A stretch of DNA of 64,000 nt from Candidatus Bathyarchaeota archaeon (GTDB taxonomy: Archaea > Thermoproteota > Bathyarchaeia > TCS64), in the NCBI GenBank assembly GCA_026014815.1, contig JAOZHP010000048.1, forward strand, positions 39,322 to 103,321, given 5' to 3'. The notes under the pieces are model-generated. The model had not been told where the DNA came from, did not search any database, and was given only the letters and a program-made list of their open reading frames with translations. The position numbers and the translations under genes are program-made. Of this stretch, positions 1-64,000 are shown in pieces (position 1 is the first letter of the stretch; each line of letters opens with the position of its first letter).

Positions 1-1
1 T

Positions 2-1288
2 TTTGTAAAAATCGCGGAAGATATTTTTGCTATGTCTAACTACGGAGGGGGTTTCCTTCTATTTGGATTCAAAGAGCGCGAGGGTCATGCAGGTTATGAC
101 CCTTTAGGTCTCCCTGATAGCTATTCCATTGACGGGGCAGCTATTCAAAGGAAATTTAATTCCTATTCGAACGAGCCAATTACACTGTATTATAAGGAAT
201 ATACTCGATCGATAAGAACAGATGATTCAGAAGAATTACGTAGATTTGCGATTCTCTATGTTCCTCCAGGGCAGGTTGAATTATACCCCATAAAAGAGGG
301 AAATTACCGCGATCAGCAGGGTCGTAAGAAAACAGTCTTCAGGGACAAGGATATCCTGATTCGTCGTGGTAGTGTTACTGATAGAGCCACCCCATCAGAG
401 CGAAGCTGGATTACAAAAAGATTGTTAGACGAAGAATTTCAAATTGGCCTTCTAAGTGGAGATCCAGACACAGTTAACGAACACATATATAGCAATATTT
501 TCGAGTTACGTCGTTTACCTAATTTTGTGTACGAATGCTGTCTGAATCAACGAGAAAACTTACGGAAATTCAGATGGAGCGCAAGAGTCGAGAATATTGC
601 TTTTGTAAATCGAGGTGATTTCATCTATTCCTTTGAAAACCTGAATGTTGACTCTTTGAATGAATTTTTTTACACCACTACCCATAACAAGATATCAACA
701 AAAGAATTTCTTGAAGATAACGACAATGAAATACTATTCAAGTGGTTATTAAATAGTGAGATTAGTTTATATTTGTTAAATGAGGGGTTTAGGTACGATA
801 GCAAATATGGAAACACATATTTCTTCCCAAAAACCCCTGATTCAAATGAAAGAAAAGTATCTTGGCAATCAAGATATAGGAAATCAACAAGATTTGTTGT
901 TAGATATTATTACGAACAAAATCTAAATAGTTATTTATATAGACACGATGCAGCAGAATTAAGGTTTACTAATATTGGTGAAAGTTATTATCTTACAATA
1001 AAGCCACGTATAATATTAAGCTATAATGGAATGAATGCTGTACATGATTCTAAACAGGGTCCTATTATAACAAGGTTATTACATGATGAATATAATGATA
1101 AATATTTAAACAATGTTTTATTTTGGATATCACAATTTAAAGGTGATGATGAATCAATAACATTGAATGATAGATTAAACATATCACGAATACCTAAAAT
1201 TTTGGAGTTTAATAAAGGAATTAGATATGATAGACCAAAAACGGAGTTTAATGATAGAATAGAAGAAATGTATATGTTGGGTGAATAG
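2..1288 (+). CDS. AlbA_2/Schlafen-like domain protein, 5' truncated by window edge; putative partner of the downstream short Argonaute
   Basis: Frame is open to the window edge (FVKIAEDIFAMSNYGGGFLLFGFKE...), with AlbA_2-like 'NxGGxxLxFG' and 'DILIRRGSVTDRATPSE'. Overlaps or abuts the pAgo ORF. Confidence 0.65.
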   Translation, partial: FVKIAEDIFAMSNYGGGFLLFGFKEREGHAGYDPLGLPDSYSIDGAAIQRKFNSYSNEPITLYYKEYTRSIRTDDSEELRRFAILYVPPGQVELYPIKEGNYRDQQGRKKTVFRDKDILIRRGSVTDRATPSERSWITKRLLDEEFQIGLLSGDPDTVNEHIYSNIFELRRLPNFVYECCLNQRENLRKFRWSARVENIAFVNRGDFIYSFENLNVDSLNEFFYTTTHNKISTKEFLEDNDNEILFKWLLNSEISLYLLNEGFRYDSKYGNTYFFPKTPDSNERKVSWQSRYRKSTRFVVRYYYEQNLNSYLYRHDAAELRFTNIGESYYLTIKPRIILSYNGMNAVHDSKQGPIITRLLHDEYNDKYLNNVLFWISQFKGDDESITLNDRLNISRIPKILEFNKGIRYDRPKTEFNDRIEEMYMLGE

Positions 1289-2837
1289 GATGTCGTTTCA
1301 TACGTTTTTTGTGGATGAGCCAGATTTAATATTCGGAGGACAAAAAGAAGAAAAGGATCCTAAATTAGGATTGAAACACCATGGACCATATTTTTCCCAA
1401 GATGAGAAAACTTACAGTCCAACACAAGCGAGAATTGGTATAATCGGTACAAGCCATACAATTTTCTTGATGAACAATATTTTGGATCTAATTAAAAAAT
1501 CGATAAGTAGTGATAATAGTAATAAGTGGCTTTTTCCTGATTATCCTGGAGCATCGGCAGAACTAGGGATTCGATGTGAATTTATAACATCTAATACTTG
1601 GAATGAACGACTTTTAACTCACGAATTAGAGAATATCGTCAAAATTGATGATCCCAATGTCAGAATAAATGAAGCTGTCGAATTATATGCGAGTAAATTT
1701 GAAAATATACTTATCGAGGGCTCTGGTCCAGATGTAATAATTTGTACTTTACCTTATGCCATTGAAAATTACTGTGGAATATCTGAACATACACGAGGGG
1801 CTAAAAAACCGAAGTTTACAGAACTTGAAAAACGTGTTGCCCAATTCAAACAGAGTGGTCAAAGTTTCCTTGATACATGGATAGTAGATGTTGATGATGA
1901 CAAAGATTCCAACACAATTATAGACGATGATAAAAAGAAGGAGAAAAGCTACGATTTTAGACGAGCGTTAAAAGGTCGCGCAATGAATTACGACCCACCA
2001 TCACAGCTAATTAGAGAAAGTTCATTGGAAGGTATTTTAAACTGGTCCCCAACTCGTAGAGTACAACATCCTTCGACTTTTGCTTGGAACCTTTCGACTG
2101 GTCTTTACTACAAAGCGCGCGGAAGACCTTGGAGGTTGGCCAAGCTTGAGGAGGGCTCTTGTTATATTGGAATTGCTTTTTATAAAAACAAATTAAACCC
2201 AAGTGAGAACATCGAAACCTCGATGGCTCAAATATTTACTCACACAGGTCAAGGATTTGTATTACGAGGAAGTGACGTTATACAAGACGAGTATACTCTA
2301 GATTATTATCTAAAAAAAGACCAAGCTGAGTCTCTTTTAGCCGATGCGTTAAACCTATACGAAGACAAAGTAAAAACAAAACCCAGAAGGATAGTTATTC
2401 ACAAGACTTCATTATTTAATACTGAAGAACAGACAGGATTTAAGGCCGCTATTGGGAAAACCCCCTATGATTTTATTTCGATAAAAACGGAACGCGATTT
2501 CAAATTCTTACGCACAGGAAAATATCCAGTTTTACGAGGAACAGCTATTACATTAACACAAAATGAGTGTCTGTTGTATGCCACAGGATACACGCCTCGC
2601 ATTAGAACATATCCCGGTCATAGAATTCCGCTACCTCTAAAAATAACGCACATTGGTGATACAGAGATCAATATAATTTGTAAAGAAATACTGGGATTAA
2701 CAAAACTGAATTGGAATACAACCCAATTTTCTACACAATATCCTATCACACTTGAATTTGCTCGTCGCGTGGGTCAGGTATTATCCGAGTTACCAGAAGG
2801 TTGGATAATGAAAAACCATTATCGATACTATATGTAA
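1281..2837 (+). CDS. Short prokaryotic Argonaute (MID-PIWI), predicted catalytically inactive
   Basis: EPDLIFGGQ..DPKLGLKHHGPY; RALKGRAMNYDPPSQLIRESSLEG; STFAWNLSTGLYYKARGRPWRLA...CYIGIAFYKN; RIVIHKTSLF; PVLRGT...YATGYTPRIRTYPGHRIPLPLKI; TKLNWNTTQF...PITLEFARRVGQVL. Start is GTG 1281 or ATG 1290. Confidence 0.88.
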   Translation: MNRMSFHTFFVDEPDLIFGGQKEEKDPKLGLKHHGPYFSQDEKTYSPTQARIGIIGTSHTIFLMNNILDLIKKSISSDNSNKWLFPDYPGASAELGIRCEFITSNTWNERLLTHELENIVKIDDPNVRINEAVELYASKFENILIEGSGPDVIICTLPYAIENYCGISEHTRGAKKPKFTELEKRVAQFKQSGQSFLDTWIVDVDDDKDSNTIIDDDKKKEKSYDFRRALKGRAMNYDPPSQLIRESSLEGILNWSPTRRVQHPSTFAWNLSTGLYYKARGRPWRLAKLEEGSCYIGIAFYKNKLNPSENIETSMAQIFTHTGQGFVLRGSDVIQDEYTLDYYLKKDQAESLLADALNLYEDKVKTKPRRIVIHKTSLFNTEEQTGFKAAIGKTPYDFISIKTERDFKFLRTGKYPVLRGTAITLTQNECLLYATGYTPRIRTYPGHRIPLPLKITHIGDTEINIICKEILGLTKLNWNTTQFSTQYPITLEFARRVGQVLSELPEGWIMKNHYRYYM

Positions 2838-3714
2838 AAACCTACTTTTCAGACTTTGTTTAATGTCATTACTTAACATTAATTCCATTATTTAACAGAA
2901 ATCAACATTGGGGCGGTTAAAACGCGGATGAAACTACGACATATCCTATAAATTGGTGAGCAGCGGTTCGAAGCTGATGACTTTGCAGAAGGCTTGGCCT
3001 CTCTTAGCTTTTCGATACCCCATACTTGGCTGCGGTTTGTGACGCTGATCCCGAGTATGACGTTTCTGGGAAGGCTTCCCCTAGGCGCATCATAAGCCAC
3101 TTTCCAGATATGCACTTTTGCACATTTAGAAACACGATTATCAAGACCTATTTCATTTGTAGTGTTCACCAGAATAAATATTTTCTTTCATTTAAAACAA
3201 CATTTTAATAATAAAGAAAAAAGCGTTTTACTTTAATAGATCAAAATTAATCAAAATAATTTTTTATTCAAAATATTGGCTGTTGACGATTACAGAACAT
3301 ATAATTTACCTCTATCTGACGATTATATGGCTATGGTAGGGCATACCATGAGTCCACTAAGTAGCCAGACCCTCACACGGATGGATGATCATGCTTAAAA
3401 CCAAGATAAAATTATCACAGAGCAAGCTTGGATACAGTACGTAACGGGCCCAGCAGTAGTAGTACAAGACTCACAGTACCCCTTTTAGGTTGGAGATGAA
3501 TTATACTTGGAAATAGAGCCAACCACGGGAACAATGATACTATCAAAAAAACCCCAAGGCACATGACCTAACACCCAAAGGAATACTACTCAAATTCGAT
3601 AAAACAATAAGCTCAGAACAAACAACACTCGTACAAATAACCGAATAGGTGAAACAAATATGATTGTGGAAAATTTCACGCCTTGATAAGTAAACCATAG
3701 AAAATACAGTCACT

Positions 3715-4059
3715 TTACCTTCTGTGTTTGTGTTTCTTATAAGAGGACTTTCTTGGTTCAATATCAAAGACCATTACCCAATTATCAGATATATCATCGC
3801 AATCGAAGCATTGTCTAAGATTTTTTATGTCAGGAAAGTCACGGCATTCTTCACAGATTTGATAAATAATTCGATCATCTCCTGCCCTGACCTTTCTAAA
3901 TCCATGGAGAATTGGCCCTTTTAATTGGATAGAACCTTGAATGGGATCGTCACCAAGCTCATTCATTCGCTCAGTTATTCTTTCCCATCTGGGTTTAGCA
4001 CGTTTTTTTAAGCGTTGAAGTTCTTTTTCGGGCTTACTTTGCATTCGAACTTCATACAT
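3715..4059 (-). CDS. RelE/ParE-like toxin candidate with CxxC pairs
   Basis: 'GFRKVRAGDDRIIYQI' RelE-fold signature in a 114-aa protein; overlaps the upstream 214-aa ORF by 8 nt. Confidence 0.65.
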   Translation of the reverse strand: MYEVRMQSKPEKELQRLKKRAKPRWERITERMNELGDDPIQGSIQLKGPILHGFRKVRAGDDRIIYQICEECRDFPDIKNLRQCFDCDDISDNWVMVFDIEPRKSSYKKHKHRR

Positions 4060-4696
4060 TTTCTAGCACGTCGCTGAGCTTGATTGAAGGCTTTGATTTC
4101 GCAGAATGAACAGATTTCACTAGCGAACTTAGCGCCTTAGGATTCAGGTAGATCTCTAAAGATGCTAGATCCTCTTCACTAATCTTGAATTCTCGATCTG
4201 GATCCCAGATTGTTGGCCTTCTTAGGACATATCTCTTGGGATCAGTGTTGTGAATGGTAACCCTTGGATAAACGGGGTTTTTCATTCTGTGAACCAGATC
4301 AACAAGTTCATCCCTAGGAATATGTGCATATTTTCGATTTGTTCTCTTTATCTTGTCTGTGATAATTGAATTTTGATCGAAAATATGCGAGAACGCATCA
4401 AGTACCTTCAAGCCAAATGGAGTAGCGTTATGTGCTAATGGCGAAATCATATGAGCATTTTCAAGCTCAGAAACATCATTTTGGAGTTCAGAACTAAAAG
4501 GGCCGTAATGAAGTTTTATAAAAGCATAGTTGAATCCCTTATAACCTTGGCCCTGCATCTCCTTTGATGAAAGAAAGGTCAGTTTTTGGAGGATCGTATC
4601 ACCCACACCCTGTCCCGAGTCAGCAATGGTATATAATACTAAGAATTTGTCTACTATGCGCTCCTCAGGGGTCCTCCCACCACGTTTTATCCTCAT
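4052..4696 (-). CDS. Panacea/SocA-like (DUF4065-like) putative antitoxin
   Basis: 'VLYTIADSG..LQKLTFLSSKE...GYKGFNYAFIKLHYGPFSSELQNDVSELE' resembles Panacea-type domains; translationally coupled to the RelE-like ORF. Confidence 0.5.
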   Translation of the reverse strand: MRIKRGGRTPEERIVDKFLVLYTIADSGQGVGDTILQKLTFLSSKEMQGQGYKGFNYAFIKLHYGPFSSELQNDVSELENAHMISPLAHNATPFGLKVLDAFSHIFDQNSIITDKIKRTNRKYAHIPRDELVDLVHRMKNPVYPRVTIHNTDPKRYVLRRPTIWDPDREFKISEEDLASLEIYLNPKALSSLVKSVHSAKSKPSIKLSDVLENV

Positions 4697-5112
4697 TTCA
4701 AACGACCCTGACTATTTCATGCGCATTCACATTCTGATGAATGATGTTCAAGTTTTTAGAGATGCGTTACTTATATAACTTGTTGCATGAAGACAACGTT
4801 TCACAATTAATTTATTATGAATTATTAGTTAAAATAAATGAATTATCGGTGTGTTTCCTACTCTCATTGAGTACCCGCAATATAATATGAAAATTATCTA
4901 TCAATTAGTGATGATACAGGCATCTCTGCAAGCATAGTAGACTTTCAAAAGGGGGATTATACCCCACGAATGTGGGGTTATGTCTTAACTGAGCAGTATA
5001 ACCATAACCCTCTTAGTGACATTTCCACCTTTGAATTAGAGATAAGACGACTTATCAAGACAAGAGCTTAAGCTATCGATAAGCCACAACCAAAGAAGAA
5101 TTAGATTAAAAA

Positions 5113-5250
5113 TTATGTAGATCTCGAGGCTCTTCTGATCAGTCCTAGCCACTTATTTTCTTTTAGGTTGAGGTTTAATCCCGATGCTTCGGCTGGTTTC
5201 TGTCCGTCGAGGCTCATGTGGGGTCTTATAAAGTTGTAACAAGTTCTGAA
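5113..5250 (-). pseudogene. Transposase C-terminal relic (DDE, IS6/IS240-like)
   Basis: Reverse-strand translation FRTCYNFIRPHMSLDGQKPAEASGLNLNLKENKWLGLIRRASRST*; 'NFIRPHMSLDGxxPAEAxGL' is typical of such transposases. Confidence 0.6.
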
Positions 5251-5583
5251 TCCCTACGCCAGTTCCTAGGCGAAGTTAGTCATCTTTCTGAATAAATGGA
5301 AGGTTCAGAACCCATGTCTTAATACTATCCGTACCAAAAGACAGATTATTATCCGAATCGAAAGAAGTAAAGGATACTCTAATGAAAGAAATGGAATACC
5401 TTAATTCAGTTTTTAAATGACATTCAACCCGATGGTGCGCTAAACATCCTCCTCACTACGTCGCTGCTATTTATGATAATATGTATAGGTATCATCTAAC
5501 AATTATTACGGTTACATTGGACTACGTAAAAGTACAAACCAAAAGTATAATATAGTAATACCAATACAAAGTACTAATGAAGA

Positions 5584-5787
5584 ATGTCCTCTAAAACGAT
5601 CGAAAGGATATACGGAGCATTATATTATAGTGAACCACAGACCCCTAATGAGATTGCGAAGAGTCTCAAATTAAATCAAAAAACGGTGCAAAGCATTCTG
5701 TTGGAGTTAGCGATGACTAAAGGCGATGTCAAGTGGAAGAAAATAGGGCGATATAGAATTTTTTGGAAAGTGGAGAGAAACGAATGA
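5584..5787 (+). CDS. Small winged-helix DNA-binding protein of the RM locus
   Basis: 67 aa with HTH 'PNEIAKSLKLNQKTVQSILLEL'; overlaps the RM fusion gene. Confidence 0.6.
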   Translation: MSSKTIERIYGALYYSEPQTPNEIAKSLKLNQKTVQSILLELAMTKGDVKWKKIGRYRIFWKVERNE

Positions 5788-7730
5788 CTCAGCAAACAGC
5801 GAATAATCTCGATACTTTCAGACTTTCATCCATTATTTCATCAAGAAAGAAGGGTCATGGGCTAACCGTTTTCAGCGAAGATGAGATTGGTGAATTAGAA
5901 AAAAGAGTCTTTCTAAAAAGAGGAAAACCTTACATCAAATGCTTTGTGTCTCATGTAGACAGACAACTAAAACCCGAAGAGATAGTAAGACAACTTTTTG
6001 CGATGAGACTAGTTTATCACTACGGCTATCCACCAGAAAGACTCGCTGTAGAAAAAAGCGTGTATTTTGGAGCTGGTATTCATGAAAAAAAGGCAGACAT
6101 CGTCGTTTTCCACAAAGATTTGGAACACCCATACATTATTGTTGAAGTAAAAAAACCAACAAGAAAAGATGGGATACAACAGCTCAAGTCGTATTGCAAT
6201 GCAGAAGGTTCTCCAATCGGCATATGGACCAATGGAGAAGGAGTTATAGTGCTTCATAGAGAGGAACCAAATATCTTCTCAAACCTTTCCAGTATACCAA
6301 CGGTCAATCAAGCGCTCATAGATGTTATCAAAGAACCTTGGACAATAGACAAACTTGCCAAAGAAAATAAGCTTGCCAAGGAAAGACTCTCCTTGAAAAG
6401 CGTTATACTTGATCTGGAAGACCTCGTGTTAGCAAATGCTGGAGTTGATGCCTTTGATGAAGTTTTCAAGTTGATTTATGCAAAGCTGTATGATGAGTGG
6501 GCAGCAACAAACCAAAAAGACCGAAAGAGACGAATCCACTTCAGGATCTACGGTGAATCCCCGTCTGAACTATACGAGAAGATCAATAACTTGTTCGTAC
6601 GAGCTACAAAGAAATGGAGAGATGTTTTTCCTCCAATGACAAGAATAGAACTACAACCATCACATCTGTACACATGTGTATCGTTTCTTCAAGATATTAA
6701 ATTCTTCAATGCTAATCTTCAAGTTATTGACGAAGCCTTTGAGTACCTAATAACTCAAGTTGCAAAAGGATCGAAAGGTCAGTTTTTCACTCCGAGATAT
6801 GTAATCGATATGTGCGTTAAAATGTTAAATCCTAACGAATCTGAATACGTGATCGATCCTGCAGCTGGTTCTTGCGGATTTACCGTTCACACCTTCTTCC
6901 ATTTGTGGGGAAAGGAATCGATAAGTTCTCCCACGAAAGAAGAAGCGGAATATGCTGGAACTATGATTTATGGTATAGACTTTGATGGTCGTGCTGTAAA
7001 GATAGCAAAAGCTATGAATCTAATAGCTGGAGACGGGAAATCAAACGTTTATAAGCTGAATAGTTTAGACCCTAAATCTTGGAGTGAGGACGGGAAAGCA
7101 GCTTTCCGTAAATTTCTTACGAGATTTCAAGAAATTGATCAGGACATAGATAACCAAAAAAACTTCAAGTATTTCGATTTTGACGTTTTAATGACAAATC
7201 CACCTTTTGCAGGTAAAATAAGGGATCAGATGATTCTAAGGAACTACCAACTCGCTACAAAAGAAAATGGAAGAAGGGCATTTACCATGAGCAGAGACGT
7301 TCTCTTTCTCGAAAGATGTCTTAATTTTCTTAAGTTGGGGGGAAGAATGGCCATTATTTTACCTCAAGGAAGATTCAACAACATCAATGATGAATATATC
7401 AGAAAATACATAATGGAGAAAGCAAGAATACTAGCTGTAGTAAGCCTCCATTCAAACACCTTCAAACCGCACACAGGAACGAAAACATCCGTTCTTTTCC
7501 TGCAAAAATGGGATGAGAAGTTATGTCCAAAGAAAGAGGATTACCCAATTTTCTTCGCTGTTTCAGAAAGAGGTGGTAAAGATAATTCGGGAAACTATGT
7601 TGTCAAGAGTGATAATGATGGAAGACCTATTGTTGATGAACATGGGCATCTTGGAATAGATCATGATCTATTTGAGATTGCAGATGCTTTTGAAAAGTTC
7701 GTAAAAAAAGAAAGAATGAGTTTCAGATAG
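5763..7730 (+). CDS. Fused restriction nuclease (HSDR_N-like) and N6-adenine methyltransferase, BcgI/Type IIB-like
   Basis: N-terminal 'EKSVYFGAGIHEKKADIVVFHKDLEHPYIIVEVKKP' (PD-ExK); C-terminal 'GQFFTPRYVIDMCVKML...VIDPAAGSCGF...VLMTNPPFAGK'. Confidence 0.85.
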   Translation: MESGEKRMTQQTANNLDTFRLSSIISSRKKGHGLTVFSEDEIGELEKRVFLKRGKPYIKCFVSHVDRQLKPEEIVRQLFAMRLVYHYGYPPERLAVEKSVYFGAGIHEKKADIVVFHKDLEHPYIIVEVKKPTRKDGIQQLKSYCNAEGSPIGIWTNGEGVIVLHREEPNIFSNLSSIPTVNQALIDVIKEPWTIDKLAKENKLAKERLSLKSVILDLEDLVLANAGVDAFDEVFKLIYAKLYDEWAATNQKDRKRRIHFRIYGESPSELYEKINNLFVRATKKWRDVFPPMTRIELQPSHLYTCVSFLQDIKFFNANLQVIDEAFEYLITQVAKGSKGQFFTPRYVIDMCVKMLNPNESEYVIDPAAGSCGFTVHTFFHLWGKESISSPTKEEAEYAGTMIYGIDFDGRAVKIAKAMNLIAGDGKSNVYKLNSLDPKSWSEDGKAAFRKFLTRFQEIDQDIDNQKNFKYFDFDVLMTNPPFAGKIRDQMILRNYQLATKENGRRAFTMSRDVLFLERCLNFLKLGGRMAIILPQGRFNNINDEYIRKYIMEKARILAVVSLHSNTFKPHTGTKTSVLFLQKWDEKLCPKKEDYPIFFAVSERGGKDNSGNYVVKSDNDGRPIVDEHGHLGIDHDLFEIADAFEKFVKKERMSFR

Positions 7731-7732
7731 AT

Positions 7733-9121
7733 ATGGTTGAAATAATAATCGTCAGTTTCAGCGAGGCACTAGAAGAAAGTAGGCTGGATCCTGATTATTA
7801 CAGAGGCATCTTGCCCAAGAACCAAAACCTACAGTATAAAAAGATTGGAGATAAAGAGGTAACCACGTTTATACAATATGGCATTTCTCTTGGTATGAAT
7901 GAGACTGGAGCTGGTTACAAGATTTACCGCATGAATGAAATTGAAGATATGTTATGTTCGGATAAAGTTTCAAAATACGTTGACATACCGCAAGCAGAGA
8001 TGCAGAAATTTAGACTTAAAAACAATGATGTACTTTTCAATAGAACTAACTCATTTGCTTTTGTTGGGAGAACGGGTATTTTTAAGGAAATTTCGAAAGA
8101 AGATTATGTTTTCGCATCGTATTTAGTGAGGCTGAGAACTAATGAAAAGTTAGTACTTCCAGAATATTTGACAGTTTTTCTTAATACGAAATTCGGGATT
8201 TCTGAAATTAAGCGAAGGGCACGTATCTCAATAAACCAATCCAACGTCAGTGCACGGGAACTAAAAAAAATCGAGATACCGATAATTGACATGTCATTGC
8301 AAGAGCAAATAAGGGACTTACTTAATAACGCCTTTATAACTCTACAAAAGTCAAAAAACCTTTATCATGAAGCTGAAGTTTTGCTTGCAGAAGAATTACA
8401 GTTATTAGACTACCATTTTGAGAAGGTATTAACTTTTACTGCTCAATTGAGTGAGTTAACTTCAAAGCGTTTCGATGCGGAATACTACCATCCAAAATAT
8501 AAAGAAACTCTAAAGAAGGTTGAGGAAGTTGCTGAAAGAAATAGTTGGGAAATCAACAATATACGGGACATAAGTGAGCCATTGAGGTATGGCACATCAG
8601 AAAAGCTCAATTATTTGAACCAAGGAATACCATTTTTACGAACAACAGACGTACAAGTCTTTGATTTTGACCCTGACTCATTGTGTTATATCTCTGAACA
8701 AGATGCTGAGAGCCTGACATATGCGAAGATTGACGAAGGAGATTTAGTCATTTCACGGAGCGGTACATTAGGATTAACCGTACCTATAAGCAAAGAATTG
8801 TCTGGCAGCATATTTGGTTCTTATTTAATAAGGATACGACCAAAAATAGAAATAGATCATATCTACCTAGCTTTTTATCTAAATTCCTTTCTTGGAAAGA
8901 TTCAAGTCGAACAAAACGCGACTGGTGCCGTTCAGACCAATCTAACTATACCAGCGATTGAAAAAATAAAAGTGCTAATACCTCAGAAAGAATTTCAAAA
9001 AAAGATAGTTTGTCTGTTAAATGAATCAAAAGCACTTAGACATATTGCAAAAAAAATATTGAAGGACACAAAGGTTAGAGTTGAAGAGGAAATTGAAAAA
9101 TGCCAGCTCCTGGAGAAATAA
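7733..9121 (+). CDS. Restriction-modification specificity (S) subunit
   Basis: Two TRD-like halves with HsdS motifs ('DVLFNRTNSFAFVGRTGIF', 'GDLVISRSGTLGLTVPIS', 'IPAIEKIKVLIPQKEFQKKIV'); 2 nt after the RM fusion. Confidence 0.85.
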   Translation: MVEIIIVSFSEALEESRLDPDYYRGILPKNQNLQYKKIGDKEVTTFIQYGISLGMNETGAGYKIYRMNEIEDMLCSDKVSKYVDIPQAEMQKFRLKNNDVLFNRTNSFAFVGRTGIFKEISKEDYVFASYLVRLRTNEKLVLPEYLTVFLNTKFGISEIKRRARISINQSNVSARELKKIEIPIIDMSLQEQIRDLLNNAFITLQKSKNLYHEAEVLLAEELQLLDYHFEKVLTFTAQLSELTSKRFDAEYYHPKYKETLKKVEEVAERNSWEINNIRDISEPLRYGTSEKLNYLNQGIPFLRTTDVQVFDFDPDSLCYISEQDAESLTYAKIDEGDLVISRSGTLGLTVPISKELSGSIFGSYLIRIRPKIEIDHIYLAFYLNSFLGKIQVEQNATGAVQTNLTIPAIEKIKVLIPQKEFQKKIVCLLNESKALRHIAKKILKDTKVRVEEEIEKCQLLEK

Positions 9122-9714
9122 CAGCTGCATTGGAATCTATCCTCGGCATTTTCTTATCAGACATCCGTCATAGGGAGCGAGCGGTCTTCATACTCTGTGA
9201 CAATTTAGTTGAAATGTCATGTAAAACCAAAGCGAGACAACGTGATCACACGTTTAACGTATCTTGCAACTTTCACGACGCTTGGAACGCTCCAGGTGTG
9301 GAACTAGCTCCGAATGGACTTGGTAGCAGAGTTCAAGGCAGGAGAAATACACGGAATAATATGCAACATGGCGATGCAGCTGCCACCGTTGAGACTCAAC
9401 ATTGTGCTGAGGCAACATTAGATGCAGTAAGGGTAATCAACAAATGTTGGGCTAACACTTCTAATCGTCACTTTGACGCATGGGTTAAATGTGCTTTACG
9501 TATAGTTCGGTTATATTCGAGTCGTGGAGACCGACTAAAACGACAATTTTTTGAAGATGCAATGCTCAACACAAGCTGGAGGGGAGGAAGTCGTTCAAGT
9601 GTACGAGTAAACGAGAGCAGAATAGAGCCTGGTCGGCGGATATTTTGGTGGTTCACTCTTATAAGACACACACAACTTGTTGAAAGCTGTCTAAACAATC
9701 AAGGAATCCCTTAA
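9100..9714 (+). CDS. HEPN-like protein with RX4H motif, overlapping the S subunit
   Basis: 'NTRNNMQHGDAAATVETQHCAEATLDAVRVI' contains R-N-N-M-Q-H in an alpha-helical context; 22-nt overlap with the S gene. Confidence 0.55.
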   Translation: MPAPGEITAALESILGIFLSDIRHRERAVFILCDNLVEMSCKTKARQRDHTFNVSCNFHDAWNAPGVELAPNGLGSRVQGRRNTRNNMQHGDAAATVETQHCAEATLDAVRVINKCWANTSNRHFDAWVKCALRIVRLYSSRGDRLKRQFFEDAMLNTSWRGGSRSSVRVNESRIEPGRRIFWWFTLIRHTQLVESCLNNQGIP

Positions 9715-9818
9715 CACCCATTCTATCCTAGATAAGTTAAGTAAACATCTTAGCAACAGATTTTTTTACAGCAGTCGTAAGCGCTCTCTCTGCGATATAA
9801 AACATACACTCGATTTTA

Positions 9819-10514
9819 TCAAGATTTATCCTTTCTCGCTTCTTTAGTGCATTCGTCTTGATATAAGCAGTAACCTTGACACTTCCAGCATGGTTCTCTC
9901 ACTGGGGGTATGTCTACAATTAATGCTCCGAATAGTGCATGTGCCCTTTTTAAGAGTTTTTTATGGGTTCTTTTATCTCGTTTTATCTTGAATTTTTTAT
10001 CGATTGTATTGTATCCGTTGATGAATGTCTGTTTGTTGATATAGTCGATGTACCCGACTTCGATGCCTAGTGTGTTGAGGTAGAATTGTAGTTGATTCAC
10101 GTGTTCTGGTTTGGGTTCTTCTAGGAATGAGCCAAAGCATTTGATTGTCTTGATCTCGTGGACTTCAAGTTGCCCATAGTCTCGCTGGAGTACTACGTCT
10201 GCTCTTCCATAGATTCGGTAGAAAGAGTTGATGTGTCTGCATGGCATGTTTTCTCGTATTATTTCGATGTCTTTTCTGCGTTCAAGTAGGTCTATCCACC
10301 ATGATTCGAGGACACGTCCTGCGTTGAAGACTCGGAGGGATTCCGTTGATGGCTTTTTCCCGTATTTACGGTCGTAGAAGGCGGATCGTAGGCATGGTCC
10401 TGTGATTTCGGTTGTCCATAATAGGTTGTTTTTGTTGTTGAATTTTCTTTGAGTTCTTTCTAGGTCTTCGTCTACCCACGACTCTTTGATGACGTTTGTT
10501 TCTGTCATTTTCAT
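9819..10514 (-). CDS. Cas4-like PD-(D/E)XK nuclease with cysteine cluster
   Basis: 'GPCLRSAFYDRKYG', 'GRADVV', 'EVHEIKT', 'QLQFYLNTLG', C-terminal 'CWKCQGYCLYQDEC'. Confidence 0.75.
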   Translation of the reverse strand: MKMTETNVIKESWVDEDLERTQRKFNNKNNLLWTTEITGPCLRSAFYDRKYGKKPSTESLRVFNAGRVLESWWIDLLERRKDIEIIRENMPCRHINSFYRIYGRADVVLQRDYGQLEVHEIKTIKCFGSFLEEPKPEHVNQLQFYLNTLGIEVGYIDYINKQTFINGYNTIDKKFKIKRDKRTHKKLLKRAHALFGALIVDIPPVREPCWKCQGYCLYQDECTKEARKDKS

Positions 10515-10518
10515 CGCA

Positions 10519-11367
10519 TCAGTATCTGAATGAGTTGATGCTGGTGGCTAGGTCTGGGTTTGTTTTCTGTGCTATGAGGGCTACAGAAATCATAGTGATT
10601 AGTGAGATGGCTACGTGTGCTGTTACTTTGTCAATTCCACGTACTTTGACGGCTTTCAGGTCAAGGTCTTCTTTGAGTCTGGCGAATATTCTTTCTACAC
10701 TGCCTCTTTTCCTGTAGAGATGTTTCCATTCTTTTGTGTTTCTTTTGATTGGAAGTTTTTTCTCCCATGATCTTGTTGTTTTTCTGCTGTTACGTTTATT
10801 ATAGGCGATAATTGGGATAATGTTGTACTTGAGGTAAGATAGGATTATATTGGTTTTTGTATCGTATCCTGCATCTGCTAATGATATTTCTGGTACAATG
10901 CCTCTACGCATCATTTCTTCAAATAATGGAATGTATTCTACACTATCGTAGACATTAGCAGGTGTTACCTTGAACGCTAGTGGTATCTCTGAGTCTGCAT
11001 CGCATATTAGGTGTACTTTGTATCCGAAGACGAAAGTCATCTTAGTTGCACTGTAGCCCCATCGTGCGTCGAGATCAGAGTTCTCCTTGTACTTGTAGTC
11101 TCTTGAGTAGGCTTGGAATAGGCTAGCGTCTATGGCTACTATCTTGCCTAGCTCCCTTTTCTCTGTTAGTTGTTTGACCAGCTCATAAAAGATTTCCACG
11201 AAGATGTCTGTTCCAATTCTTTTCATAAACTTGGAGAAGGTGGTGTGATCTGGGGGAGATGTGAATCCGCATAGCTTCAAGAGTTTTTGGTTTGACTCTA
11301 GTAGCTTTGCTAGTTTTCTCCTGGATCCTATTTTCCACATTTCTTTGAGGATGAGGGCTTTGACCAT
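10519..11367 (-). CDS. IS5/IS4-type DDE transposase
   Basis: 'AIDASLFQAY', 'GYKVHLICDADSEIPLAFKVTPANVYDS', 'LADAGYDT', 'YRKRGSVERIFARLKE'. The frame stays open upstream (SKKKYALNGWTRTLDWKAM), so the true start may be further right. Confidence 0.85.
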   Translation of the reverse strand: MVKALILKEMWKIGSRRKLAKLLESNQKLLKLCGFTSPPDHTTFSKFMKRIGTDIFVEIFYELVKQLTEKRELGKIVAIDASLFQAYSRDYKYKENSDLDARWGYSATKMTFVFGYKVHLICDADSEIPLAFKVTPANVYDSVEYIPLFEEMMRRGIVPEISLADAGYDTKTNIILSYLKYNIIPIIAYNKRNSRKTTRSWEKKLPIKRNTKEWKHLYRKRGSVERIFARLKEDLDLKAVKVRGIDKVTAHVAISLITMISVALIAQKTNPDLATSINSFRY

Positions 11368-11491
11368 TGCTTTCCAATCTAATGTCCTTGTCCACCCGTT
11401 GAGGGCGTATTTTTTCTTACTGTTGTCCAGAAACCTGTTAGGTCTAGGCTTTCTCGAGGTAGACTATACGTCGCGTGCGCGGTGACGGTGG

Positions 11492-11644
11492 ATGCTTTGG
11501 ATCCTTCTCGGTCTCTTGTTTGCCTTCGTATTGTTCATAGCTAGTCAGGAGGATCTTCCCGACGAGGAGGAGGAGGACGAGCTCCTCGAGTGCGAGATAA
11601 TCCTCTACGAGGAGGAGGACCTGATAGATGACGAGTACGAATAA
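11492..11644 (+). CDS. 50-aa microprotein: one predicted TM helix plus very acidic tail
   Basis: Hand translation: MLWILLGLLFAFVLFIASQEDLPDEEEEDELLECEIILYEEEDLIDDEYE*. Below the ORF-track cutoff. Confidence 0.5.
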   Translation: MLWILLGLLFAFVLFIASQEDLPDEEEEDELLECEIILYEEEDLIDDEYE

Positions 11645-11808
11645 GTGTAGAAAGAACGCGTGCACGTTTTGTGCCATCGCGTAGGCTAATCGGAGAAATT
11701 AGGCGAGAAAGGTTTTATTATTTGTTGAATTAAGTGTTTATTTGGTTTCATACCTGTTTGAGGAAAAGGAAGAAAAGCCCTTAGAGGAAGTGGAGAGTTA
11801 AGTAAAAT

Positions 11809-12843
11809 ATGTCTTTCATTGATAATCTTCTTGAAACACAACACGATAGCGAAAACCCCAGGCTCTTTGAGAAGGCCGTGACAGAGGCCTTCCGGCAGCT
11901 TGTTGAACAAGCAGTTCATAAGGGAGGATCTAATGAACCCGATGTTTTACTAGATATCTCCGAATACAAGATAGTAATCGACACGAAGACCACGAAGGAG
12001 AAAGTTATCAGTGAAGGCTACATCAACTTTGACGCCCTAGAGAGGTATAAGGAAGACTACGAAGCTGACCTAGTCGCCGTTGTCGCTGTCGGCTTCTCGA
12101 GGGGAAACGTAAGGGATACAGCTGAAAAGAGAGGTGTTGTTCTAATCGAGACCGAGGCCATCTGTAAGACCCTTGAGAACCATATATTCTATCCCTACAA
12201 ACCACAACATATTTACGAAATGATGTTTGGAAGAGGTAGAACCGTAATAACACCAGAAGATATAGAACCATCCACAAAGAACTTGAAAGGGGAGATAAAA
12301 ATAATCGAACAGGTCCTATCCGGATTAAAACGCCTACACCGTGCCAACATCGATTCTCTCCACTTGATATGCCGTTATGTAGGTTTAAATGTCGAAAAAG
12401 AGGAAATAGAAAAAGCTCTAATCTTCTTATCTTCACCGCCACTTGACATAGTTAAAAAAGAAGAAGAAACATACTCCCTCACCATCGATTTTGACGAGAT
12501 ATTAAAAAGACTTGCATTGCTCCACGAGGCACTACCCACTCTTAAGCCCATCAGTAAAAGCGAAAAACTAGGACCAAATGTTTACCGTAAAAAACTAACA
12601 TTCTCCGATGTTAAGCATAAATTTATTAACGTTAGCACACGTGTGCGTTCTCTCTTCCCTGAGCCGGATGTTGATTTCACCATAGAGAGCAACGGTAAAA
12701 CATATACCGTTTCATTCGATAAATACGACAGAATATTTTCGGGTATGTCTAAATGGTACAACGACCATCCAACTGTTAAAGAGGGAGATACAATCTTACT
12801 GGAACGTCTCCGAGAGAACGTTTATCGATTAACCTTAGAATAA
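11809..12843 (+). CDS. FokI-cleavage-domain-like PD-(D/E)XK nuclease
   Basis: 'EPDVLLDISEYKIVIDTKTT' fits PD...DxK; 'AVVAVGFSRGNVRDTAEKRGVVLI'. Confidence 0.6.
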   Translation: MSFIDNLLETQHDSENPRLFEKAVTEAFRQLVEQAVHKGGSNEPDVLLDISEYKIVIDTKTTKEKVISEGYINFDALERYKEDYEADLVAVVAVGFSRGNVRDTAEKRGVVLIETEAICKTLENHIFYPYKPQHIYEMMFGRGRTVITPEDIEPSTKNLKGEIKIIEQVLSGLKRLHRANIDSLHLICRYVGLNVEKEEIEKALIFLSSPPLDIVKKEEETYSLTIDFDEILKRLALLHEALPTLKPISKSEKLGPNVYRKKLTFSDVKHKFINVSTRVRSLFPEPDVDFTIESNGKTYTVSFDKYDRIFSGMSKWYNDHPTVKEGDTILLERLRENVYRLTLE

Positions 12844-12853
12844 CGCCTATGAG

Positions 12854-14326
12854 ATGTTATTTATGAAACTTTCATTCTACGGTGGCGTAAACGAGATCGG
12901 CGGCAACAAGATCCTCCTAGAAGACGACGATACGAGGGTCTTCCTTGACTTTGGGATGAGTTTCAGCCAGTCAGGGAAGTTCTTCTCGGAGTTCCTGCAG
13001 CCCCGGAAGTGCAACTGTATCCTCGATTTCCAGGTCACAGGCCTTCTCCCAAAACTAGAAGGAGTATACCGTCAGGACTACCTTGAATACCTTGGCTACC
13101 CGGAGGAGGAGAGAGGCATCAACGCTGTGCTTATCAGCCACGCCCACATGGACCACTCCGCCTACATTCATCACCTGAGAAAGGACATCCCCATTCACAT
13201 TAGCCATGCTTCTCATGCAATCATGAAAACGCTGGAAGATACAGGATCCGGAACATTCAAGGACCTCCTCCACCACACGGCAACCTTCAGGATACGCCCT
13301 AAGAAAAGTGGGGCAGGATACACCAAGATAAAAGGAGAAGACGCGAAAACCAGACGTCCGTTAAAGGTCTTCAAGTACGGAAGGAAGTACTCGATAGGCT
13401 CACTCGAGGTTGTCCCCTACGAGGTGGACCACAGTCTCCCCGGGGCAACCGCTTACCTCATCCACACCTCCGAGGGCGCCATCCTGTACACGGGTGACTT
13501 CCGGTTCCACGGCTACAAGACCGAGGCAACCGAACGAATGGTTGAAGCCGCGATTGAAGAGGACATAGCTGTGTTAATCATAGAGGGGACGAGAGTGGAT
13601 GAAAAAGCCGGGAACACCGAGGAAGACGTGCTCGAAACTGCTGGCAAATTCATTTCAACGGTATCTGGCTTGGTAGCAGTTAATTTTCCAGCCCGAGACT
13701 TGGCCCGACTCAAGACGTTCCACAGGATAGCCCAGAAAACCGGCAGGAAGCTCGTTCTGAGCTTCAAACACGCCTACCTGCTGGAACAGTTCTCCGCCCT
13801 CGGAGACAACATGTATCCTTCAATCGACGATCCTCACCTTTGCTTCTACGAGGACAGGAAGGGTTGGGGCCTAGCAGGGAGGGACGATTACCCCCAGAAC
13901 ATCGTCGAACAGGACTACTACACTTGGGAGAGAAAATACCTCTACCGGGACAACACCATAAACTTCAGAGAAGTAAGAGAGAACCAGGAACAATACCTAT
14001 TCTACTGCAACTATTTCCAGCTCAACGAATTAATAGACATCATGCCAAAGCCTGGAAGCCACTACGTCAGGTCGGTGTGCGAGCCATTCAATGAGGAGAT
14101 GCTGTTCGATGATAGGCGCGTGAGGAACTGGCTTGAACTATTTGGTCTAGGCGAAGCATATCAAATTCACGCCTCGGGTCACGCGAACTATCCTGAGCTA
14201 AGGAAAATGGTTGAAGACATAAAGCCAAAGAAGTTGATTCCAGTTCACACGGAGCATCCTGAGCTCTTCAAGCAAATACATGACAACGTTGAATGTCCAA
14301 AGTTGAACACAAAGGGGACGGATTAA
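12854..14326 (+). CDS. MBL-fold beta-CASP nuclease, RNase J-like
   Basis: 'GGVNEIGGNKILLE', 'ISHAHMDHSAYI', 'LYTGDFRFHG', 'HASGHANYPELRKMVEDIKPKKLIPVHTEHPELF'. Confidence 0.8.
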   Translation: MLFMKLSFYGGVNEIGGNKILLEDDDTRVFLDFGMSFSQSGKFFSEFLQPRKCNCILDFQVTGLLPKLEGVYRQDYLEYLGYPEEERGINAVLISHAHMDHSAYIHHLRKDIPIHISHASHAIMKTLEDTGSGTFKDLLHHTATFRIRPKKSGAGYTKIKGEDAKTRRPLKVFKYGRKYSIGSLEVVPYEVDHSLPGATAYLIHTSEGAILYTGDFRFHGYKTEATERMVEAAIEEDIAVLIIEGTRVDEKAGNTEEDVLETAGKFISTVSGLVAVNFPARDLARLKTFHRIAQKTGRKLVLSFKHAYLLEQFSALGDNMYPSIDDPHLCFYEDRKGWGLAGRDDYPQNIVEQDYYTWERKYLYRDNTINFREVRENQEQYLFYCNYFQLNELIDIMPKPGSHYVRSVCEPFNEEMLFDDRRVRNWLELFGLGEAYQIHASGHANYPELRKMVEDIKPKKLIPVHTEHPELFKQIHDNVECPKLNTKGTD

Positions 14327-14946
14327 GTTTGAGTACCGTTAAGGATAGAATATTCAATTTTTTAAGGGAGAGACCGGGTAAACGGTTCAGCGATAGTGAA
14401 ATCCGAAAGACTCTTGGAATAAAGCGTCACCAGCAAGTTAATACGGGATGTAGACAGCTCGCAGGAGAAGGTAAAATCATAAGACGAAAAATCGGTGGCG
14501 GATTGATGAACTACTATCAAGAGGGATTAGAGCCCCCGATAGAGCCACCTATTGACCCCCCCGGTGAGATATCGATTAGCCTCGAGAGGGATCTTGAGGC
14601 TTTCATATTTGAGAACATCGAATCCGTAGAAGAGGGCTTAAAGCCTTACAGGGGAGAGTCGGGGAGACAGTATACAGTAGATTCGGGTAGAATCGACATC
14701 CTGACAACGGATAACGAGGACAACTTCGTCGTTATAGAACTCAAAGCCGACACGGGAGGAGACGCAGTGCTAACCCAAACCCTCGCTTACATGGTTGACA
14801 TCGAAAAAATAGCTGAACAGAGGAAGGTTAGGGGAATCATAATCGCGCGTGATTTCTCTAGTAAACTGGTTTCAGCCGTATCACGGGTACAAGACATTAA
14901 GCTGATGAAGTATAAAGTAAAATTCGATTTTGAAAAGTTGACCTAG
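14293..14946 (+). CDS. NucS/EndoMS-like (DUF91) endonuclease with N-terminal winged helix
   Basis: 'SGRIDILTTDNEDNFVVIELKADTGGDAVLTQTLAYM...VRGIIIARDF'. TTG at 14329 is an alternative start. Confidence 0.7.
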   Translation: MSKVEHKGDGLSLSTVKDRIFNFLRERPGKRFSDSEIRKTLGIKRHQQVNTGCRQLAGEGKIIRRKIGGGLMNYYQEGLEPPIEPPIDPPGEISISLERDLEAFIFENIESVEEGLKPYRGESGRQYTVDSGRIDILTTDNEDNFVVIELKADTGGDAVLTQTLAYMVDIEKIAEQRKVRGIIIARDFSSKLVSAVSRVQDIKLMKYKVKFDFEKLT

Positions 14947-14971
14947 TTCTTTTCATATTCGTGCCCACGCA

Positions 14972-15751
14972 CTATGTGCCGATGCACGGTGCGAGGTAGT
15001 AGACCAGCCTACCCAGCGACAGCTCAAAGTCCATCCTTATCGGCATGTCAGTGGTGATCTCCAGGGTGGCCACCTCGCTCGACACGATTGCTGCATCGAC
15101 TATATCCTTGAGGTAGCTGAGGGTGAAGGTGGCGCCGCTGTCCTCCTCAGCCTTGAGCTCCAGGAGTTCGTCCGCACCCCTCTCCCACTCGCTGAAGGCA
15201 CTGCCCATGTCCCCCACCGCACTCATCTTCAACGCCTCTCTGGTGACCTCTATCTTCACGTGCTCTCCGACGAGATCTGCGTCCCTGATGGCCTCCCTGA
15301 GGCTCTGGGTCAGTATCCGGGCGGAGGACTTGAAGAGTATCTTCGGCTGGGGGACCTCCTCGTCGAGGGGCTCCAGGATGGTCATCTCGAATCTGCGGGT
15401 ATGCCCCGGACGGATACATTGAATCACGAGGCGAGCTCTCTCCTCGTCCAGCCTGATCTTCACCCTCTCGTCTCTCTCGACCCTGTCCAGGAACTTGAGG
15501 AACTCGCCGATCCTGATGGAGATCGTCTGCTCCCCATCGCACCTGTACTCGTCGAAGAACTCCCGGGGTAGCTCAAAGTCGACTAGGGCTACGCGGCTAG
15601 AATCCATCGCAAGGAGCGATATGCGTGCCTCGTCCACGTTGAAGCACCCCTCTTCGACGACGGCGGCTATGGCCTTCACCAGATTCCGGAGCGGCTCGAT
15701 GTCTGCGACCTCAACCTCAAACAAAGATAAGCCTCCAAGGAAATTTATCAA
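14972..15751 (-). CDS. pcn: DNA polymerase sliding clamp (PCNA)
   Basis: 'FNVDEARISLLAMDSSRVALVDFELPREFFDEY', 'ISIRIGEFLKFLDRV', 'FTLSYLKDIVDAA', 'DMPIRMDFEL...LVYYLAPCIG'. Confidence 0.93.
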   Translation of the reverse strand: MINFLGGLSLFEVEVADIEPLRNLVKAIAAVVEEGCFNVDEARISLLAMDSSRVALVDFELPREFFDEYRCDGEQTISIRIGEFLKFLDRVERDERVKIRLDEERARLVIQCIRPGHTRRFEMTILEPLDEEVPQPKILFKSSARILTQSLREAIRDADLVGEHVKIEVTREALKMSAVGDMGSAFSEWERGADELLELKAEEDSGATFTLSYLKDIVDAAIVSSEVATLEITTDMPIRMDFELSLGRLVYYLAPCIGT

Positions 15752-15821
15752 GGAATTTCTACTTAACTTCTTTCACTCGCACGTTATGCTGTGACCACAT
15801 GAATAATCCGTATATTTAACC

Positions 15822-15935
15822 ATAGATCCTGAAGTCATCGAAAAAGTTGATGAATTGGTGAAAACCCAGATCTACCGTAACAGATCTCACGCTGTAGAAA
15901 TTGCCTTGATCATGTTATTGGAAAAGCGGACTTAA
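15822..15935 (+). pseudogene. Ribbon-helix-helix (CopG-like) relic or non-AUG-initiated ORF
   Basis: IDPEVIEKVDELVKTQIYRNRSHAVEIALIMLLEKRT*; no canonical start in frame after the upstream stop. Confidence 0.45.
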
Positions 15936-16040
15936 CCCGTAGGTCAATAATTGAGCATCTAAAAACCATAAACTGAGCGTCGACTAGCTGTTAAATTATC
16001 ATCAAATTCACCGTCAAGGCGTAACTGGATGTCGAAAAAC

Positions 16041-16140
16041 TGTAAGATGACTGTAAGAAAATCGATAGCCGTGTCAGAATAATGTAAGAAAAACTGTAAG
16101 AAAAGTGTAAGATTTCGATGTAAGATTCCGATTTCTTACA
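16041..16140. repeat. Iteron-like cluster: six direct TGTAAGA copies plus one inverted
   Basis: TGTAAGA at 16041, 16052, 16083, 16095, 16106, 16119; TCTTACA at 16134. Most spacings are 11-13 bp. Confidence 0.8.
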
Positions 16141-17332
16141 CCAGGCATGCCTGCCCTAGGGGAGCCATAATGGTCCTTATCTCCCCGTTCTCCGGTCTTT
16201 CCAGTTCAATCAGCCCGCGTTCCTCGAATCTCAGCAATTGATCCTTAGCCCCTTGCCGGGACATATCCAGTACCTCTCCCCACCCCCCCCAGCTACTCCT
16301 AGATTCCACCTCGGCGATTATACGAAGTTGTTCCTTATCTTTCTCTCTCAAAACCGGGGTCTCTATTGTCTTCTTCTCTTTCTTTGAGGTCAGTATCTTG
16401 AAGGTTATCTCACTCAATAATCCCAGCTCCTGGAGTCTTTTCAGTGGCTCCTCCCCGAGCTCCATAAGGAACGTCACGAAGTCGTGGGGTAGAACCACCT
16501 CGGCTTCGAAGCCCTCGACCTGGTATGTGAGGACTCCCCTCTCCTGTTTGATCACCTCGCATCCGTCTGGCTGGAGGTCCCCTGAGGCTAATCCTAGTAG
16601 AAGCCTTAGGGGTACAGTGATCTTAGGAAGGGCCATAATAAGGGTGGCGGGATCTAGGGTCTCTGGAAAAAGACATAGGGCTCTCTCTGAAGAGGGAAAG
16701 GTGAAAACCCGCCCGCGAAAGTTTTTATCGTGTTCGGCGCGGTGGACTTTGATCGAGTATACCGCGTAGGGGCGTAGGCAGAACTCTAGGGAGTCGACAC
16801 CGATTTTAGTGTAGTTCACGTGCGGAAATACAAACGGCCAGATTTCCACATCGTAGTCGAATGCCTCAGGATGTTCAAAATTGCTCATTAAGCCCTCGAA
16901 GATGTCGTTAACGCAGTTCTTGGTCGCGTCTCTGATTTGGGGAATGCATCCGGGAAGCCAATTGGCTGGATCAGATTCAGCGAGGATCTTCTCAAAGTCG
17001 GGGAACGCCTTGGTGAGAAACTCGATCGCCTCCTGCCTCGACGATACGGCCCAGCCATCTGAGAGCTCCTCAAGGCTTAAATCTTCTTCTTTAAGCTTCT
17101 CAGCGTACTCCTCAGTCAGCATCTCGGCGTGTTCCTTGTGCTTTTTATCTTTGAGTTCGTCAATAAGGCGATAGTACTCATGCTTGGCCCAAGGGAGAAG
17201 GACGCGTCCTCTCCTTATAGATTCTGCAAAGAGTTCAAGTGTCTCATAGTCCTCCCTGGAGAGGAGGTGCTTTGCATCCCGCTGATTCACCACAACTTTC
17301 AATTCTTCCATCGGCGACCTCTCAGTTTTCAC
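16136..17332 (-). CDS. Hypothetical protein with C-terminal winged-helix-like region
   Basis: 398-aa ORF; C-terminal 'WGEVLDMSRQGAKDQLLRFEERGLIELERP'; overlaps the radical SAM gene. Confidence 0.6.
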   Translation of the reverse strand: MKTERSPMEELKVVVNQRDAKHLLSREDYETLELFAESIRRGRVLLPWAKHEYYRLIDELKDKKHKEHAEMLTEEYAEKLKEEDLSLEELSDGWAVSSRQEAIEFLTKAFPDFEKILAESDPANWLPGCIPQIRDATKNCVNDIFEGLMSNFEHPEAFDYDVEIWPFVFPHVNYTKIGVDSLEFCLRPYAVYSIKVHRAEHDKNFRGRVFTFPSSERALCLFPETLDPATLIMALPKITVPLRLLLGLASGDLQPDGCEVIKQERGVLTYQVEGFEAEVVLPHDFVTFLMELGEEPLKRLQELGLLSEITFKILTSKKEKKTIETPVLREKDKEQLRIIAEVESRSSWGGWGEVLDMSRQGAKDQLLRFEERGLIELERPENGEIRTIMAPLGQACLV

Positions 17333-18096
17333 AGTCCCACAGACTTAACAGAACCTGCCTCAATAAACTTTAAGGTACCCGATTTGACGTAGTTTCTTAT
17401 GCTATGGCCTGTGCAGAAGTCCCTGAAAACATCCACGGCGCCTTGGTAGTACTCTCTGGCCTCAGTTGTACTGGTTCTCTTGTCATAGTTCCACTTTCCT
17501 AGGATCATTAAATCAACGAAGCAGAGCTCCTCCAAGACCTCATATAGGTCTTGCTTCCAGATACCCGGGCAGGGACAGGGCTCCAGAGACACCCAAGTGT
17601 ACTCCCCACGTTCATGCGCGTCCTTCAACTTCTGTAACCTCCACTTCGGCGAGGGGGCATTCCCCTCCTCCCTACGAGAGAACTCATCGTCGAGGGAGAC
17701 GAGGGTCATGCCATGGCGGACGCCGTCCACCGAGGAGAGCCCTAGCTTTGAGGAGGTGGCAACCCGGATTCCCCTGTCAAGTAGAAGCCGTGCAACCTCC
17801 TCCGTGGATTCTCTGACCCTCGGAATTAGGGGATCCGTCAGGAAGCTGATGAAGACCCCTACGGGCTCCAGTCCCTTGCCCAGCTGTTTTGTGATTAGAT
17901 CCACTGTGTTCTTCTTGGGGTATCGTACCTGTCTCCAGTTTTCCCTGCTCTGCCGAGTCGACAATGGACCATAGCAGTAGCCACAGCCCACAGGGCAGCC
18001 CAAGGAGACGTTGACGGCGTGGGGATTCTCCGTCTCTAGGATGACCCGTGCATGCTCTAGAGCCTTTCCCCTTGGCTCATAGAGTTCTCCCAACAT
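17329..18096 (-). CDS. Radical SAM protein, spore-photoproduct-lyase-like
   Basis: 'GCPVGCGYCYGPLS' CX3CX2C; 'VFISFLTDPLIPRVRESTEEVARLLLDRGIRVATSSK'. Confidence 0.75.
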   Translation of the reverse strand: MLGELYEPRGKALEHARVILETENPHAVNVSLGCPVGCGYCYGPLSTRQSRENWRQVRYPKKNTVDLITKQLGKGLEPVGVFISFLTDPLIPRVRESTEEVARLLLDRGIRVATSSKLGLSSVDGVRHGMTLVSLDDEFSRREEGNAPSPKWRLQKLKDAHERGEYTWVSLEPCPCPGIWKQDLYEVLEELCFVDLMILGKWNYDKRTSTTEAREYYQGAVDVFRDFCTGHSIRNYVKSGTLKFIEAGSVKSVGL

Positions 18097-18109
18097 CTAT
18101 GATTCCTCC

Positions 18110-18568
18110 TCACGTGCGTGCTGATAGAAATAATCGCTTAATCATGCGATTAATCTCCCCAGCCTTCTCTGGATGATTCATTACATCATCGACTGTAAAC
18201 TGCCTGAATAAAGCGTCAATTTTTAGATTAACGGTTTTCCAATCATATCCGGCAGGGCATTGATCATCAAGGTTTAAAGAATCCTCTGGATGATACACGC
18301 TGACTATTTCGGATTCATAAGCCGTGATTTTAATTTCAAAGTTTTCCTTGTCGGGACTTCCGATGAAACTTAACTCAGACGGCTTGGCAACCCCCTTTAT
18401 AGTTACTGTGGTGAGGTTAGGGTTAAGAGCCTGACACAAACTGTGTCTAATTTCACCTTTTATGAAAGAGGGCATCAACGAACACTCAATGTAAGCGTCT
18501 TCTCTCAGGATCATACGTTTGCAAGGTAGCGTTAGCTGGCTGTTTAAATCAGTTTTATAATACTTCAA
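18110..18568 (-). CDS. Hypothetical protein
   Basis: 152-aa ORF with TTG start right after the DUF488 gene SD. Confidence 0.45.
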   Translation of the reverse strand: MKYYKTDLNSQLTLPCKRMILREDAYIECSLMPSFIKGEIRHSLCQALNPNLTTVTIKGVAKPSELSFIGSPDKENFEIKITAYESEIVSVYHPEDSLNLDDQCPAGYDWKTVNLKIDALFRQFTVDDVMNHPEKAGEINRMIKRLFLSART

Positions 18569-18858
18569 ACCTCAGCCTCCTTGACCTTTTTCCTGATGTA
18601 TGATCTATGGCAGAGCTGCTCGTCCTTCTCAGCGCAGAGCAGAACGATTAGTCCATGGACATCCATGAGTTTCCTTATCTCTTTGAGACAGGATTCCTCG
18701 TCGCGTAGGGTTGACGGTAGCTCCCTCGTGACGTTCCCGCATACGGGGAGCCACAGGTATTTCTCACCCAGACGCTTCTCTAGCCCGGTCTTCGTGTAGG
18801 AGCCAAGGAAGGCCTTATGGGGGTAGTCTCGGACATCTACAACTAGGCTAGGGTTCAT
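18565..18858 (-). CDS. DUF488 family protein
   Basis: 'VVDVRDYPHKAF', 'YLWLPVCGNV', 'IVLLCAEKDEQLCHRSYI'. Confidence 0.75.
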   Translation of the reverse strand: MNPSLVVDVRDYPHKAFLGSYTKTGLEKRLGEKYLWLPVCGNVTRELPSTLRDEESCLKEIRKLMDVHGLIVLLCAEKDEQLCHRSYIRKKVKEAEV

Positions 18859-19070
18859 CGCCTCTAGCTCGTTGAAGAACTCCGTAGGCGTCTTGCCACC
18901 GTAACCGAGTGTACGAATCAGCAGCCCTCAGCCTCCTTTACTATTAGCTCCTTTAACTCGTCAACGGAAAGCAGCTGGATAAATCCGCAGTGTCCATTTG
19001 GTGGCCCATTCATGAGGGCGATATGCACTACATGTCGATCATCGGTTTTAATCCATATCCACCCCGTGTT

Positions 19071-19451
19071 TTACCAGGCATTCTCGTAGTCTACACTCAT
19101 TAAGACTCGCCAGCCTAAGTCCGTCATTTCATCTTCGAGATCTATCTTCTCAAGTTGCTCGATTAACTGTGTGCGCTTATATCTGGAATATTTGTAAAAT
19201 TCAGATACGACGTAGTTTAGTCCCTGAGAGAAACGGGTTAACTGCTCCAGTTCCTCGGGGGAGACAGCGTTTCCACGCGAATCGCACCATTCTACGATGT
19301 CTTGTATTATAGGTGAAACCTGCCTCCAGTTACCGAGGTTTCTCTCGATCACTTTTTCGTCAACCCACAGGGCGTTCTTCCTTTTCTGCGTCACCTCCTG
19401 TTCACAGGTTTCCTTACAGTCTTTCGCTGCTTGGCTAACTTTATTATCCAT
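19071..19451 (-). CDS. Hypothetical protein
   Basis: 126-aa ORF in a tightly packed minus-strand operon; starts at the upstream gene's stop. Confidence 0.5.
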   Translation of the reverse strand: MDNKVSQAAKDCKETCEQEVTQKRKNALWVDEKVIERNLGNWRQVSPIIQDIVEWCDSRGNAVSPEELEQLTRFSQGLNYVVSEFYKYSRYKRTQLIEQLEKIDLEDEMTDLGWRVLMSVDYENAW

Positions 19452-19705
19452 TAAGACTCAGCCTCCGTTATGATCTTCCTTAGCTCCTCAAGCTCTCTAC
19501 GAGCATCATTTATACCAAGCTCGATACGCCAATCCTCGCTCATAGACCAGCCCATAGTAACCTCGTCTAGGCTGTGCGCTATCTCGCCGATGACGACTGC
19601 TGGCGTTCTCACCATCGGTCCTCGGCCTCCGTTTACCACCGAATAAGGTGGAGAATCTCTTCTGTTTCCAAATCGACGGAAACACTTTTCTACTAACTTA
19701 ATCAA
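19451..19705 (-). CDS. Hypothetical protein
   Basis: 84-aa ORF; C-terminus ...IITEAES overlaps the SD of the next gene. Confidence 0.45.
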   Translation of the reverse strand: MIKLVEKCFRRFGNRRDSPPYSVVNGGRGPMVRTPAVVIGEIAHSLDEVTMGWSMSEDWRIELGINDARRELEELRKIITEAES

Positions 19706-20030
19706 TTATTTCACACTCCTGTTGGGGAACGGTCGAAACGGCCGTCCCTCTCCAAAGCGTTCGCGCCTCCTTTAAAAACATCCAGGCATTCGCCTCTTTT
19801 AACGAAACACCCAATATTTTAGACGCTTTAGCCGCTTTTTCTGCTAACTTTTTGTTAGCAGATTCACTTAGTTTGAGATGCTGCATTATTCCTTGACCTC
19901 CATTTCGATCTTTGTTATCCCCCGAACCATCAGAACGTTCTTCTCCGCGATGAGGCCGGATTCGAGCAGCTGTCTGGCAATGTGATTTGCCAATTCGTAA
20001 ACCTTCCAACCATGAACCATCATGAATCAC
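19698..20030 (-). CDS. Hypothetical protein
   Basis: 110-aa ORF; start uncertain. Confidence 0.35.
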   Translation of the reverse strand: MIHDGSWLEGLRIGKSHCQTAARIRPHRGEERSDGSGDNKDRNGGQGIMQHLKLSESANKKLAEKAAKASKILGVSLKEANAWMFLKEARTLWRGTAVSTVPQQECEIID

Positions 20031-20820
20031 TCTCCAGAGGGTTTAATGCAGGAACCACCCCTGCACGTGCTCCCTCGATTCTAAAATCAATGTCCGCCGA
20101 ACAATACTCAGGTAAGCACTCCCACTCCTCCTCAGGGCCAGGAAGACCACTGGGGTCCTTATCGTTCAAAGCGGCATCGAGGGCAAACGCCCGAGACCAC
20201 AGAAACGAATCCAGCATGTTCGTCCACTCCTCAACTTCCTCAACCACCACTTCTTCAGCCACCATCAAAACCCGACTTCGACACACATCCAAGAGTTCCC
20301 TGTTCGCATGACCCAACGCAAGATAAGCCTGAACCTGACGACGATAGCCTTGACCGGCACCTTCCCTCTTCTTGTAGAAGGTTGAAGCAGGCATCTTAAG
20401 ATCGTAGAGAATGTCGCCGTTACCGTCGTCGTATACGAAGTCAAGTGTTCCTCGGATGCTGATGCCGTCACGGGTCACGGTGTAGGTCTTCTGGTTGATC
20501 TTGAAGAGTGGGCTCCACTGTCTGTCGAAGGTGAATCCCCGGTAGATGTTCCACAGGCTGCGTGTGTTGAAGGTTGCCTGTTTCGGGTGAACTCTCCGGT
20601 AGTATGCTTTACGCAGGCAGTAGATGAGCTCGGTAACGTGGTAAACATGAGTTTTAGGTAGACGGTATTTTACTGATTTTTTGAGGTGGCAAACGATAGG
20701 GTCAGGAAGATGTTCAAACCCGACTTTAGGTGGAGTCATTCTGTTGATTCCTCCTTGGTTTGGTATAGGTCCAGCCTCGGTCGGTATGTATGATAGTTCC
20801 TTCTTTTTCGATAGTCTCAA
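20020..20820 (-). CDS. Cas4-like PD-(D/E)XK nuclease (second in window)
   Basis: 'VTELIYCLRKAYYRR', 'IRGTLDFVYDDGNGDILYDLKMPAS', 'RRQVQAYLALG'. The start is probably M at 'MTPPKVGF'. Confidence 0.7.
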   Translation of the reverse strand: MRLSKKKELSYIPTEAGPIPNQGGINRMTPPKVGFEHLPDPIVCHLKKSVKYRLPKTHVYHVTELIYCLRKAYYRRVHPKQATFNTRSLWNIYRGFTFDRQWSPLFKINQKTYTVTRDGISIRGTLDFVYDDGNGDILYDLKMPASTFYKKREGAGQGYRRQVQAYLALGHANRELLDVCRSRVLMVAEEVVVEEVEEWTNMLDSFLWSRAFALDAALNDKDPSGLPGPEEEWECLPEYCSADIDFRIEGARAGVVPALNPLESDS

Positions 20821-21493
20821 GGGTGCGGGTCACTCGACGTGGGGGAATTGTGGATTCAAGCAGATATTGTATGGATGCAACTGTTATGGGGTTTTTCTGT
20901 TTTGTGATTAGTTCCCGTATAGTATCTATGTCAACATCATGTTGACTAGCCGTTTTTTCAGGTTGGCTGATTGGTTCTTCGACAGAATCCTCTAATTGTT
21001 CGTATGTTTGTTTATAGTCTTCGAATGCTTGGCGGTCAGTCTTTCCTCCGGTTTTGAGATCCTTATGTTCCCAATAGACATCCCAGAATATTTGACGGGT
21101 TTCGTAGATAAAGTGTGCCTTCAACCTCTGCTTCAGTTTGTCCCAGCTTACCTGGTCATATATCCCCCATTTGGCAAAAGTGGCTCCCCAGAACCAGTTG
21201 GCGTATTCACCCATGGTCATTTCAGATATTCTCAGGAGTGTTCTTTTCATGTAACCCTGCCCACAATCCGGGCACCGGCACCTTGCCTGCGAGATAACGG
21301 AGTTTCCCTTCTTTTCCTTCAACATAGTTTTGAAGTCCCATAGAGTTCCGTAGTGGAGACAGTAAGGGCAGAGAACCTTCGTCGCCTCCATCGTTTTCCT
21401 GAACATAACATCCTTTCGCGTCACCCCCTCAGGAGTTAACCCAAGGCCCTCAAAGGTGAACTTTGTCTGACGGGGATGTTTAGTGAGAGTCAA
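20726..21493 (-). CDS. Zinc-ribbon protein with C-terminal winged helix
   Basis: 'CPYCLHYGTLWDF...CRCPDCGQGYMKRT'; C-terminal wHTH-like 'TVASIQYLLESTIPPRRVTRTLETIEKEGTI'. Confidence 0.55.
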   Translation of the reverse strand: MTLTKHPRQTKFTFEGLGLTPEGVTRKDVMFRKTMEATKVLCPYCLHYGTLWDFKTMLKEKKGNSVISQARCRCPDCGQGYMKRTLLRISEMTMGEYANWFWGATFAKWGIYDQVSWDKLKQRLKAHFIYETRQIFWDVYWEHKDLKTGGKTDRQAFEDYKQTYEQLEDSVEEPISQPEKTASQHDVDIDTIRELITKQKNPITVASIQYLLESTIPPRRVTRTLETIEKEGTIIHTDRGWTYTKPRRNQQNDST

Positions 21494-24270
21494 CTTGGAA
21501 CCTCCCAGCTGTTATCGCTTCGCTGAACGAGTTTATTCAGTTCCTTCATCCCCTCTATTATATTGACGGCCTCATCGTGAGATATCTGGTACTTCTTGAG
21601 GAAGAGTATGAGCCACTCTAGAGTGACTGGGCCCTGAGTTTTGACGGCGGATACAAGTTTCTGAGCTATCGAAGATGTACGCTTCTTGAGCGAGGAACGT
21701 TCATGCACGGCAGAGGAACCCTCAGTCGTGGCTGATAGTTGAGATAAGCCTTTTTCGGGCTTCTTTTCATTTTCAAGTGCAGGCTGTGCAAGGAGAGTAG
21801 GCTCCATTACCTTACCTTTATATATATTATATTTTCTCACTGTAGAAATGCAACTAATAAAGCCTGCACACTTTGCACACCCTACACGTTCCTTATCAGG
21901 TTTCATCATAATTCCCGTCCAACAGTGCCTGCGTTTGTCTCCAATTTTGCGATATCCTTCTCCTAGGTTTGCTACACTGGATATGATCTTCTTTGAGAAG
22001 GTCTGTTTGAGGATGGGGGCGAAGCCCTTCATTTTACAAAATTGGTAGTAGAGTTTGTGAAAGTCATTCTTCGGGACTAATCCTTCTGTTTCGTTGGTGT
22101 CGACACAGTGGTTGAAGAAGGCGGTGGTATCGTCTTCAAGTTCTTCGTATAGTTCTTGTATCTGTTCAGCGGTCTCGTTTCTGGTGAAGTCTCCCTGTTC
22201 TATGAGTCGTCTTCGGCCTTCGAGGGCCCAGTTGAGCATGCCACTTAGTTCTTGAGGTGTGGTGATTTTTCTGAGGATGTCGGGGTCACAGTTTTCTCCG
22301 ACGAAAATGTTCGGGCACTTCATTATGAGGGGTCGCCGGAACCATGCTCTGCTTCTGTCTGGGGAGCGAGGGAGCTTGTTTGTGCTGAAGCTCAACTTGG
22401 CGTAGTTTCTGAATCTGAAGGGATGCTGGTGTTTTTTGGCGGCTTCTATGTAGTCGTCGCCGGTTAGGGATTTGAGGCGGCCGGTGTATTTGAGTTCCTC
22501 GGCGCCGAGGTCTGGAGCGATGTTGGCAAGTTTTCCATATAGTTCTGCTTTCTTGAATCGGTTCGTGACGAGTTCAATGAGTTCAACACTGGCGGTATTG
22601 CTATTACCGAGGAACGCTACGAGGAGGAGTAGTAGTTTGGATTTTCCGTTTTCGCCGTCTCCGATGAGCAGGAGGATTTTTGCCCAGCGGTATTCTTTGA
22701 TGAGATGGTAGCCCACCCATTCCTGAAATGTTATTACGTCGGCTGGGATCACATCGCTGAGGAATTTTAGTATGACGGGGCATTCTGCGTTAGGGTCGTA
22801 TGTGATCGGTAGCCTCGACTTTGCGTGGTATTGAGGGCTGTGTTCAGTGAGTTCTTCCGTGTCGAAGTGGTATACACCGTTTATGAGTACGAGTACGTCG
22901 GGGTCTTCCTCGAACTTGTCTCTGTCGATATAAGTTTCGACCTGCATGAGTTTAACGACTTCTGCAAGCATGTGTCTCTTGGTTTTGTCGCTGAGGAGGT
23001 GTTTAGCCTCTTTCTCAATATAGGATACGCCGTCGGATCTGAATATGCCGAGGTGGGAGCGGTAGCGCCAGGTGATGTCTCCGCCTTTATCGGTTGTCGG
23101 GGTTAGCAGATGGCCTTCGCCGGTGGTTTTGAGGATGTAATCAACTAGGTACGTGGGTATGAAGTTGTCGTTGCCGTCGAAGAATGAGTCGGGGAACACT
23201 GGCTGTCCAGGGTCAGGTGGAGGGGTAGGCTGGTATTTGGCGACATGTCGCTTGAAGCGGCTGCAAGTTTCCCCGAGGCAACCACCGTGTTTGTAGATTG
23301 CGAGACAACTCCAGACTTTTATGCCTTTAACGGCTATCTGTCCGAGTTGATTGTCAACTTGTTTTCTTGTTTCAGCTGGGTCGTAATCTTTAGACTTTGT
23401 GAAAAGTTCATAAATTTCTGACTGGTTGTATCCTTTTGAGTGGGCTTCCATGACGAGGGCGAGGCGCAGTAGACGGTCTTCGCTGTCGATGCTGCTGAGT
23501 TGAGTTCCCTCCTCGGCGAATATTTTGAAGCATGGTTTGAGGCTGGATGTTCTACGCTTTATCTTTTTCTTCTGGGTGGTGGCAGTGACTGCCATCGGTG
23601 GTGCCATTGGTGGTATGTATGGTTCGAGTTTGGCGATGTGCTCTGCGAGTTGGTTATCGGGGCTTATGTTGCCACCGCTTAGTATGTAGCTGAGGCGGTG
23701 GGGTCGCTCCGTGGTGGGGATACCCTTGACACTCATCGTCCCTGGAATTTTGATGATTCGTGGAAGGTCAAAGATGGAGTCCATGCCTTCGGTAGGTGCC
23801 TCATGAAAGTATGCTTCTAGCTTACTGGGAAGAGCGTCATCAACATCGAGGTTGACTCGCTGAATGACATGAAACCCGTTCCCACTCATCGCGATAAGTG
23901 GCTGCTCGTAGCCTTGAACTCTCATCCAAGAAACAAGGTCTATCATGCGTTGCTTTGCCTGTTCAACTTCCTCATCGGTGGCCGCTTCTTTTGATGGATG
24001 TCCACTGTCAACATCGAACGGTATGGCTACGACTCGGCTGACATCCTCCGCGCTCCCTCCCTCCCTGGAACGTGGGTTTATTCCGACATAGCATTGTCTT
24101 TTGCCGCTCCATTTTCGGCAGAGTTTAACAAAGTCATCTTCATTTTGCACCCATTGCTGAATGATGGCGTTGTCTGAACGCCACCCTATAACTCTAATTT
24201 CTGTATACTCGGTGGGTCGGTGTTCGAGCCACTGGTAAAAGTGGCGGACATCTTCTTCATTGAAGTTCAT
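21490..24270 (-). CDS. Primase-helicase: N-terminal primase-like domain plus D5/P4-type SF3 helicase
   Basis: 'AIPFDVDSGHP', 'IAMSGNGFHVIQRV', 'DLPRIIKIPGT', Walker A 'LLIGDGENGKSKLL', 'AKLSFSTNKLPRSPDRSRAWFRRPLIM'. Confidence 0.85.
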   Translation of the reverse strand: MNFNEEDVRHFYQWLEHRPTEYTEIRVIGWRSDNAIIQQWVQNEDDFVKLCRKWSGKRQCYVGINPRSREGGSAEDVSRVVAIPFDVDSGHPSKEAATDEEVEQAKQRMIDLVSWMRVQGYEQPLIAMSGNGFHVIQRVNLDVDDALPSKLEAYFHEAPTEGMDSIFDLPRIIKIPGTMSVKGIPTTERPHRLSYILSGGNISPDNQLAEHIAKLEPYIPPMAPPMAVTATTQKKKIKRRTSSLKPCFKIFAEEGTQLSSIDSEDRLLRLALVMEAHSKGYNQSEIYELFTKSKDYDPAETRKQVDNQLGQIAVKGIKVWSCLAIYKHGGCLGETCSRFKRHVAKYQPTPPPDPGQPVFPDSFFDGNDNFIPTYLVDYILKTTGEGHLLTPTTDKGGDITWRYRSHLGIFRSDGVSYIEKEAKHLLSDKTKRHMLAEVVKLMQVETYIDRDKFEEDPDVLVLINGVYHFDTEELTEHSPQYHAKSRLPITYDPNAECPVILKFLSDVIPADVITFQEWVGYHLIKEYRWAKILLLIGDGENGKSKLLLLLVAFLGNSNTASVELIELVTNRFKKAELYGKLANIAPDLGAEELKYTGRLKSLTGDDYIEAAKKHQHPFRFRNYAKLSFSTNKLPRSPDRSRAWFRRPLIMKCPNIFVGENCDPDILRKITTPQELSGMLNWALEGRRRLIEQGDFTRNETAEQIQELYEELEDDTTAFFNHCVDTNETEGLVPKNDFHKLYYQFCKMKGFAPILKQTFSKKIISSVANLGEGYRKIGDKRRHCWTGIMMKPDKERVGCAKCAGFISCISTVRKYNIYKGKVMEPTLLAQPALENEKKPEKGLSQLSATTEGSSAVHERSSLKKRTSSIAQKLVSAVKTQGPVTLEWLILFLKKYQISHDEAVNIIEGMKELNKLVQRSDNSWEVPS

Positions 24271-25913
24271 TTTTTGAAAATCTCCCGTTTGTTATATGCC
24301 TCTGCGAAGAACCTTGGGAGTTGACGCCGCCACTGTTTACAGATTCGGTTTATATCGCTGTCAATTATGTAGAAATTCGCCTTGTCTGTGGGACTTCTCA
24401 CAGCTCGACCATAGGCTTGAACAATGATTTTCAGTGTCTGTACGGCATACCACCTGTTATGCTTGAGCTGCATCAATCGACGGTTGACTCGGAGATCTTC
24501 TTTGTAGTTAGCATAGGGACATTTGAGCAGAACCTGAAACGTAGCTAAGTCACCATGTAGATCCAGTCCTTCCGTCATGGCCACGGCAACAAGTACTGTT
24601 CCACCTTCAGTAGGTGAATCCAGAAATGTTTGGAGGATTGTATCTCGGTCTCTGCTTTCATGAAACAGAAGTCTGTCATTGTCAATGCGTCTGATTTCTT
24701 CGGCGAAGGCGTAACTATGGGCATGAATGACGCCTTTTCCTTTTTCTTCTCCCAGTATCCGTTGGATGGTGTCAAGCACAGCAGGCATGTTTCCCTGTCT
24801 CTGTTTCCAGCTGAGACTCCCCACCGTCGCATCAATTATCATTCGGTTCTGAATTGGAAAAGTTGAGGGAGCGACTATGTGATACACCTTGTCACTATGA
24901 TCAGTGAGTCCACATTCTTTGATGAAGTCGTTGACGAAGATTGTGGCGCTTGAGATGATGAATTTCTCAGCTCTGTTCCATAGATGATCACCCATAAATC
25001 TACTAACGAAAGTAGGTTGAATCTTAACCTCTATCCATATACCTCGGCTATAGACCTTTTTCTTCGTTTGCCCGATCCAGTCGGCGTCATGATGCTGCCA
25101 GTATTTTTTAACTTTCTGTATAAAATCAGACGCCTTTTTGGAGTCTTTGATTTGTTCTTCATTTATCACGCTGGGAAGATCATCAAGATAATCGTTGCAT
25201 AGAATAGCTGTATTATCCAGTAGATTGTCGCTTTGTTCACTCGTCAGTTTCTTTGGGAGACTCGTCAGGGTGTCACGAATTTCACGGAACACGGAGTAAG
25301 GAAGAGTCCGTCGACTGATTGTCAACGAGATCTGGTTGAGAATATGCTGATCTATGTTATGGCCCTCGTCAATAGTTAAAAGCGCTCGGTCTCCAAGGTG
25401 AGGAACATTGGTTCCTCGTAGATGCCCCTCACCGATGAAGTACGAAAAATTCGTGAGGGCTGTTTGTGACTCGATGGCTTTTATTTTTGCCCTCCAGTAT
25501 GGACAGTTAAGGTATTTATCATGACACTGGTAAGTTGGCTCCCTTTTGCATGGCCCATCATCACATGTGTATGAGGGTTGCTCGGTACAGGGGTAGTGGC
25601 GTCGTCCCTTGATGAGGGAAAGGTCAGGGAAGTCACTGTTGAGCTGGTTGATGAGGACGTTTTGAGGAGTGATATAGAAGCTGCGTATTGTTCTACAGAA
25701 GGCGACATTTACGGGGGACTTGCCGAATCCCGTCGGAGTTTCGAGCAGGATCCACCGGTGATCTGATTCAAAGGCCTCAGTTATTTCCTTGATTTTTTCT
25801 CTTTGATATCGGCGGAACTTTGGGAAAGGGAAATTCTTGATAACTTCACTGACATCTAGGTTTTGATGTGCCTTTACATTAGTGTAAGTGTCGTCTCTAT
25901 CTAGTTTTGACAG
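24267..25913 (-). CDS. DinG/XPD(Rad3)-like SF2 helicase, extends upstream of the tracked ORF; start codon unclear
   Basis: Frame is open from 24267 to 25976. Upstream part encodes 'LLETPTGFGKSPVNVAF' (motif I) and 'LLTIDEGHNID' (DEGH box); C-terminal 'VAVAMTEGLDLHGD...QAYGRAVRSPTD'. CTG at 25911-25913 is only a candidate start. Confidence 0.75.
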   Translation of the reverse strand: MSKLDRDDTYTNVKAHQNLDVSEVIKNFPFPKFRRYQREKIKEITEAFESDHRWILLETPTGFGKSPVNVAFCRTIRSFYITPQNVLINQLNSDFPDLSLIKGRRHYPCTEQPSYTCDDGPCKREPTYQCHDKYLNCPYWRAKIKAIESQTALTNFSYFIGEGHLRGTNVPHLGDRALLTIDEGHNIDQHILNQISLTISRRTLPYSVFREIRDTLTSLPKKLTSEQSDNLLDNTAILCNDYLDDLPSVINEEQIKDSKKASDFIQKVKKYWQHHDADWIGQTKKKVYSRGIWIEVKIQPTFVSRFMGDHLWNRAEKFIISSATIFVNDFIKECGLTDHSDKVYHIVAPSTFPIQNRMIIDATVGSLSWKQRQGNMPAVLDTIQRILGEEKGKGVIHAHSYAFAEEIRRIDNDRLLFHESRDRDTILQTFLDSPTEGGTVLVAVAMTEGLDLHGDLATFQVLLKCPYANYKEDLRVNRRLMQLKHNRWYAVQTLKIIVQAYGRAVRSPTDKANFYIIDSDINRICKQWRRQLPRFFAEAYNKREIFKK

Positions 25914-25976
25914 TGATTTTATTCCTCCATTAATTTTTCCGGAGTTTTCTAGTATAAAAAAAGGGGAGAGAACGAG

Positions 25977-26516
25977 CTACTTCTTCAAGTCGACACCAAG
26001 GCTGGACGATACGAGGAAAGCCGCCGCTTCATCCGTGATGAGACCACCGGCTTTCTCTTTTTCTTCGTCGATAAGTTTTTGAACGGCTTCCGCCGTCATC
26101 TGAGGCTTAGCCGCTAGTATTTTTGCTACGATGACCTTCAAGTTGCTGGAGCTCTCTAAGACCGGTTCCACCACAGTGGACCCTCCTGGAGACACAGCGA
26201 TCCCGCGCCAAAGCAGCCCTTGAGTTCCAAGCCCCGGATATTTCTGCGTTCCGATGCACCTGAGTTTCTGTCCTGACCAAGTAGCTTCATCGTCACCGAG
26301 AGTTTCAGCGATCCTTTCGAGATTCTGAACCCCTAAGCGCACTTTAACTTCTTCAGAGGTTGAATCCAAGGTCGCATCAACGACTACGTACGATTTGTCG
26401 AAGGATTCATCATCGAGCCACACGGCAGCGATTGTTACGGTGTCGTCGATCGACGTGTTTTTAGCGGTTCGGAAGTTGCCACCCGCGGACTCGATGTAAT
26501 CTTTTATAATACTCAT
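25977..26516 (-). CDS. Hypothetical protein, possible ssDNA-binding factor of the replication operon
   Basis: 179-aa ORF directly upstream of helicase and primase genes; function inferred only from position. Confidence 0.4.
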   Translation of the reverse strand: MSIIKDYIESAGGNFRTAKNTSIDDTVTIAAVWLDDESFDKSYVVVDATLDSTSEEVKVRLGVQNLERIAETLGDDEATWSGQKLRCIGTQKYPGLGTQGLLWRGIAVSPGGSTVVEPVLESSSNLKVIVAKILAAKPQMTAEAVQKLIDEEKEKAGGLITDEAAAFLVSSSLGVDLKK

Positions 26517-26750
26517 TTTTGTTCTCCTTATGCTTGGGTTTCAACCCCACGCCCCAACTAACGCTTTGGTAATCTCGGCCAGTTTTAACGACATAAGCGG
26601 TCGCTCATTGCGAAAGTCCGCCGTGAGTGTAATGAAAAAATTGAAGAGTCTTTTTAAGGGATTAAAAGAATTTATGTTTAGACCTCCTTGGTGCTGGAAA
26701 AAGTCGCGGGGAGTTCGGGGGCTGGCTGCGGGGCCACCCCACTTTTATTT

Positions 26751-26942
26751 TCATGGTCTCTCCTCACCTTGAGCAAGTGCAAGCTCTTCTCTCAGCTTTT
26801 CCCGGACCGCCTGTCTGATAAACTCGCTTTTCGTCTCGAAGGCATCTTCTTCTATGTACCTATCAAGCTGGCTGTTGAGACGTGAAGGAACCTTTACAGA
26901 CCAGAAGGTTCCTCTGTTCCTTTTTTCCATAACGCTTCGCAA
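26751..26942 (-). CDS. Ribbon-helix-helix regulator
   Basis: 'WSVKVPSRLNSQLDRYIEEDAFETKSEFIRQAVREKLREE'. Confidence 0.75.
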   Translation of the reverse strand: MRSVMEKRNRGTFWSVKVPSRLNSQLDRYIEEDAFETKSEFIRQAVREKLREELALAQGEERP

Positions 26943-27028
26943 AATATTATATAACTAATGGCTAATTTTGATATCGAGATGCCTCACCACAGAAATTTGG
27001 AGAAAAATCCCGCCAAAACCAAAAAAAC

Positions 27029-27526
27029 TTGAGGGTTCAGCCCCCAGAAACTGAAGATCTTGGACACACGAAAAAGAGGGAGAAAATTTACATGGAAAAT
27101 GCAATTTCAAGGCTCGGCTCGGGCATAAAGATACTGATCGCACTCGCGGATGGGAGACCAAAAACCCCGAAGGAGCTAGAAGAGGCGATAGGTCGGTCCG
27201 AAAATACCGTGAGGACATGGACGATACGCCTAGCCAAAGCCGGAATGATAGAGAAAATCGCGGAAGGATGGGTAACCTTGGACAGCAATTTCTTAACATC
27301 AGGGGGGAGAGAGATCTTTATGCGCGCAAACACGCGCAAAAAGGTGAACGAGGCCCTCAAAGAGCTCAGGGCGGAGAACTACGCTAAAATAACTCTCCTA
27401 GATGTCAGTAGCAAGACCCGCTTACCACCGAGGGTCATCGAGGACGACACATATCTTCTGGCACATGATCATGGTCTCGCCGTAGCCGCTGAATCCTCCT
27501 GGAGGCCCGATCTGTCGCTGGCCTAG
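27029..27526 (+). CDS. Winged-helix protein
   Basis: 'LADGRPKTPKELEEAIGRSENTVRTWTIRLAKAGMIEKIAEGWVTL'. Confidence 0.55.
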   Translation: MRVQPPETEDLGHTKKREKIYMENAISRLGSGIKILIALADGRPKTPKELEEAIGRSENTVRTWTIRLAKAGMIEKIAEGWVTLDSNFLTSGGREIFMRANTRKKVNEALKELRAENYAKITLLDVSSKTRLPPRVIEDDTYLLAHDHGLAVAAESSWRPDLSLA

Positions 27527-27533
27527 ATCTAAC

Positions 27534-27803
27534 TCAAGCACTTGAGGCTTCTATTAGTTTTTTCAACGCCTTCTCCTTATCGACCATCCTCTGGAACATT
27601 CTGACTATCGGCATCACCTCTTTAACCTGGTCCTCAAGCTCCACGAGCTTTGCCTCTAGCGTATGGTTTTTATCGAATATCACTGAGAACCTGTCGTTGG
27701 ACTCTGCCAGCTTTTTATCTAGATCATCTAGCTGCGCTTTCTGCTCCGCTATGATCTCTGAGAGATCGGTGATAACACCCTTGTCGACGTTGAATAGAGT
27801 CAC
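27534..27803 (-). CDS. Small coiled-coil protein
   Basis: 89 aa, heptad-like 'EIIAEQKAQLDDLDKKLAESNDRFSVIFDKNHTLEAKLVELEDQVKEV'. Confidence 0.45.
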   Translation of the reverse strand: MTLFNVDKGVITDLSEIIAEQKAQLDDLDKKLAESNDRFSVIFDKNHTLEAKLVELEDQVKEVMPIVRMFQRMVDKEKALKKLIEASSA

Positions 27804-27837
27804 GAAGGGTTCGACCCGTAATTTTTAGAATAATCGT

Positions 27838-28104
27838 CTAAATATATTTGTCTACCCGTAAACCACCCCCCTTAAAAACCCCAATATTACATTTCAAATA
27901 GTTTACCTGTATAGAGGTGGCACCGAAGATGTCCAACTGATCCGTGATATCGGTTTTCATCCCCTGAGTCATGGAGATGAGTCCAGTGATAGCGGCGCAG
28001 CCGATGAGTATCCCCACCAAGTTAAGGCTGACTCTGAATTTTCTCTCTCCTAGCCCTTCCACGGACATCCTGAATAGATCTAACAGGTTCAACTGGGGTA
28101 TCAC
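27838..28104 (-). pseudogene. Truncated ABC permease (FtsX/MacB family), N-terminus only
   Basis: 'LFRMSVEGLGERKFRVSLNLVGILIGCAAITGLISMTQGMKTDITDQLDIFGATSIQV' then divergent tail and stop. Confidence 0.65.
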
Positions 28105-28290
28105 CGGTCTAAGGTTAGGAAGACTGCTAAGGTGTTAGCTAATAGCCGTTCTTCATGATGGTTGATGACTTTCAAGGAAGATTGATGATAATAATGAATG
28201 AACCTATGCCGTGTATGAGCTGGGAGCAGGGTAATCTCGGGGAGGGAAAAAATGGCGTCTCCCTGCTCCCAGTCCAATGTCATATATCTC

Positions 28291-28413
28291 CTACAGTGTC
28301 TTGAACGAGGATGTCCTCGCTGGTTTCAGGTTCTTTTTCATTGCTTGGCTCAGGGCGCTGAGGGCTCTTTCAAGCGCTGTTGGCTTCTCCATACGTTCTG
28401 GCTTCTTGTCCAT
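28291..28413 (-). CDS. 40-aa basic microprotein candidate
   Basis: Hand translation MDKKPERMEKPTALERALSALSQAMKKNLKPARTSSFKTL*. Confidence 0.3.
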   Translation of the reverse strand: MDKKPERMEKPTALERALSALSQAMKKNLKPARTSSFKTL

Positions 28414-28541
28414 GCGTGATGAGACCCTGTTGTTGTTATAAACGATTTTTCAGGATTTGATCAGAATTAGTACATAATCATTGTTAGTTAGTTTTAAAGC
28501 AGTCACTGTAAGAGTATGCGTAATAGATTCGAGTTCAGGGT

Positions 28542-28865
28542 ATGTCCAGTAAGAACCGGTATATGAAGCATATGCTGCAGTGGCTTATCGCAGGGTCACG
28601 TGGTGGTCCGAACCGGGCGAAGCTCATCGTCGCAATCAAGAATGAGCCCATGAACGCGAATCAGCTGGGTGTTGTCCTCGGCGTAGACTACCGGACTATC
28701 AGGCATCACCTGGATATCCTCGAGAAGAACGGGCTCGTCACTTCCATTGGCCAGCGGTATGGTAAGATGTACTTCCTTTCGGTTGACCTTGAAGCGAGTT
28801 ATGGGGATTTTGAAGAGATTTGGAAGAGAATTGGAAAAACGTCTAATAATGATGGTGGTTTGTGA
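28542..28865 (+). CDS. ArsR-like winged-helix regulator
   Basis: 'RAKLIVAIKNEPMNANQLGVVLGVDYRTIRHHLDILEKNGLVTSIGQRYGKMYFLS'. Confidence 0.75.
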   Translation: MSSKNRYMKHMLQWLIAGSRGGPNRAKLIVAIKNEPMNANQLGVVLGVDYRTIRHHLDILEKNGLVTSIGQRYGKMYFLSVDLEASYGDFEEIWKRIGKTSNNDGGL

Positions 28866-29356
28866 AGGTGCAGATGAATAGAAAACAACAGGTGGCGGTC
28901 GCGGTGATGGCGATATACTTCATCGTGATGATTCAGAGTAACATCAGTGACCTATGGCTCACTGAGGAGGAGATCATCTTCAGGTTCCTTGATGATGAGC
29001 GTATAAGCGTTGACCCTGGTCTTGAGGACCTTGAGTATGAGCATCTGCGGATCATAAGCAATCAGCTTGCGGCATATATCCGTGGTAAGACCGTTATCTC
29101 GCTGGTGAATTCTGTGCTGCTGGTTTACCTGTTTGCGTCGTACCTTGACATGTATCGTGAAACCCGGGCCACCTTCACTCTGGGACTCGTATTCCTGTCA
29201 GGTGCGTTGCTGAGTTATAGCCTGTTCACTAACCCTGTGTTGCTGAACGTGACTGGGGGCACTGAGGGCGTGAAGATTATACGGTACTTCAATGTGGTGC
29301 CTGACCTGTTCACCACTGTGGCAAGCACGATTCTGATTTACCTGAGTAGACAATAA
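28862..29356 (+). CDS. Membrane protein coupled to the HTH gene
   Basis: Several hydrophobic helices; 4-nt overlap with the preceding ORF. Confidence 0.6.
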   Translation: MKVQMNRKQQVAVAVMAIYFIVMIQSNISDLWLTEEEIIFRFLDDERISVDPGLEDLEYEHLRIISNQLAAYIRGKTVISLVNSVLLVYLFASYLDMYRETRATFTLGLVFLSGALLSYSLFTNPVLLNVTGGTEGVKIIRYFNVVPDLFTTVASTILIYLSRQ

Positions 29357-29548
29357 TCTGTGCTTAGCCTTGGGAGGGGCGGTCGCCGCGACCGACGGCT
29401 CATCTTTCAGCGGTTTTTAGGGTACAACTGCAGTAACTTGTTGGAAATTTATTTTTGTTGCTCGTTTTTCGTTGTTTTATTGTTTGACAAGTGTTCTTGT
29501 CAAAATTTGTGGTTCAAAAAGGGTTAAAACGGTACTGTGTATGGGTAG

Positions 29549-30136
29549 ATGCAGTGGATAAATGTGAAAAACGGAGATGAGTTGGATGATTTGGTCATCA
29601 GGGCCCTGTCCCACAGTGAGAGGAAGAATATCCTCAGGATAGTGGGCAGCTACGAGGAAGGCGTAAACTATACAGGCATCCTCGGGGAGTCAGGTCTCTC
29701 CACGGGGCGACTCAATTACCATCTCGGTGAGCTTGAAGGGTTCCTAAAACGTGACGAGGACCGACGTTACAGCCTATCTGAGCTGGGCAGGAAGGCAGTG
29801 GCAGTATTGAGCTTCATTAAAAGTGACATCGACGAGGGCATACTGGAAACCGTAAACACGAAGAGAGCTAGGAGACTTAAAGGGATCAGGCGGAGACTGA
29901 ACATCGGGTTCTATCTTGGTGCCCTCATCATTAACAGCGTTACAATTCTGATGATTTACTTGGCGTGGCTCGAAGGGGACACAGTTCTATGGATGTTCAC
30001 GCCTATATGGGGGGCACTCGGTATCGGAGTCACCCTTCTCATGAACCGTTCCAGGCACAACGACCCTGATAGGATACTCTGGGTAGTGGAGTGGCTTGAG
30101 TGGAGGTTGTTCGGTAACTACCGCGCACGAGAATAA
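29549..30136 (+). CDS. HTH protein with two predicted C-terminal TM helices
   Basis: N-terminal 'SERKNILRIVGSYEEGVNYTGILGESGLSTGRLNYHLGELEGFL'; C-terminal hydrophobic hairpin. Confidence 0.65.
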   Translation: MQWINVKNGDELDDLVIRALSHSERKNILRIVGSYEEGVNYTGILGESGLSTGRLNYHLGELEGFLKRDEDRRYSLSELGRKAVAVLSFIKSDIDEGILETVNTKRARRLKGIRRRLNIGFYLGALIINSVTILMIYLAWLEGDTVLWMFTPIWGALGIGVTLLMNRSRHNDPDRILWVVEWLEWRLFGNYRARE

Positions 30137-30148
30137 TAGATGAAAAAG

Positions 30149-30991
30149 TTAAAAGTTCTTCTCCACGTAATCCACGATGGACTTGAAGAACGGGTAACCG
30201 TCGCCGTGCTCAGGTGGCGTGGATTGTTTAGTCCACTCGGGCATCAAGTATCCATAGAAGGCTCTTTCTGGGTGAGGCATCAGTCCCAGCACGTTTCCTT
30301 CGGGGTTACAGATACCGGCTACGTCATGATAGGCGCCGTTGGGGTTCTCCGGCCAGTCATTCTCTGCATATGACCCGTCCTCCCTTACGTACCGCCACAC
30401 CATCATGTCCAAGTCGTAGAGTCTCTGAAGCAGTTCCTCCCTCTGATCCGGTGGGAGGATGAACCTTCCCTCACCATGAGCAACAGGGCACTGAAGAATG
30501 AACCCCTCTTCTAGACCACCCATCATGTCACAGTTACCCTTACCCTCGTACCGCATCCGTATCCAACGGTTCTGGTACCCGTGAGTGCTGTTGCCGAGAG
30601 CAGCCTCAGGGTATAGTGACTTGCCCTTCCAGCCGGGGAGGAAACCCATCTCCACAAGCTGCTGGAACCCGTTACAGATACCTATCAGGGGTTTGCCCTC
30701 GTCCACGAACTCGCTTAGCTCCTTACCGATCCTGTACTCGCACTCCTTCGCCCAGATTGCCCCGCTACGCACATAATCGCCGTAGCTGAAACCCCCCGGG
30801 AACAGGAGCACGTCGTAGTCCTCCAGGTTCTTGTCCTTGAACATCTTCTGGGTGTGAATTAAGTCTACTTGAGGTCCTAACTCTCTGAAGCTCCGCACTG
30901 CCTCAAGATCACAGTTGGTTCCGGGAGCCCGCAGTATCAGAACTCTGATGTCTTCTTTATTCATCTTCGCTCCTCCAGCGGCTTCTTCCAC
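30149..30991 (-). CDS. purQ: Phosphoribosylformylglycinamidine synthase subunit PurQ
   Basis: 'APGTNCDLEAVRSF', 'FPGGFSYGDYVRSGAIWA', 'GICNGFQQLVEMGFLPG', 'MPHPERAFYG'. Confidence 0.95.
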   Translation of the reverse strand: MEEAAGGAKMNKEDIRVLILRAPGTNCDLEAVRSFRELGPQVDLIHTQKMFKDKNLEDYDVLLFPGGFSYGDYVRSGAIWAKECEYRIGKELSEFVDEGKPLIGICNGFQQLVEMGFLPGWKGKSLYPEAALGNSTHGYQNRWIRMRYEGKGNCDMMGGLEEGFILQCPVAHGEGRFILPPDQREELLQRLYDLDMMVWRYVREDGSYAENDWPENPNGAYHDVAGICNPEGNVLGLMPHPERAFYGYLMPEWTKQSTPPEHGDGYPFFKSIVDYVEKNF

Positions 30992-33336
30992 GCTGAAATC
31001 AACGTGTCAAGGTCCAGCTCCATAACCGGTTCGCCGTCCTTTGTCATTGTGACAGCTCTGTCTTTCTTTACTGCGCCGATGCACGCCATGGGTGTGTCAC
31101 TCATCACAGCCTCAAAGTTCGAGGTTAGTTCGGCTGGAACCTCAATTATGAGTCTGCCGTTGCTCTCGCTGAACAGGACATAGTCTTCCCTCATATTCTC
31201 CGACACGGGTACCTTACCGATGTCAAGGTCCACGCCTAGGTCTCCTGTGAAAGCCATCTCAGCCACCGCCACGGCGAGACCTCCCTCACTGCAGTCGTGG
31301 CAAGCCCTCACGAGCCCCCAGTCCATTGCGTCCAGAACGCGTCTATATGCAGTGATGTTGCGTTCAGCGTCTAGCTTAGGCACCGACGCGCCTAGCTCAT
31401 CGTGGAGCTTGTAATACTCGCTGCCTCCCAGCTCAGGCTTGGTGACGCCGATTACATAGAGCGCATTTCCTGTCTCCTTCAGCTCCATGCTGATTGCTTT
31501 CCTGATATCTGGCACTATACCAAGACTTGTGATAAGAAGAGTAGGCGCTACAGGACCCATAGGGCTCTCGTTGTACAGGCTGTCCTTCCCACTCACAAAT
31601 GGTGTACCATAGACCTTGGCGGTGTCATAACAACCCCTGCATGCGTACACTAGGCCGCCTAGCCTGTCCTCATACTCAGGATTACCCCAAGTGAAGTTAT
31701 CAAGCAGAGCCCACCGTCTGCCTCCTACACAGACGCTGTTCCTAACAGCTTCATCAATGACGCTGGCCGCCATCCAGTAGGGGTCTATCTTCCCGTACCG
31801 TGGGTTGATTCCGCTGGCGACACTGATCCCCTTCCATTCCCCCTCAAGAGGCTTCAACACGCTGGCATCACTGGGCCCAGCCTTCCAGCCCTGAAGAGGC
31901 TTGATTACCGTCTGACCTTTTACTTCCTGGTCATAGCGGCGCACCACCTTCTCCTTGCTCGCGATATTATAAGCTGAGAGGAGCTGTAGCAGCGCCTCAC
32001 CCAAGTCCTCAAGCTCAGGAATAACAGGCTCCTCCAGCTTTGGTGGAGACCAGTTTGTTTCCCTGTTCAGTTTGGGTGGATTGAAAAGGTCCTGTAGCAC
32101 AAGCTTGCCGATGATCTCGCCGTGAAAATACAATGTAGCTATACCTGACTCGTTGTACTCACCCAGCACCGTTGTCTCCACCTGCTCGTCCTCAAAGATC
32201 TTCAGAACCTTACTCAGGTTCTCAGGTGGCACAGCGAGAAGCATTCTTTCTTGGCTTTCGCTTATCCAGATCTCCCACGGCGCCATATCTTCTGCCTTTA
32301 ACGGGATGCGATCAAGATACGCTTCAACACCTAATCCATACGTCTCGGCTGTCTCGCAGACGCCGCAACTCAAACCGCCACCACCGATATCAGTGATTCC
32401 GCTGCCTAACTTCAGGTCACTAACTTGCTTGATGGCTCGCTTAATCTTCTCCTCCTCGATTGGATTAGCGATCTGTACGGCTGGTCTGCTCACCTCCTCT
32501 GATTTCTCGGTTAACTCGGCAGAAGCAAAAGTGACACCGTGAATACCATCAAGACCGGTCTTACCGCCTGCAAGTACCATCAAATCGCCTGCTTTGATGT
32601 TCCTGATATATTGATCCTTAGGTATGGTTCCGATGCAGCCAGCGTAAACCACGACGTTACCAATGTAATCCTCGTCGAACACGGTAGCGCCGTTAACTGT
32701 AGGAATACCGATGCTGTTCCCGTAGCTACCGATACCATCCACGACACCACTGAAAAGGTACCGGGGGTGCTTCACTCCTTCGGGTAACTTCTCGTAATCA
32801 TAATCAAGTGGACCGAAACACAATACATCAGTGTTAGCGATCGGGTTAGCCCACACTCCCATAATATCTCTGATGACTCCTCCGAGCCCAGTCGCCGCAC
32901 CTCCAAAAGGCTCGATTGCTGATGGATGGTTATGAGTCTCTACCTTGATTGCTATGCCTACGTCCTCTGTGAAATCCACGATCCCCGCATTGTCCTTGAA
33001 GACACTGAAACACCACTCCGGCTCAAGCTCATCGATAAGGCTCATAAGGTAAGTCTTGAGCAGACCATTCACCGTACCCTCCGGCGTCTTGATTATTCCT
33101 GCAAAAGTCTTGTGGCTGCAGTGCTCACTCATAGTCTGGTCAAAGGTCTGAAGCTCTATGTCGGTAGCCTTCCGCTCCTGAATGAGGTAATGGTCACGGA
33201 TATATCGCAACTCCTCTAATGAAAGCCCAAGACCCAGTGTCTCAGCGATCTCCTTGAGTTCCTCATCTCCAGCGTTCAGGAGGTCCACTGTGTGGTGCTC
33301 AAAGGAAAAATCACTTCGCTGTATCCGAGTCATCAC
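30961..33336 (-). CDS. purL: Phosphoribosylformylglycinamidine synthase subunit PurL
   Basis: 'SEHCSHKTF', 'IKVETHNHPSAIEPFGGAATGLGGVIRDIMG', 'RACHDCSEGGLAVAVAEMAF'. Confidence 0.95.
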   Translation of the reverse strand: MMTRIQRSDFSFEHHTVDLLNAGDEELKEIAETLGLGLSLEELRYIRDHYLIQERKATDIELQTFDQTMSEHCSHKTFAGIIKTPEGTVNGLLKTYLMSLIDELEPEWCFSVFKDNAGIVDFTEDVGIAIKVETHNHPSAIEPFGGAATGLGGVIRDIMGVWANPIANTDVLCFGPLDYDYEKLPEGVKHPRYLFSGVVDGIGSYGNSIGIPTVNGATVFDEDYIGNVVVYAGCIGTIPKDQYIRNIKAGDLMVLAGGKTGLDGIHGVTFASAELTEKSEEVSRPAVQIANPIEEEKIKRAIKQVSDLKLGSGITDIGGGGLSCGVCETAETYGLGVEAYLDRIPLKAEDMAPWEIWISESQERMLLAVPPENLSKVLKIFEDEQVETTVLGEYNESGIATLYFHGEIIGKLVLQDLFNPPKLNRETNWSPPKLEEPVIPELEDLGEALLQLLSAYNIASKEKVVRRYDQEVKGQTVIKPLQGWKAGPSDASVLKPLEGEWKGISVASGINPRYGKIDPYWMAASVIDEAVRNSVCVGGRRWALLDNFTWGNPEYEDRLGGLVYACRGCYDTAKVYGTPFVSGKDSLYNESPMGPVAPTLLITSLGIVPDIRKAISMELKETGNALYVIGVTKPELGGSEYYKLHDELGASVPKLDAERNITAYRRVLDAMDWGLVRACHDCSEGGLAVAVAEMAFTGDLGVDLDIGKVPVSENMREDYVLFSESNGRLIIEVPAELTSNFEAVMSDTPMACIGAVKKDRAVTMTKDGEPVMELDLDTLISAWKKPLEERR

Positions 33337-33581
33337 TGTTCACTTAGCTCAAACCTGTAGTCGTCCTTGGTGGGGTTAGTTAATAGTCTACGGCACATCT
33401 CCTCTATCAACGCCTTCGCTTGTTCTTTGTCCTTGCCCTCGAAGTAGACCTCGTAGGCTTTGCTTGCGCGGACCTTATTGACAGAGTAGCCGAGTCCCTT
33501 GAGGGCATCGGCTGTGGTGTCACCTTCAGGGTCACTGTACCCTGATTTTAATGTGACATATACAAACGCTTTGAACTTCAT
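33333..33581 (-). CDS. purS: Phosphoribosylformylglycinamidine synthase subunit PurS
   Basis: 'YVTLKSGYSDPEGDTTADALKGLGYSVNKVRASKAYEVYFEG'; contiguous with purL. Confidence 0.9.
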   Translation of the reverse strand: MKFKAFVYVTLKSGYSDPEGDTTADALKGLGYSVNKVRASKAYEVYFEGKDKEQAKALIEEMCRRLLTNPTKDDYRFELSEQ

Positions 33582-33748
33582 ATCATATCCTCAGGTGGTG
33601 GCGTCATACCACTTAGTATACTTTAATGAATTTGTTAATATTATAAGCTTTACCAGATGATTATTAAACAAAAAATACATTTTTACTTGTTGATATAATT
33701 AGATTATATGAAAAAGATAAAAGGGGATTTACCAATCTGCGAACTGCG

Positions 33749-34171
33749 TTAACCGCTTAGCAGGATGGCGATAATCAGACCGTAAATTGCTAAACCCTCA
33801 CCAAGAGCGATGAATAGAAGTGCCCAGATAGATAATTCTGGTCTCTCTATTAACATGTCTGCTCCAGCTTTTGCTGCTACCATAATACAAAGGGCAGAAG
33901 CGAAAGCAGCCCCAATAAGGGTTAGTGAACTGGTTAGCAAAGGCCATGCTGATTCAGGAATCATACCACCTTCACCTCCTCCAAAGATTAAAACGATCAT
34001 TAAATATATGCTCACAATAACCGTGAAGCCACCGAAAGCAGTTAGACCTGCTCCCCACGGTGTGCTCTTGCCTTCCATATCGGCAGAAGCGTTGATCATA
34101 CCACCCTGAGCCATAGCATAAGCACCCGAGAACATGCAGATTGCTACGGCTAGTGTCGCGTACTCCAACAT
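33749..34171 (-). CDS. atpK: V/A-type ATP synthase subunit K
   Basis: Four hydrophobic helices; 'LLFIALGEGLAIYGLIIAILL' with ion-binding Glu; downstream of subunit I. Confidence 0.88.
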   Translation of the reverse strand: MLEYATLAVAICMFSGAYAMAQGGMINASADMEGKSTPWGAGLTAFGGFTVIVSIYLMIVLIFGGGEGGMIPESAWPLLTSSLTLIGAAFASALCIMVAAKAGADMLIERPELSIWALLFIALGEGLAIYGLIIAILLSG

Positions 34172-34310
34172 TTCTAGATATCTCCAGCGTTGGTCAGTAT
34201 GAGATCATGTGACATCATAGTCATTTCTCACCTTTTACTCTCCCTAAGTCAGCTTGAATACATATATATCTTTTCCAGAGAAAAAAAATTAAAGAAAAAA
34301 ATTGTAGTGT

Positions 34311-36503
34311 TTACTCTACGATGGGCTGCGAGTCACGAATAATTAATGGTTTGAATCGTATCCCTTCTCCTTGGAAGAACTTGCCCATGAACTCGTAGTA
34401 AAGCAACCTTAGACTCTGTACACTGCTTGATACGAACTCGAAGCTCAATGCGATTATGTTCATCATGATCATTCCTCCAATCGGGCTGCCAATTGCCGCA
34501 CCCATTGCCACTCCCGCACCTGATAGGCTTACGTGCGCTATAGCGAATGCGGCGATTCTGAGGAAGCTGAACATGTTAGCCAGTCCCTCTACGAAGGTCA
34601 TTAGCAGGCCCCCTATGCCCTGACCGATTGACTCTATTCCACCTATACCATGTCCATGCATCAGGCTGTGCACGATTGGTTCAATGAAGCTAAGCCCCAT
34701 ACCTAGGAGCATTAGCTTGAATGGCCAAGCAGCTACGAGGATCATTACGTCAAGCCCTGTTGTGAACATGGTTGATGCACTAAGATATAGCCCCGTGACG
34801 TAGAACCCCATTCCTAGACCGCGCTCACCAATTATTCCAGCATAATTCTTCGCCCTGAACGAGTTATACGCACCCAAGAGAGACCCGAAAACTATTTCGA
34901 CTGCACCGACGAGGAAGATGAGGTTCATTAATTTACCTGTCTCGGTGGTCGGGTTAGGCATGATGGGGTAGCGGAACGGCAACTCAATATGTGCCCCATG
35001 CAGCCAGTGACTTATCTCATGCTCGTAAAGGAATATCGAGTCATACATGAACCCGAATACTATGGCCGCAATACCCATCGGGATGAAAAGTGCTGTAAGG
35101 TATTTCATCATACCTCTATCATACTTCTTGTGAAACAACAGCCCTATTAGCAGAAAGACGACGCCTTGACCAATGTCTCCGAACATGAGACCGAACTGGA
35201 AGCAGAATATTAGCACTGAGATGTATCCAGGATTAAACTCATCGGCTGAGGGCCAACCCCTGAGCCTAGTCAGTATCCAGAGGGGCTGTAACGATTTAGA
35301 CTTGAAGTTCATCTCAGGTGTAGGGGCGTGCTTGTCCTCGTGTCCTACGTCACTTACTTCAACGTAGAGGATCTCTCCAAACTCGGACTCGACTTCCTTC
35401 ACAGCAGCCATTAGGTCAGGGATCATGTATTCTGGCGTATATCCTTGGAGCACACTAATGACTCTGCTGCGGAAGATTAGCGTGCCCTTACGGGATGAGA
35501 GCTTTAGAATGTTTACATAAAACCTAATTTTTCCTATGGACTCTGACTGTTCCGTCTGTAACTCTTCGATCTTCAGGCGACTTGCTTCCTCGTTCTGCTT
35601 GATCTTCTTATCAAATTCATCTTTCAAGTCTGCGATTTTTTTCTCGTAGCCATCTTCTAGCTCACCGAGTTTTTCCCTGATTTCCCTCTCTTCCTTGGTT
35701 TCGTCATCCGGAACTTTGATCTCTTTCTCCATAATCACAAGTTGTGCCTTGTACTTCTCGATTGCCTCTTTTCTTCTTTTAGGGTCCAGAACTAGTAATA
35801 CATCACCTGTTTCAAGAACATCGAATATGTCTTTTATATCAAATACGAGGAATAGGGCTTCAACCCATTTTTCGCTTTCTTCAGACCCGAAGACGAAGAG
35901 AAGACTTTCTTCCTTAGATATCTCAGAAGCACGATGATAGGTTTCTGGGTACCTCTTCAGGTACTCGCTCATCTTGGAGATATCCTCGTTTTTGACGATA
36001 CCGACAGCAAAACAACTCTTGAGTTCCTCAGGCTCCAACGCTTGAAGGGACTCCAATCTTGCTAATAGAGCCAATTGGTTATCCCATTTACGGGTCTTTT
36101 CCTCGTCTATGGCCTCAAGCTTCTTCTTGAGTTCTTCTAAGAGATTGTTGTTTTGTACATGGACCTCTTCTCGACTTGCCTTGATTTTTTCGACGAAAAG
36201 TGCTGCCTCGTCAATGATTTCGTCCACTTTACTCTCTGGATCGAGTGCAAAAGCCTTTAACTCATCTACGCTAGGGGTTGTCCGTGCAACAGTCATATCG
36301 CTTAAGCCTAGCGGTTCCACTAGCTGAGTACGGATTTTATCATAAAGTTTTTTGTAGTCAACTTCCTTGCCTGAGGATCCTCTAAGTCCCTCAAATTCAG
36401 AGCCAGTGACTTGAGTAAGATGCGTCACCCGCGCCCTTCCAAGGGACTCGAGAACTGGACCCTCATACTCGGGGGGAGTGATGATGGTGACCTTCTTCAT
36501 CAA
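34311..36503 (-). CDS. atpI: V/A-type ATP synthase subunit I
   Basis: Cytosolic coiled coil then 'MFGDIGQGVVFLLIGLLFHKK', 'FSFLRIAAFAIAHVSLSGAGVAMG', 'VQSLRLLYYEFMGKFFQGEG'. Confidence 0.93.
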   Translation of the reverse strand: MMKKVTIITPPEYEGPVLESLGRARVTHLTQVTGSEFEGLRGSSGKEVDYKKLYDKIRTQLVEPLGLSDMTVARTTPSVDELKAFALDPESKVDEIIDEAALFVEKIKASREEVHVQNNNLLEELKKKLEAIDEEKTRKWDNQLALLARLESLQALEPEELKSCFAVGIVKNEDISKMSEYLKRYPETYHRASEISKEESLLFVFGSEESEKWVEALFLVFDIKDIFDVLETGDVLLVLDPKRRKEAIEKYKAQLVIMEKEIKVPDDETKEEREIREKLGELEDGYEKKIADLKDEFDKKIKQNEEASRLKIEELQTEQSESIGKIRFYVNILKLSSRKGTLIFRSRVISVLQGYTPEYMIPDLMAAVKEVESEFGEILYVEVSDVGHEDKHAPTPEMNFKSKSLQPLWILTRLRGWPSADEFNPGYISVLIFCFQFGLMFGDIGQGVVFLLIGLLFHKKYDRGMMKYLTALFIPMGIAAIVFGFMYDSIFLYEHEISHWLHGAHIELPFRYPIMPNPTTETGKLMNLIFLVGAVEIVFGSLLGAYNSFRAKNYAGIIGERGLGMGFYVTGLYLSASTMFTTGLDVMILVAAWPFKLMLLGMGLSFIEPIVHSLMHGHGIGGIESIGQGIGGLLMTFVEGLANMFSFLRIAAFAIAHVSLSGAGVAMGAAIGSPIGGMIMMNIIALSFEFVSSSVQSLRLLYYEFMGKFFQGEGIRFKPLIIRDSQPIVE

Positions 36504-36598
36504 AGTGATTCACCTATAAGGATTTTTTTTTGATAAAAAGCTTTCTAACGTAGATGTGAAATAATTATTCTTCGGGAGAACCCTGAATATTTAATTGA

Positions 36599-37030
36599 CT
36601 ATTTTTTCCTGAGAAGCGTTTTAAACTGTGTTAGCGATGAAATGGTGACCGCTCTTATCAGATCTCTCTCAGAAACGATTCCAACAAATTTCTCGTCCTC
36701 ACTCACTAAGAGTCGACGGATATTCTTGTTTCTTAATACCCTCATTGCATCGATGATGGTAGTGTCTTTATCTATTGAGATGAGAGGGCTCGACATAATT
36801 TTTCTGACAGACGTATTTTTTGAATCACGGTGCTCTACGATAACCCTGCATAGCAAGTCACTCTTTGTGACTATTCCCACCGGTTTACTAGTTTCCATGA
36901 TAATGATGCTCCCGATTTGACTTTCAAGCATTTTGTCAGCTGCCTCCTTGACTGATAATGCTCCATCAATCGTGACCAGTTTACTCATGATATCCGCGAC
37001 AACTGAAGGGAACTTTTCCATGGATCTCAA
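36599..37030 (-). CDS. CBS-domain pair protein
   Basis: 'VVADIMSKLVTIDGALSVKEAADKMLE...GIVTKSDLL...VSERDLIRAV'. Confidence 0.9.
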   Translation of the reverse strand: MRSMEKFPSVVADIMSKLVTIDGALSVKEAADKMLESQIGSIIIMETSKPVGIVTKSDLLCRVIVEHRDSKNTSVRKIMSSPLISIDKDTTIIDAMRVLRNKNIRRLLVSEDEKFVGIVSERDLIRAVTISSLTQFKTLLRKK

Positions 37031-37272
37031 CTCGTTTGTGGTATACGGGCGCTGATCAGCGTTGTCGTTGCCTCTATGCCTTCAATGGTTCTCAGTTTAT
37101 GGAACACAAACTGATCCAAGTCGTCAAGTGTCTGAACCTCGACCTTAATGATCAGATCATACTCACCATATGTCGTGATCACCTCTTCAACCTCAGAAAG
37201 TTTCTTGATCTTGTTAAAAACTATTTTATCTTTTGCTGGCTGAACTCTAGCCAGAGTATAACTTTTCACCAA
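37027..37272 (-). CDS. Stand-alone Lrp/AsnC ligand-binding (RAM) domain
   Basis: 'VEEVITTYGEYDLIIKVEVQTLDDLDQFVFHKLRTIEGIEATTTLI'. Confidence 0.85.
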   Translation of the reverse strand: MVKSYTLARVQPAKDKIVFNKIKKLSEVEEVITTYGEYDLIIKVEVQTLDDLDQFVFHKLRTIEGIEATTTLISARIPQTS

Positions 37273-37326
37273 CTCTTAATATCCCCTGATGATTAATAAT
37301 GATAGTTGTAAAAAAAATTATTATAT

Positions 37327-37605
37327 TTATCGGTTTTTAACCGCAATAGATAGCTCCTGAAGACCGAGTTCGTTCATGATCTCGACGGTGTCTTCAACGT
37401 TTATCGCAATGGCGGCGTGGATCAGCGTCTCTATTCCAGTTGTTGAGGCCAGTTGATCCTGTCTCCAGAGATAGATTATCTTCTTCGTTGTCTCCGTGGA
37501 AACCGCGTTATTATTTTCAGAGTCTAGAATTAGGGATACAAGTTTCTCTGACAGGGTCTTGTAAAGGGATACAGGGACATTGTTGATTTCTTTCATGTTG
37601 GTCAT
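37327..37605 (-). CDS. Hypothetical protein
   Basis: 92-aa ORF divergent from the Lrp gene. Confidence 0.5.
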   Translation of the reverse strand: MTNMKEINNVPVSLYKTLSEKLVSLILDSENNNAVSTETTKKIIYLWRQDQLASTTGIETLIHAAIAINVEDTVEIMNELGLQELSIAVKNR

Positions 37606-37673
37606 ACAACATAAACATCGCGTTTGTTAAAGACTAATCCATTAAGAAAATCGTAAAACAGAAACAAATGTTA

Positions 37674-37859
37674 TGGTTTTCTTTAATTCCAACTACGTTT
37701 TTCTTCATTTTTTTTAGGGATCTCTCTTGGCCTTTGTTTGTATATACAATAAATACTGTGTGAGTGATATGGTTTTTAACATATATCTGTTAATAATTAG
37801 TGATGAAAGATTCATTCAAAAATATTAAAGAAAACCAACATTTCATTAAAGAAAACCAA
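37674..37859. promoter_or_regulatory. Three copies of ATTAAAGAAAACCAA-type operator (one inverted)
   Basis: Identical copies at 37824-37838 and 37845-37859 (21-bp period); inverted 14-nt copy TGGTTTTCTTTAAT at 37674-37687. Confidence 0.65.
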
Positions 37860-37915
37860 AGTAAAATTTAATGAACCTAAAGATATTTGAGTCAGGAAGA
37901 ATATAATATTCAAGT

Positions 37916-38362
37916 ATGTCTCTGGATATCTTAGACCTCAAGATAGTTAGGAGTCTCACGGACAACGCGAGATGCACTTATAAAAAAATGGCAGAAGAGG
38001 CGGGAGTAAGCGAGGCCACTATCAAGAATCGAATCGACAAATTAACGGAAACCGGAATCATCAAAAAGTTCACGATAATTATGGATTACCACAAACTAGG
38101 CAGAGCTATCAAGGCGTTCATAGGCCTCAAAATCCAGCCAGCTAAACTACAGGAGATTGTATCAATTATCAAGATAAACCCCGATGTACACGTGTTATAC
38201 CGGACAAGCGGCGATGTAGATCTGCTTATTGAGGTCATTTTCGAGCAAATGGAGGATCTTAACAAGTTTCTGGAAACAGAGCTGGCCTTGGATGGAATCC
38301 TGGGGACAGTAGTCACAATAGTGATAGGCCCATACAAGAGATGTCCTTGGACTGGTCTCTAG
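37916..38362 (+). CDS. Lrp/AsnC family transcriptional regulator
   Basis: 'LDLKIVRSLTDNARCTYKKMAEEAGVSEATIKNRIDKLTETGIIKKFTI' plus RAM domain. Confidence 0.92.
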   Translation: MSLDILDLKIVRSLTDNARCTYKKMAEEAGVSEATIKNRIDKLTETGIIKKFTIIMDYHKLGRAIKAFIGLKIQPAKLQEIVSIIKINPDVHVLYRTSGDVDLLIEVIFEQMEDLNKFLETELALDGILGTVVTIVIGPYKRCPWTGL

Positions 38363-38895
38363 AACCAGATCTCCTCTTTAGGATGCTTCACTTTGAAGAC
38401 TATCAAGTCTGTGATATTGGTGTAATGTTCCTCCAATTTTACTTTGAACATTGTCTCAAGATATCCCTTCAAGTAGAGAGCAGGAACCGCGGCATGTTCA
38501 ATCCTAATCTCATCTTCGATCTTCTCGAAGACTCCCCATCCAAGGTTCTCTAACTCCTTGAGCACGAGAGGCCAATTCGCCTTCTGAGTTAGATTCAGGT
38601 CTCTAAACTCAGGTTTGAGGACTTTTCTCTTGAGTGCCGTTGTGCTGCCAACTCTATAAGTCTCGTTCTCGGTCAGTGATTCAAAAATGTCCAGAAGCAT
38701 ACCCCTATCCATTATGAGTATCCTATTTTCACCTATACGGTAAATATCAGGGAGCCAGTCATGCATCGAGAGTTTTTTAAATAACAGTAACGCTTTGTGA
38801 AGAGCCTCGTTCTTGTTCTTTATAAAGCGGGTTCGCTCTAAAAACTCGAGATAATTATAAAGATCATCGTTTATCTCGACTGTGAACTCCTTCAT
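38359..38895 (-). CDS. Hypothetical protein with N-terminal RHH-like region
   Basis: 'VEINDDLYNYLEFLERTRFIKNKNEALHKALLLFKKL'. Confidence 0.45.
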   Translation of the reverse strand: MKEFTVEINDDLYNYLEFLERTRFIKNKNEALHKALLLFKKLSMHDWLPDIYRIGENRILIMDRGMLLDIFESLTENETYRVGSTTALKRKVLKPEFRDLNLTQKANWPLVLKELENLGWGVFEKIEDEIRIEHAAVPALYLKGYLETMFKVKLEEHYTNITDLIVFKVKHPKEEIWF

Positions 38896-38920
38896 TACTT
38901 ATCTACTGATATTATCTCAT

Positions 38921-39202
38921 CTACTCAATAAATACTTCTGAATTTTTATCCTCTGAGGTCTCATTCTTTTTTTCAGTCTTGCCTAGTTTGTCCATTCGTT
39001 TGGTAATGAAAAATACCATCACCGCGTACTGGACCATTATGAACACGATCACGCCCAGTACTACCAACATGTTATCAGGTTGCTTATATAGAATCAAAAC
39101 GATGGCAATGAGCATTCCAAAGATCGGCATGCTCACTATCAATATGATTAATGTGCGATTTGCGTTAATTACTTCTTCCAGGCTAGGCTTCTGTGTCACC
39201 AT
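38921..39202 (-). CDS. Small membrane protein
   Basis: Two hydrophobic helices in 93 aa. Confidence 0.55.
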   Translation of the reverse strand: MVTQKPSLEEVINANRTLIILIVSMPIFGMLIAIVLILYKQPDNMLVVLGVIVFIMVQYAVMVFFITKRMDKLGKTEKKNETSEDKNSEVFIE

Positions 39203-39237
39203 AATCTCACTAAGAATAAAGTATTAGAAAAAAAAGG

Positions 39238-39645
39238 TTATGATCTCCTTACGAGCCGAGCCTCAACAGGGTTAATGTTTATTATTGCTCTGTTCTCGGT
39301 CATGGAGCGGGGGAACCAGAACCTATTTTTCTGAGCCGGGTGCCAGTAGAGCCACCACCACTCCCACTTAGATTCCACTTCACTCTCACTCGCGAAACTT
39401 GCCTCGCCGTTGATCTCGTAGAACTCTCCTTTCTTTCCGGCTGGAAAAGTGAGCAGGATCTTTGGGTTCGTCTCGATGTCTTTCACTTTCCGAGTGTTCT
39501 TCTCAGTGGGGAACCAGATGGCTCCGTATGGGCTCTCGTTGTAGTTGGTCATTTGCCGGGTGTTTTCTTTGTCACCATCATAGGTGGTCATGAAAACTAC
39601 CTTGGCTTTCTTGAATGCCTCTTCCATGCCTTCAATCTTGTTCAT
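39238..39645 (-). CDS. Pyridoxamine 5'-phosphate oxidase-like FMN-binding protein
   Basis: 'YGAIWFPTEKNTRKVKDIETNPKILLTFPAGKKGEFYEINGEASF'. Confidence 0.8.
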   Translation of the reverse strand: MNKIEGMEEAFKKAKVVFMTTYDGDKENTRQMTNYNESPYGAIWFPTEKNTRKVKDIETNPKILLTFPAGKKGEFYEINGEASFASESEVESKWEWWWLYWHPAQKNRFWFPRSMTENRAIININPVEARLVRRS

Positions 39646-39687
39646 AGATGAGTCTCCTAAACGGACACAATTAACTTTGGAGCTGGT

Positions 39688-40638
39688 TTAAATAAAGTTA
39701 GGGTTAAAACCATCAGGGGTCTGTGCCTCATCAGGCACCTTCATAATTGCCTCAAGTCCCCTGAGCCTGTTCCTCAGAGTAACCTCGGTGGTGCCTGCGG
39801 CCTCAGCTACCTTTTTCTGAACCCGACGGTCATCGTTGTTGATGCTGGCCATATACAAGGCGGCTGCAGCCAGTCCACGTGGGTCCTTTCCCGAGAGACC
39901 CCTGCTTTTACGAGCTTTTTCCAAGATCTTTACCGCCTTTCTCTCTGTGTCTCTCTTTAGGTTAAGTTTAGACGCGATGCCTGGTATGAACTTTAAAGGA
40001 TCATCCACAGGCATCTTTAGGTTCATCTCACGTAGGAGGAGCCTGTATGTTCTAGCTACCTCTGAGTGTTCCCTTGTCGAGGCCGTGCTTATCTCTTTGA
40101 GGGTCCTTGGCACGTTGGTTCTTCTGCACGCAGCGTATATGGTAGCGGCTACAAAGGCGTCTATGCTTCTGCCCCTGATGAGGTCCATCTTCAGAGCCTT
40201 TCTGTATATTACGGCGGCGTACTCCTTCATGTTCTTAGGGAGGTGAAGCGCCACCGTCATCCTGTCCAGCTCAGCCATCGCGATGCTGAGGTTTCTGCGC
40301 CACGTCTCATCAAACTTGCTACGGTTATCGTACCTTCGCAGCCTTCCCATCTTGATTCTGGTCTCGTCGTCGAGCTTTTTCCCGTTGGCATCCTTGTCTC
40401 CTTTGATGACCGTTGAGAGTCCCTTGTCGAAGAGGCTGTAAGATTCTCCGAGACCTGTCCTGCTTCTGGATCGTTTCTCAGCGGGTGTGAAGGCTCTCCA
40501 CTCGGGTCCCATGTCTATGATGTCCTCGTCTATCACGAGTCCACAGTTAGCGCACACTGTCTCTCCTTGCTCTAGATCGCTTACGAGGTTCTCGCTGCCG
40601 CATTTGGGGCACTTGTTTGTGCTGTTTTTGTTTGACAT
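39688..40638 (-). CDS. tfb: Transcription initiation factor IIB (TFB)
   Basis: Zinc ribbon 'CPKCGSENLVSDLEQGETVCANCGLVIDEDIID', 'GPEWRAFTPAEKRSRSRTG', two cyclin repeats. Confidence 0.96.
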   Translation of the reverse strand: MSNKNSTNKCPKCGSENLVSDLEQGETVCANCGLVIDEDIIDMGPEWRAFTPAEKRSRSRTGLGESYSLFDKGLSTVIKGDKDANGKKLDDETRIKMGRLRRYDNRSKFDETWRRNLSIAMAELDRMTVALHLPKNMKEYAAVIYRKALKMDLIRGRSIDAFVAATIYAACRRTNVPRTLKEISTASTREHSEVARTYRLLLREMNLKMPVDDPLKFIPGIASKLNLKRDTERKAVKILEKARKSRGLSGKDPRGLAAAALYMASINNDDRRVQKKVAEAAGTTEVTLRNRLRGLEAIMKVPDEAQTPDGFNPNFI

Positions 40639-40683
40639 TGGTGTTGGTCCTCGTGGTTTAATCTGTCCAAAACGATACTATGG

Positions 40684-40707
40684 ATAATTTACCCATACGT
40701 AAATTAT
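40684..40707. promoter_or_regulatory. 9-bp perfect inverted repeat ATAATTTAC-N6-GTAAATTAT between divergent tfb and PadR-like genes
   Basis: Exact inverted repeat read in sequence. Confidence 0.65.
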
Positions 40708-40745
40708 TAATATTGCGGTCAGTATTTAAGTTTTTAGAGTAGCCC

Positions 40746-41102
40746 ATGCCAAAACCAAAGGGAACCTGCGGCGCCACCAAGATGAAGGTAATGGCAGTCA
40801 TCACACACAACCATGAAAGCGGACAGGAATCCTACGGGTACGACATATGGCAGCAACTCAAGAGCCATTTTTATGTCTACATGAACGACAATGACATCCG
40901 TAACGTGTACCATCACCTCAACGACCTCTGCGGGCTAGGGTACATAATAAAGGCCGATGAGACCGAGGAATGCCCCAAGTGCTACTACGATCTCACCCCA
41001 CAGGGACGGGAGCTACGGCACAGGTTCGAGGGGTTCATCGATATAATTAAGTCCAAGACCGACCAGGTGCTCACTCCGAGCCAGATGCGAGGCGTAGGCT
41101 GA
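40746..41102 (+). CDS. PadR-like winged-helix regulator
   Basis: 'ESYGYDIWQQLKSHFYVYMNDNDIRNVYHHLNDLCGLGYI...YDLTPQGRELRHRFEGFID'. Confidence 0.7.
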   Translation: MPKPKGTCGATKMKVMAVITHNHESGQESYGYDIWQQLKSHFYVYMNDNDIRNVYHHLNDLCGLGYIIKADETEECPKCYYDLTPQGRELRHRFEGFIDIIKSKTDQVLTPSQMRGVG

Positions 41103-41655
41103 GCCTGACTTTTGCTCCTTTTACCAGATCAGCGCTATCTTTGTTTAGAACCAAGGTTATTTTCTCTGAGTCAGGTTTGACGACGACGCTGTACTCTTCA
41201 CCTTTCTTCGAGACTTGCTCTATTGTACCAGTGATCTCGCCGATACCGGAGATTTCAATGGAGGCATCCTGGATCACCTGTCTGATCCTCTCAAAGTCCT
41301 CGATGAATCTGGCTCCCAGCTCGGTAATCTCTGTGCTGCCTCCACCGAGTCTGCCTCCCTTACTGGCCGCGATCAACGGCTCACCCAGCTTCTCCTCGGC
41401 TTTCTTGATGAGTCCCCAGCTATACCTGTAACTCATCTCAAGAGACTCCGCGGCCTCCTTCAATGTCCCCGTCTCGTTGATCTTCTTCAGAAGACTGTAG
41501 ACGCCTGGACCGAAGACGCAGCCGTCGTCTGTTTCTAGCCATAGCTTGAACGCTGGGCGTGTCCCGTGCAAACTGATCAATGAATCAATGCGTTTCTCGA
41601 TTGATAACATTAATGGCGATATACTTAGAGTTGTTATGTATACGTCTCTACACAC
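41071..41655 (-). CDS. ModE-like regulator (LysR-type wHTH plus TOBE-like domain)
   Basis: 'FGPGVYSLLKKINETGTLKEAAESLEMSYRYSWGLIKKAEEKLGEPLI...GGRLGGGSTEITELGARFI'; C-terminal TOBE-like segment. Confidence 0.85.
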   Translation of the reverse strand: MCRDVYITTLSISPLMLSIEKRIDSLISLHGTRPAFKLWLETDDGCVFGPGVYSLLKKINETGTLKEAAESLEMSYRYSWGLIKKAEEKLGEPLIAASKGGRLGGGSTEITELGARFIEDFERIRQVIQDASIEISGIGEITGTIEQVSKKGEEYSVVVKPDSEKITLVLNKDSADLVKGAKVRLSLRLASGSE

Positions 41656-41718
41656 ATTTTCTTAATAGAATATTCTCTGAAACTTCCAGTAACTTAGGAT
41701 ACTGGTGTTGATAACCTA

Positions 41719-42348
41719 ATGGATATAATCAATAAGAAACGCAGAGGTATGACCGGTCTTGAGACCGCTATCATACTCGTCGCTTTTGTAATCACAGCAG
41801 CGGCATTCGCTTTCGTAATTCTCAACATGGGGTTCCTTACCGCTGAGAAGGCGCAGTCAGTCATCTCGTCCGGTATGAGTGAGGCCAGTTCCTCGATGCT
41901 TATCGACAGCGGAGTAATCGCTCAGTTCGCGAACGTGACTGGAAGCACAGGTCAGCAATCCGACATCTGTATGATCAAGGTGACGTTCTACCTGAAACTC
42001 TCACAGGGACACGAGCCAATCGATATCTCTGATAACAGGCTTGTAGCCACATTCACTAGTGACCGAACTCATGGTGAGATATACCAGTCAAATGGTACAG
42101 TCATGACTGTCACGGTTATCGCGGGCGATACTGACACTCTTCTTGAGACTGGTGAAAAGGTAAAGGTCGAGGTAGACTTCACGGAAATCACGTTAAGCGA
42201 TATGGACCCGGCTCCGGCCACCTATCCACTGCTCTATGTTCACCCCTATGAGAACTTCAGGATAGAGGTACGGCCAAGCATGGGCTCAGTCTTGACCATC
42301 GACCGGCTAGTCCCGGCTGTCTACTCAGCTGTGATGACAGTCGAGTAA
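41719..42348 (+). CDS. Archaellin (archaeal flagellin)
   Basis: Class III signal 'KKRRGMTGLETAIILVAFVITAAAFAFVILNMGFLTAEKAQ'. Confidence 0.9.
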   Translation: MDIINKKRRGMTGLETAIILVAFVITAAAFAFVILNMGFLTAEKAQSVISSGMSEASSSMLIDSGVIAQFANVTGSTGQQSDICMIKVTFYLKLSQGHEPIDISDNRLVATFTSDRTHGEIYQSNGTVMTVTVIAGDTDTLLETGEKVKVEVDFTEITLSDMDPAPATYPLLYVHPYENFRIEVRPSMGSVLTIDRLVPAVYSAVMTVE

Positions 42349-42406
42349 CTCTTTTTCTCCCTCCTTCTTTGTATTGAAACCACTTTTATAGTGAATATCA
42401 TAGTCT

Positions 42407-43609
42407 GTGGTTATGCTGAACCCAGACGCTTTCCTTGGCATAAGGGTCCTTGACATGAGCCGGGTTCTCGCGGGGCCATTCTGCAGTATGCTTCTAGCTG
42501 ACATGGGCGCCGACGTCATAAAGCTGGAGATACCGGGTAAAGGAGATGACTCACGCCAGTTCCCTCCCTTCAAAGACGACGAGAGCCTGTACTATGTGAA
42601 CCTGAATAGGGGCAAGAAGAGCATCACATTGAACCTGAAATCCGAGGAAGGGAAAAAGGTGTTCCGGGAACTAGTGAAGTATTGCGATGTCCTGCTAGAG
42701 AACTTCAGGCCAGGAACCATGGATAAGCTGGGGATAAACTATGAGAAGTTGAAGAAGATCAATTCTCGTCTCGTGTATGCTGCCATCTCAGGGTTCGGCC
42801 AGACAGGACCGTACCGGACTAGACCCGGTTATGATATAATTGGGCAGGCGATGGGTGGCCTCTTAAGCATCACGGGTTGGCCGGACTCGCCTCCCACAAG
42901 GTCAGGCACCGCGATAGGCGATATCCTGAGCAGCCTCTTTTGCTGTATCGGTATTCTCTCGGCTCTTAATATCAGGGAGAGGACTGGGATGGGGCAGATG
43001 GTGGATGTGGCTCTTGTGGATAGCGTCTTCGCTTCACTGGAGAATATTCCTCAGAAGTACTACGTCGAGGGACATGTACCGGGAAGGATAGGTAACAGGT
43101 ATGAGTTCGTTTATCCATATGACACGTTCCCTACGAATGACGGTTGGGTTGTCATAGGCATCGCCAATGACGCCATCTGGGAGCGATTCATCGAGGCAGC
43201 GTCTCTCAGACACTTGGCTGAGGATGAACGCTACGCATCTAACATACTGAGAGTGGAGAACCATGTCTCACTCAAGGAGGAGATGGAGCGATGGACCATG
43301 CAACACGGCAGGGATGAGATAGTTGAACTCCTAAACCAGCACAGGGTGCCCTCATGTCCCATCTATGATATCAAGGAGGCCAGCGAGGACCCACACATCG
43401 GAGGAGTCAGAGGCATGGTCGTTGACCTAGAGCAGCCTGGACTCGGTAAGATCAAGGTTCAAGGAAACCCTATAAAGATGTCAGAGACCAAACCGGTTCC
43501 CAGAGGTCCCGCGCCGAAGCTGGGAGGAGACACCGAGGCGGTGTTACGAGACCTTTTAGGGCTCGGTCCAGAGGATTATAAACGACTCAAAGAGTCTGGT
43601 GTAGTCTAG
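42407..43609 (+). CDS. CaiB/BaiF family class III CoA-transferase
   Basis: 'IRVLDMSRVLAGPFCSMLLADMGADVIKLE', 'NRGKKSITLNLKSEEGK', 'NFRPGTMDKLGI'. Confidence 0.93.
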   Translation: MVMLNPDAFLGIRVLDMSRVLAGPFCSMLLADMGADVIKLEIPGKGDDSRQFPPFKDDESLYYVNLNRGKKSITLNLKSEEGKKVFRELVKYCDVLLENFRPGTMDKLGINYEKLKKINSRLVYAAISGFGQTGPYRTRPGYDIIGQAMGGLLSITGWPDSPPTRSGTAIGDILSSLFCCIGILSALNIRERTGMGQMVDVALVDSVFASLENIPQKYYVEGHVPGRIGNRYEFVYPYDTFPTNDGWVVIGIANDAIWERFIEAASLRHLAEDERYASNILRVENHVSLKEEMERWTMQHGRDEIVELLNQHRVPSCPIYDIKEASEDPHIGGVRGMVVDLEQPGLGKIKVQGNPIKMSETKPVPRGPAPKLGGDTEAVLRDLLGLGPEDYKRLKESGVV

Positions 43610-44199
43610 TGTTCACCTCAAGTGACAGTGGTAAGCTCACTGAGATGGAGCGCCTAAGAGGTGACGCAGCTCAATGCACTCGTTGTAGTCTTTGCGAGAC
43701 AAGAATCAACGTGGTAGTGGGCAGCGGAAACCTTGATTCAGATATTGTTCTCGTAGGTGAGGCACCGGGACGAAAAGAGGATGAGTCAGGTCTCCCATTC
43801 GTGGGGTCAGCGGGAAAACTATTAGACGAGCTACTGGGGGGCGCTGGTCTGGATAGGGCTGACATCTGCATCATGAACATAATCAAGTGTAGGCCACCCA
43901 AGAACAGGCGGCCTAAGAAAGCTGAGGTGAGGGCCTGTGAGTCGTATCTGGAGAACCAGCTTAAGATAATGAAGCCCCGTATCGTGGCGCCCATGGGTAA
44001 CAGCGCATTGGCATACTTTTTTGACAGGTTCAACTTGGGGAAGGCTGTGGTTGGAGATGTCCATGGAGAAAGATACGTGATAGAGGCGCCTTGGGGAGAG
44101 ATCACAATGATTCCATTGTATCATCCTGCCGCCGCCATCTATAACCGGAGCCTGATGGATGAGCTAAAAGAGGATATGAAGAAAATCGCTGGACTCTGA
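43609..44199 (+). CDS. Family 4-type uracil-DNA glycosylase
   Basis: 'CTRCSLCETRINVVVGSG', 'LVGEAPGRKEDESGLPFVGSAGKLLDELL', 'MNIIKCRPPKNRRP'. Confidence 0.92.
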   Translation: MFTSSDSGKLTEMERLRGDAAQCTRCSLCETRINVVVGSGNLDSDIVLVGEAPGRKEDESGLPFVGSAGKLLDELLGGAGLDRADICIMNIIKCRPPKNRRPKKAEVRACESYLENQLKIMKPRIVAPMGNSALAYFFDRFNLGKAVVGDVHGERYVIEAPWGEITMIPLYHPAAAIYNRSLMDELKEDMKKIAGL

Positions 44200-44201
44200 G
44201 G

Positions 44202-46136
44202 TTACATACGTTCAGGGGCCTTTATGCCGAGGACATCTAACGCGTTTCTGAGGGTTATCCTGACTGCATCCACGATGGCGAGCCTCGCTGCCATGAGTTC
44301 AGGCGTCTCTGCCTTCAGGACATTCTGTGTGGCGTAGAAGCTGTTGAACTTGTCAGCGAGGTTGTTAGCGTAGGCAGTTAGGTCAGCTGGTTGAAGCTCC
44401 TCTACGGCGTCCACGAAGGTCTCAGGGAACCGGGCTAGCAGATTCACTAAGTCCCTCTCCTTGATATGTGTGAGCTGCGAATAATCGGCCTCTGTTGTCT
44501 CATCGACTCGTTTGAGTATGTTGCATGTCCTTGCGTGGCTGTACTGGATGAATGGGGCGCTGTTTGTCTCGAAGTTGAGTGCTTTCTCCCAGTCGAACGT
44601 AACCTGTTTCATGGGGTCGACGCTGATCAACGTGTACTTTACTGCTCCGTAGCCCACCATTTCAGCGATATTCTGCTTTTCCTCGTCGCTCAACTCCGAT
44701 GTCCGTTTCTCTACTTCACCATAAGCCAGAGCGACGGCTCTTTCAAGCACCTCGTTCAACGTCACGTATCTTCCGAGACGACCACTCATTTTTATGCCTG
44801 GGAGATTGACGAACTCGTAGGCGTAGTGCCGCTGGTTGTCTCCCATCTCTATCTTGTCGATGGCAGCTAACGCGATGCGTAGTTGTAGCTGGGCTAGTGT
44901 CTGTTCTTGTCCTATCACGTTGATGACTCTCTCAGCGTGGCTAAACTTCCAGATGCTGTACGCCATGTCTCTCAGAGTGTAGAGAGTTGTGCCGTCGCCT
45001 CTTACCAGTACAAGGCGTGGTATCTCGTGTTTCGGGTGGAGTCCCCACCGTTCCTTGAGTTTGAAGTCTCGTGCGACCCAGTCACAGTCCAGTATCTGTG
45101 CTCCTTGGTCTTTGATGACGTACCCTGACTTCTTTAGGGCTTCCAGCACCTCCTCGGCTGCCTGCCTCCACACTAGATCGCTTTCGTAGTCGAAGCTGTC
45201 GAAACTTATGTCAAGGTCTCCGAGGCTCTTCTCGAAGCCGTCGAGGCAGTACTTGACTTGCTGCCGTACCTCATTGACTGTCGTGGGGTCATTGTTCTCG
45301 TAGGCTGTGTTCAGGGCTACTATCTCGGCCGTTGGGTCCTCGATGCCCGGAATTATCTCGCTGAGCTTTTCATAGATATCCGCGTATCGTTTACGTAGCC
45401 CATCGGCGGCTATGTTGAACTTTTCTAGCTCCTCTTGGGCTTCCTGTGCCTCGTATACCCAACCCTCTTTCTCCGCTTCACGGAGGTCTTTGGTGTAACG
45501 CTGTATCTCGTTTATGACGTTGACGCTGGCGTAGATGGTGCCTATCCATAGCTCAGCGGTGCCGACAGGCTCTGGTTTTCCCAATAGCTTCCAGCCATAT
45601 GTGGTCATGGCTACCTGTCGACCCATGTCGTTGACTAGGAAGTGACGGATCACGTCGTGGCCCCTCTTGTCTAGGAGTCTTGCGAGGCTATCTCCGAGGA
45701 TGCTGTTCCTTGCGTTGCCTATATGGAGTGGGCTGATGGGGTTCGCGCTTGTGTGCTCCACCATCACCTTCTCTGGGTTAGCTGACTTGAGGAACCCGTA
45801 CTCCTTGTCCTTTGCTCGGACCGTTTTGAGCACGAGGCTCGCATAGTTACCTATGTCTGTGTGGAAGTTCAGGTATCCATTCACTGCCTCAACTGAGACA
45901 ATCAGGGTGCTGCTTGATGTATCGATGTTCTTAGCCAGTGTCTGTGCGATCTTTACCGGGGACTGCCTGAGTGGCCTCGCAAGCTGGAAGCATACTGGTG
46001 ATGATAACGCACCCATCTCTGGGTTTGGTGGCTCACTGTATTTGGCCTGTGGAAGCTCTGTCTCCGGATACGCCTTCTCAAGGCTTTCCTCTAGGAGCTT
46101 CTGGCATTCTTCTCTTAGCTGTGCGAGAGGATTCAA
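44202..46136 (-). CDS. argS: Arginyl-tRNA synthetase
   Basis: 'VEHTSANPISPLHIGNARNSILGDSLARLL', 'LVNDMGRQV', C-terminal 'RLAIVDAVRITLRNALDVLGIKAPERM'. Confidence 0.95.
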   Translation of the reverse strand: MNPLAQLREECQKLLEESLEKAYPETELPQAKYSEPPNPEMGALSSPVCFQLARPLRQSPVKIAQTLAKNIDTSSSTLIVSVEAVNGYLNFHTDIGNYASLVLKTVRAKDKEYGFLKSANPEKVMVEHTSANPISPLHIGNARNSILGDSLARLLDKRGHDVIRHFLVNDMGRQVAMTTYGWKLLGKPEPVGTAELWIGTIYASVNVINEIQRYTKDLREAEKEGWVYEAQEAQEELEKFNIAADGLRKRYADIYEKLSEIIPGIEDPTAEIVALNTAYENNDPTTVNEVRQQVKYCLDGFEKSLGDLDISFDSFDYESDLVWRQAAEEVLEALKKSGYVIKDQGAQILDCDWVARDFKLKERWGLHPKHEIPRLVLVRGDGTTLYTLRDMAYSIWKFSHAERVINVIGQEQTLAQLQLRIALAAIDKIEMGDNQRHYAYEFVNLPGIKMSGRLGRYVTLNEVLERAVALAYGEVEKRTSELSDEEKQNIAEMVGYGAVKYTLISVDPMKQVTFDWEKALNFETNSAPFIQYSHARTCNILKRVDETTEADYSQLTHIKERDLVNLLARFPETFVDAVEELQPADLTAYANNLADKFNSFYATQNVLKAETPELMAARLAIVDAVRITLRNALDVLGIKAPERM

Positions 46137-46250
46137 TCTTATTCACTCTCCAGTGGAACTGGATGGAATCATAGATTGATGTTTTCCATATAAGTATGTC
46201 AGGTGCAGGTGCATTTTTGATTGAATTGATTCAAGCTGTTGATATAAGTG

Positions 46251-46326
46251 GCGGACCCGACAGGATTCGAACCCGTGATCTCCGGCTCCGGAGGCCGGTG
46301 CATTATCCACTCTGCTACGGGTCCGC
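46251..46326 (-). tRNA. tRNA-Arg (anticodon CCG)
   Basis: Reverse complement GCGGACC...CCGGC-CTCCGGA-GCCGG...ACGGG-TTCGAAT-CCTGT-CGGGTCCGC: 76 nt, paired acceptor, anticodon and T arms. Confidence 0.93.
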
Positions 46327-46417
46327 ACTGATAGAGACAAATGGTACATGATTAAAGCATTTCTCAATTCAGTTTATAACGGTAAATGGTAAATGTTGAA
46401 GAACCCTCTAAACCTGT

Positions 46418-47107
46418 ATGATTAACGGCGTGACCGTCCCCGAGGCGTTTTTTGGATTCACATTAGGTAGTGACGGAAAAATAGCTCGTTGGGATAAGAT
46501 CGTAGAGTATTTTCAGTTACTTGAGAGGGAGAGCAACCGGATCAAGGTTATCGATATGGGTTTATCCACCGAGGGAGCCCCTTTCCTACTTGTCATAATC
46601 TCCTCACCTCGGAATCTATCACGATTAGAAAAAATTCAAGCTGACAATCTCAAGATCAGTGATCCTCGTGGATTATCGACTGAAGAGGTTGAAGCCCTGA
46701 TCAGTAACGGGAAAGCGATTATATGTCAGTCCATGAGTCTCCACGCCAGCGAGATAGCGCCAACACAAATGGCACCAGAGTTGGCATACGATCTTTTGAG
46801 TGGTGATGACGAGAACACGCTTCGTATCTTGGATAACGTGGTGTTTCTCATGGTGCCCTGCTTCAACCCTGACGGACAGATCATGGTTACCGACTGGTAT
46901 GAAAAATGGAAGGATACCGAGTATGATGGATGCAGTCTACCATGGCTGTACCATAAATACGGGGGGCATGATAACAACCACGACGCTTTCCAGACTAACA
47001 TGGTGGAGTCCCAGTACATGGCCACCATTCTTTTCAGGGATTGGATTCCACAGGCATACGTTGACCATCATCAGATGGATAACGCATTAGGATACCCATC
47101 AAGCTAA
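46418..47107 (+). pseudogene. M14-family zinc carboxypeptidase, C-terminally truncated
   Basis: 'MSLHASEIAPTQMAPELAYDLL', 'FLMVPCFNPDGQIMVTDWYEKW', 'QAYVDHHQM' then DNALGYPSS*; the family normally continues beyond HHQM. Confidence 0.65.
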
Positions 47108-47212
47108 AATTTATGAAAAATGGAGAGTGTTGCCGGCCCTAGAGCAAGGTTCGATGTCTCGGGATCATCAAAAATCTCATGTGAGGATTCTAAGCGTAAT
47201 TTATACACGCTT

Positions 47213-47878
47213 TCATGTTCCTTCGAAATAGTAAATATCTAGAAACCTTCCATACGGAACCATAACTTTGTTTCCATATACCTTAAGAGATTCCTTTTCA
47301 ATACACTGTGCAACATCAGGCGTTTCTAACAGGTATTCCGAAAACGAGATCATAGTATCGTACCATTTATCAAAGATCCACCTATATTGACCAGAATGTA
47401 TATTCATACCCGAAATATTGTAGCGTACATTACTGTCAAAAGCCATTGTTTGCCCCCAGATGAGCATCAATGGTTTACAAACGGCTATCACATTATATTT
47501 TCCCTTTGAATTGGTCTTTCCTTCCGGTTGTTTCACTCGACCCAGTTCATGCCATAGATATTCAAGGTCTTCTCTTGACACCTTATCAAACTCTAACAAT
47601 GAGTATTCCTTTATGCTAGAATATGCTTCTCGAATGTTTGTGAGTGATTCTTTCAATGTTTCTAGGGGTGTCAGGTTACTTGAATTGCGATATGTTTGCC
47701 AGCTATCTAGGATGTGTCTGAGCATGAAATAAGTTAGATCGAAATGACCTGTATCTAGTACAGATATATTATCCGTCTCAATGCTGTTTTTTCTTATCCA
47801 AAAGTTGTTGAAATCCTCAAAATAACTTGGATTGAAAGCTTGAATGCGTTCAGATAGCTTGTCGCAATCGATTTTCAT
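47213..47878 (-). CDS. Hypothetical protein
   Basis: 221-aa ORF; no family recognised. Confidence 0.5.
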   Translation of the reverse strand: MKIDCDKLSERIQAFNPSYFEDFNNFWIRKNSIETDNISVLDTGHFDLTYFMLRHILDSWQTYRNSSNLTPLETLKESLTNIREAYSSIKEYSLLEFDKVSREDLEYLWHELGRVKQPEGKTNSKGKYNVIAVCKPLMLIWGQTMAFDSNVRYNISGMNIHSGQYRWIFDKWYDTMISFSEYLLETPDVAQCIEKESLKVYGNKVMVPYGRFLDIYYFEGT

Positions 47879-47943
47879 TGTTTGGTCCTTGTATAAGGAT
47901 TATATGAATTTTCTTCCATTTTATCTCTCCCCAAATTTATGGT

Positions 47944-48005
47944 GCTAATCACCGCTTAAGTGTTACGTGTGTGTAACGCAAATGCATCACCGCTTAAAGT
48001 TTACG
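47944..48005. repeat. Two imperfect copies of 22-nt repeat GCATCACCGCTTAAARTTTACG
   Basis: 47944-47967 and 47984-48005. Confidence 0.65.
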
Positions 48006-48157
48006 AAAAAAAGTGGTGTCCTATACTCTGACGGTGGAAACAATTCCTGTATCTCCATTATCATCTCGTTGAACTCCTCTTGAGAAAGCTCCTCCCTGAC
48101 GGCATACCTCTCGAGTACTATTCTGACGATCTCACAGACCGTCTCTTTGCCTATCAT
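47987..48157 (-). CDS. 56-aa hypothetical protein whose C-terminus overlaps a repeat copy
   Basis: Hand translation MIGKETVCEIVRIVLERYAVREELSQEEFNEMIMEIQELFPPSEYRTPLFFVNFKR*. Confidence 0.4.
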   Translation of the reverse strand: MIGKETVCEIVRIVLERYAVREELSQEEFNEMIMEIQELFPPSEYRTPLFFVNFKR

Positions 48158-48341
48158 CTAACGCTTCCTCTCCTCAGTTTCACTATGATATACCAGGCTC
48201 CAAAGAAGACGTAGGCGTAGAGGAAGGGAGATTGGTGAACACCTATACGCTGTAAAGAAGCAGATATCCCCGCATTAAGAGAATGGAGAACAGGGAAACA
48301 GAGTGGCTTGTGTGATTATTTTGGCAATTAATATACACCGT

Positions 48342-48584
48342 CTAATCGAGAACCACGAGTAAAGTCCTGCCGTAAATCTGAGGTTTCACCTTACTGATGA
48401 CCTCACAATCACAACGTGCCCCAAGGGACTTTATTTTTAAAATCATGGTATCAATCTTAGCTGGTTGATCAATCATTGTTTCAAGGTAAGTTCTAGTGCA
48501 TTTGAAATCATCATTACACTCATGTTTTTTCAGGTACCGGGCAACGTTCCTGAACAAGTCGCTAAATCGAAGATTCTTAACCAA
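48342..48584 (-). CDS. Hypothetical protein
   Basis: 80-aa ORF. Confidence 0.35.
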   Translation of the reverse strand: MVKNLRFSDLFRNVARYLKKHECNDDFKCTRTYLETMIDQPAKIDTMILKIKSLGARCDCEVISKVKPQIYGRTLLVVLD

Positions 48585-48805
48585 TTAATCGGCTCCAGAG
48601 GGTCCAGTGCATAGTAATCTCATACATATCTTCATAAATAACTTTCATTTTTCTTAAAAAAGGTGAAAGCCCTATGACGTTGAATGATTATATGAGTTTT
48701 TATTGTTGGATTTATTATTTGAAATTCTTGGTGTCTTGATCTTATGGGGTTCATAACTTTGGTTTTATTGGGCGATCAAGCAGACTGGTTATTCTGTAAA
48801 GGAAT

Positions 48806-49078
48806 CTAGGCATCGGGTTTACATATTTTGCATGGCTGCCATACAGCCCGTGGCTTTGTCTTCTTATAGAACTCATGGGCCTCAGCGTATGTCTTGAACT
48901 TGAACCATCCACCTTCCTCTTTCATCGTGTTAACTCCTTTTCTAGTTGAGTCACTTGGCTTGCAGTACACGCAGTCTGCCCTGTGTAGCTTCCATATGGT
49001 TGTTGGATGGTCCACGTTAAGCCAGAACATTGGACGTAGTTGAGTGGTTGCATTGATAAGCGTTATAGAACAAATCAA
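48806..49078 (-). CDS. Small putative zinc-binding protein
   Basis: 'HRADCVYCKP...EGGWFKFKTYAEAHEFYKKTKPRAVWQPCKICKP' has CxxC pairs. Confidence 0.5.
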   Translation of the reverse strand: MICSITLINATTQLRPMFWLNVDHPTTIWKLHRADCVYCKPSDSTRKGVNTMKEEGGWFKFKTYAEAHEFYKKTKPRAVWQPCKICKPDA

Positions 49079-49154
49079 TCCATAAAATGATCAAGTTGTA
49101 ATTGATTTTTTAGATTTATCTTGAGTAACTGGAAGCTACACCATTGTATGGGGC

Positions 49155-49226
49155 GCATCACTGCTTAGCACTTACCATATAATTAAAGTAATACATGGCG
49201 CAGTGCATCACCGCTTAAAATTTACG
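49155..49226. repeat. Two further copies of the 22-nt repeat
   Basis: 49155-49176 (degenerate) and 49205-49226. Confidence 0.6.
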
Positions 49227-49527
49227 TGCACGGTTTTAGGCACTTTACTCCCCCAGTCAGGGGTAAGGCAGTCCTCGCCTCCACGATTAGAGCCTCGTGG
49301 TTTGAAAAATGAGGATTACTCCTCTTCCAGTTCATCCGTCATTCTTCCCATGATGGGTTTCTATGTACATAACTTAGGGTTAAAAATACGTTGTTAATGG
49401 GTTGGTGTGGTCATTGTATGGGTGATAACCTACATATTTGGGATTTAACATTAAGGATGCACGAGGATTGAACAGCTCAATCTTGATTGACTTTTAAGCT
49501 ATTATTACAGTAAAATAGTGAGATAGT

Positions 49528-49704
49528 ATGTATGTAGAAACGGACCCACCGTCAGAACTCTGCGGTGTATGTGAACAAGAGATGAGATATAGCCACACGG
49601 AAAAAGAGCATCAATATTACGTTTGTAATAAATCCGGTTGTCCTTCAAAGAATAAAGAAGTCGCTGTAAACATTAAAAGCAGAGTTGGAAAAAGAGGTAA
49701 TTGA
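49528..49704 (+). CDS. 58-aa zinc-ribbon-like microprotein
   Basis: Hand translation MYVETDPPSELCGVCEQEMRYSHTEKEHQYYVCNKSGCPSKNKEVAVNIKSRVGKRGN*; CxxC...CxxxxC. Confidence 0.5.
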   Translation: MYVETDPPSELCGVCEQEMRYSHTEKEHQYYVCNKSGCPSKNKEVAVNIKSRVGKRGN

Positions 49705-49864
49705 CACCGATCCTTGTGAGGTGGTGTAACTATTCACTTTCTTTATCTTTCTCTGGAAAAGTGATAACTGTGCAGTTCTACCTTACATGGTAAGATAAAC
49801 CTAAAATTTTTTCCCCTCATTTTTTACATAAAGGAAAAACTTTATTTACAATATCGAATTAGCG

Positions 49865-50650
49865 TTGTTTAATTTGAATAAAATTGAAGAAATTTATCAT
49901 AATTATAGTTTCTGGGTAAAAAGCTCGTTATCTTTCATAATCATTGTCGATACTATCGCATTAAGATTGAATACACAAGTAGTTCCATTCGTTATCTTAC
50001 AATACACTTGGAGCATCTCAGCTGTACTGATGCTAATCCTTTGCATTATCGGAGCATCTCCATATATCGGGTATTTCAAGGAAATGTCATTCAGGAAAAA
50101 CTCGAAACAAATGGTATTAAACCCTAATTTAATCCAACTAGCTGAAAAAATGGGTATAGAGTGTTCAAGTTTCTATCTCGTTGAAAACTGGAATGGTGCA
50201 TCCATGTATTGTGACGCCCTGAGTATTGGGGAAATACTAAAATCAAAACTTACAGAACAAGAATTAGAAGCTATAGTTGCCCATGAGTTTACTCATAAGA
50301 TTCATGAAATAACGCATCTGATACTTCTCTTCGTTGGTTGTTTTCTAAGCTGGATTATCGCAGTTTTGTTGGGGTTAGGTCTACCAAGCATCATGTATAA
50401 GGTCCTTCTATTATCGTGTGTCTATCTTTTCGTCCCTCAATTCTGTTGGTTTAGGGAATTAGATTGTGATGAGAACGCGATTAAGTACGCCGATAAAAAG
50501 GACCTTCAGAGTGGTTTAATCAAGTACGGCGAAGGTCGGATTCATAAATATGGATTTTTACATCCCTCCATAGCATTTAGAATAGCTGACTTTAAAAGAA
50601 TAGAAAAAATATGGATTAGAGTATTTTCTTCCTCAAAGAATAGACACTAA
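49865..50650 (+). CDS. M48-type membrane metallopeptidase
   Basis: 'VAHEFTHK' HExxH, downstream 'ELDCDENAIKYA', TM helices. Confidence 0.8.
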   Translation: MFNLNKIEEIYHNYSFWVKSSLSFIIIVDTIALRLNTQVVPFVILQYTWSISAVLMLILCIIGASPYIGYFKEMSFRKNSKQMVLNPNLIQLAEKMGIECSSFYLVENWNGASMYCDALSIGEILKSKLTEQELEAIVAHEFTHKIHEITHLILLFVGCFLSWIIAVLLGLGLPSIMYKVLLLSCVYLFVPQFCWFRELDCDENAIKYADKKDLQSGLIKYGEGRIHKYGFLHPSIAFRIADFKRIEKIWIRVFSSSKNRH

Positions 50651-52868
50651 CTAGAATCCCAATAGCTATGAAGATAGGTGGGATCGGTATTCCCTCCCAT
50701 GAATCGGGCTCGGGTTCAGTCTCCTGCTCCGTGATTGGTTTCTCCTCGTACTTTACTGTCAACTCGGTGTTTGTGTCGAGGTCAATGGTTCGTGAAATGC
50801 TTGTCTCTCCATCGCTCCACTCCTTGAAGGCGTACTCCGTTTCGTCGATTGTCGTCGATGGAGGGGCCTCGACAGTGTAAGCTCCCTCTTGAAGAGTTTC
50901 GCTGTATGGGGTATCCTCGGTGTTTCCATTCACCATGACTTGGATTCCGCTCGGTATGGTGTCCAATGCTAGCGTGAACTCCGCCGGTGGCTGAATCAAC
51001 GTGACAGTCTCGATCTCAGTGACTGTGTTGCCTGCATAGTCTGTTGTCTCTACCTTGATCTCCACCTCGGAGGCGCCCTCTGTGGGTACTGTGACTGCGT
51101 ATGACTCGGAGTTGTATGATATTATGTATTCGTCACCTGTTATGATGGGGGCGAATGATAACTCAAAAGAAGTCCATGTGGAACCTGAGTCAGTGCTATA
51201 CCATGCATCCACATCCTTGACTCCCCATCCGACGTCAGACGCCTCGATGGTAACATCCAAGGCTTCACCTGCGTCAAGACTACTTGGCATCTCAACAGAC
51301 GCTGTTGGTGACGCATCATCCGTTGTATCGGATATTGTTATGTCAAGTGTGGAACTCGCGGGCAAGTCAAAATAAGCAACGAAGACGTGGCCCTCGCTAG
51401 TTGAATAAGTCTCAACGGCTTTAGGTGCTTCTGGGTACCAAATGTAATCATCGATAGCTGAACTACTACTGACTGTAAACTCCAGACGTGCATCTGTGAT
51501 GGGCATTTCAAGCCCGTTTATCACCGAGGCTGATACCGATGTTCCTGAACCATCGTTGGCACCCTTATAATAATACTGGACTTCATTTAGTGGTACCGAG
51601 TTGGGCGGCGTATAGAGTCCAGTTGTGGCATACTTGTCCAAGGTTACGGTACCATCATTGTCGATCTTCAGAAGCCTATACCCGTAAATACTCCCAGGAG
51701 GTAGTCCACCGCCGGCGGGAGTCGTCGAAATGAAGTAATGCTGGTCGTTGAGTATATAGATCATGTCTCTGTGAACGTGTCCACTAAGAACGAGACGTAC
51801 ATCGTTTTCTTGGATCAGCTTGAGAATTTCAGCAGCTTCTTCCATATTGTCCAGCCAGGTGAAGTACATGAGTTCTGTGAGGTCGTCTATGTTCTCCCAG
51901 CTCCCAGTGATCTCTCCTCCTGTGACTGTTCCTTGGTCATCCTCGTACTCGCTGCTGAGCAATGGGTGATGGAACCCCACGATCTTGACTTTATCTGGGT
52001 ACATTTTAAACACGGAGTCAGCCCACTGGATGTCCTCAAGGTCTACGAAACCTCCGCTGTGGCTATCAAGTGCGACAATTATGAAATCACCTATGACAAC
52101 TGTGTAATTGTTCTTGCCACAATACTGCTGATACAACGCGCTTCCAGAGGTGTGGTCATGGTTCCCAGGCATCAGATAGATGGGTACCTCGCTTCTCAGC
52201 ATCGTCCCCTGAAGGAAACCCCATGCAGCTGCTATGGTCTCCACATCAACAATGTCACCCGTAGTGAGAAGCAGGTCGGGTTGGATGAGATTCATCTCGT
52301 GGATATACTGGGCGTAGACATCCTTCCCATAGGGCTGGTGGATGTCACTTGATTGGCTGATAGTCAGGCTCTCCGGCCAGTCCTCCATTACCCATACACA
52401 GTTTGACTGTGTAGCTTCTCCTCCACTCCACGTCACAGTTAGGTCATAAAGCCCGGGAAGCAGGTCACCTGGTACATCAAACGTCACATCCCAAAAATCA
52501 CTATAGACGCCCATGCCTGAGCCGAGGCTGGCTGAGTCATACTTGTTGGTTAACTCAGCGGTCCAACCTGTCGCTGATTCATCTGCATTAACCTGAATGG
52601 GTAATTCCCCCCCGACTAGAACTGGCTCTGGGAGGCTAGGCAACGGTCTGCTTATTATTTCCGTTACCTTCTGGGGAGTGTACGCGGCCCCAGCCATCAT
52701 TGTTGAGAGTAACGCAGATGCGATTATTGAGACTGCTAGAATGGTTAGTGTGTCTCTTCTAATAGCTTTCATGAGTTGTATGAAATACTGGTAGTACTTT
52801 ACATTTTTCAAATTTGACAACATAGGAAAAAAGACAATGAAAACAAGTTGGAAAATTAGTAAAGACAT
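50616..52868 (-). CDS. Secreted metallophosphoesterase with C-terminal TM anchor
   Basis: 'LLTTGDIVD', 'YLMPGNHDHTSG', 'LVLSGHVHRD', C-terminal 'PPIFIAIGILVSVYSLRKK'. Confidence 0.85.
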   Translation of the reverse strand: MSLLIFQLVFIVFFPMLSNLKNVKYYQYFIQLMKAIRRDTLTILAVSIIASALLSTMMAGAAYTPQKVTEIISRPLPSLPEPVLVGGELPIQVNADESATGWTAELTNKYDSASLGSGMGVYSDFWDVTFDVPGDLLPGLYDLTVTWSGGEATQSNCVWVMEDWPESLTISQSSDIHQPYGKDVYAQYIHEMNLIQPDLLLTTGDIVDVETIAAAWGFLQGTMLRSEVPIYLMPGNHDHTSGSALYQQYCGKNNYTVVIGDFIIVALDSHSGGFVDLEDIQWADSVFKMYPDKVKIVGFHHPLLSSEYEDDQGTVTGGEITGSWENIDDLTELMYFTWLDNMEEAAEILKLIQENDVRLVLSGHVHRDMIYILNDQHYFISTTPAGGGLPPGSIYGYRLLKIDNDGTVTLDKYATTGLYTPPNSVPLNEVQYYYKGANDGSGTSVSASVINGLEMPITDARLEFTVSSSSAIDDYIWYPEAPKAVETYSTSEGHVFVAYFDLPASSTLDITISDTTDDASPTASVEMPSSLDAGEALDVTIEASDVGWGVKDVDAWYSTDSGSTWTSFELSFAPIITGDEYIISYNSESYAVTVPTEGASEVEIKVETTDYAGNTVTEIETVTLIQPPAEFTLALDTIPSGIQVMVNGNTEDTPYSETLQEGAYTVEAPPSTTIDETEYAFKEWSDGETSISRTIDLDTNTELTVKYEEKPITEQETEPEPDSWEGIPIPPIFIAIGILVSVYSLRKKIL

Positions 52869-52892
52869 TTACGTAACAATCGTAAAGAGTGT

Positions 52893-54128
52893 TTGAGCAG
52901 TTTGAGCGACGAATGGTTTTACGGTAAAAAGAGCAGAAGCACAACCAGTGACAACCGCCTCTGGGCGGTCATCATCATCTTCATGATCATCAACGTAGGC
53001 GTATTATCCTACGTGACATACTACGGCGGAGATGGAGCAAACAGTGACATAGACACCCTCAACACAGAGCTTGACAGCCTAAGGTTCCGGCTGAACAGCG
53101 CTCAACAGGAGATCGATAACCTGAAGGAACAGGTCAAGATCGCTGAGGTGGGCAACGCCTCGGATAACCTCATACTCACACAACTCTATAACAGTACCAA
53201 GCAAAGCGTAGTGCTCATATCCGTACGTACAGCTGAGGGAGGCGGTACAGGAAGCGGGTTCATCTATGACTCTGAGGGCAGAATAATCACCAACAACCAT
53301 GTTGTAGGAGATGCCGAGAGAATAGATGTCACTTTCCTTGACGGAACCGAGCTCAAGGCAACTCTAGTGGGTACCGACCCTTACAGCGACATGGCTGTAA
53401 TCCAAGTGGACGCCCCTGACTGGCTTCTGCACCCAATAGCGTTAGGTAACTCAGGTGACTTGCTTGTGGGTGAGAGCGTGGTAGCCATCGGCAACCCATT
53501 CGGCCTCGCCAACACCATGACACTGGGGATAGTGAGCGCCGTCGGCCGCACAATGACGGCTCCGAGCAACTATGTGATAGTGGATGTCATCCAGACAGAC
53601 GCCGCCATCAACCCCGGTAACAGTGGAGGACCATTATTGAACCTCAGAGGCGAGGTGGTGGGCATGAACACGGCAATCCTCAGTAGCACCAACGACTTCA
53701 GCGGCGTGGGTTTCGCCATCCCAAGCGACACCATGAAGAAAGAAGTCACAAGCCTCATCGAGGACGGGGAGTACCTGCATCCATGGATAGGGATCCAAGC
53801 CCGTGAGATGAATCAAGAGATAGCTGAGGAGATGGGCTTAGACGAGAACACGAGAGGCACACTGGTGGTAGCTGTCTCGGAGGGAGGCCCAGCCGAGGAA
53901 GCAGGCATACAGGGGGGTACCGATCAGGTCTCTTTCGATGGATTAACGTTAACCTTGGGTGGTGACGTAATCATCGGTGTTGACGGTATAAGCATGAACA
54001 CCTTCTATGACCTCATCTTTTACGTGTCCAGAAGTAAAACGCCCGGTGAAGTGGTGACGATGACCCTGATACGTGACGGGGAGTTAATGGACATCGAACT
54101 CACACTAGGTGTGAGACCGCCACCCTAA
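52893..54128 (+). CDS. HtrA/DegP-like trypsin-type serine protease with PDZ domain
   Basis: 'GTGSGFIYDSEGRIITNNHVV', 'DMAVIQVDA', 'NPGNSGGPLLNLRGEVVGMNTAI', PDZ at C-terminus. Confidence 0.93.
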   Translation: MSSLSDEWFYGKKSRSTTSDNRLWAVIIIFMIINVGVLSYVTYYGGDGANSDIDTLNTELDSLRFRLNSAQQEIDNLKEQVKIAEVGNASDNLILTQLYNSTKQSVVLISVRTAEGGGTGSGFIYDSEGRIITNNHVVGDAERIDVTFLDGTELKATLVGTDPYSDMAVIQVDAPDWLLHPIALGNSGDLLVGESVVAIGNPFGLANTMTLGIVSAVGRTMTAPSNYVIVDVIQTDAAINPGNSGGPLLNLRGEVVGMNTAILSSTNDFSGVGFAIPSDTMKKEVTSLIEDGEYLHPWIGIQAREMNQEIAEEMGLDENTRGTLVVAVSEGGPAEEAGIQGGTDQVSFDGLTLTLGGDVIIGVDGISMNTFYDLIFYVSRSKTPGEVVTMTLIRDGELMDIELTLGVRPPP

Positions 54129-54568
54129 CCGTGCTTAGCTAATAACTCGTCTATCTTTTCCTTGCTATAACTCAGGAGAGCCCCGAACTTTCTGGCTATC
54201 TCTAATTCAAGGTCTTCCGGGTTTTTCTTCCTATTACTTTCCTCTTTGAGTCGCTTCAGTTCCATGTATTCGTCCAATACATCTTGGCTCTGAGCGATGA
54301 GAATCACGGTCTTACCCTTGGCAATGTCTCTAGGGAAAAGCTTGCTGACAAGCAGATCTGTCTCCACGTATAGTTTGGCTCCGTACTCCTCGGCTGCATG
54401 CCTTGTTGGCTCCAACATTCGTTCGGCTTGTTCACTGCTGTAGGTGGAGCTGAGGGCTAGCTTTTTACAGCCTGCTCCCACTACCTCGGCGAATGCCGTG
54501 TTGATGCCGGCGTGGTAAGAGTCAAGATCGAAGCCTTTGATTATCTTGGATAACGGGTGGTCAATCAT
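54125..54568 (-). CDS. Hypothetical protein
   Basis: 147-aa ORF. Confidence 0.5.
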   Translation of the reverse strand: MIDHPLSKIIKGFDLDSYHAGINTAFAEVVGAGCKKLALSSTYSSEQAERMLEPTRHAAEEYGAKLYVETDLLVSKLFPRDIAKGKTVILIAQSQDVLDEYMELKRLKEESNRKKNPEDLELEIARKFGALLSYSKEKIDELLAKHG

Positions 54569-54613
54569 AGATTGAAGGCATCACTATGGGTTTTTCACTG
54601 TTCTTACAACCGA

Positions 54614-55441
54614 TTATATGGGGTGTAGTGTTCTTTTCCTGTCCTTGTACCTGCTTATACCATTAAACCCGAGGTCTCTGAGGAGGTCAACTGCCTCGGG
54701 TAGCCAGTAGCCTAAGGTGTCGGGAACGTGGCTGTCGCTACCGATTGTGATCCTGTCCACGCCTGAGGCGTATGCTGCCTGGAGGAACTCCTTTATGGGG
54801 TACTGGACTCCGTGCTTATGGCGTCGTCCGGAGGTGTTCACCTCTAAGCCAACTTCATGTGAGTTCATTGCATCGAACAAATCATAGACGACTGTGCCAT
54901 AGTCTTTCAACTCAACGGGTTCATCTCTGACAAGGTGGAGGAATTTACGCCAATAATCAAGGTGAGCAACCACATCGAATAAACCGCTCTCCACTGCCAT
55001 CTTGGTGAATGAATAGAACTCGTCACAGGCTTCACCGAGACTCCTTCCAGCGAAGAACCCTGGGGCATGCTTCCGTGACCCGATGTCAACATCATTAGGG
55101 TAATGTGTGCTGCCTAAAACATAGTCAAAGCAATAATCGTCCAATATTTTCTCTAGTCTCTTCTCTTCATCCGGGAAATAGTCTACTTCCAAGCTGACAA
55201 GCAGTTTAACGTCGGTGGTTTCATCCAGGTTTTTGATGTTCTCCACATAGTCAGCGATCTGGTGTTCCTGAATTCCGAAGAATTTATCGTAACCAGTTAT
55301 AATGAAGTGAGTTGCGAAGGCAATCTCTTTCAATCCTATTTTTTCTGCGACTTTAATATAGGATTCCACGGTGGAGTTGCGTGCATCTGAAGAGTAGGTT
55401 TCATGAACGTGATAGTCTACGAGATATCCTTGCTGTGTCAT
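54614..55441 (-). CDS. PHP-domain phosphoesterase (histidinol-phosphatase-like)
   Basis: 'DYHVHETYSSDA', 'FATHF', 'VAHLDYWR', 'ITIGSDSHVPDTLG'. Confidence 0.85.
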   Translation of the reverse strand: MTQQGYLVDYHVHETYSSDARNSTVESYIKVAEKIGLKEIAFATHFIITGYDKFFGIQEHQIADYVENIKNLDETTDVKLLVSLEVDYFPDEEKRLEKILDDYCFDYVLGSTHYPNDVDIGSRKHAPGFFAGRSLGEACDEFYSFTKMAVESGLFDVVAHLDYWRKFLHLVRDEPVELKDYGTVVYDLFDAMNSHEVGLEVNTSGRRHKHGVQYPIKEFLQAAYASGVDRITIGSDSHVPDTLGYWLPEAVDLLRDLGFNGISRYKDRKRTLHPI

Positions 55442-55509
55442 GACGATGCAGTACCTATGACCATGCCATATTTATGAGGTTCTCAAACCTTGGATCAAAA
55501 TACTCCGAG

Positions 55510-55913
55510 TTATTCTGGTAAACTCCAATAGATTCTAGGCATCCCCGGGATACCCCCCTCATCTGTGTACTTTAGCGTCCTCGTGATGAAGCCTCGATCT
55601 GAAAGCCATTCCAGTGCTTCCACGACTTGACCTTTCTCCTCCCAGCCATTCTTTAATAACTGGCTCCAAGCTCTTCACTGAGACCGAGGACTTCCCCGAG
55701 ACCCTGAGTCATTAGCTTGATTAACAGATACACGGTATCTCGTTCACCCTCTTCCTGAAGCAGGTTCAAGACATGTTCTTTCAGTCTAGTAGGGTCTATC
55801 GTGAGGTCAGGGAGATACTTGGAGGTAAGTCGGGTGATCTCTACGTCACCTGGTGTGAGCTTTACAACGCTGACGAGGTCTTCGTAACTGGGACCGGCGC
55901 TGAGCTTGTGCAT
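55510..55913 (-). pseudogene. Possible frameshifted helical/wHTH protein
   Basis: ORF 55653-55913 is followed in another frame by ...RAWSQLLKNGWEEKGQVVEALEWLSDRGFITRTLKYTDEGGIPGMPRIYWSLPE*. Confidence 0.35.
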
Positions 55914-56030
55914 TTAGGTAAGATATCTGGTAGAATAATTGCAGATGGTAACAAAGGTCAAACAACAAAAATAATCGCTGAAAAGTTCAGAGAATACACA
56001 AGGAACCCGAAACATGGGGTAACCATTTAG
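55840..56030 (+). pseudogene. C-terminal relic of branched-chain aminotransferase
   Basis: 'LYNADEVFVTGTGAELVHLGKISGRIIADGNKGQTTKIIAEKFREYTRNPKHGVTI' matches the class IV aminotransferase C-terminus; no N-terminal part upstream. Confidence 0.65.
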
Positions 56031-56053
56031 ATCGCGAAATAATAATTGGAGCT

Positions 56054-56893
56054 TCACATCTTCCATGCCACAGCGATAAGGTGCTGTCCCATATCCAGCA
56101 GACCAGATTTTTTACAGAACTTTATCTCTAGGTCGATGAGAGCCTTCAAGGCTTTTGGGCTGGCCTTGATTTTATCCATATTGAACCCCGCGCTACTGAT
56201 GGTGTTAGTGGGAACCATCTCGATTACCTTGCATCCATGCTCCTCTAGGAACTCTTGGATGTACGTGGAAGTGTAGAGAGTCATCGGTGCATGCCACTCA
56301 GATGACCCAGGGACACTGTTCATGACGTCAGGGAAGGAGGTGGCTGGGTCCCACTCGACGTGGTCAGTGATGTTCTCTAGGAACTCGGCACCATCAAAGG
56401 GGGCGAGAAGATGGAATGTGCCCAGAAGACTCATGACGCTAATAATGAGCGGTGAGCCCGGCTTTGCGACTCTTATCAGTTCATCTATGGCTTGATGTCT
56501 CCTGTCTCGGACATATGAGAGAGCCCCACCGAGGCAGAGCACCAAGTCGAATGTGTCGTCAGGTATCTCGCCTAAATCACAAATATCATGCCTCTTTATA
56601 GCCAAGACACTGGACATGACGCCTGCTTCACTGATCCGGTCTCTGGCTTGTTGTAGCTGATCATCCGAGATGTCGCTCACATAGACTTTGGCGTCGTTTC
56701 TTGCGAGCCAGATTGAGTATCTCCCGGGTCCAGACCCGGCGTCAAGGACATGGTCTCCTTCATGCAGGTACTTCGAGATGATGTGAGTCGTGACCTTGTA
56801 CTGGATGATGCCGTGGGTGCTCTCCAGTCTATCCCATTCTCTATCCCCGTAACTGTTGTAGTACTCCCTTATTCGGTCCGGCTCGTATCCCAT
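56054..56893 (-). CDS. Class I SAM-dependent methyltransferase
   Basis: 'GDHVLDAGSGPGRYSIWLARNDAKVYVSDISDDQLQQAR'. Confidence 0.88.
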   Translation of the reverse strand: MGYEPDRIREYYNSYGDREWDRLESTHGIIQYKVTTHIISKYLHEGDHVLDAGSGPGRYSIWLARNDAKVYVSDISDDQLQQARDRISEAGVMSSVLAIKRHDICDLGEIPDDTFDLVLCLGGALSYVRDRRHQAIDELIRVAKPGSPLIISVMSLLGTFHLLAPFDGAEFLENITDHVEWDPATSFPDVMNSVPGSSEWHAPMTLYTSTYIQEFLEEHGCKVIEMVPTNTISSAGFNMDKIKASPKALKALIDLEIKFCKKSGLLDMGQHLIAVAWKM

Positions 56894-57086
56894 TTTGATC
56901 CCTTGTCATCATGAGTATTAGGCGTTTAAACGTATTTTGTGCAATAAATATTGACCAAAACATGCGGTATACAGGTCTAGATTTACGGTACCGAGCCGGG
57001 TTAGCTAGAATTGCCCTGTTTCATGGTTACTGTACAGGTCTCCTTAATGCCTTTTAATATAAACCGCGTGGGTTTTCTCGTTCAAC

Positions 57087-57380
57087 ATGGAAGCAGTAGC
57101 ACGAGGCGTTGTAGAGCAAGCCATAGACGACGAGCTATGTGACAGACGGCTTGAGCTGAACCACAACACATTCAAACGCTTCGAGGAAATGGGCCTACTC
57201 GAGAGCTCAGAGAGCGCCATGTTCGGTAAGATATACGCCGAGGCTTTCAGCTACTTTATCAACTATAAGATGCATAGCAGGGAGCCCATAAGCCTCCATG
57301 AGATGGAGGAGTTTGAGAAAGTCATTGACCGCCGAGTTTTCGAGATAAAGAACCGTATAAAGCATCTGACTGGAAGATAA
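57087..57380 (+). CDS. Hypothetical protein
   Basis: 97-aa ORF with good coding character. Confidence 0.55.
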   Translation: MEAVARGVVEQAIDDELCDRRLELNHNTFKRFEEMGLLESSESAMFGKIYAEAFSYFINYKMHSREPISLHEMEEFEKVIDRRVFEIKNRIKHLTGR

Positions 57381-57420
57381 CTCAACCAGTTTCACCATGA
57401 TTTTTAGTTGTTTGGGAAGA

Positions 57421-57474
57421 TGGTTTAGAGGCTGCGACGGGGTAAAGGTGCGAACCCCATATTCCTCTAAACCA
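57421..57474 (+). ncRNA. Candidate structured RNA: 11-bp perfect stem with inner hairpin
   Basis: TGGTTTAGAGG (57421-57431) pairs with CCTCTAAACCA (57464-57474); inner GGGGT/ACCCC or GGU-GCGA-ACC. Confidence 0.45.
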
Positions 57475-57624
57475 CTCCGGATTGTAAAGTTTCCTTTATC
57501 GGTAAATAACAGCTTATTTGTACTGAAATATGACGGACACAACCATCAAAACACGTGATAATTGACGGTATCAACCGATAACTATCGGAAATAATTATAA
57601 ACCCCTAAATCGTTCAATGGATTC

Positions 57625-57690
57625 GGCGGGTGAGTGGGACCTCCTACCCGTTCCGCCCTAAAAATCCCGGAGCAAGGAGGTAAGGAAACA
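57625..57690 (+). promoter_or_regulatory. Candidate SD-sequestering pseudoknot leader of queT (riboswitch-like)
   Basis: Stem GG-CGGGU/ACCCG-(UU)-CC; loop contains ACCUCCU (57639-57645), exact complement of SD AGGAGGU (57675-57681); AUG at 57690. Confidence 0.55.
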
Positions 57691-58163
57691 TGAAAACGAA
57701 AGATATTTCACTGATTACAGTGTTCGCCGCACTTTACGCGGCAATGGTAGTGGTGTTCGCACCGATAAGCTTCTACGCGATACAGTTCAGAGTCGCAGGT
57801 GTTCTCAGGCCAGGCATAGCTAGAAAACGTGAGCTAGCCATTGCCTACGCCATTGGAACCGCTGTCGCTAACATATTCAGTCCCTTCGCGGGGATATACG
57901 AGATACTGTTCATGCCTGTAATGAGCCTTATAGCTGGGTTTGCAGGCTACGAAGCGTCAAAGAGATTCAAAGGCAACTATTTTGTCTGTGGCGTAGTCAT
58001 CGCGTTGATTATCCCGGTGAGCGTCTCTTGGATGCTTAATCAGCTCTTTGGGTTGCCCATGGTCGCGACTCTTCCAGGCATCCTAATCGCTGAACAGGTG
58101 ATAAACATCATAGGCTCAACCTTGTTCAAGATGATAGAGTCCAGGTACAGGTGGTGGGAGTAA
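57690..58163 (+). CDS. queT: QueT-family (COG4708) transporter
   Basis: 'FYAIQFRVAGVLRP...AIGTAVANIFSPFAGIYEILFMPVMSLIAGFAGY'; coupled to queC. Confidence 0.75.
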   Translation: MKTKDISLITVFAALYAAMVVVFAPISFYAIQFRVAGVLRPGIARKRELAIAYAIGTAVANIFSPFAGIYEILFMPVMSLIAGFAGYEASKRFKGNYFVCGVVIALIIPVSVSWMLNQLFGLPMVATLPGILIAEQVINIIGSTLFKMIESRYRWWE

Positions 58164-58810
58164 TGAAGAAAGCGGTCGTAATACTAAGCGGCGGCCCGGA
58201 TTCGGTAACTGTAGCCTACTGGGCGAAGGCCAAGGGATACGATGTGCACGCCGTCACATTCAATTACGGGCAGAAGGCCCAGATCGAGATACTGAAGGCA
58301 GTGGAGACAGCGGCAGAGCTAGGCATCAATCACAAGGTCATAGACCTGTCAAGTCTCTCAGATATCTATGAGGGAGTAACTAGCCTCGTCGATAAACGGC
58401 TTGAGGTGACAGGGGAGTTCACGGATCCCATCATCGTGCCCTTCAGGAACGGCGTATTCATCGCCGTGACGGTGGCTTACGCTGACGGCATCGGTGCAAA
58501 CCACATTTTCTATGGAGCCCACGCGAGTGACGAGCCCTTCTACCCAGACTGCAGGAAAGAGTTCTATGAGGCGTTTCAAGAAGCAGCAAGACTAGGCACA
58601 GAGAAGCCAATAACCATAATGTCCCCATACAGTGACACCTCCAAATCTGGTATACTGGAGGACGCGTTGAAGCTGGGTGTACCATTAGAGAAGACTTGGA
58701 GTTGCTACCTAGAGGGTCCGGTGCATTGTGGTGGATGCGAGTCATGCAACAACAGGAAGAAGGCGTTCATTGAGGCAGGGATACCTGATCCGACTGAGTA
58801 CATCTCTTAG
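58151..58810 (+). CDS. queC: 7-cyano-7-deazaguanine (preQ0) synthase QueC
   Basis: 'VVILSGGPDSVTVAYWAKAKGYDVHAVTFNYGQKAQIEI', C-terminal 'CHCGGCESC'-type Zn site. ATG at 58163 likely the real start. Confidence 0.92.
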   Translation: MVGVMKKAVVILSGGPDSVTVAYWAKAKGYDVHAVTFNYGQKAQIEILKAVETAAELGINHKVIDLSSLSDIYEGVTSLVDKRLEVTGEFTDPIIVPFRNGVFIAVTVAYADGIGANHIFYGAHASDEPFYPDCRKEFYEAFQEAARLGTEKPITIMSPYSDTSKSGILEDALKLGVPLEKTWSCYLEGPVHCGGCESCNNRKKAFIEAGIPDPTEYIS

Positions 58811-58855
58811 GTTTTCCCATGAGCCTTATCAACCAGTTACCCGCATAGTCTTGCA

Positions 58856-59440
58856 ATGAATATCAAGATAGTGCGCCTCATGGCCATCTTCGGGGTGGTA
58901 GCGCCCTTTCTGGGGCTTTTCATGATTGTCCTCAGCGCCAGTTTTACATCTGGCTGGAGTTTCTGGGCGCATCCCCTAAGTGACCTTGGTAGCGGTGAGT
59001 TCGGTGCTACCTTGTTCAACAGCGGTCTCGCCATGACAGGGTCTTTGATGCTTCTGTTCAGCACGGGGCTCTTTGAGCTTACCAAACGTGACACCGTTGG
59101 CCAGATAGGGAGTGTACTGTACCTCGTTATCTCAGGCATCGTCGTGGTGCTTAGTTTAGCGACTATCGAGGTGCAGCCTCATCACAACTATCTCGCCACG
59201 GCGTTGTTCGTGCTCACCCCATTGACTATGATGTTGTTCGCCTTGTATCTCTGGAGGAAAGAGATGAAGACCTATGCATACCTCAGCGCTGCTGCTGCCA
59301 TACTTGGTGTAGCAGCCTTCGCCATCAGTGGACCAGTGACAGGGTTCAAGGAGGCAATCAGCCTCACCGGGCTAGGCGTCTGGGAGATAGCTTTAGGGCT
59401 CTGGATGAGGAAACAGACTGACCCCTACGAAGAGTTCTGA
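58856..59440 (+). CDS. DUF998-type membrane protein
   Basis: Multiple TM helices; 'HPLSDLGSGEFGATLFNSGLAMTGSLML'. Confidence 0.75.
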   Translation: MNIKIVRLMAIFGVVAPFLGLFMIVLSASFTSGWSFWAHPLSDLGSGEFGATLFNSGLAMTGSLMLLFSTGLFELTKRDTVGQIGSVLYLVISGIVVVLSLATIEVQPHHNYLATALFVLTPLTMMLFALYLWRKEMKTYAYLSAAAAILGVAAFAISGPVTGFKEAISLTGLGVWEIALGLWMRKQTDPYEEF

Positions 59441-59505
59441 GCCTAATAGATAAGAAAGCCTTTTTCTTCAGGAAGAGCCTCTCAAAGAGTTAAATTATCC
59501 TGAGA

Positions 59506-60882
59506 TTAGGGGTAGACCCTTCTCATGTCCCTCGGGAACGGCACGGTGTCACGTATATGATCCAGCTTCAGCATCCACATGAGCACACGTTCAACTCCCA
59601 AGCCGAATCCGCTGTGAGGCACAGTACCCCATTTCCTTAGGTCCATATACCACGCATAATTCGCTGGGTCAAGCCCATCATCAAGGGTTCTCTGGTAGAG
59701 CTGCTCGTAGTTGTGGACACGTTGCCCTCCACCGATTATCTCTCCGTAACCTTCCGGTGCGAGAAGATCAGAGCTCAACGTGACTTCCGCCCGCTTAGGG
59801 TCAGGCATGTGATAGAATGGCTTGATGCCGCTAGGGTAACCTACAACCCAGAAAGGTGTCTCGAACTCCTCTGTCAATGGGCCTTCCTGCTGCCACCCGA
59901 AGTCGTCGCCCCAGAACATCTCTATGTTTTTAGACTGTACTATTTCCACGGCTTCATCGTAGGTGATCTTGGGGAAAGGCGCCTTCAGTGACGCCAAGTA
60001 ATCTGGGTCCCTGCCCACAGCCTTCACCTTCTCCGGCATAACCTCTGCAAGCGTGTTGGCCATGTGGCACACCAGCCTATCACCCGAGTTCTGGATGTCA
60101 CTGAGTGTGCTCCAAGGCTCCTCAAGCTCCATATGAAGGAACTCGCTCAGGTGCCTCCTGGTTCTACTTGGCTCGGCCCTGAAGCTGGGAGCGATGGTGT
60201 AGATTTTTCCAAGGCTACTGATGAGCGCCTCAGCGTATAGCTGCCAACTCTGACTGAGATACACGCCCTTCCTCTCAAAGTACTCGACGCTGAAGAGTGT
60301 GCTTCCCCCCTCTACCGACGCCGTCATGAACATGGGTGTCTGGACCTCGGTGTACCCGTTCTCCTTAAACCAGTCCCGTGCAGCCTGCAGGAACTTGGCC
60401 CTTATCTGGAAGATGTTCTGGAGCTTGGGCTCCCTAATGTACAGGTGCCTGTTGTCCATGAGGAACTCGATGCCCTGCTCTTTCTTCACTATCGGGTAGT
60501 CAAGCTTTGACTCGTAGACGTTACCGATTTCATTGACCCTGATCTCCCAGCCACCAGGCGCACGATTATCCTCCTTGACCTTACCTTTCATCTCCAAGGC
60601 GGTCTCTAGGGGCAGCTTCTCGACGCGACTGAATGTCTCCGCGTCGATGTTACGCTTATTTAGTGTGCACTGGATGACTCCTGAACCGTCTCTTAGCTCC
60701 AGGAACTGGATGCCGCCGCTGCTTCTGCTGGTGTAAATCCAGCCGCGGACCTTAACCTCGGCTCCGTCCTCATTGTCTCCTTTCAGTATATCGGCTACGT
60801 CTATGAATCCGGTCATCTTGACCATCCACTGAATAGCTGAGGCGGTTAAAGACGTTTTTCCCCATAACCGATAAAACCTCAA
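59506..60882 (-). CDS. asnS: Asparaginyl-tRNA synthetase-like class II aaRS
   Basis: OB-fold plus 'FRAEPSRTRRHLSEFLHMELE', 'GSGFGLGVERVLMWMLKLDHIRDTVPFPR'. Real start likely MTGFIDVAD. Confidence 0.9.
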   Translation of the reverse strand: MRFYRLWGKTSLTASAIQWMVKMTGFIDVADILKGDNEDGAEVKVRGWIYTSRSSGGIQFLELRDGSGVIQCTLNKRNIDAETFSRVEKLPLETALEMKGKVKEDNRAPGGWEIRVNEIGNVYESKLDYPIVKKEQGIEFLMDNRHLYIREPKLQNIFQIRAKFLQAARDWFKENGYTEVQTPMFMTASVEGGSTLFSVEYFERKGVYLSQSWQLYAEALISSLGKIYTIAPSFRAEPSRTRRHLSEFLHMELEEPWSTLSDIQNSGDRLVCHMANTLAEVMPEKVKAVGRDPDYLASLKAPFPKITYDEAVEIVQSKNIEMFWGDDFGWQQEGPLTEEFETPFWVVGYPSGIKPFYHMPDPKRAEVTLSSDLLAPEGYGEIIGGGQRVHNYEQLYQRTLDDGLDPANYAWYMDLRKWGTVPHSGFGLGVERVLMWMLKLDHIRDTVPFPRDMRRVYP

Positions 60883-60947
60883 CTATTCTATTGTAGATTC
60901 CACAGTCTAATCACTAGTCTTTTCCATTCGTACATAGTTCATCAACT

Positions 60948-61430
60948 ATGACTCAGCCAAGCAGCGGTGACATCATCAAGGGCTTCGAGGCCGCGAGAGC
61001 CAATTCCATCTACTATCTCGGCAAGGCACTCATCGATAACCTTGGAGCCGAGAAAGGACGAAAAATATTAGAAGAGACCGTGTGGGCTATGAGCAGCGAC
61101 TCGGGCTCCAAGGCGAGACAGGGCTATGAGGCTCGGGGCGTCGAGAACACTTGGCGGAACCACCGTGATGCCAATGGCCCCCTGTATAAGCTTGCCTGGG
61201 AGGGCGGAATAGTCCATGACGAGGAAAACCACAAGATAATCGAATATTCATACTGTCCCCTCGCAGATGGATTCACTAAACTCGGGAGCGAAGCCGAGGA
61301 GATTGGAGACATCTACTGCGCCCACACAGACAACGCGTTCTGGAGCGGCTTCAACCCAGAGTGGACTGTGACTAGGGAGAAAACCTTCAGCAAATACGGC
61401 TTATGTCGACTTGTATGGAGAAAGAAGTGA
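60948..61430 (+). CDS. L-2-amino-thiazoline-4-carboxylate hydrolase-like protein
   Basis: 'YSYCPLADGFTKLGSEAEEIGDIYCAHTDNAFWSGFNPEWTVTREKTFSKY'. Confidence 0.65.
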   Translation: MTQPSSGDIIKGFEAARANSIYYLGKALIDNLGAEKGRKILEETVWAMSSDSGSKARQGYEARGVENTWRNHRDANGPLYKLAWEGGIVHDEENHKIIEYSYCPLADGFTKLGSEAEEIGDIYCAHTDNAFWSGFNPEWTVTREKTFSKYGLCRLVWRKK

Positions 61431-61532
61431 AAGGCCACCTGAATTCATTAGCTTACGAGTTGGGAAAGCGTTTCATTCTTTAAGCTTCAATCCCCTGTTT
61501 GATTGTAAATAATTGAAGGATGAGGCTTTTCA

Positions 61533-62726
61533 TTAGGCTGCTTTTCTTGCCAATGCCTTGAACTCGTTCATGTTCCTGACGCCGATGGAGTGAAGATTCC
61601 CGACGTTCACATTCTCTAAGTGACGTGCCGCTGCATTGTAGCAATCCACAGCCTGTGAAACCGGTGTAATAGGCAAGTCCATCATCCTGTAATCTGGGTG
61701 AAAGACAAGCAAACTATATGGGATTGAAGGGTTAATCTCCCCGATGAACTCGGCGATTCTATCCACCTCATGAGAGTCAACGTAACCCGAGACCATCAAC
61801 GTTGTTGCGGTCAGCACAGGCAATCCGGGCCTCAACGGGAAAAACTCCTCTCCAATCGTCCTAAAGTTAGCGTACGCTCTCTCGTTTTTGACTCCAGACA
61901 GCGCCATACTCAGGCTGGGTGTGAAGCATTTTAAGTCAAACTTGATGTTACCCCCACTAGAGAGGGACAGCTGAGCAGCCTCCTTTACCAGACCTGTGTC
62001 ACCGCAGCCGTTCCACTCAAAACATATCCTGAGTATGCGTTCCTTGCAGGCTTCAATCGCTTTCTTAGACGCGTTGATGGCAAATGGAAGCTGGGGCTCA
62101 GGTGAGCCTCCGAAGAAACAGATGCAGGAAACACGGGGGTTACCCGCCACGATTCCTGCGAACTCATCAACCGTCATCCTTGTCCCTGCGTTGAGGTCCT
62201 TGTGGCTGGAGTTTTGGCAATAGAGGCAGTTGAAGTTACAGCCATAAAAGAAGACTGAGAGATTCTGGTACCCCCTTTCAGTGTTGGAACTGTAACAGAA
62301 CTCGGGGTACCCCGCCCCGGTGCCCCCCGGGCAGAACCAAGCACCACAGCAGTTGGTGACGTGAGGGTCCAAATACGCGTGCAACAACCCAGAGTCAGAT
62401 GTAGACAATGATTGTAGCCTTCCATCGTTCCATCTGACTCCACAGAAACCTTTCTCTCCCTCCCCCATCATACACTGGTTGGCACAAAGATTGCATTGCA
62501 CTCCCCCCTCTGTCCTCGGGGGTGAAATAGGTAAACCGTGAATACTTCGAGAAGTCCTGTGACCTTCTGAAACATATGCCATAGATTTGGAAGATGCCTC
62601 TCTAATACAGTCGACGCAGACACCGAGCGCCTCAGTGATGAATGGCTTCGTCTCTCCACAAATCTTACACCGATTCTCCATGTGTTCCCGTGGAGTTGTC
62701 CACCATCGACCCAACGTCAGCCCCAT
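61533..62726 (-). CDS. Radical SAM protein (PflA/AmmeMemoRadiSam-like)
   Basis: 'CNLCANQCMMGEGEKGFCGVR', 'VFFYGCNFNCLYCQNSSHKD'. Confidence 0.85.
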   Translation of the reverse strand: MGLTLGRWWTTPREHMENRCKICGETKPFITEALGVCVDCIREASSKSMAYVSEGHRTSRSIHGLPISPPRTEGGVQCNLCANQCMMGEGEKGFCGVRWNDGRLQSLSTSDSGLLHAYLDPHVTNCCGAWFCPGGTGAGYPEFCYSSNTERGYQNLSVFFYGCNFNCLYCQNSSHKDLNAGTRMTVDEFAGIVAGNPRVSCICFFGGSPEPQLPFAINASKKAIEACKERILRICFEWNGCGDTGLVKEAAQLSLSSGGNIKFDLKCFTPSLSMALSGVKNERAYANFRTIGEEFFPLRPGLPVLTATTLMVSGYVDSHEVDRIAEFIGEINPSIPYSLLVFHPDYRMMDLPITPVSQAVDCYNAAARHLENVNVGNLHSIGVRNMNEFKALARKAA

Positions 62727-62767
62727 GGAAACCTAGTCTATTGTAAGTAAAAAATTGGTGAGATTCG

Positions 62768-63991
62768 CTACCAACCGATCGCACAACCGTCGGCCCTGCC
62801 CTCCGAGCCAGCGGTCAGGACTCCAGTAACTGGGTTCCTGTGAATTATCTGGCCTTTACCAAAAATGCCTCGCCTGTAGCCGCTACATGAAACGACCTCG
62901 TGTCCCATTGCTGATAGCTGGCTCATTACCTTTACATCGATCTCGTCCTCGATCCCTATCTTGCCCCCACTCTGTCCGTCTAAGATGCGGAATCTTCCAG
63001 CGTCAAGGGCTTCCTGTGGGTTCATTCCATAGTCCACCAAATTCACGATGACTTGGGTGTGTCCCTGTGGCTGCATGAAGCCACCCATGACGCCGAAAGG
63101 CGCGTATAGTTCACCGTCTTTCATAGCCATGCCCGGAATTATTGTGTGATATGGACGCTTGTTGGGTTCTAGACAATTAGGGTGGTCGGGTTCTAAGCTG
63201 AATCCGTAGCCTCTATTCTGTAACGTGAAACCGCAACCCTTGGGGATGATGCCTGTACCGAATCCATTGTAGTTGCTATTGATGAAGCTACAAGCGTTAC
63301 CTTCTCCATCGACTATACAGAAGTATACGGTGTCTGAGCCAGCAACAGGTGAACCCTTCTGAACATCAACCGTCGCTTTCTTAGGGTCGATGAGCTGTCT
63401 CCGCTTTGCAGCGTATTCCTTGCTTAGAAGCTCTTTTATCGGCACATGAACCACGTCTGGATCAGCCACGTACCATCTCGCGTCGGCGAACGCCAGACGC
63501 ATAGCCTCGATGAGAGTGTGCAAATGCTTGACAGACCCATGAGGAACACCTGTGAAATCATATTCCTCTAGAATATTCAAAGCGATTAGAGCCGTGATGC
63601 CCTGTCCATTTGGGGGAATCTCGAAGACATCTAACCCCTTATAGTTGGTTGAGATGGGTTCAGGGAACGTGTTCTTGTGTTTACGAATATCATCGACCGT
63701 CATGGTTCCTCCCATCGGTTCAAGGACCTTCACAATCTCCTCTGCGATCCTTCCCTCATAGAACCCTGCTTTCCCGTACTCCGCCACCGACCTGAAAGTC
63801 TTCGCGAGGTTCACGTTCTTCATTATCTCTCCTACAGCTGGAGCCCTGCCGTCGATGAGCATCTCGTTGTAGTGAGGACCTGTCTTAAGTTTGGGGATGC
63901 CCATATTCCAAGCTCTTGCTGTTATTGGGCTAACCGGGAAACCTTCTTCACCTAGTTTTATCGCTGGCTCTAGTACGTCGGTCATGTTCAT
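62768..63991 (-). CDS. ggt: Gamma-glutamyltransferase, 5' end cut by window edge
   Basis: 'FEIPPNGQGITALIALNILEEYD', 'GSDTVYFCIVDGEGNACSFINSNYNGFGTGIIPKGCGFTLQNRG', 'GVMGGFMQPQGHTQVIVNLVDYGMNPQEALDAGRFR'. Confidence 0.93.
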   Translation of the reverse strand: MNMTDVLEPAIKLGEEGFPVSPITARAWNMGIPKLKTGPHYNEMLIDGRAPAVGEIMKNVNLAKTFRSVAEYGKAGFYEGRIAEEIVKVLEPMGGTMTVDDIRKHKNTFPEPISTNYKGLDVFEIPPNGQGITALIALNILEEYDFTGVPHGSVKHLHTLIEAMRLAFADARWYVADPDVVHVPIKELLSKEYAAKRRQLIDPKKATVDVQKGSPVAGSDTVYFCIVDGEGNACSFINSNYNGFGTGIIPKGCGFTLQNRGYGFSLEPDHPNCLEPNKRPYHTIIPGMAMKDGELYAPFGVMGGFMQPQGHTQVIVNLVDYGMNPQEALDAGRFRILDGQSGGKIGIEDEIDVKVMSQLSAMGHEVVSCSGYRRGIFGKGQIIHRNPVTGVLTAGSEGRADGCAIGW

Positions 63992-64000
63992 TGTCCCATA

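Follow-up and report, generated by a model that had tools for sequence, protein, structure and literature searches.

The window, by which we mean the whole 64,000-nt stretch of DNA analysed, carries queT followed by queC, the start of the second gene overlapping the stop of the first (TAATG). The first-pass annotation had recognised both genes, and the Pfam and TIGR profiles agree (PF06177 for QueT; PF06508 and TIGR00364 for QueC). Read 5' to 3', the segment 57625-57681 in front of queT is GGCGG GUGAGUGGG ACCUCCU ACCCGUU CCGCC CUAAAAAUCCCGGAGCA AGGAGGU. Its last seven nucleotides (57675-57681) are the Shine-Dalgarno sequence (SD), which ends 8 nt before the queT ATG at 57690. The features, in order, are:

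57590..57604, plus strand: A/T-rich stretch resembling a TATA box (AATAATTATAAACC region), some 25-35 nt upstream of the element, read from the window sequence
57625..57629, plus strand: S1 5' strand GGCGG, partner of 57653-57657
57630..57638, plus strand: L1 GUGAGUGGG, with invariant G57630 and U57631
57639..57645, plus strand: S2 5' strand ACCUCCU (anti-SD), covarying with the SD by strand-swap tests
57646..57652, plus strand: L2 ACCCGUU, with CC, G and the final U 98-100% conserved
57653..57657, plus strand: S1 3' strand CCGCC, showing compensatory pairs with 57625-57629
57658..57674, plus strand: L3 CUAAAAAUCCCGGAGCA, containing the conserved AAA-n-CCC
57675..57681, plus strand: S2 3' strand AGGAGGU, the queT Shine-Dalgarno, from the sequence and the pseudoknot parse of related leaders
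57690..58163, plus strand: queT, ECF transporter S component (PF06177, E 1.7e-16)
58163..58810, plus strand: queC, 7-cyano-7-deazaguanine synthase (PF06508, E 1.1e-61; TIGR00364 above cut-off)

As the first-pass annotation had pointed out, ACCUCCU at 57639-57645 is the exact complement of the SD. As controls we took 123 other ORFs of the window and of related contigs that have an SD before their start; in none of them do the roughly 60 nt upstream contain such an exact 7-nt complement of the SD. In the 153 upstream regions compared, the A+T maximum falls 26-35 nt ahead of the element, and this is also where TATA-like words are concentrated. The usual archaeal spacing between TATA box and start site would place the start of transcription next to S1. 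By the TATA position the element thus forms the beginning of the mRNA and is essentially the whole leader. Single-sequence minimum free energy folding of the leader gave nothing unusual (z -0.45); the evidence for its structure is comparative.

Pseudoknot architecture and covariation

An H-type pseudoknot parse fits 154 distinct leaders, with an S1 of 5 bp and median sizes of 9 nt for L1, 7 bp for S2, 7 nt for L2 and 17 nt for L3. The start codons mostly lie 2-10 nt past S2. The earlier proposal of an H-type pseudoknot that hides the queT SD is upheld by these relatives, in which both stems show compensatory changes. The first stem had been drawn in the wrong register, however: leaders with GGCGC/GCGCC break the proposed GGCGGGU/ACCCG-UU-CC stem and keep S1.

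The register of S1, 57625-57629 with 57653-57657, is fixed by compensatory pairs. At 57629-57653 the G-C pair flips to C-G, and at 57625-57657 G-C is replaced by A-U, C-G or U-A. Over 100 leaders 99.4% of the S1 cells are paired, double-sided changes occur in three of the five pairs, and the covariation score, which was reached by none of 500 shuffles, is lost when the register is slid. We also wrote a tree-aware covariation null in the style of R-scape. Among 1953 column pairs, the S1 pairs 1-42 and 5-38 (alignment columns) ranked first and second, of which 1-42 alone was significant (E ~0, compared with E 0.37 for 5-38).

Because variable loop lengths put the S2 columns out of register in the model-based alignment, S2 was tested by strand swapping, using 13 hand-chosen divergent representatives. 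Pairing of each loop with its own SD scored 17.6, against 12.4 +/- 0.86 after swapping, and none of 20000 permutations reached the observed value. Pairing is kept even though the SD has changed, as in UUUCCGAC/GUCGGAAA, UGCUCCGU/ACGGAGCG, CCUCUCA/UGAGAGG and UUCGCA/UGCGAA. The first-pass annotation had made its reading depend on conservation of the loop-SD pairing in related leaders; the pairing is conserved, even in leaders whose SD has departed from GGAGG. Since it is maintained there by compensatory change, the loop is not merely a look-alike of the 16S anti-SD.

Several unpaired positions are nearly invariant. GU at 57630-57631 is 100% conserved, CCG at 57648-57650 in L2 and the last U of that loop (57652) are 98-100% conserved, and in L3 the AAA at 57662-57664 is 100% and the CCC at 57666-57668 97-100% conserved. 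In their near-invariance, the unpaired GU, CCGUU and AAAnCCC segments resemble those of an aptamer. A variant with a CCGUU-like L2 and an L3 ending in CCCCAAA occurs at six loci (L015, L024, L028, L094, L095, L177). An alternative hairpin, 57634-57638 with 57643-57647, would free the SD and, by a simple word test, is possible in 103 of the 154 copies.

Distribution and downstream genes

When 61 genomes were searched for homologues of QueT, 30 loci were added, and the element is common to 26 of their leaders, from which we built covariance model R1. Within the window's class (Bathyarchaeia-type), R1 finds the element in 186 of 257 genomes and in 98 of the 120 good ones; the genomes are mostly metagenome-assembled, their sequences are related rather than independent, and the model E-values are rough. 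The element also occurs in other families of the window's phylum (model R1, repeated with model R2) and is present in Methanomethylicia and Thaumarchaeota-type lineages. The model scans covered two phyla, and bacteria were covered by one pattern scan, with at least 119 matches listed. Among the matches listed for this strict DNA pattern in GTDB genomes are Bathyarchaeota, Methanomethylicota (including Methanosuratincola and Methanomethylicus), Thaumarchaeota/Nitrososphaerota and one Asgard. Viral contigs gave no match to the strict pattern. One record titled 'bacterium' (L246, JAJPJY010000158.1) agrees with G075, a member of the window's archaeal class, in the contig position of the element, and appears to be mislabelled.

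In the phylum that contains the Asgards, model R2 gave matches in 15 of 228 genomes. We accepted 13 of them, each having at least one match with a QueT homologue directly after it; 14 ORFs from these loci match a QueT profile. Some Asgard loci (L313-L316, L320-L323) have a divergent form with AGCGGGUGGGA and an L2 of CCGUGCU or CCGAGUU, in which S2 pairs are of the type UUCGCA/UGCGAA and the SD itself is poor. Weak model matches at L088, L096-L101 and L324 made no sense beside QueT and were set aside as chance, and L325 is a partial model match with no readable gene.

Directly behind the element, the first gene (n=144) encodes QueT (PF06177) in 135 cases, QueC in one and a second membrane family in eight. 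The commonest second gene is queC (44 of 70). The proteins of this second family are about 232 aa long, and their genes lie at L062:1563-2258, L092:765-1481, L164, L165, L169, L170, L171 and L173. Two of them, scanned permissively, matched no Pfam family or gave weak matches below the cut-off; the family has weak profile similarity to QueT, and its predicted structure is of low confidence (pLDDT 57). At L092 the gene is followed by queC. We consider this family a candidate for a further 7-deazaguanine transporter. A sequence search of the PDB with both transporter families gave no match.

The genome of the window contains TGT, and neither PTPS/QueD nor QueF was detected in it. Genomes of the class have QueT and often QueC, yet PTPS/QueD is found in just 33 of 257. 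The matches to TIGR03365 (QueE) are partial and of a generic radical-SAM-like kind in nearly every genome, G147 and G179 being the exceptions. The picture that emerges from the gene context is one of salvage of a 7-deazaguanine that feeds tRNA modification, and genomes of the class are possibly dependent on an imported precursor, perhaps CDG. With TGT present, PTPS/QueD and QueF not found and PTPS rare in the class, control of salvage makes sense.

A candidate riboswitch for a 7-deazaguanine

The pseudoknot is conserved, is associated with queT and queC and has the SD inside S2. It thus combines general traits of translational riboswitches: a conserved 5' leader structure that overlaps the ribosome-binding site and stands before a metabolically coherent set of genes. 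Association with queuosine-precursor genes and a pseudoknot that contains the SD, here the covarying anti-SD/SD helix S2, are in addition traits of the preQ1 classes. We think that the leader probably acts as a translational OFF riboswitch for an intracellular 7-deazaguanine, a reading in which ligand binding, the ligand and the OFF direction are all inferred. Transcription would start at or just before 57625, and S1 and S2 would fold as an H-type pseudoknot, with the conserved GU, CCGUU and AAAnCCC forming the ligand pocket. At high levels of this compound, its binding would stabilise S2 and bury the SD, so that translation of queT-queC falls; at low levels the SD would open, and the transporter and QueC would be made.

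Archaeal TGT is described as using preQ0 (PMC11298593). For this reason, and because QueF, the enzyme for making preQ1, was not detected in this genome, preQ0 is tentatively our first choice of ligand, ahead of preQ1, CDG, the archaeosine base or queuine. CDG is a further possibility, given that queT is followed by queC and QueD was not detected.

The absence of a match to a known preQ1 class, suspected from the start, holds for the models themselves: Rfam 15, with preQ1-I, -II and -III (RF00522, RF01054, RF02680) included, gave no match up to E 10 for the window or for an Asgard leader. L015 gave only chance matches to unrelated families, and none of 16 loci had a match at the Rfam gathering cut-off. 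PreQ1-II (RF01054) also precedes queT and controls translation through a pseudoknot helix, P3, that buries the SD (PMC11625349), but it is larger, with P1-P4, and confined to Bacillota, whereas the archaeal element has two stems only and the conserved GU, CCGUU and AAAnCCC. PreQ1-III (RF02680) shares the position before queT genes, a pseudoknot and a proposed SD/anti-SD pairing (PMC11625349), but its expression platform is remote from the pocket and it is known from Ruminococcaceae and metagenomes. The type III form of preQ1-I (RF00522) likewise covers the SD by means of a small H-type pseudoknot (PMC11625349), but is found almost only in Pseudomonadota and has another consensus. A 2024 review of preQ1 riboswitches makes no mention of archaea (PMC11625349). 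Bacterial riboswitches are well documented. For archaea, a 2021 paper names a single natural riboswitch as determined by experiment, the fluoride (crcB) switch (PMC8241225); it too is presumably translational, but its ligand is an ion, its genes and RNA family are unrelated, and it occurs in bacteria as well. Our searches of a large body of open-access literature on archaeal riboswitches, archaeal preQ1, queT leaders and archaeosine turned up no account of the element. It is probably a new archaeal riboswitch class. Whether this class is specific to archaea (Thermoproteota and Asgard), is unrelated in its fold to the preQ1 classes of bacteria, and senses preQ0, CDG or another non-preQ1 7-deazaguanine to control salvage in mostly QueD-less lineages, is in our judgement an even bet.

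The conserved loop bases could also be those of a protein site. An RNA-binding repressor that prevents translation of queT by attaching to the pseudoknot, with no small molecule bound directly by the RNA, would account for them, since the sites of autoregulatory proteins have such bases too. Nevertheless, the element has no regulator gene linked to it, its first and second genes being those of QueT, QueC and unrelated proteins, and a compact H-type pseudoknot with a buried SD before a transporter gene is typical of riboswitches (PMC11625349); we regard a repressor as unlikely. The ligand of a riboswitch might instead lie outside the 7-deazaguanines, for example a purine, if archaeal QueT-like proteins carry something else. 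Their substrate is putative, and the element also precedes genes of another transporter family, one that has no Pfam match. Against this stand the frequency of QueC as second gene, its one occurrence as first gene and the order second family then QueC at L092, which make such a ligand distinctly improbable.

Low translation is expected from SD pairing alone, and strong versions of S2 would form without ligand and could act as a constitutive damper. Damping of this ligand-free kind would work without invariant residues outside the helices. Since GU, CCG.U and AAAnCCC keep 97-100% conservation across divergent archaea, we give a ligand-free structure, whether damper or RNA thermometer, very little chance. 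Least credible, to the point of being negligible, is a DNA operator or a chance likeness of the loop to the 16S anti-SD, with no function in RNA. CCUCC is indeed the core of the 16S anti-SD, and the upstream region is conserved, but the compensatory changes already contradict this explanation: pairing is kept while loop lengths vary, and it persists in sequences far from a standard SD. Moreover, with the TATA box some 30 nt upstream of it, the element falls within the transcribed region, and the control starts contain no comparable complement.

If the riboswitch reading is correct, archaeal lineages, Asgards included, would own metabolite-sensing RNAs of a compact, widespread and apparently archaea-specific class. 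The element would then offer a handle on the scavenging of archaeosine precursors, its association with other genes would point to further 7-deazaguanine transporters, and a 60-nt SD-based switch would become available for archaeal genetics.

Neighbouring features of the window

The same intergenic region contains, at 57420-57475, a strong isolated hairpin, GGTTTAGAGG...CCTCTAAACC, with an inner GGGGT/ACCCC stem. Its folding z is -5.7 on the minus strand and -3.5 on the plus strand; it matches no Rfam family and has no second copy among the loci compared. Directly behind queT-queC, at 58856-59437, the window encodes a DUF998 membrane protein, and a DUF998 gene is the second gene after five other copies of the queT leader element.
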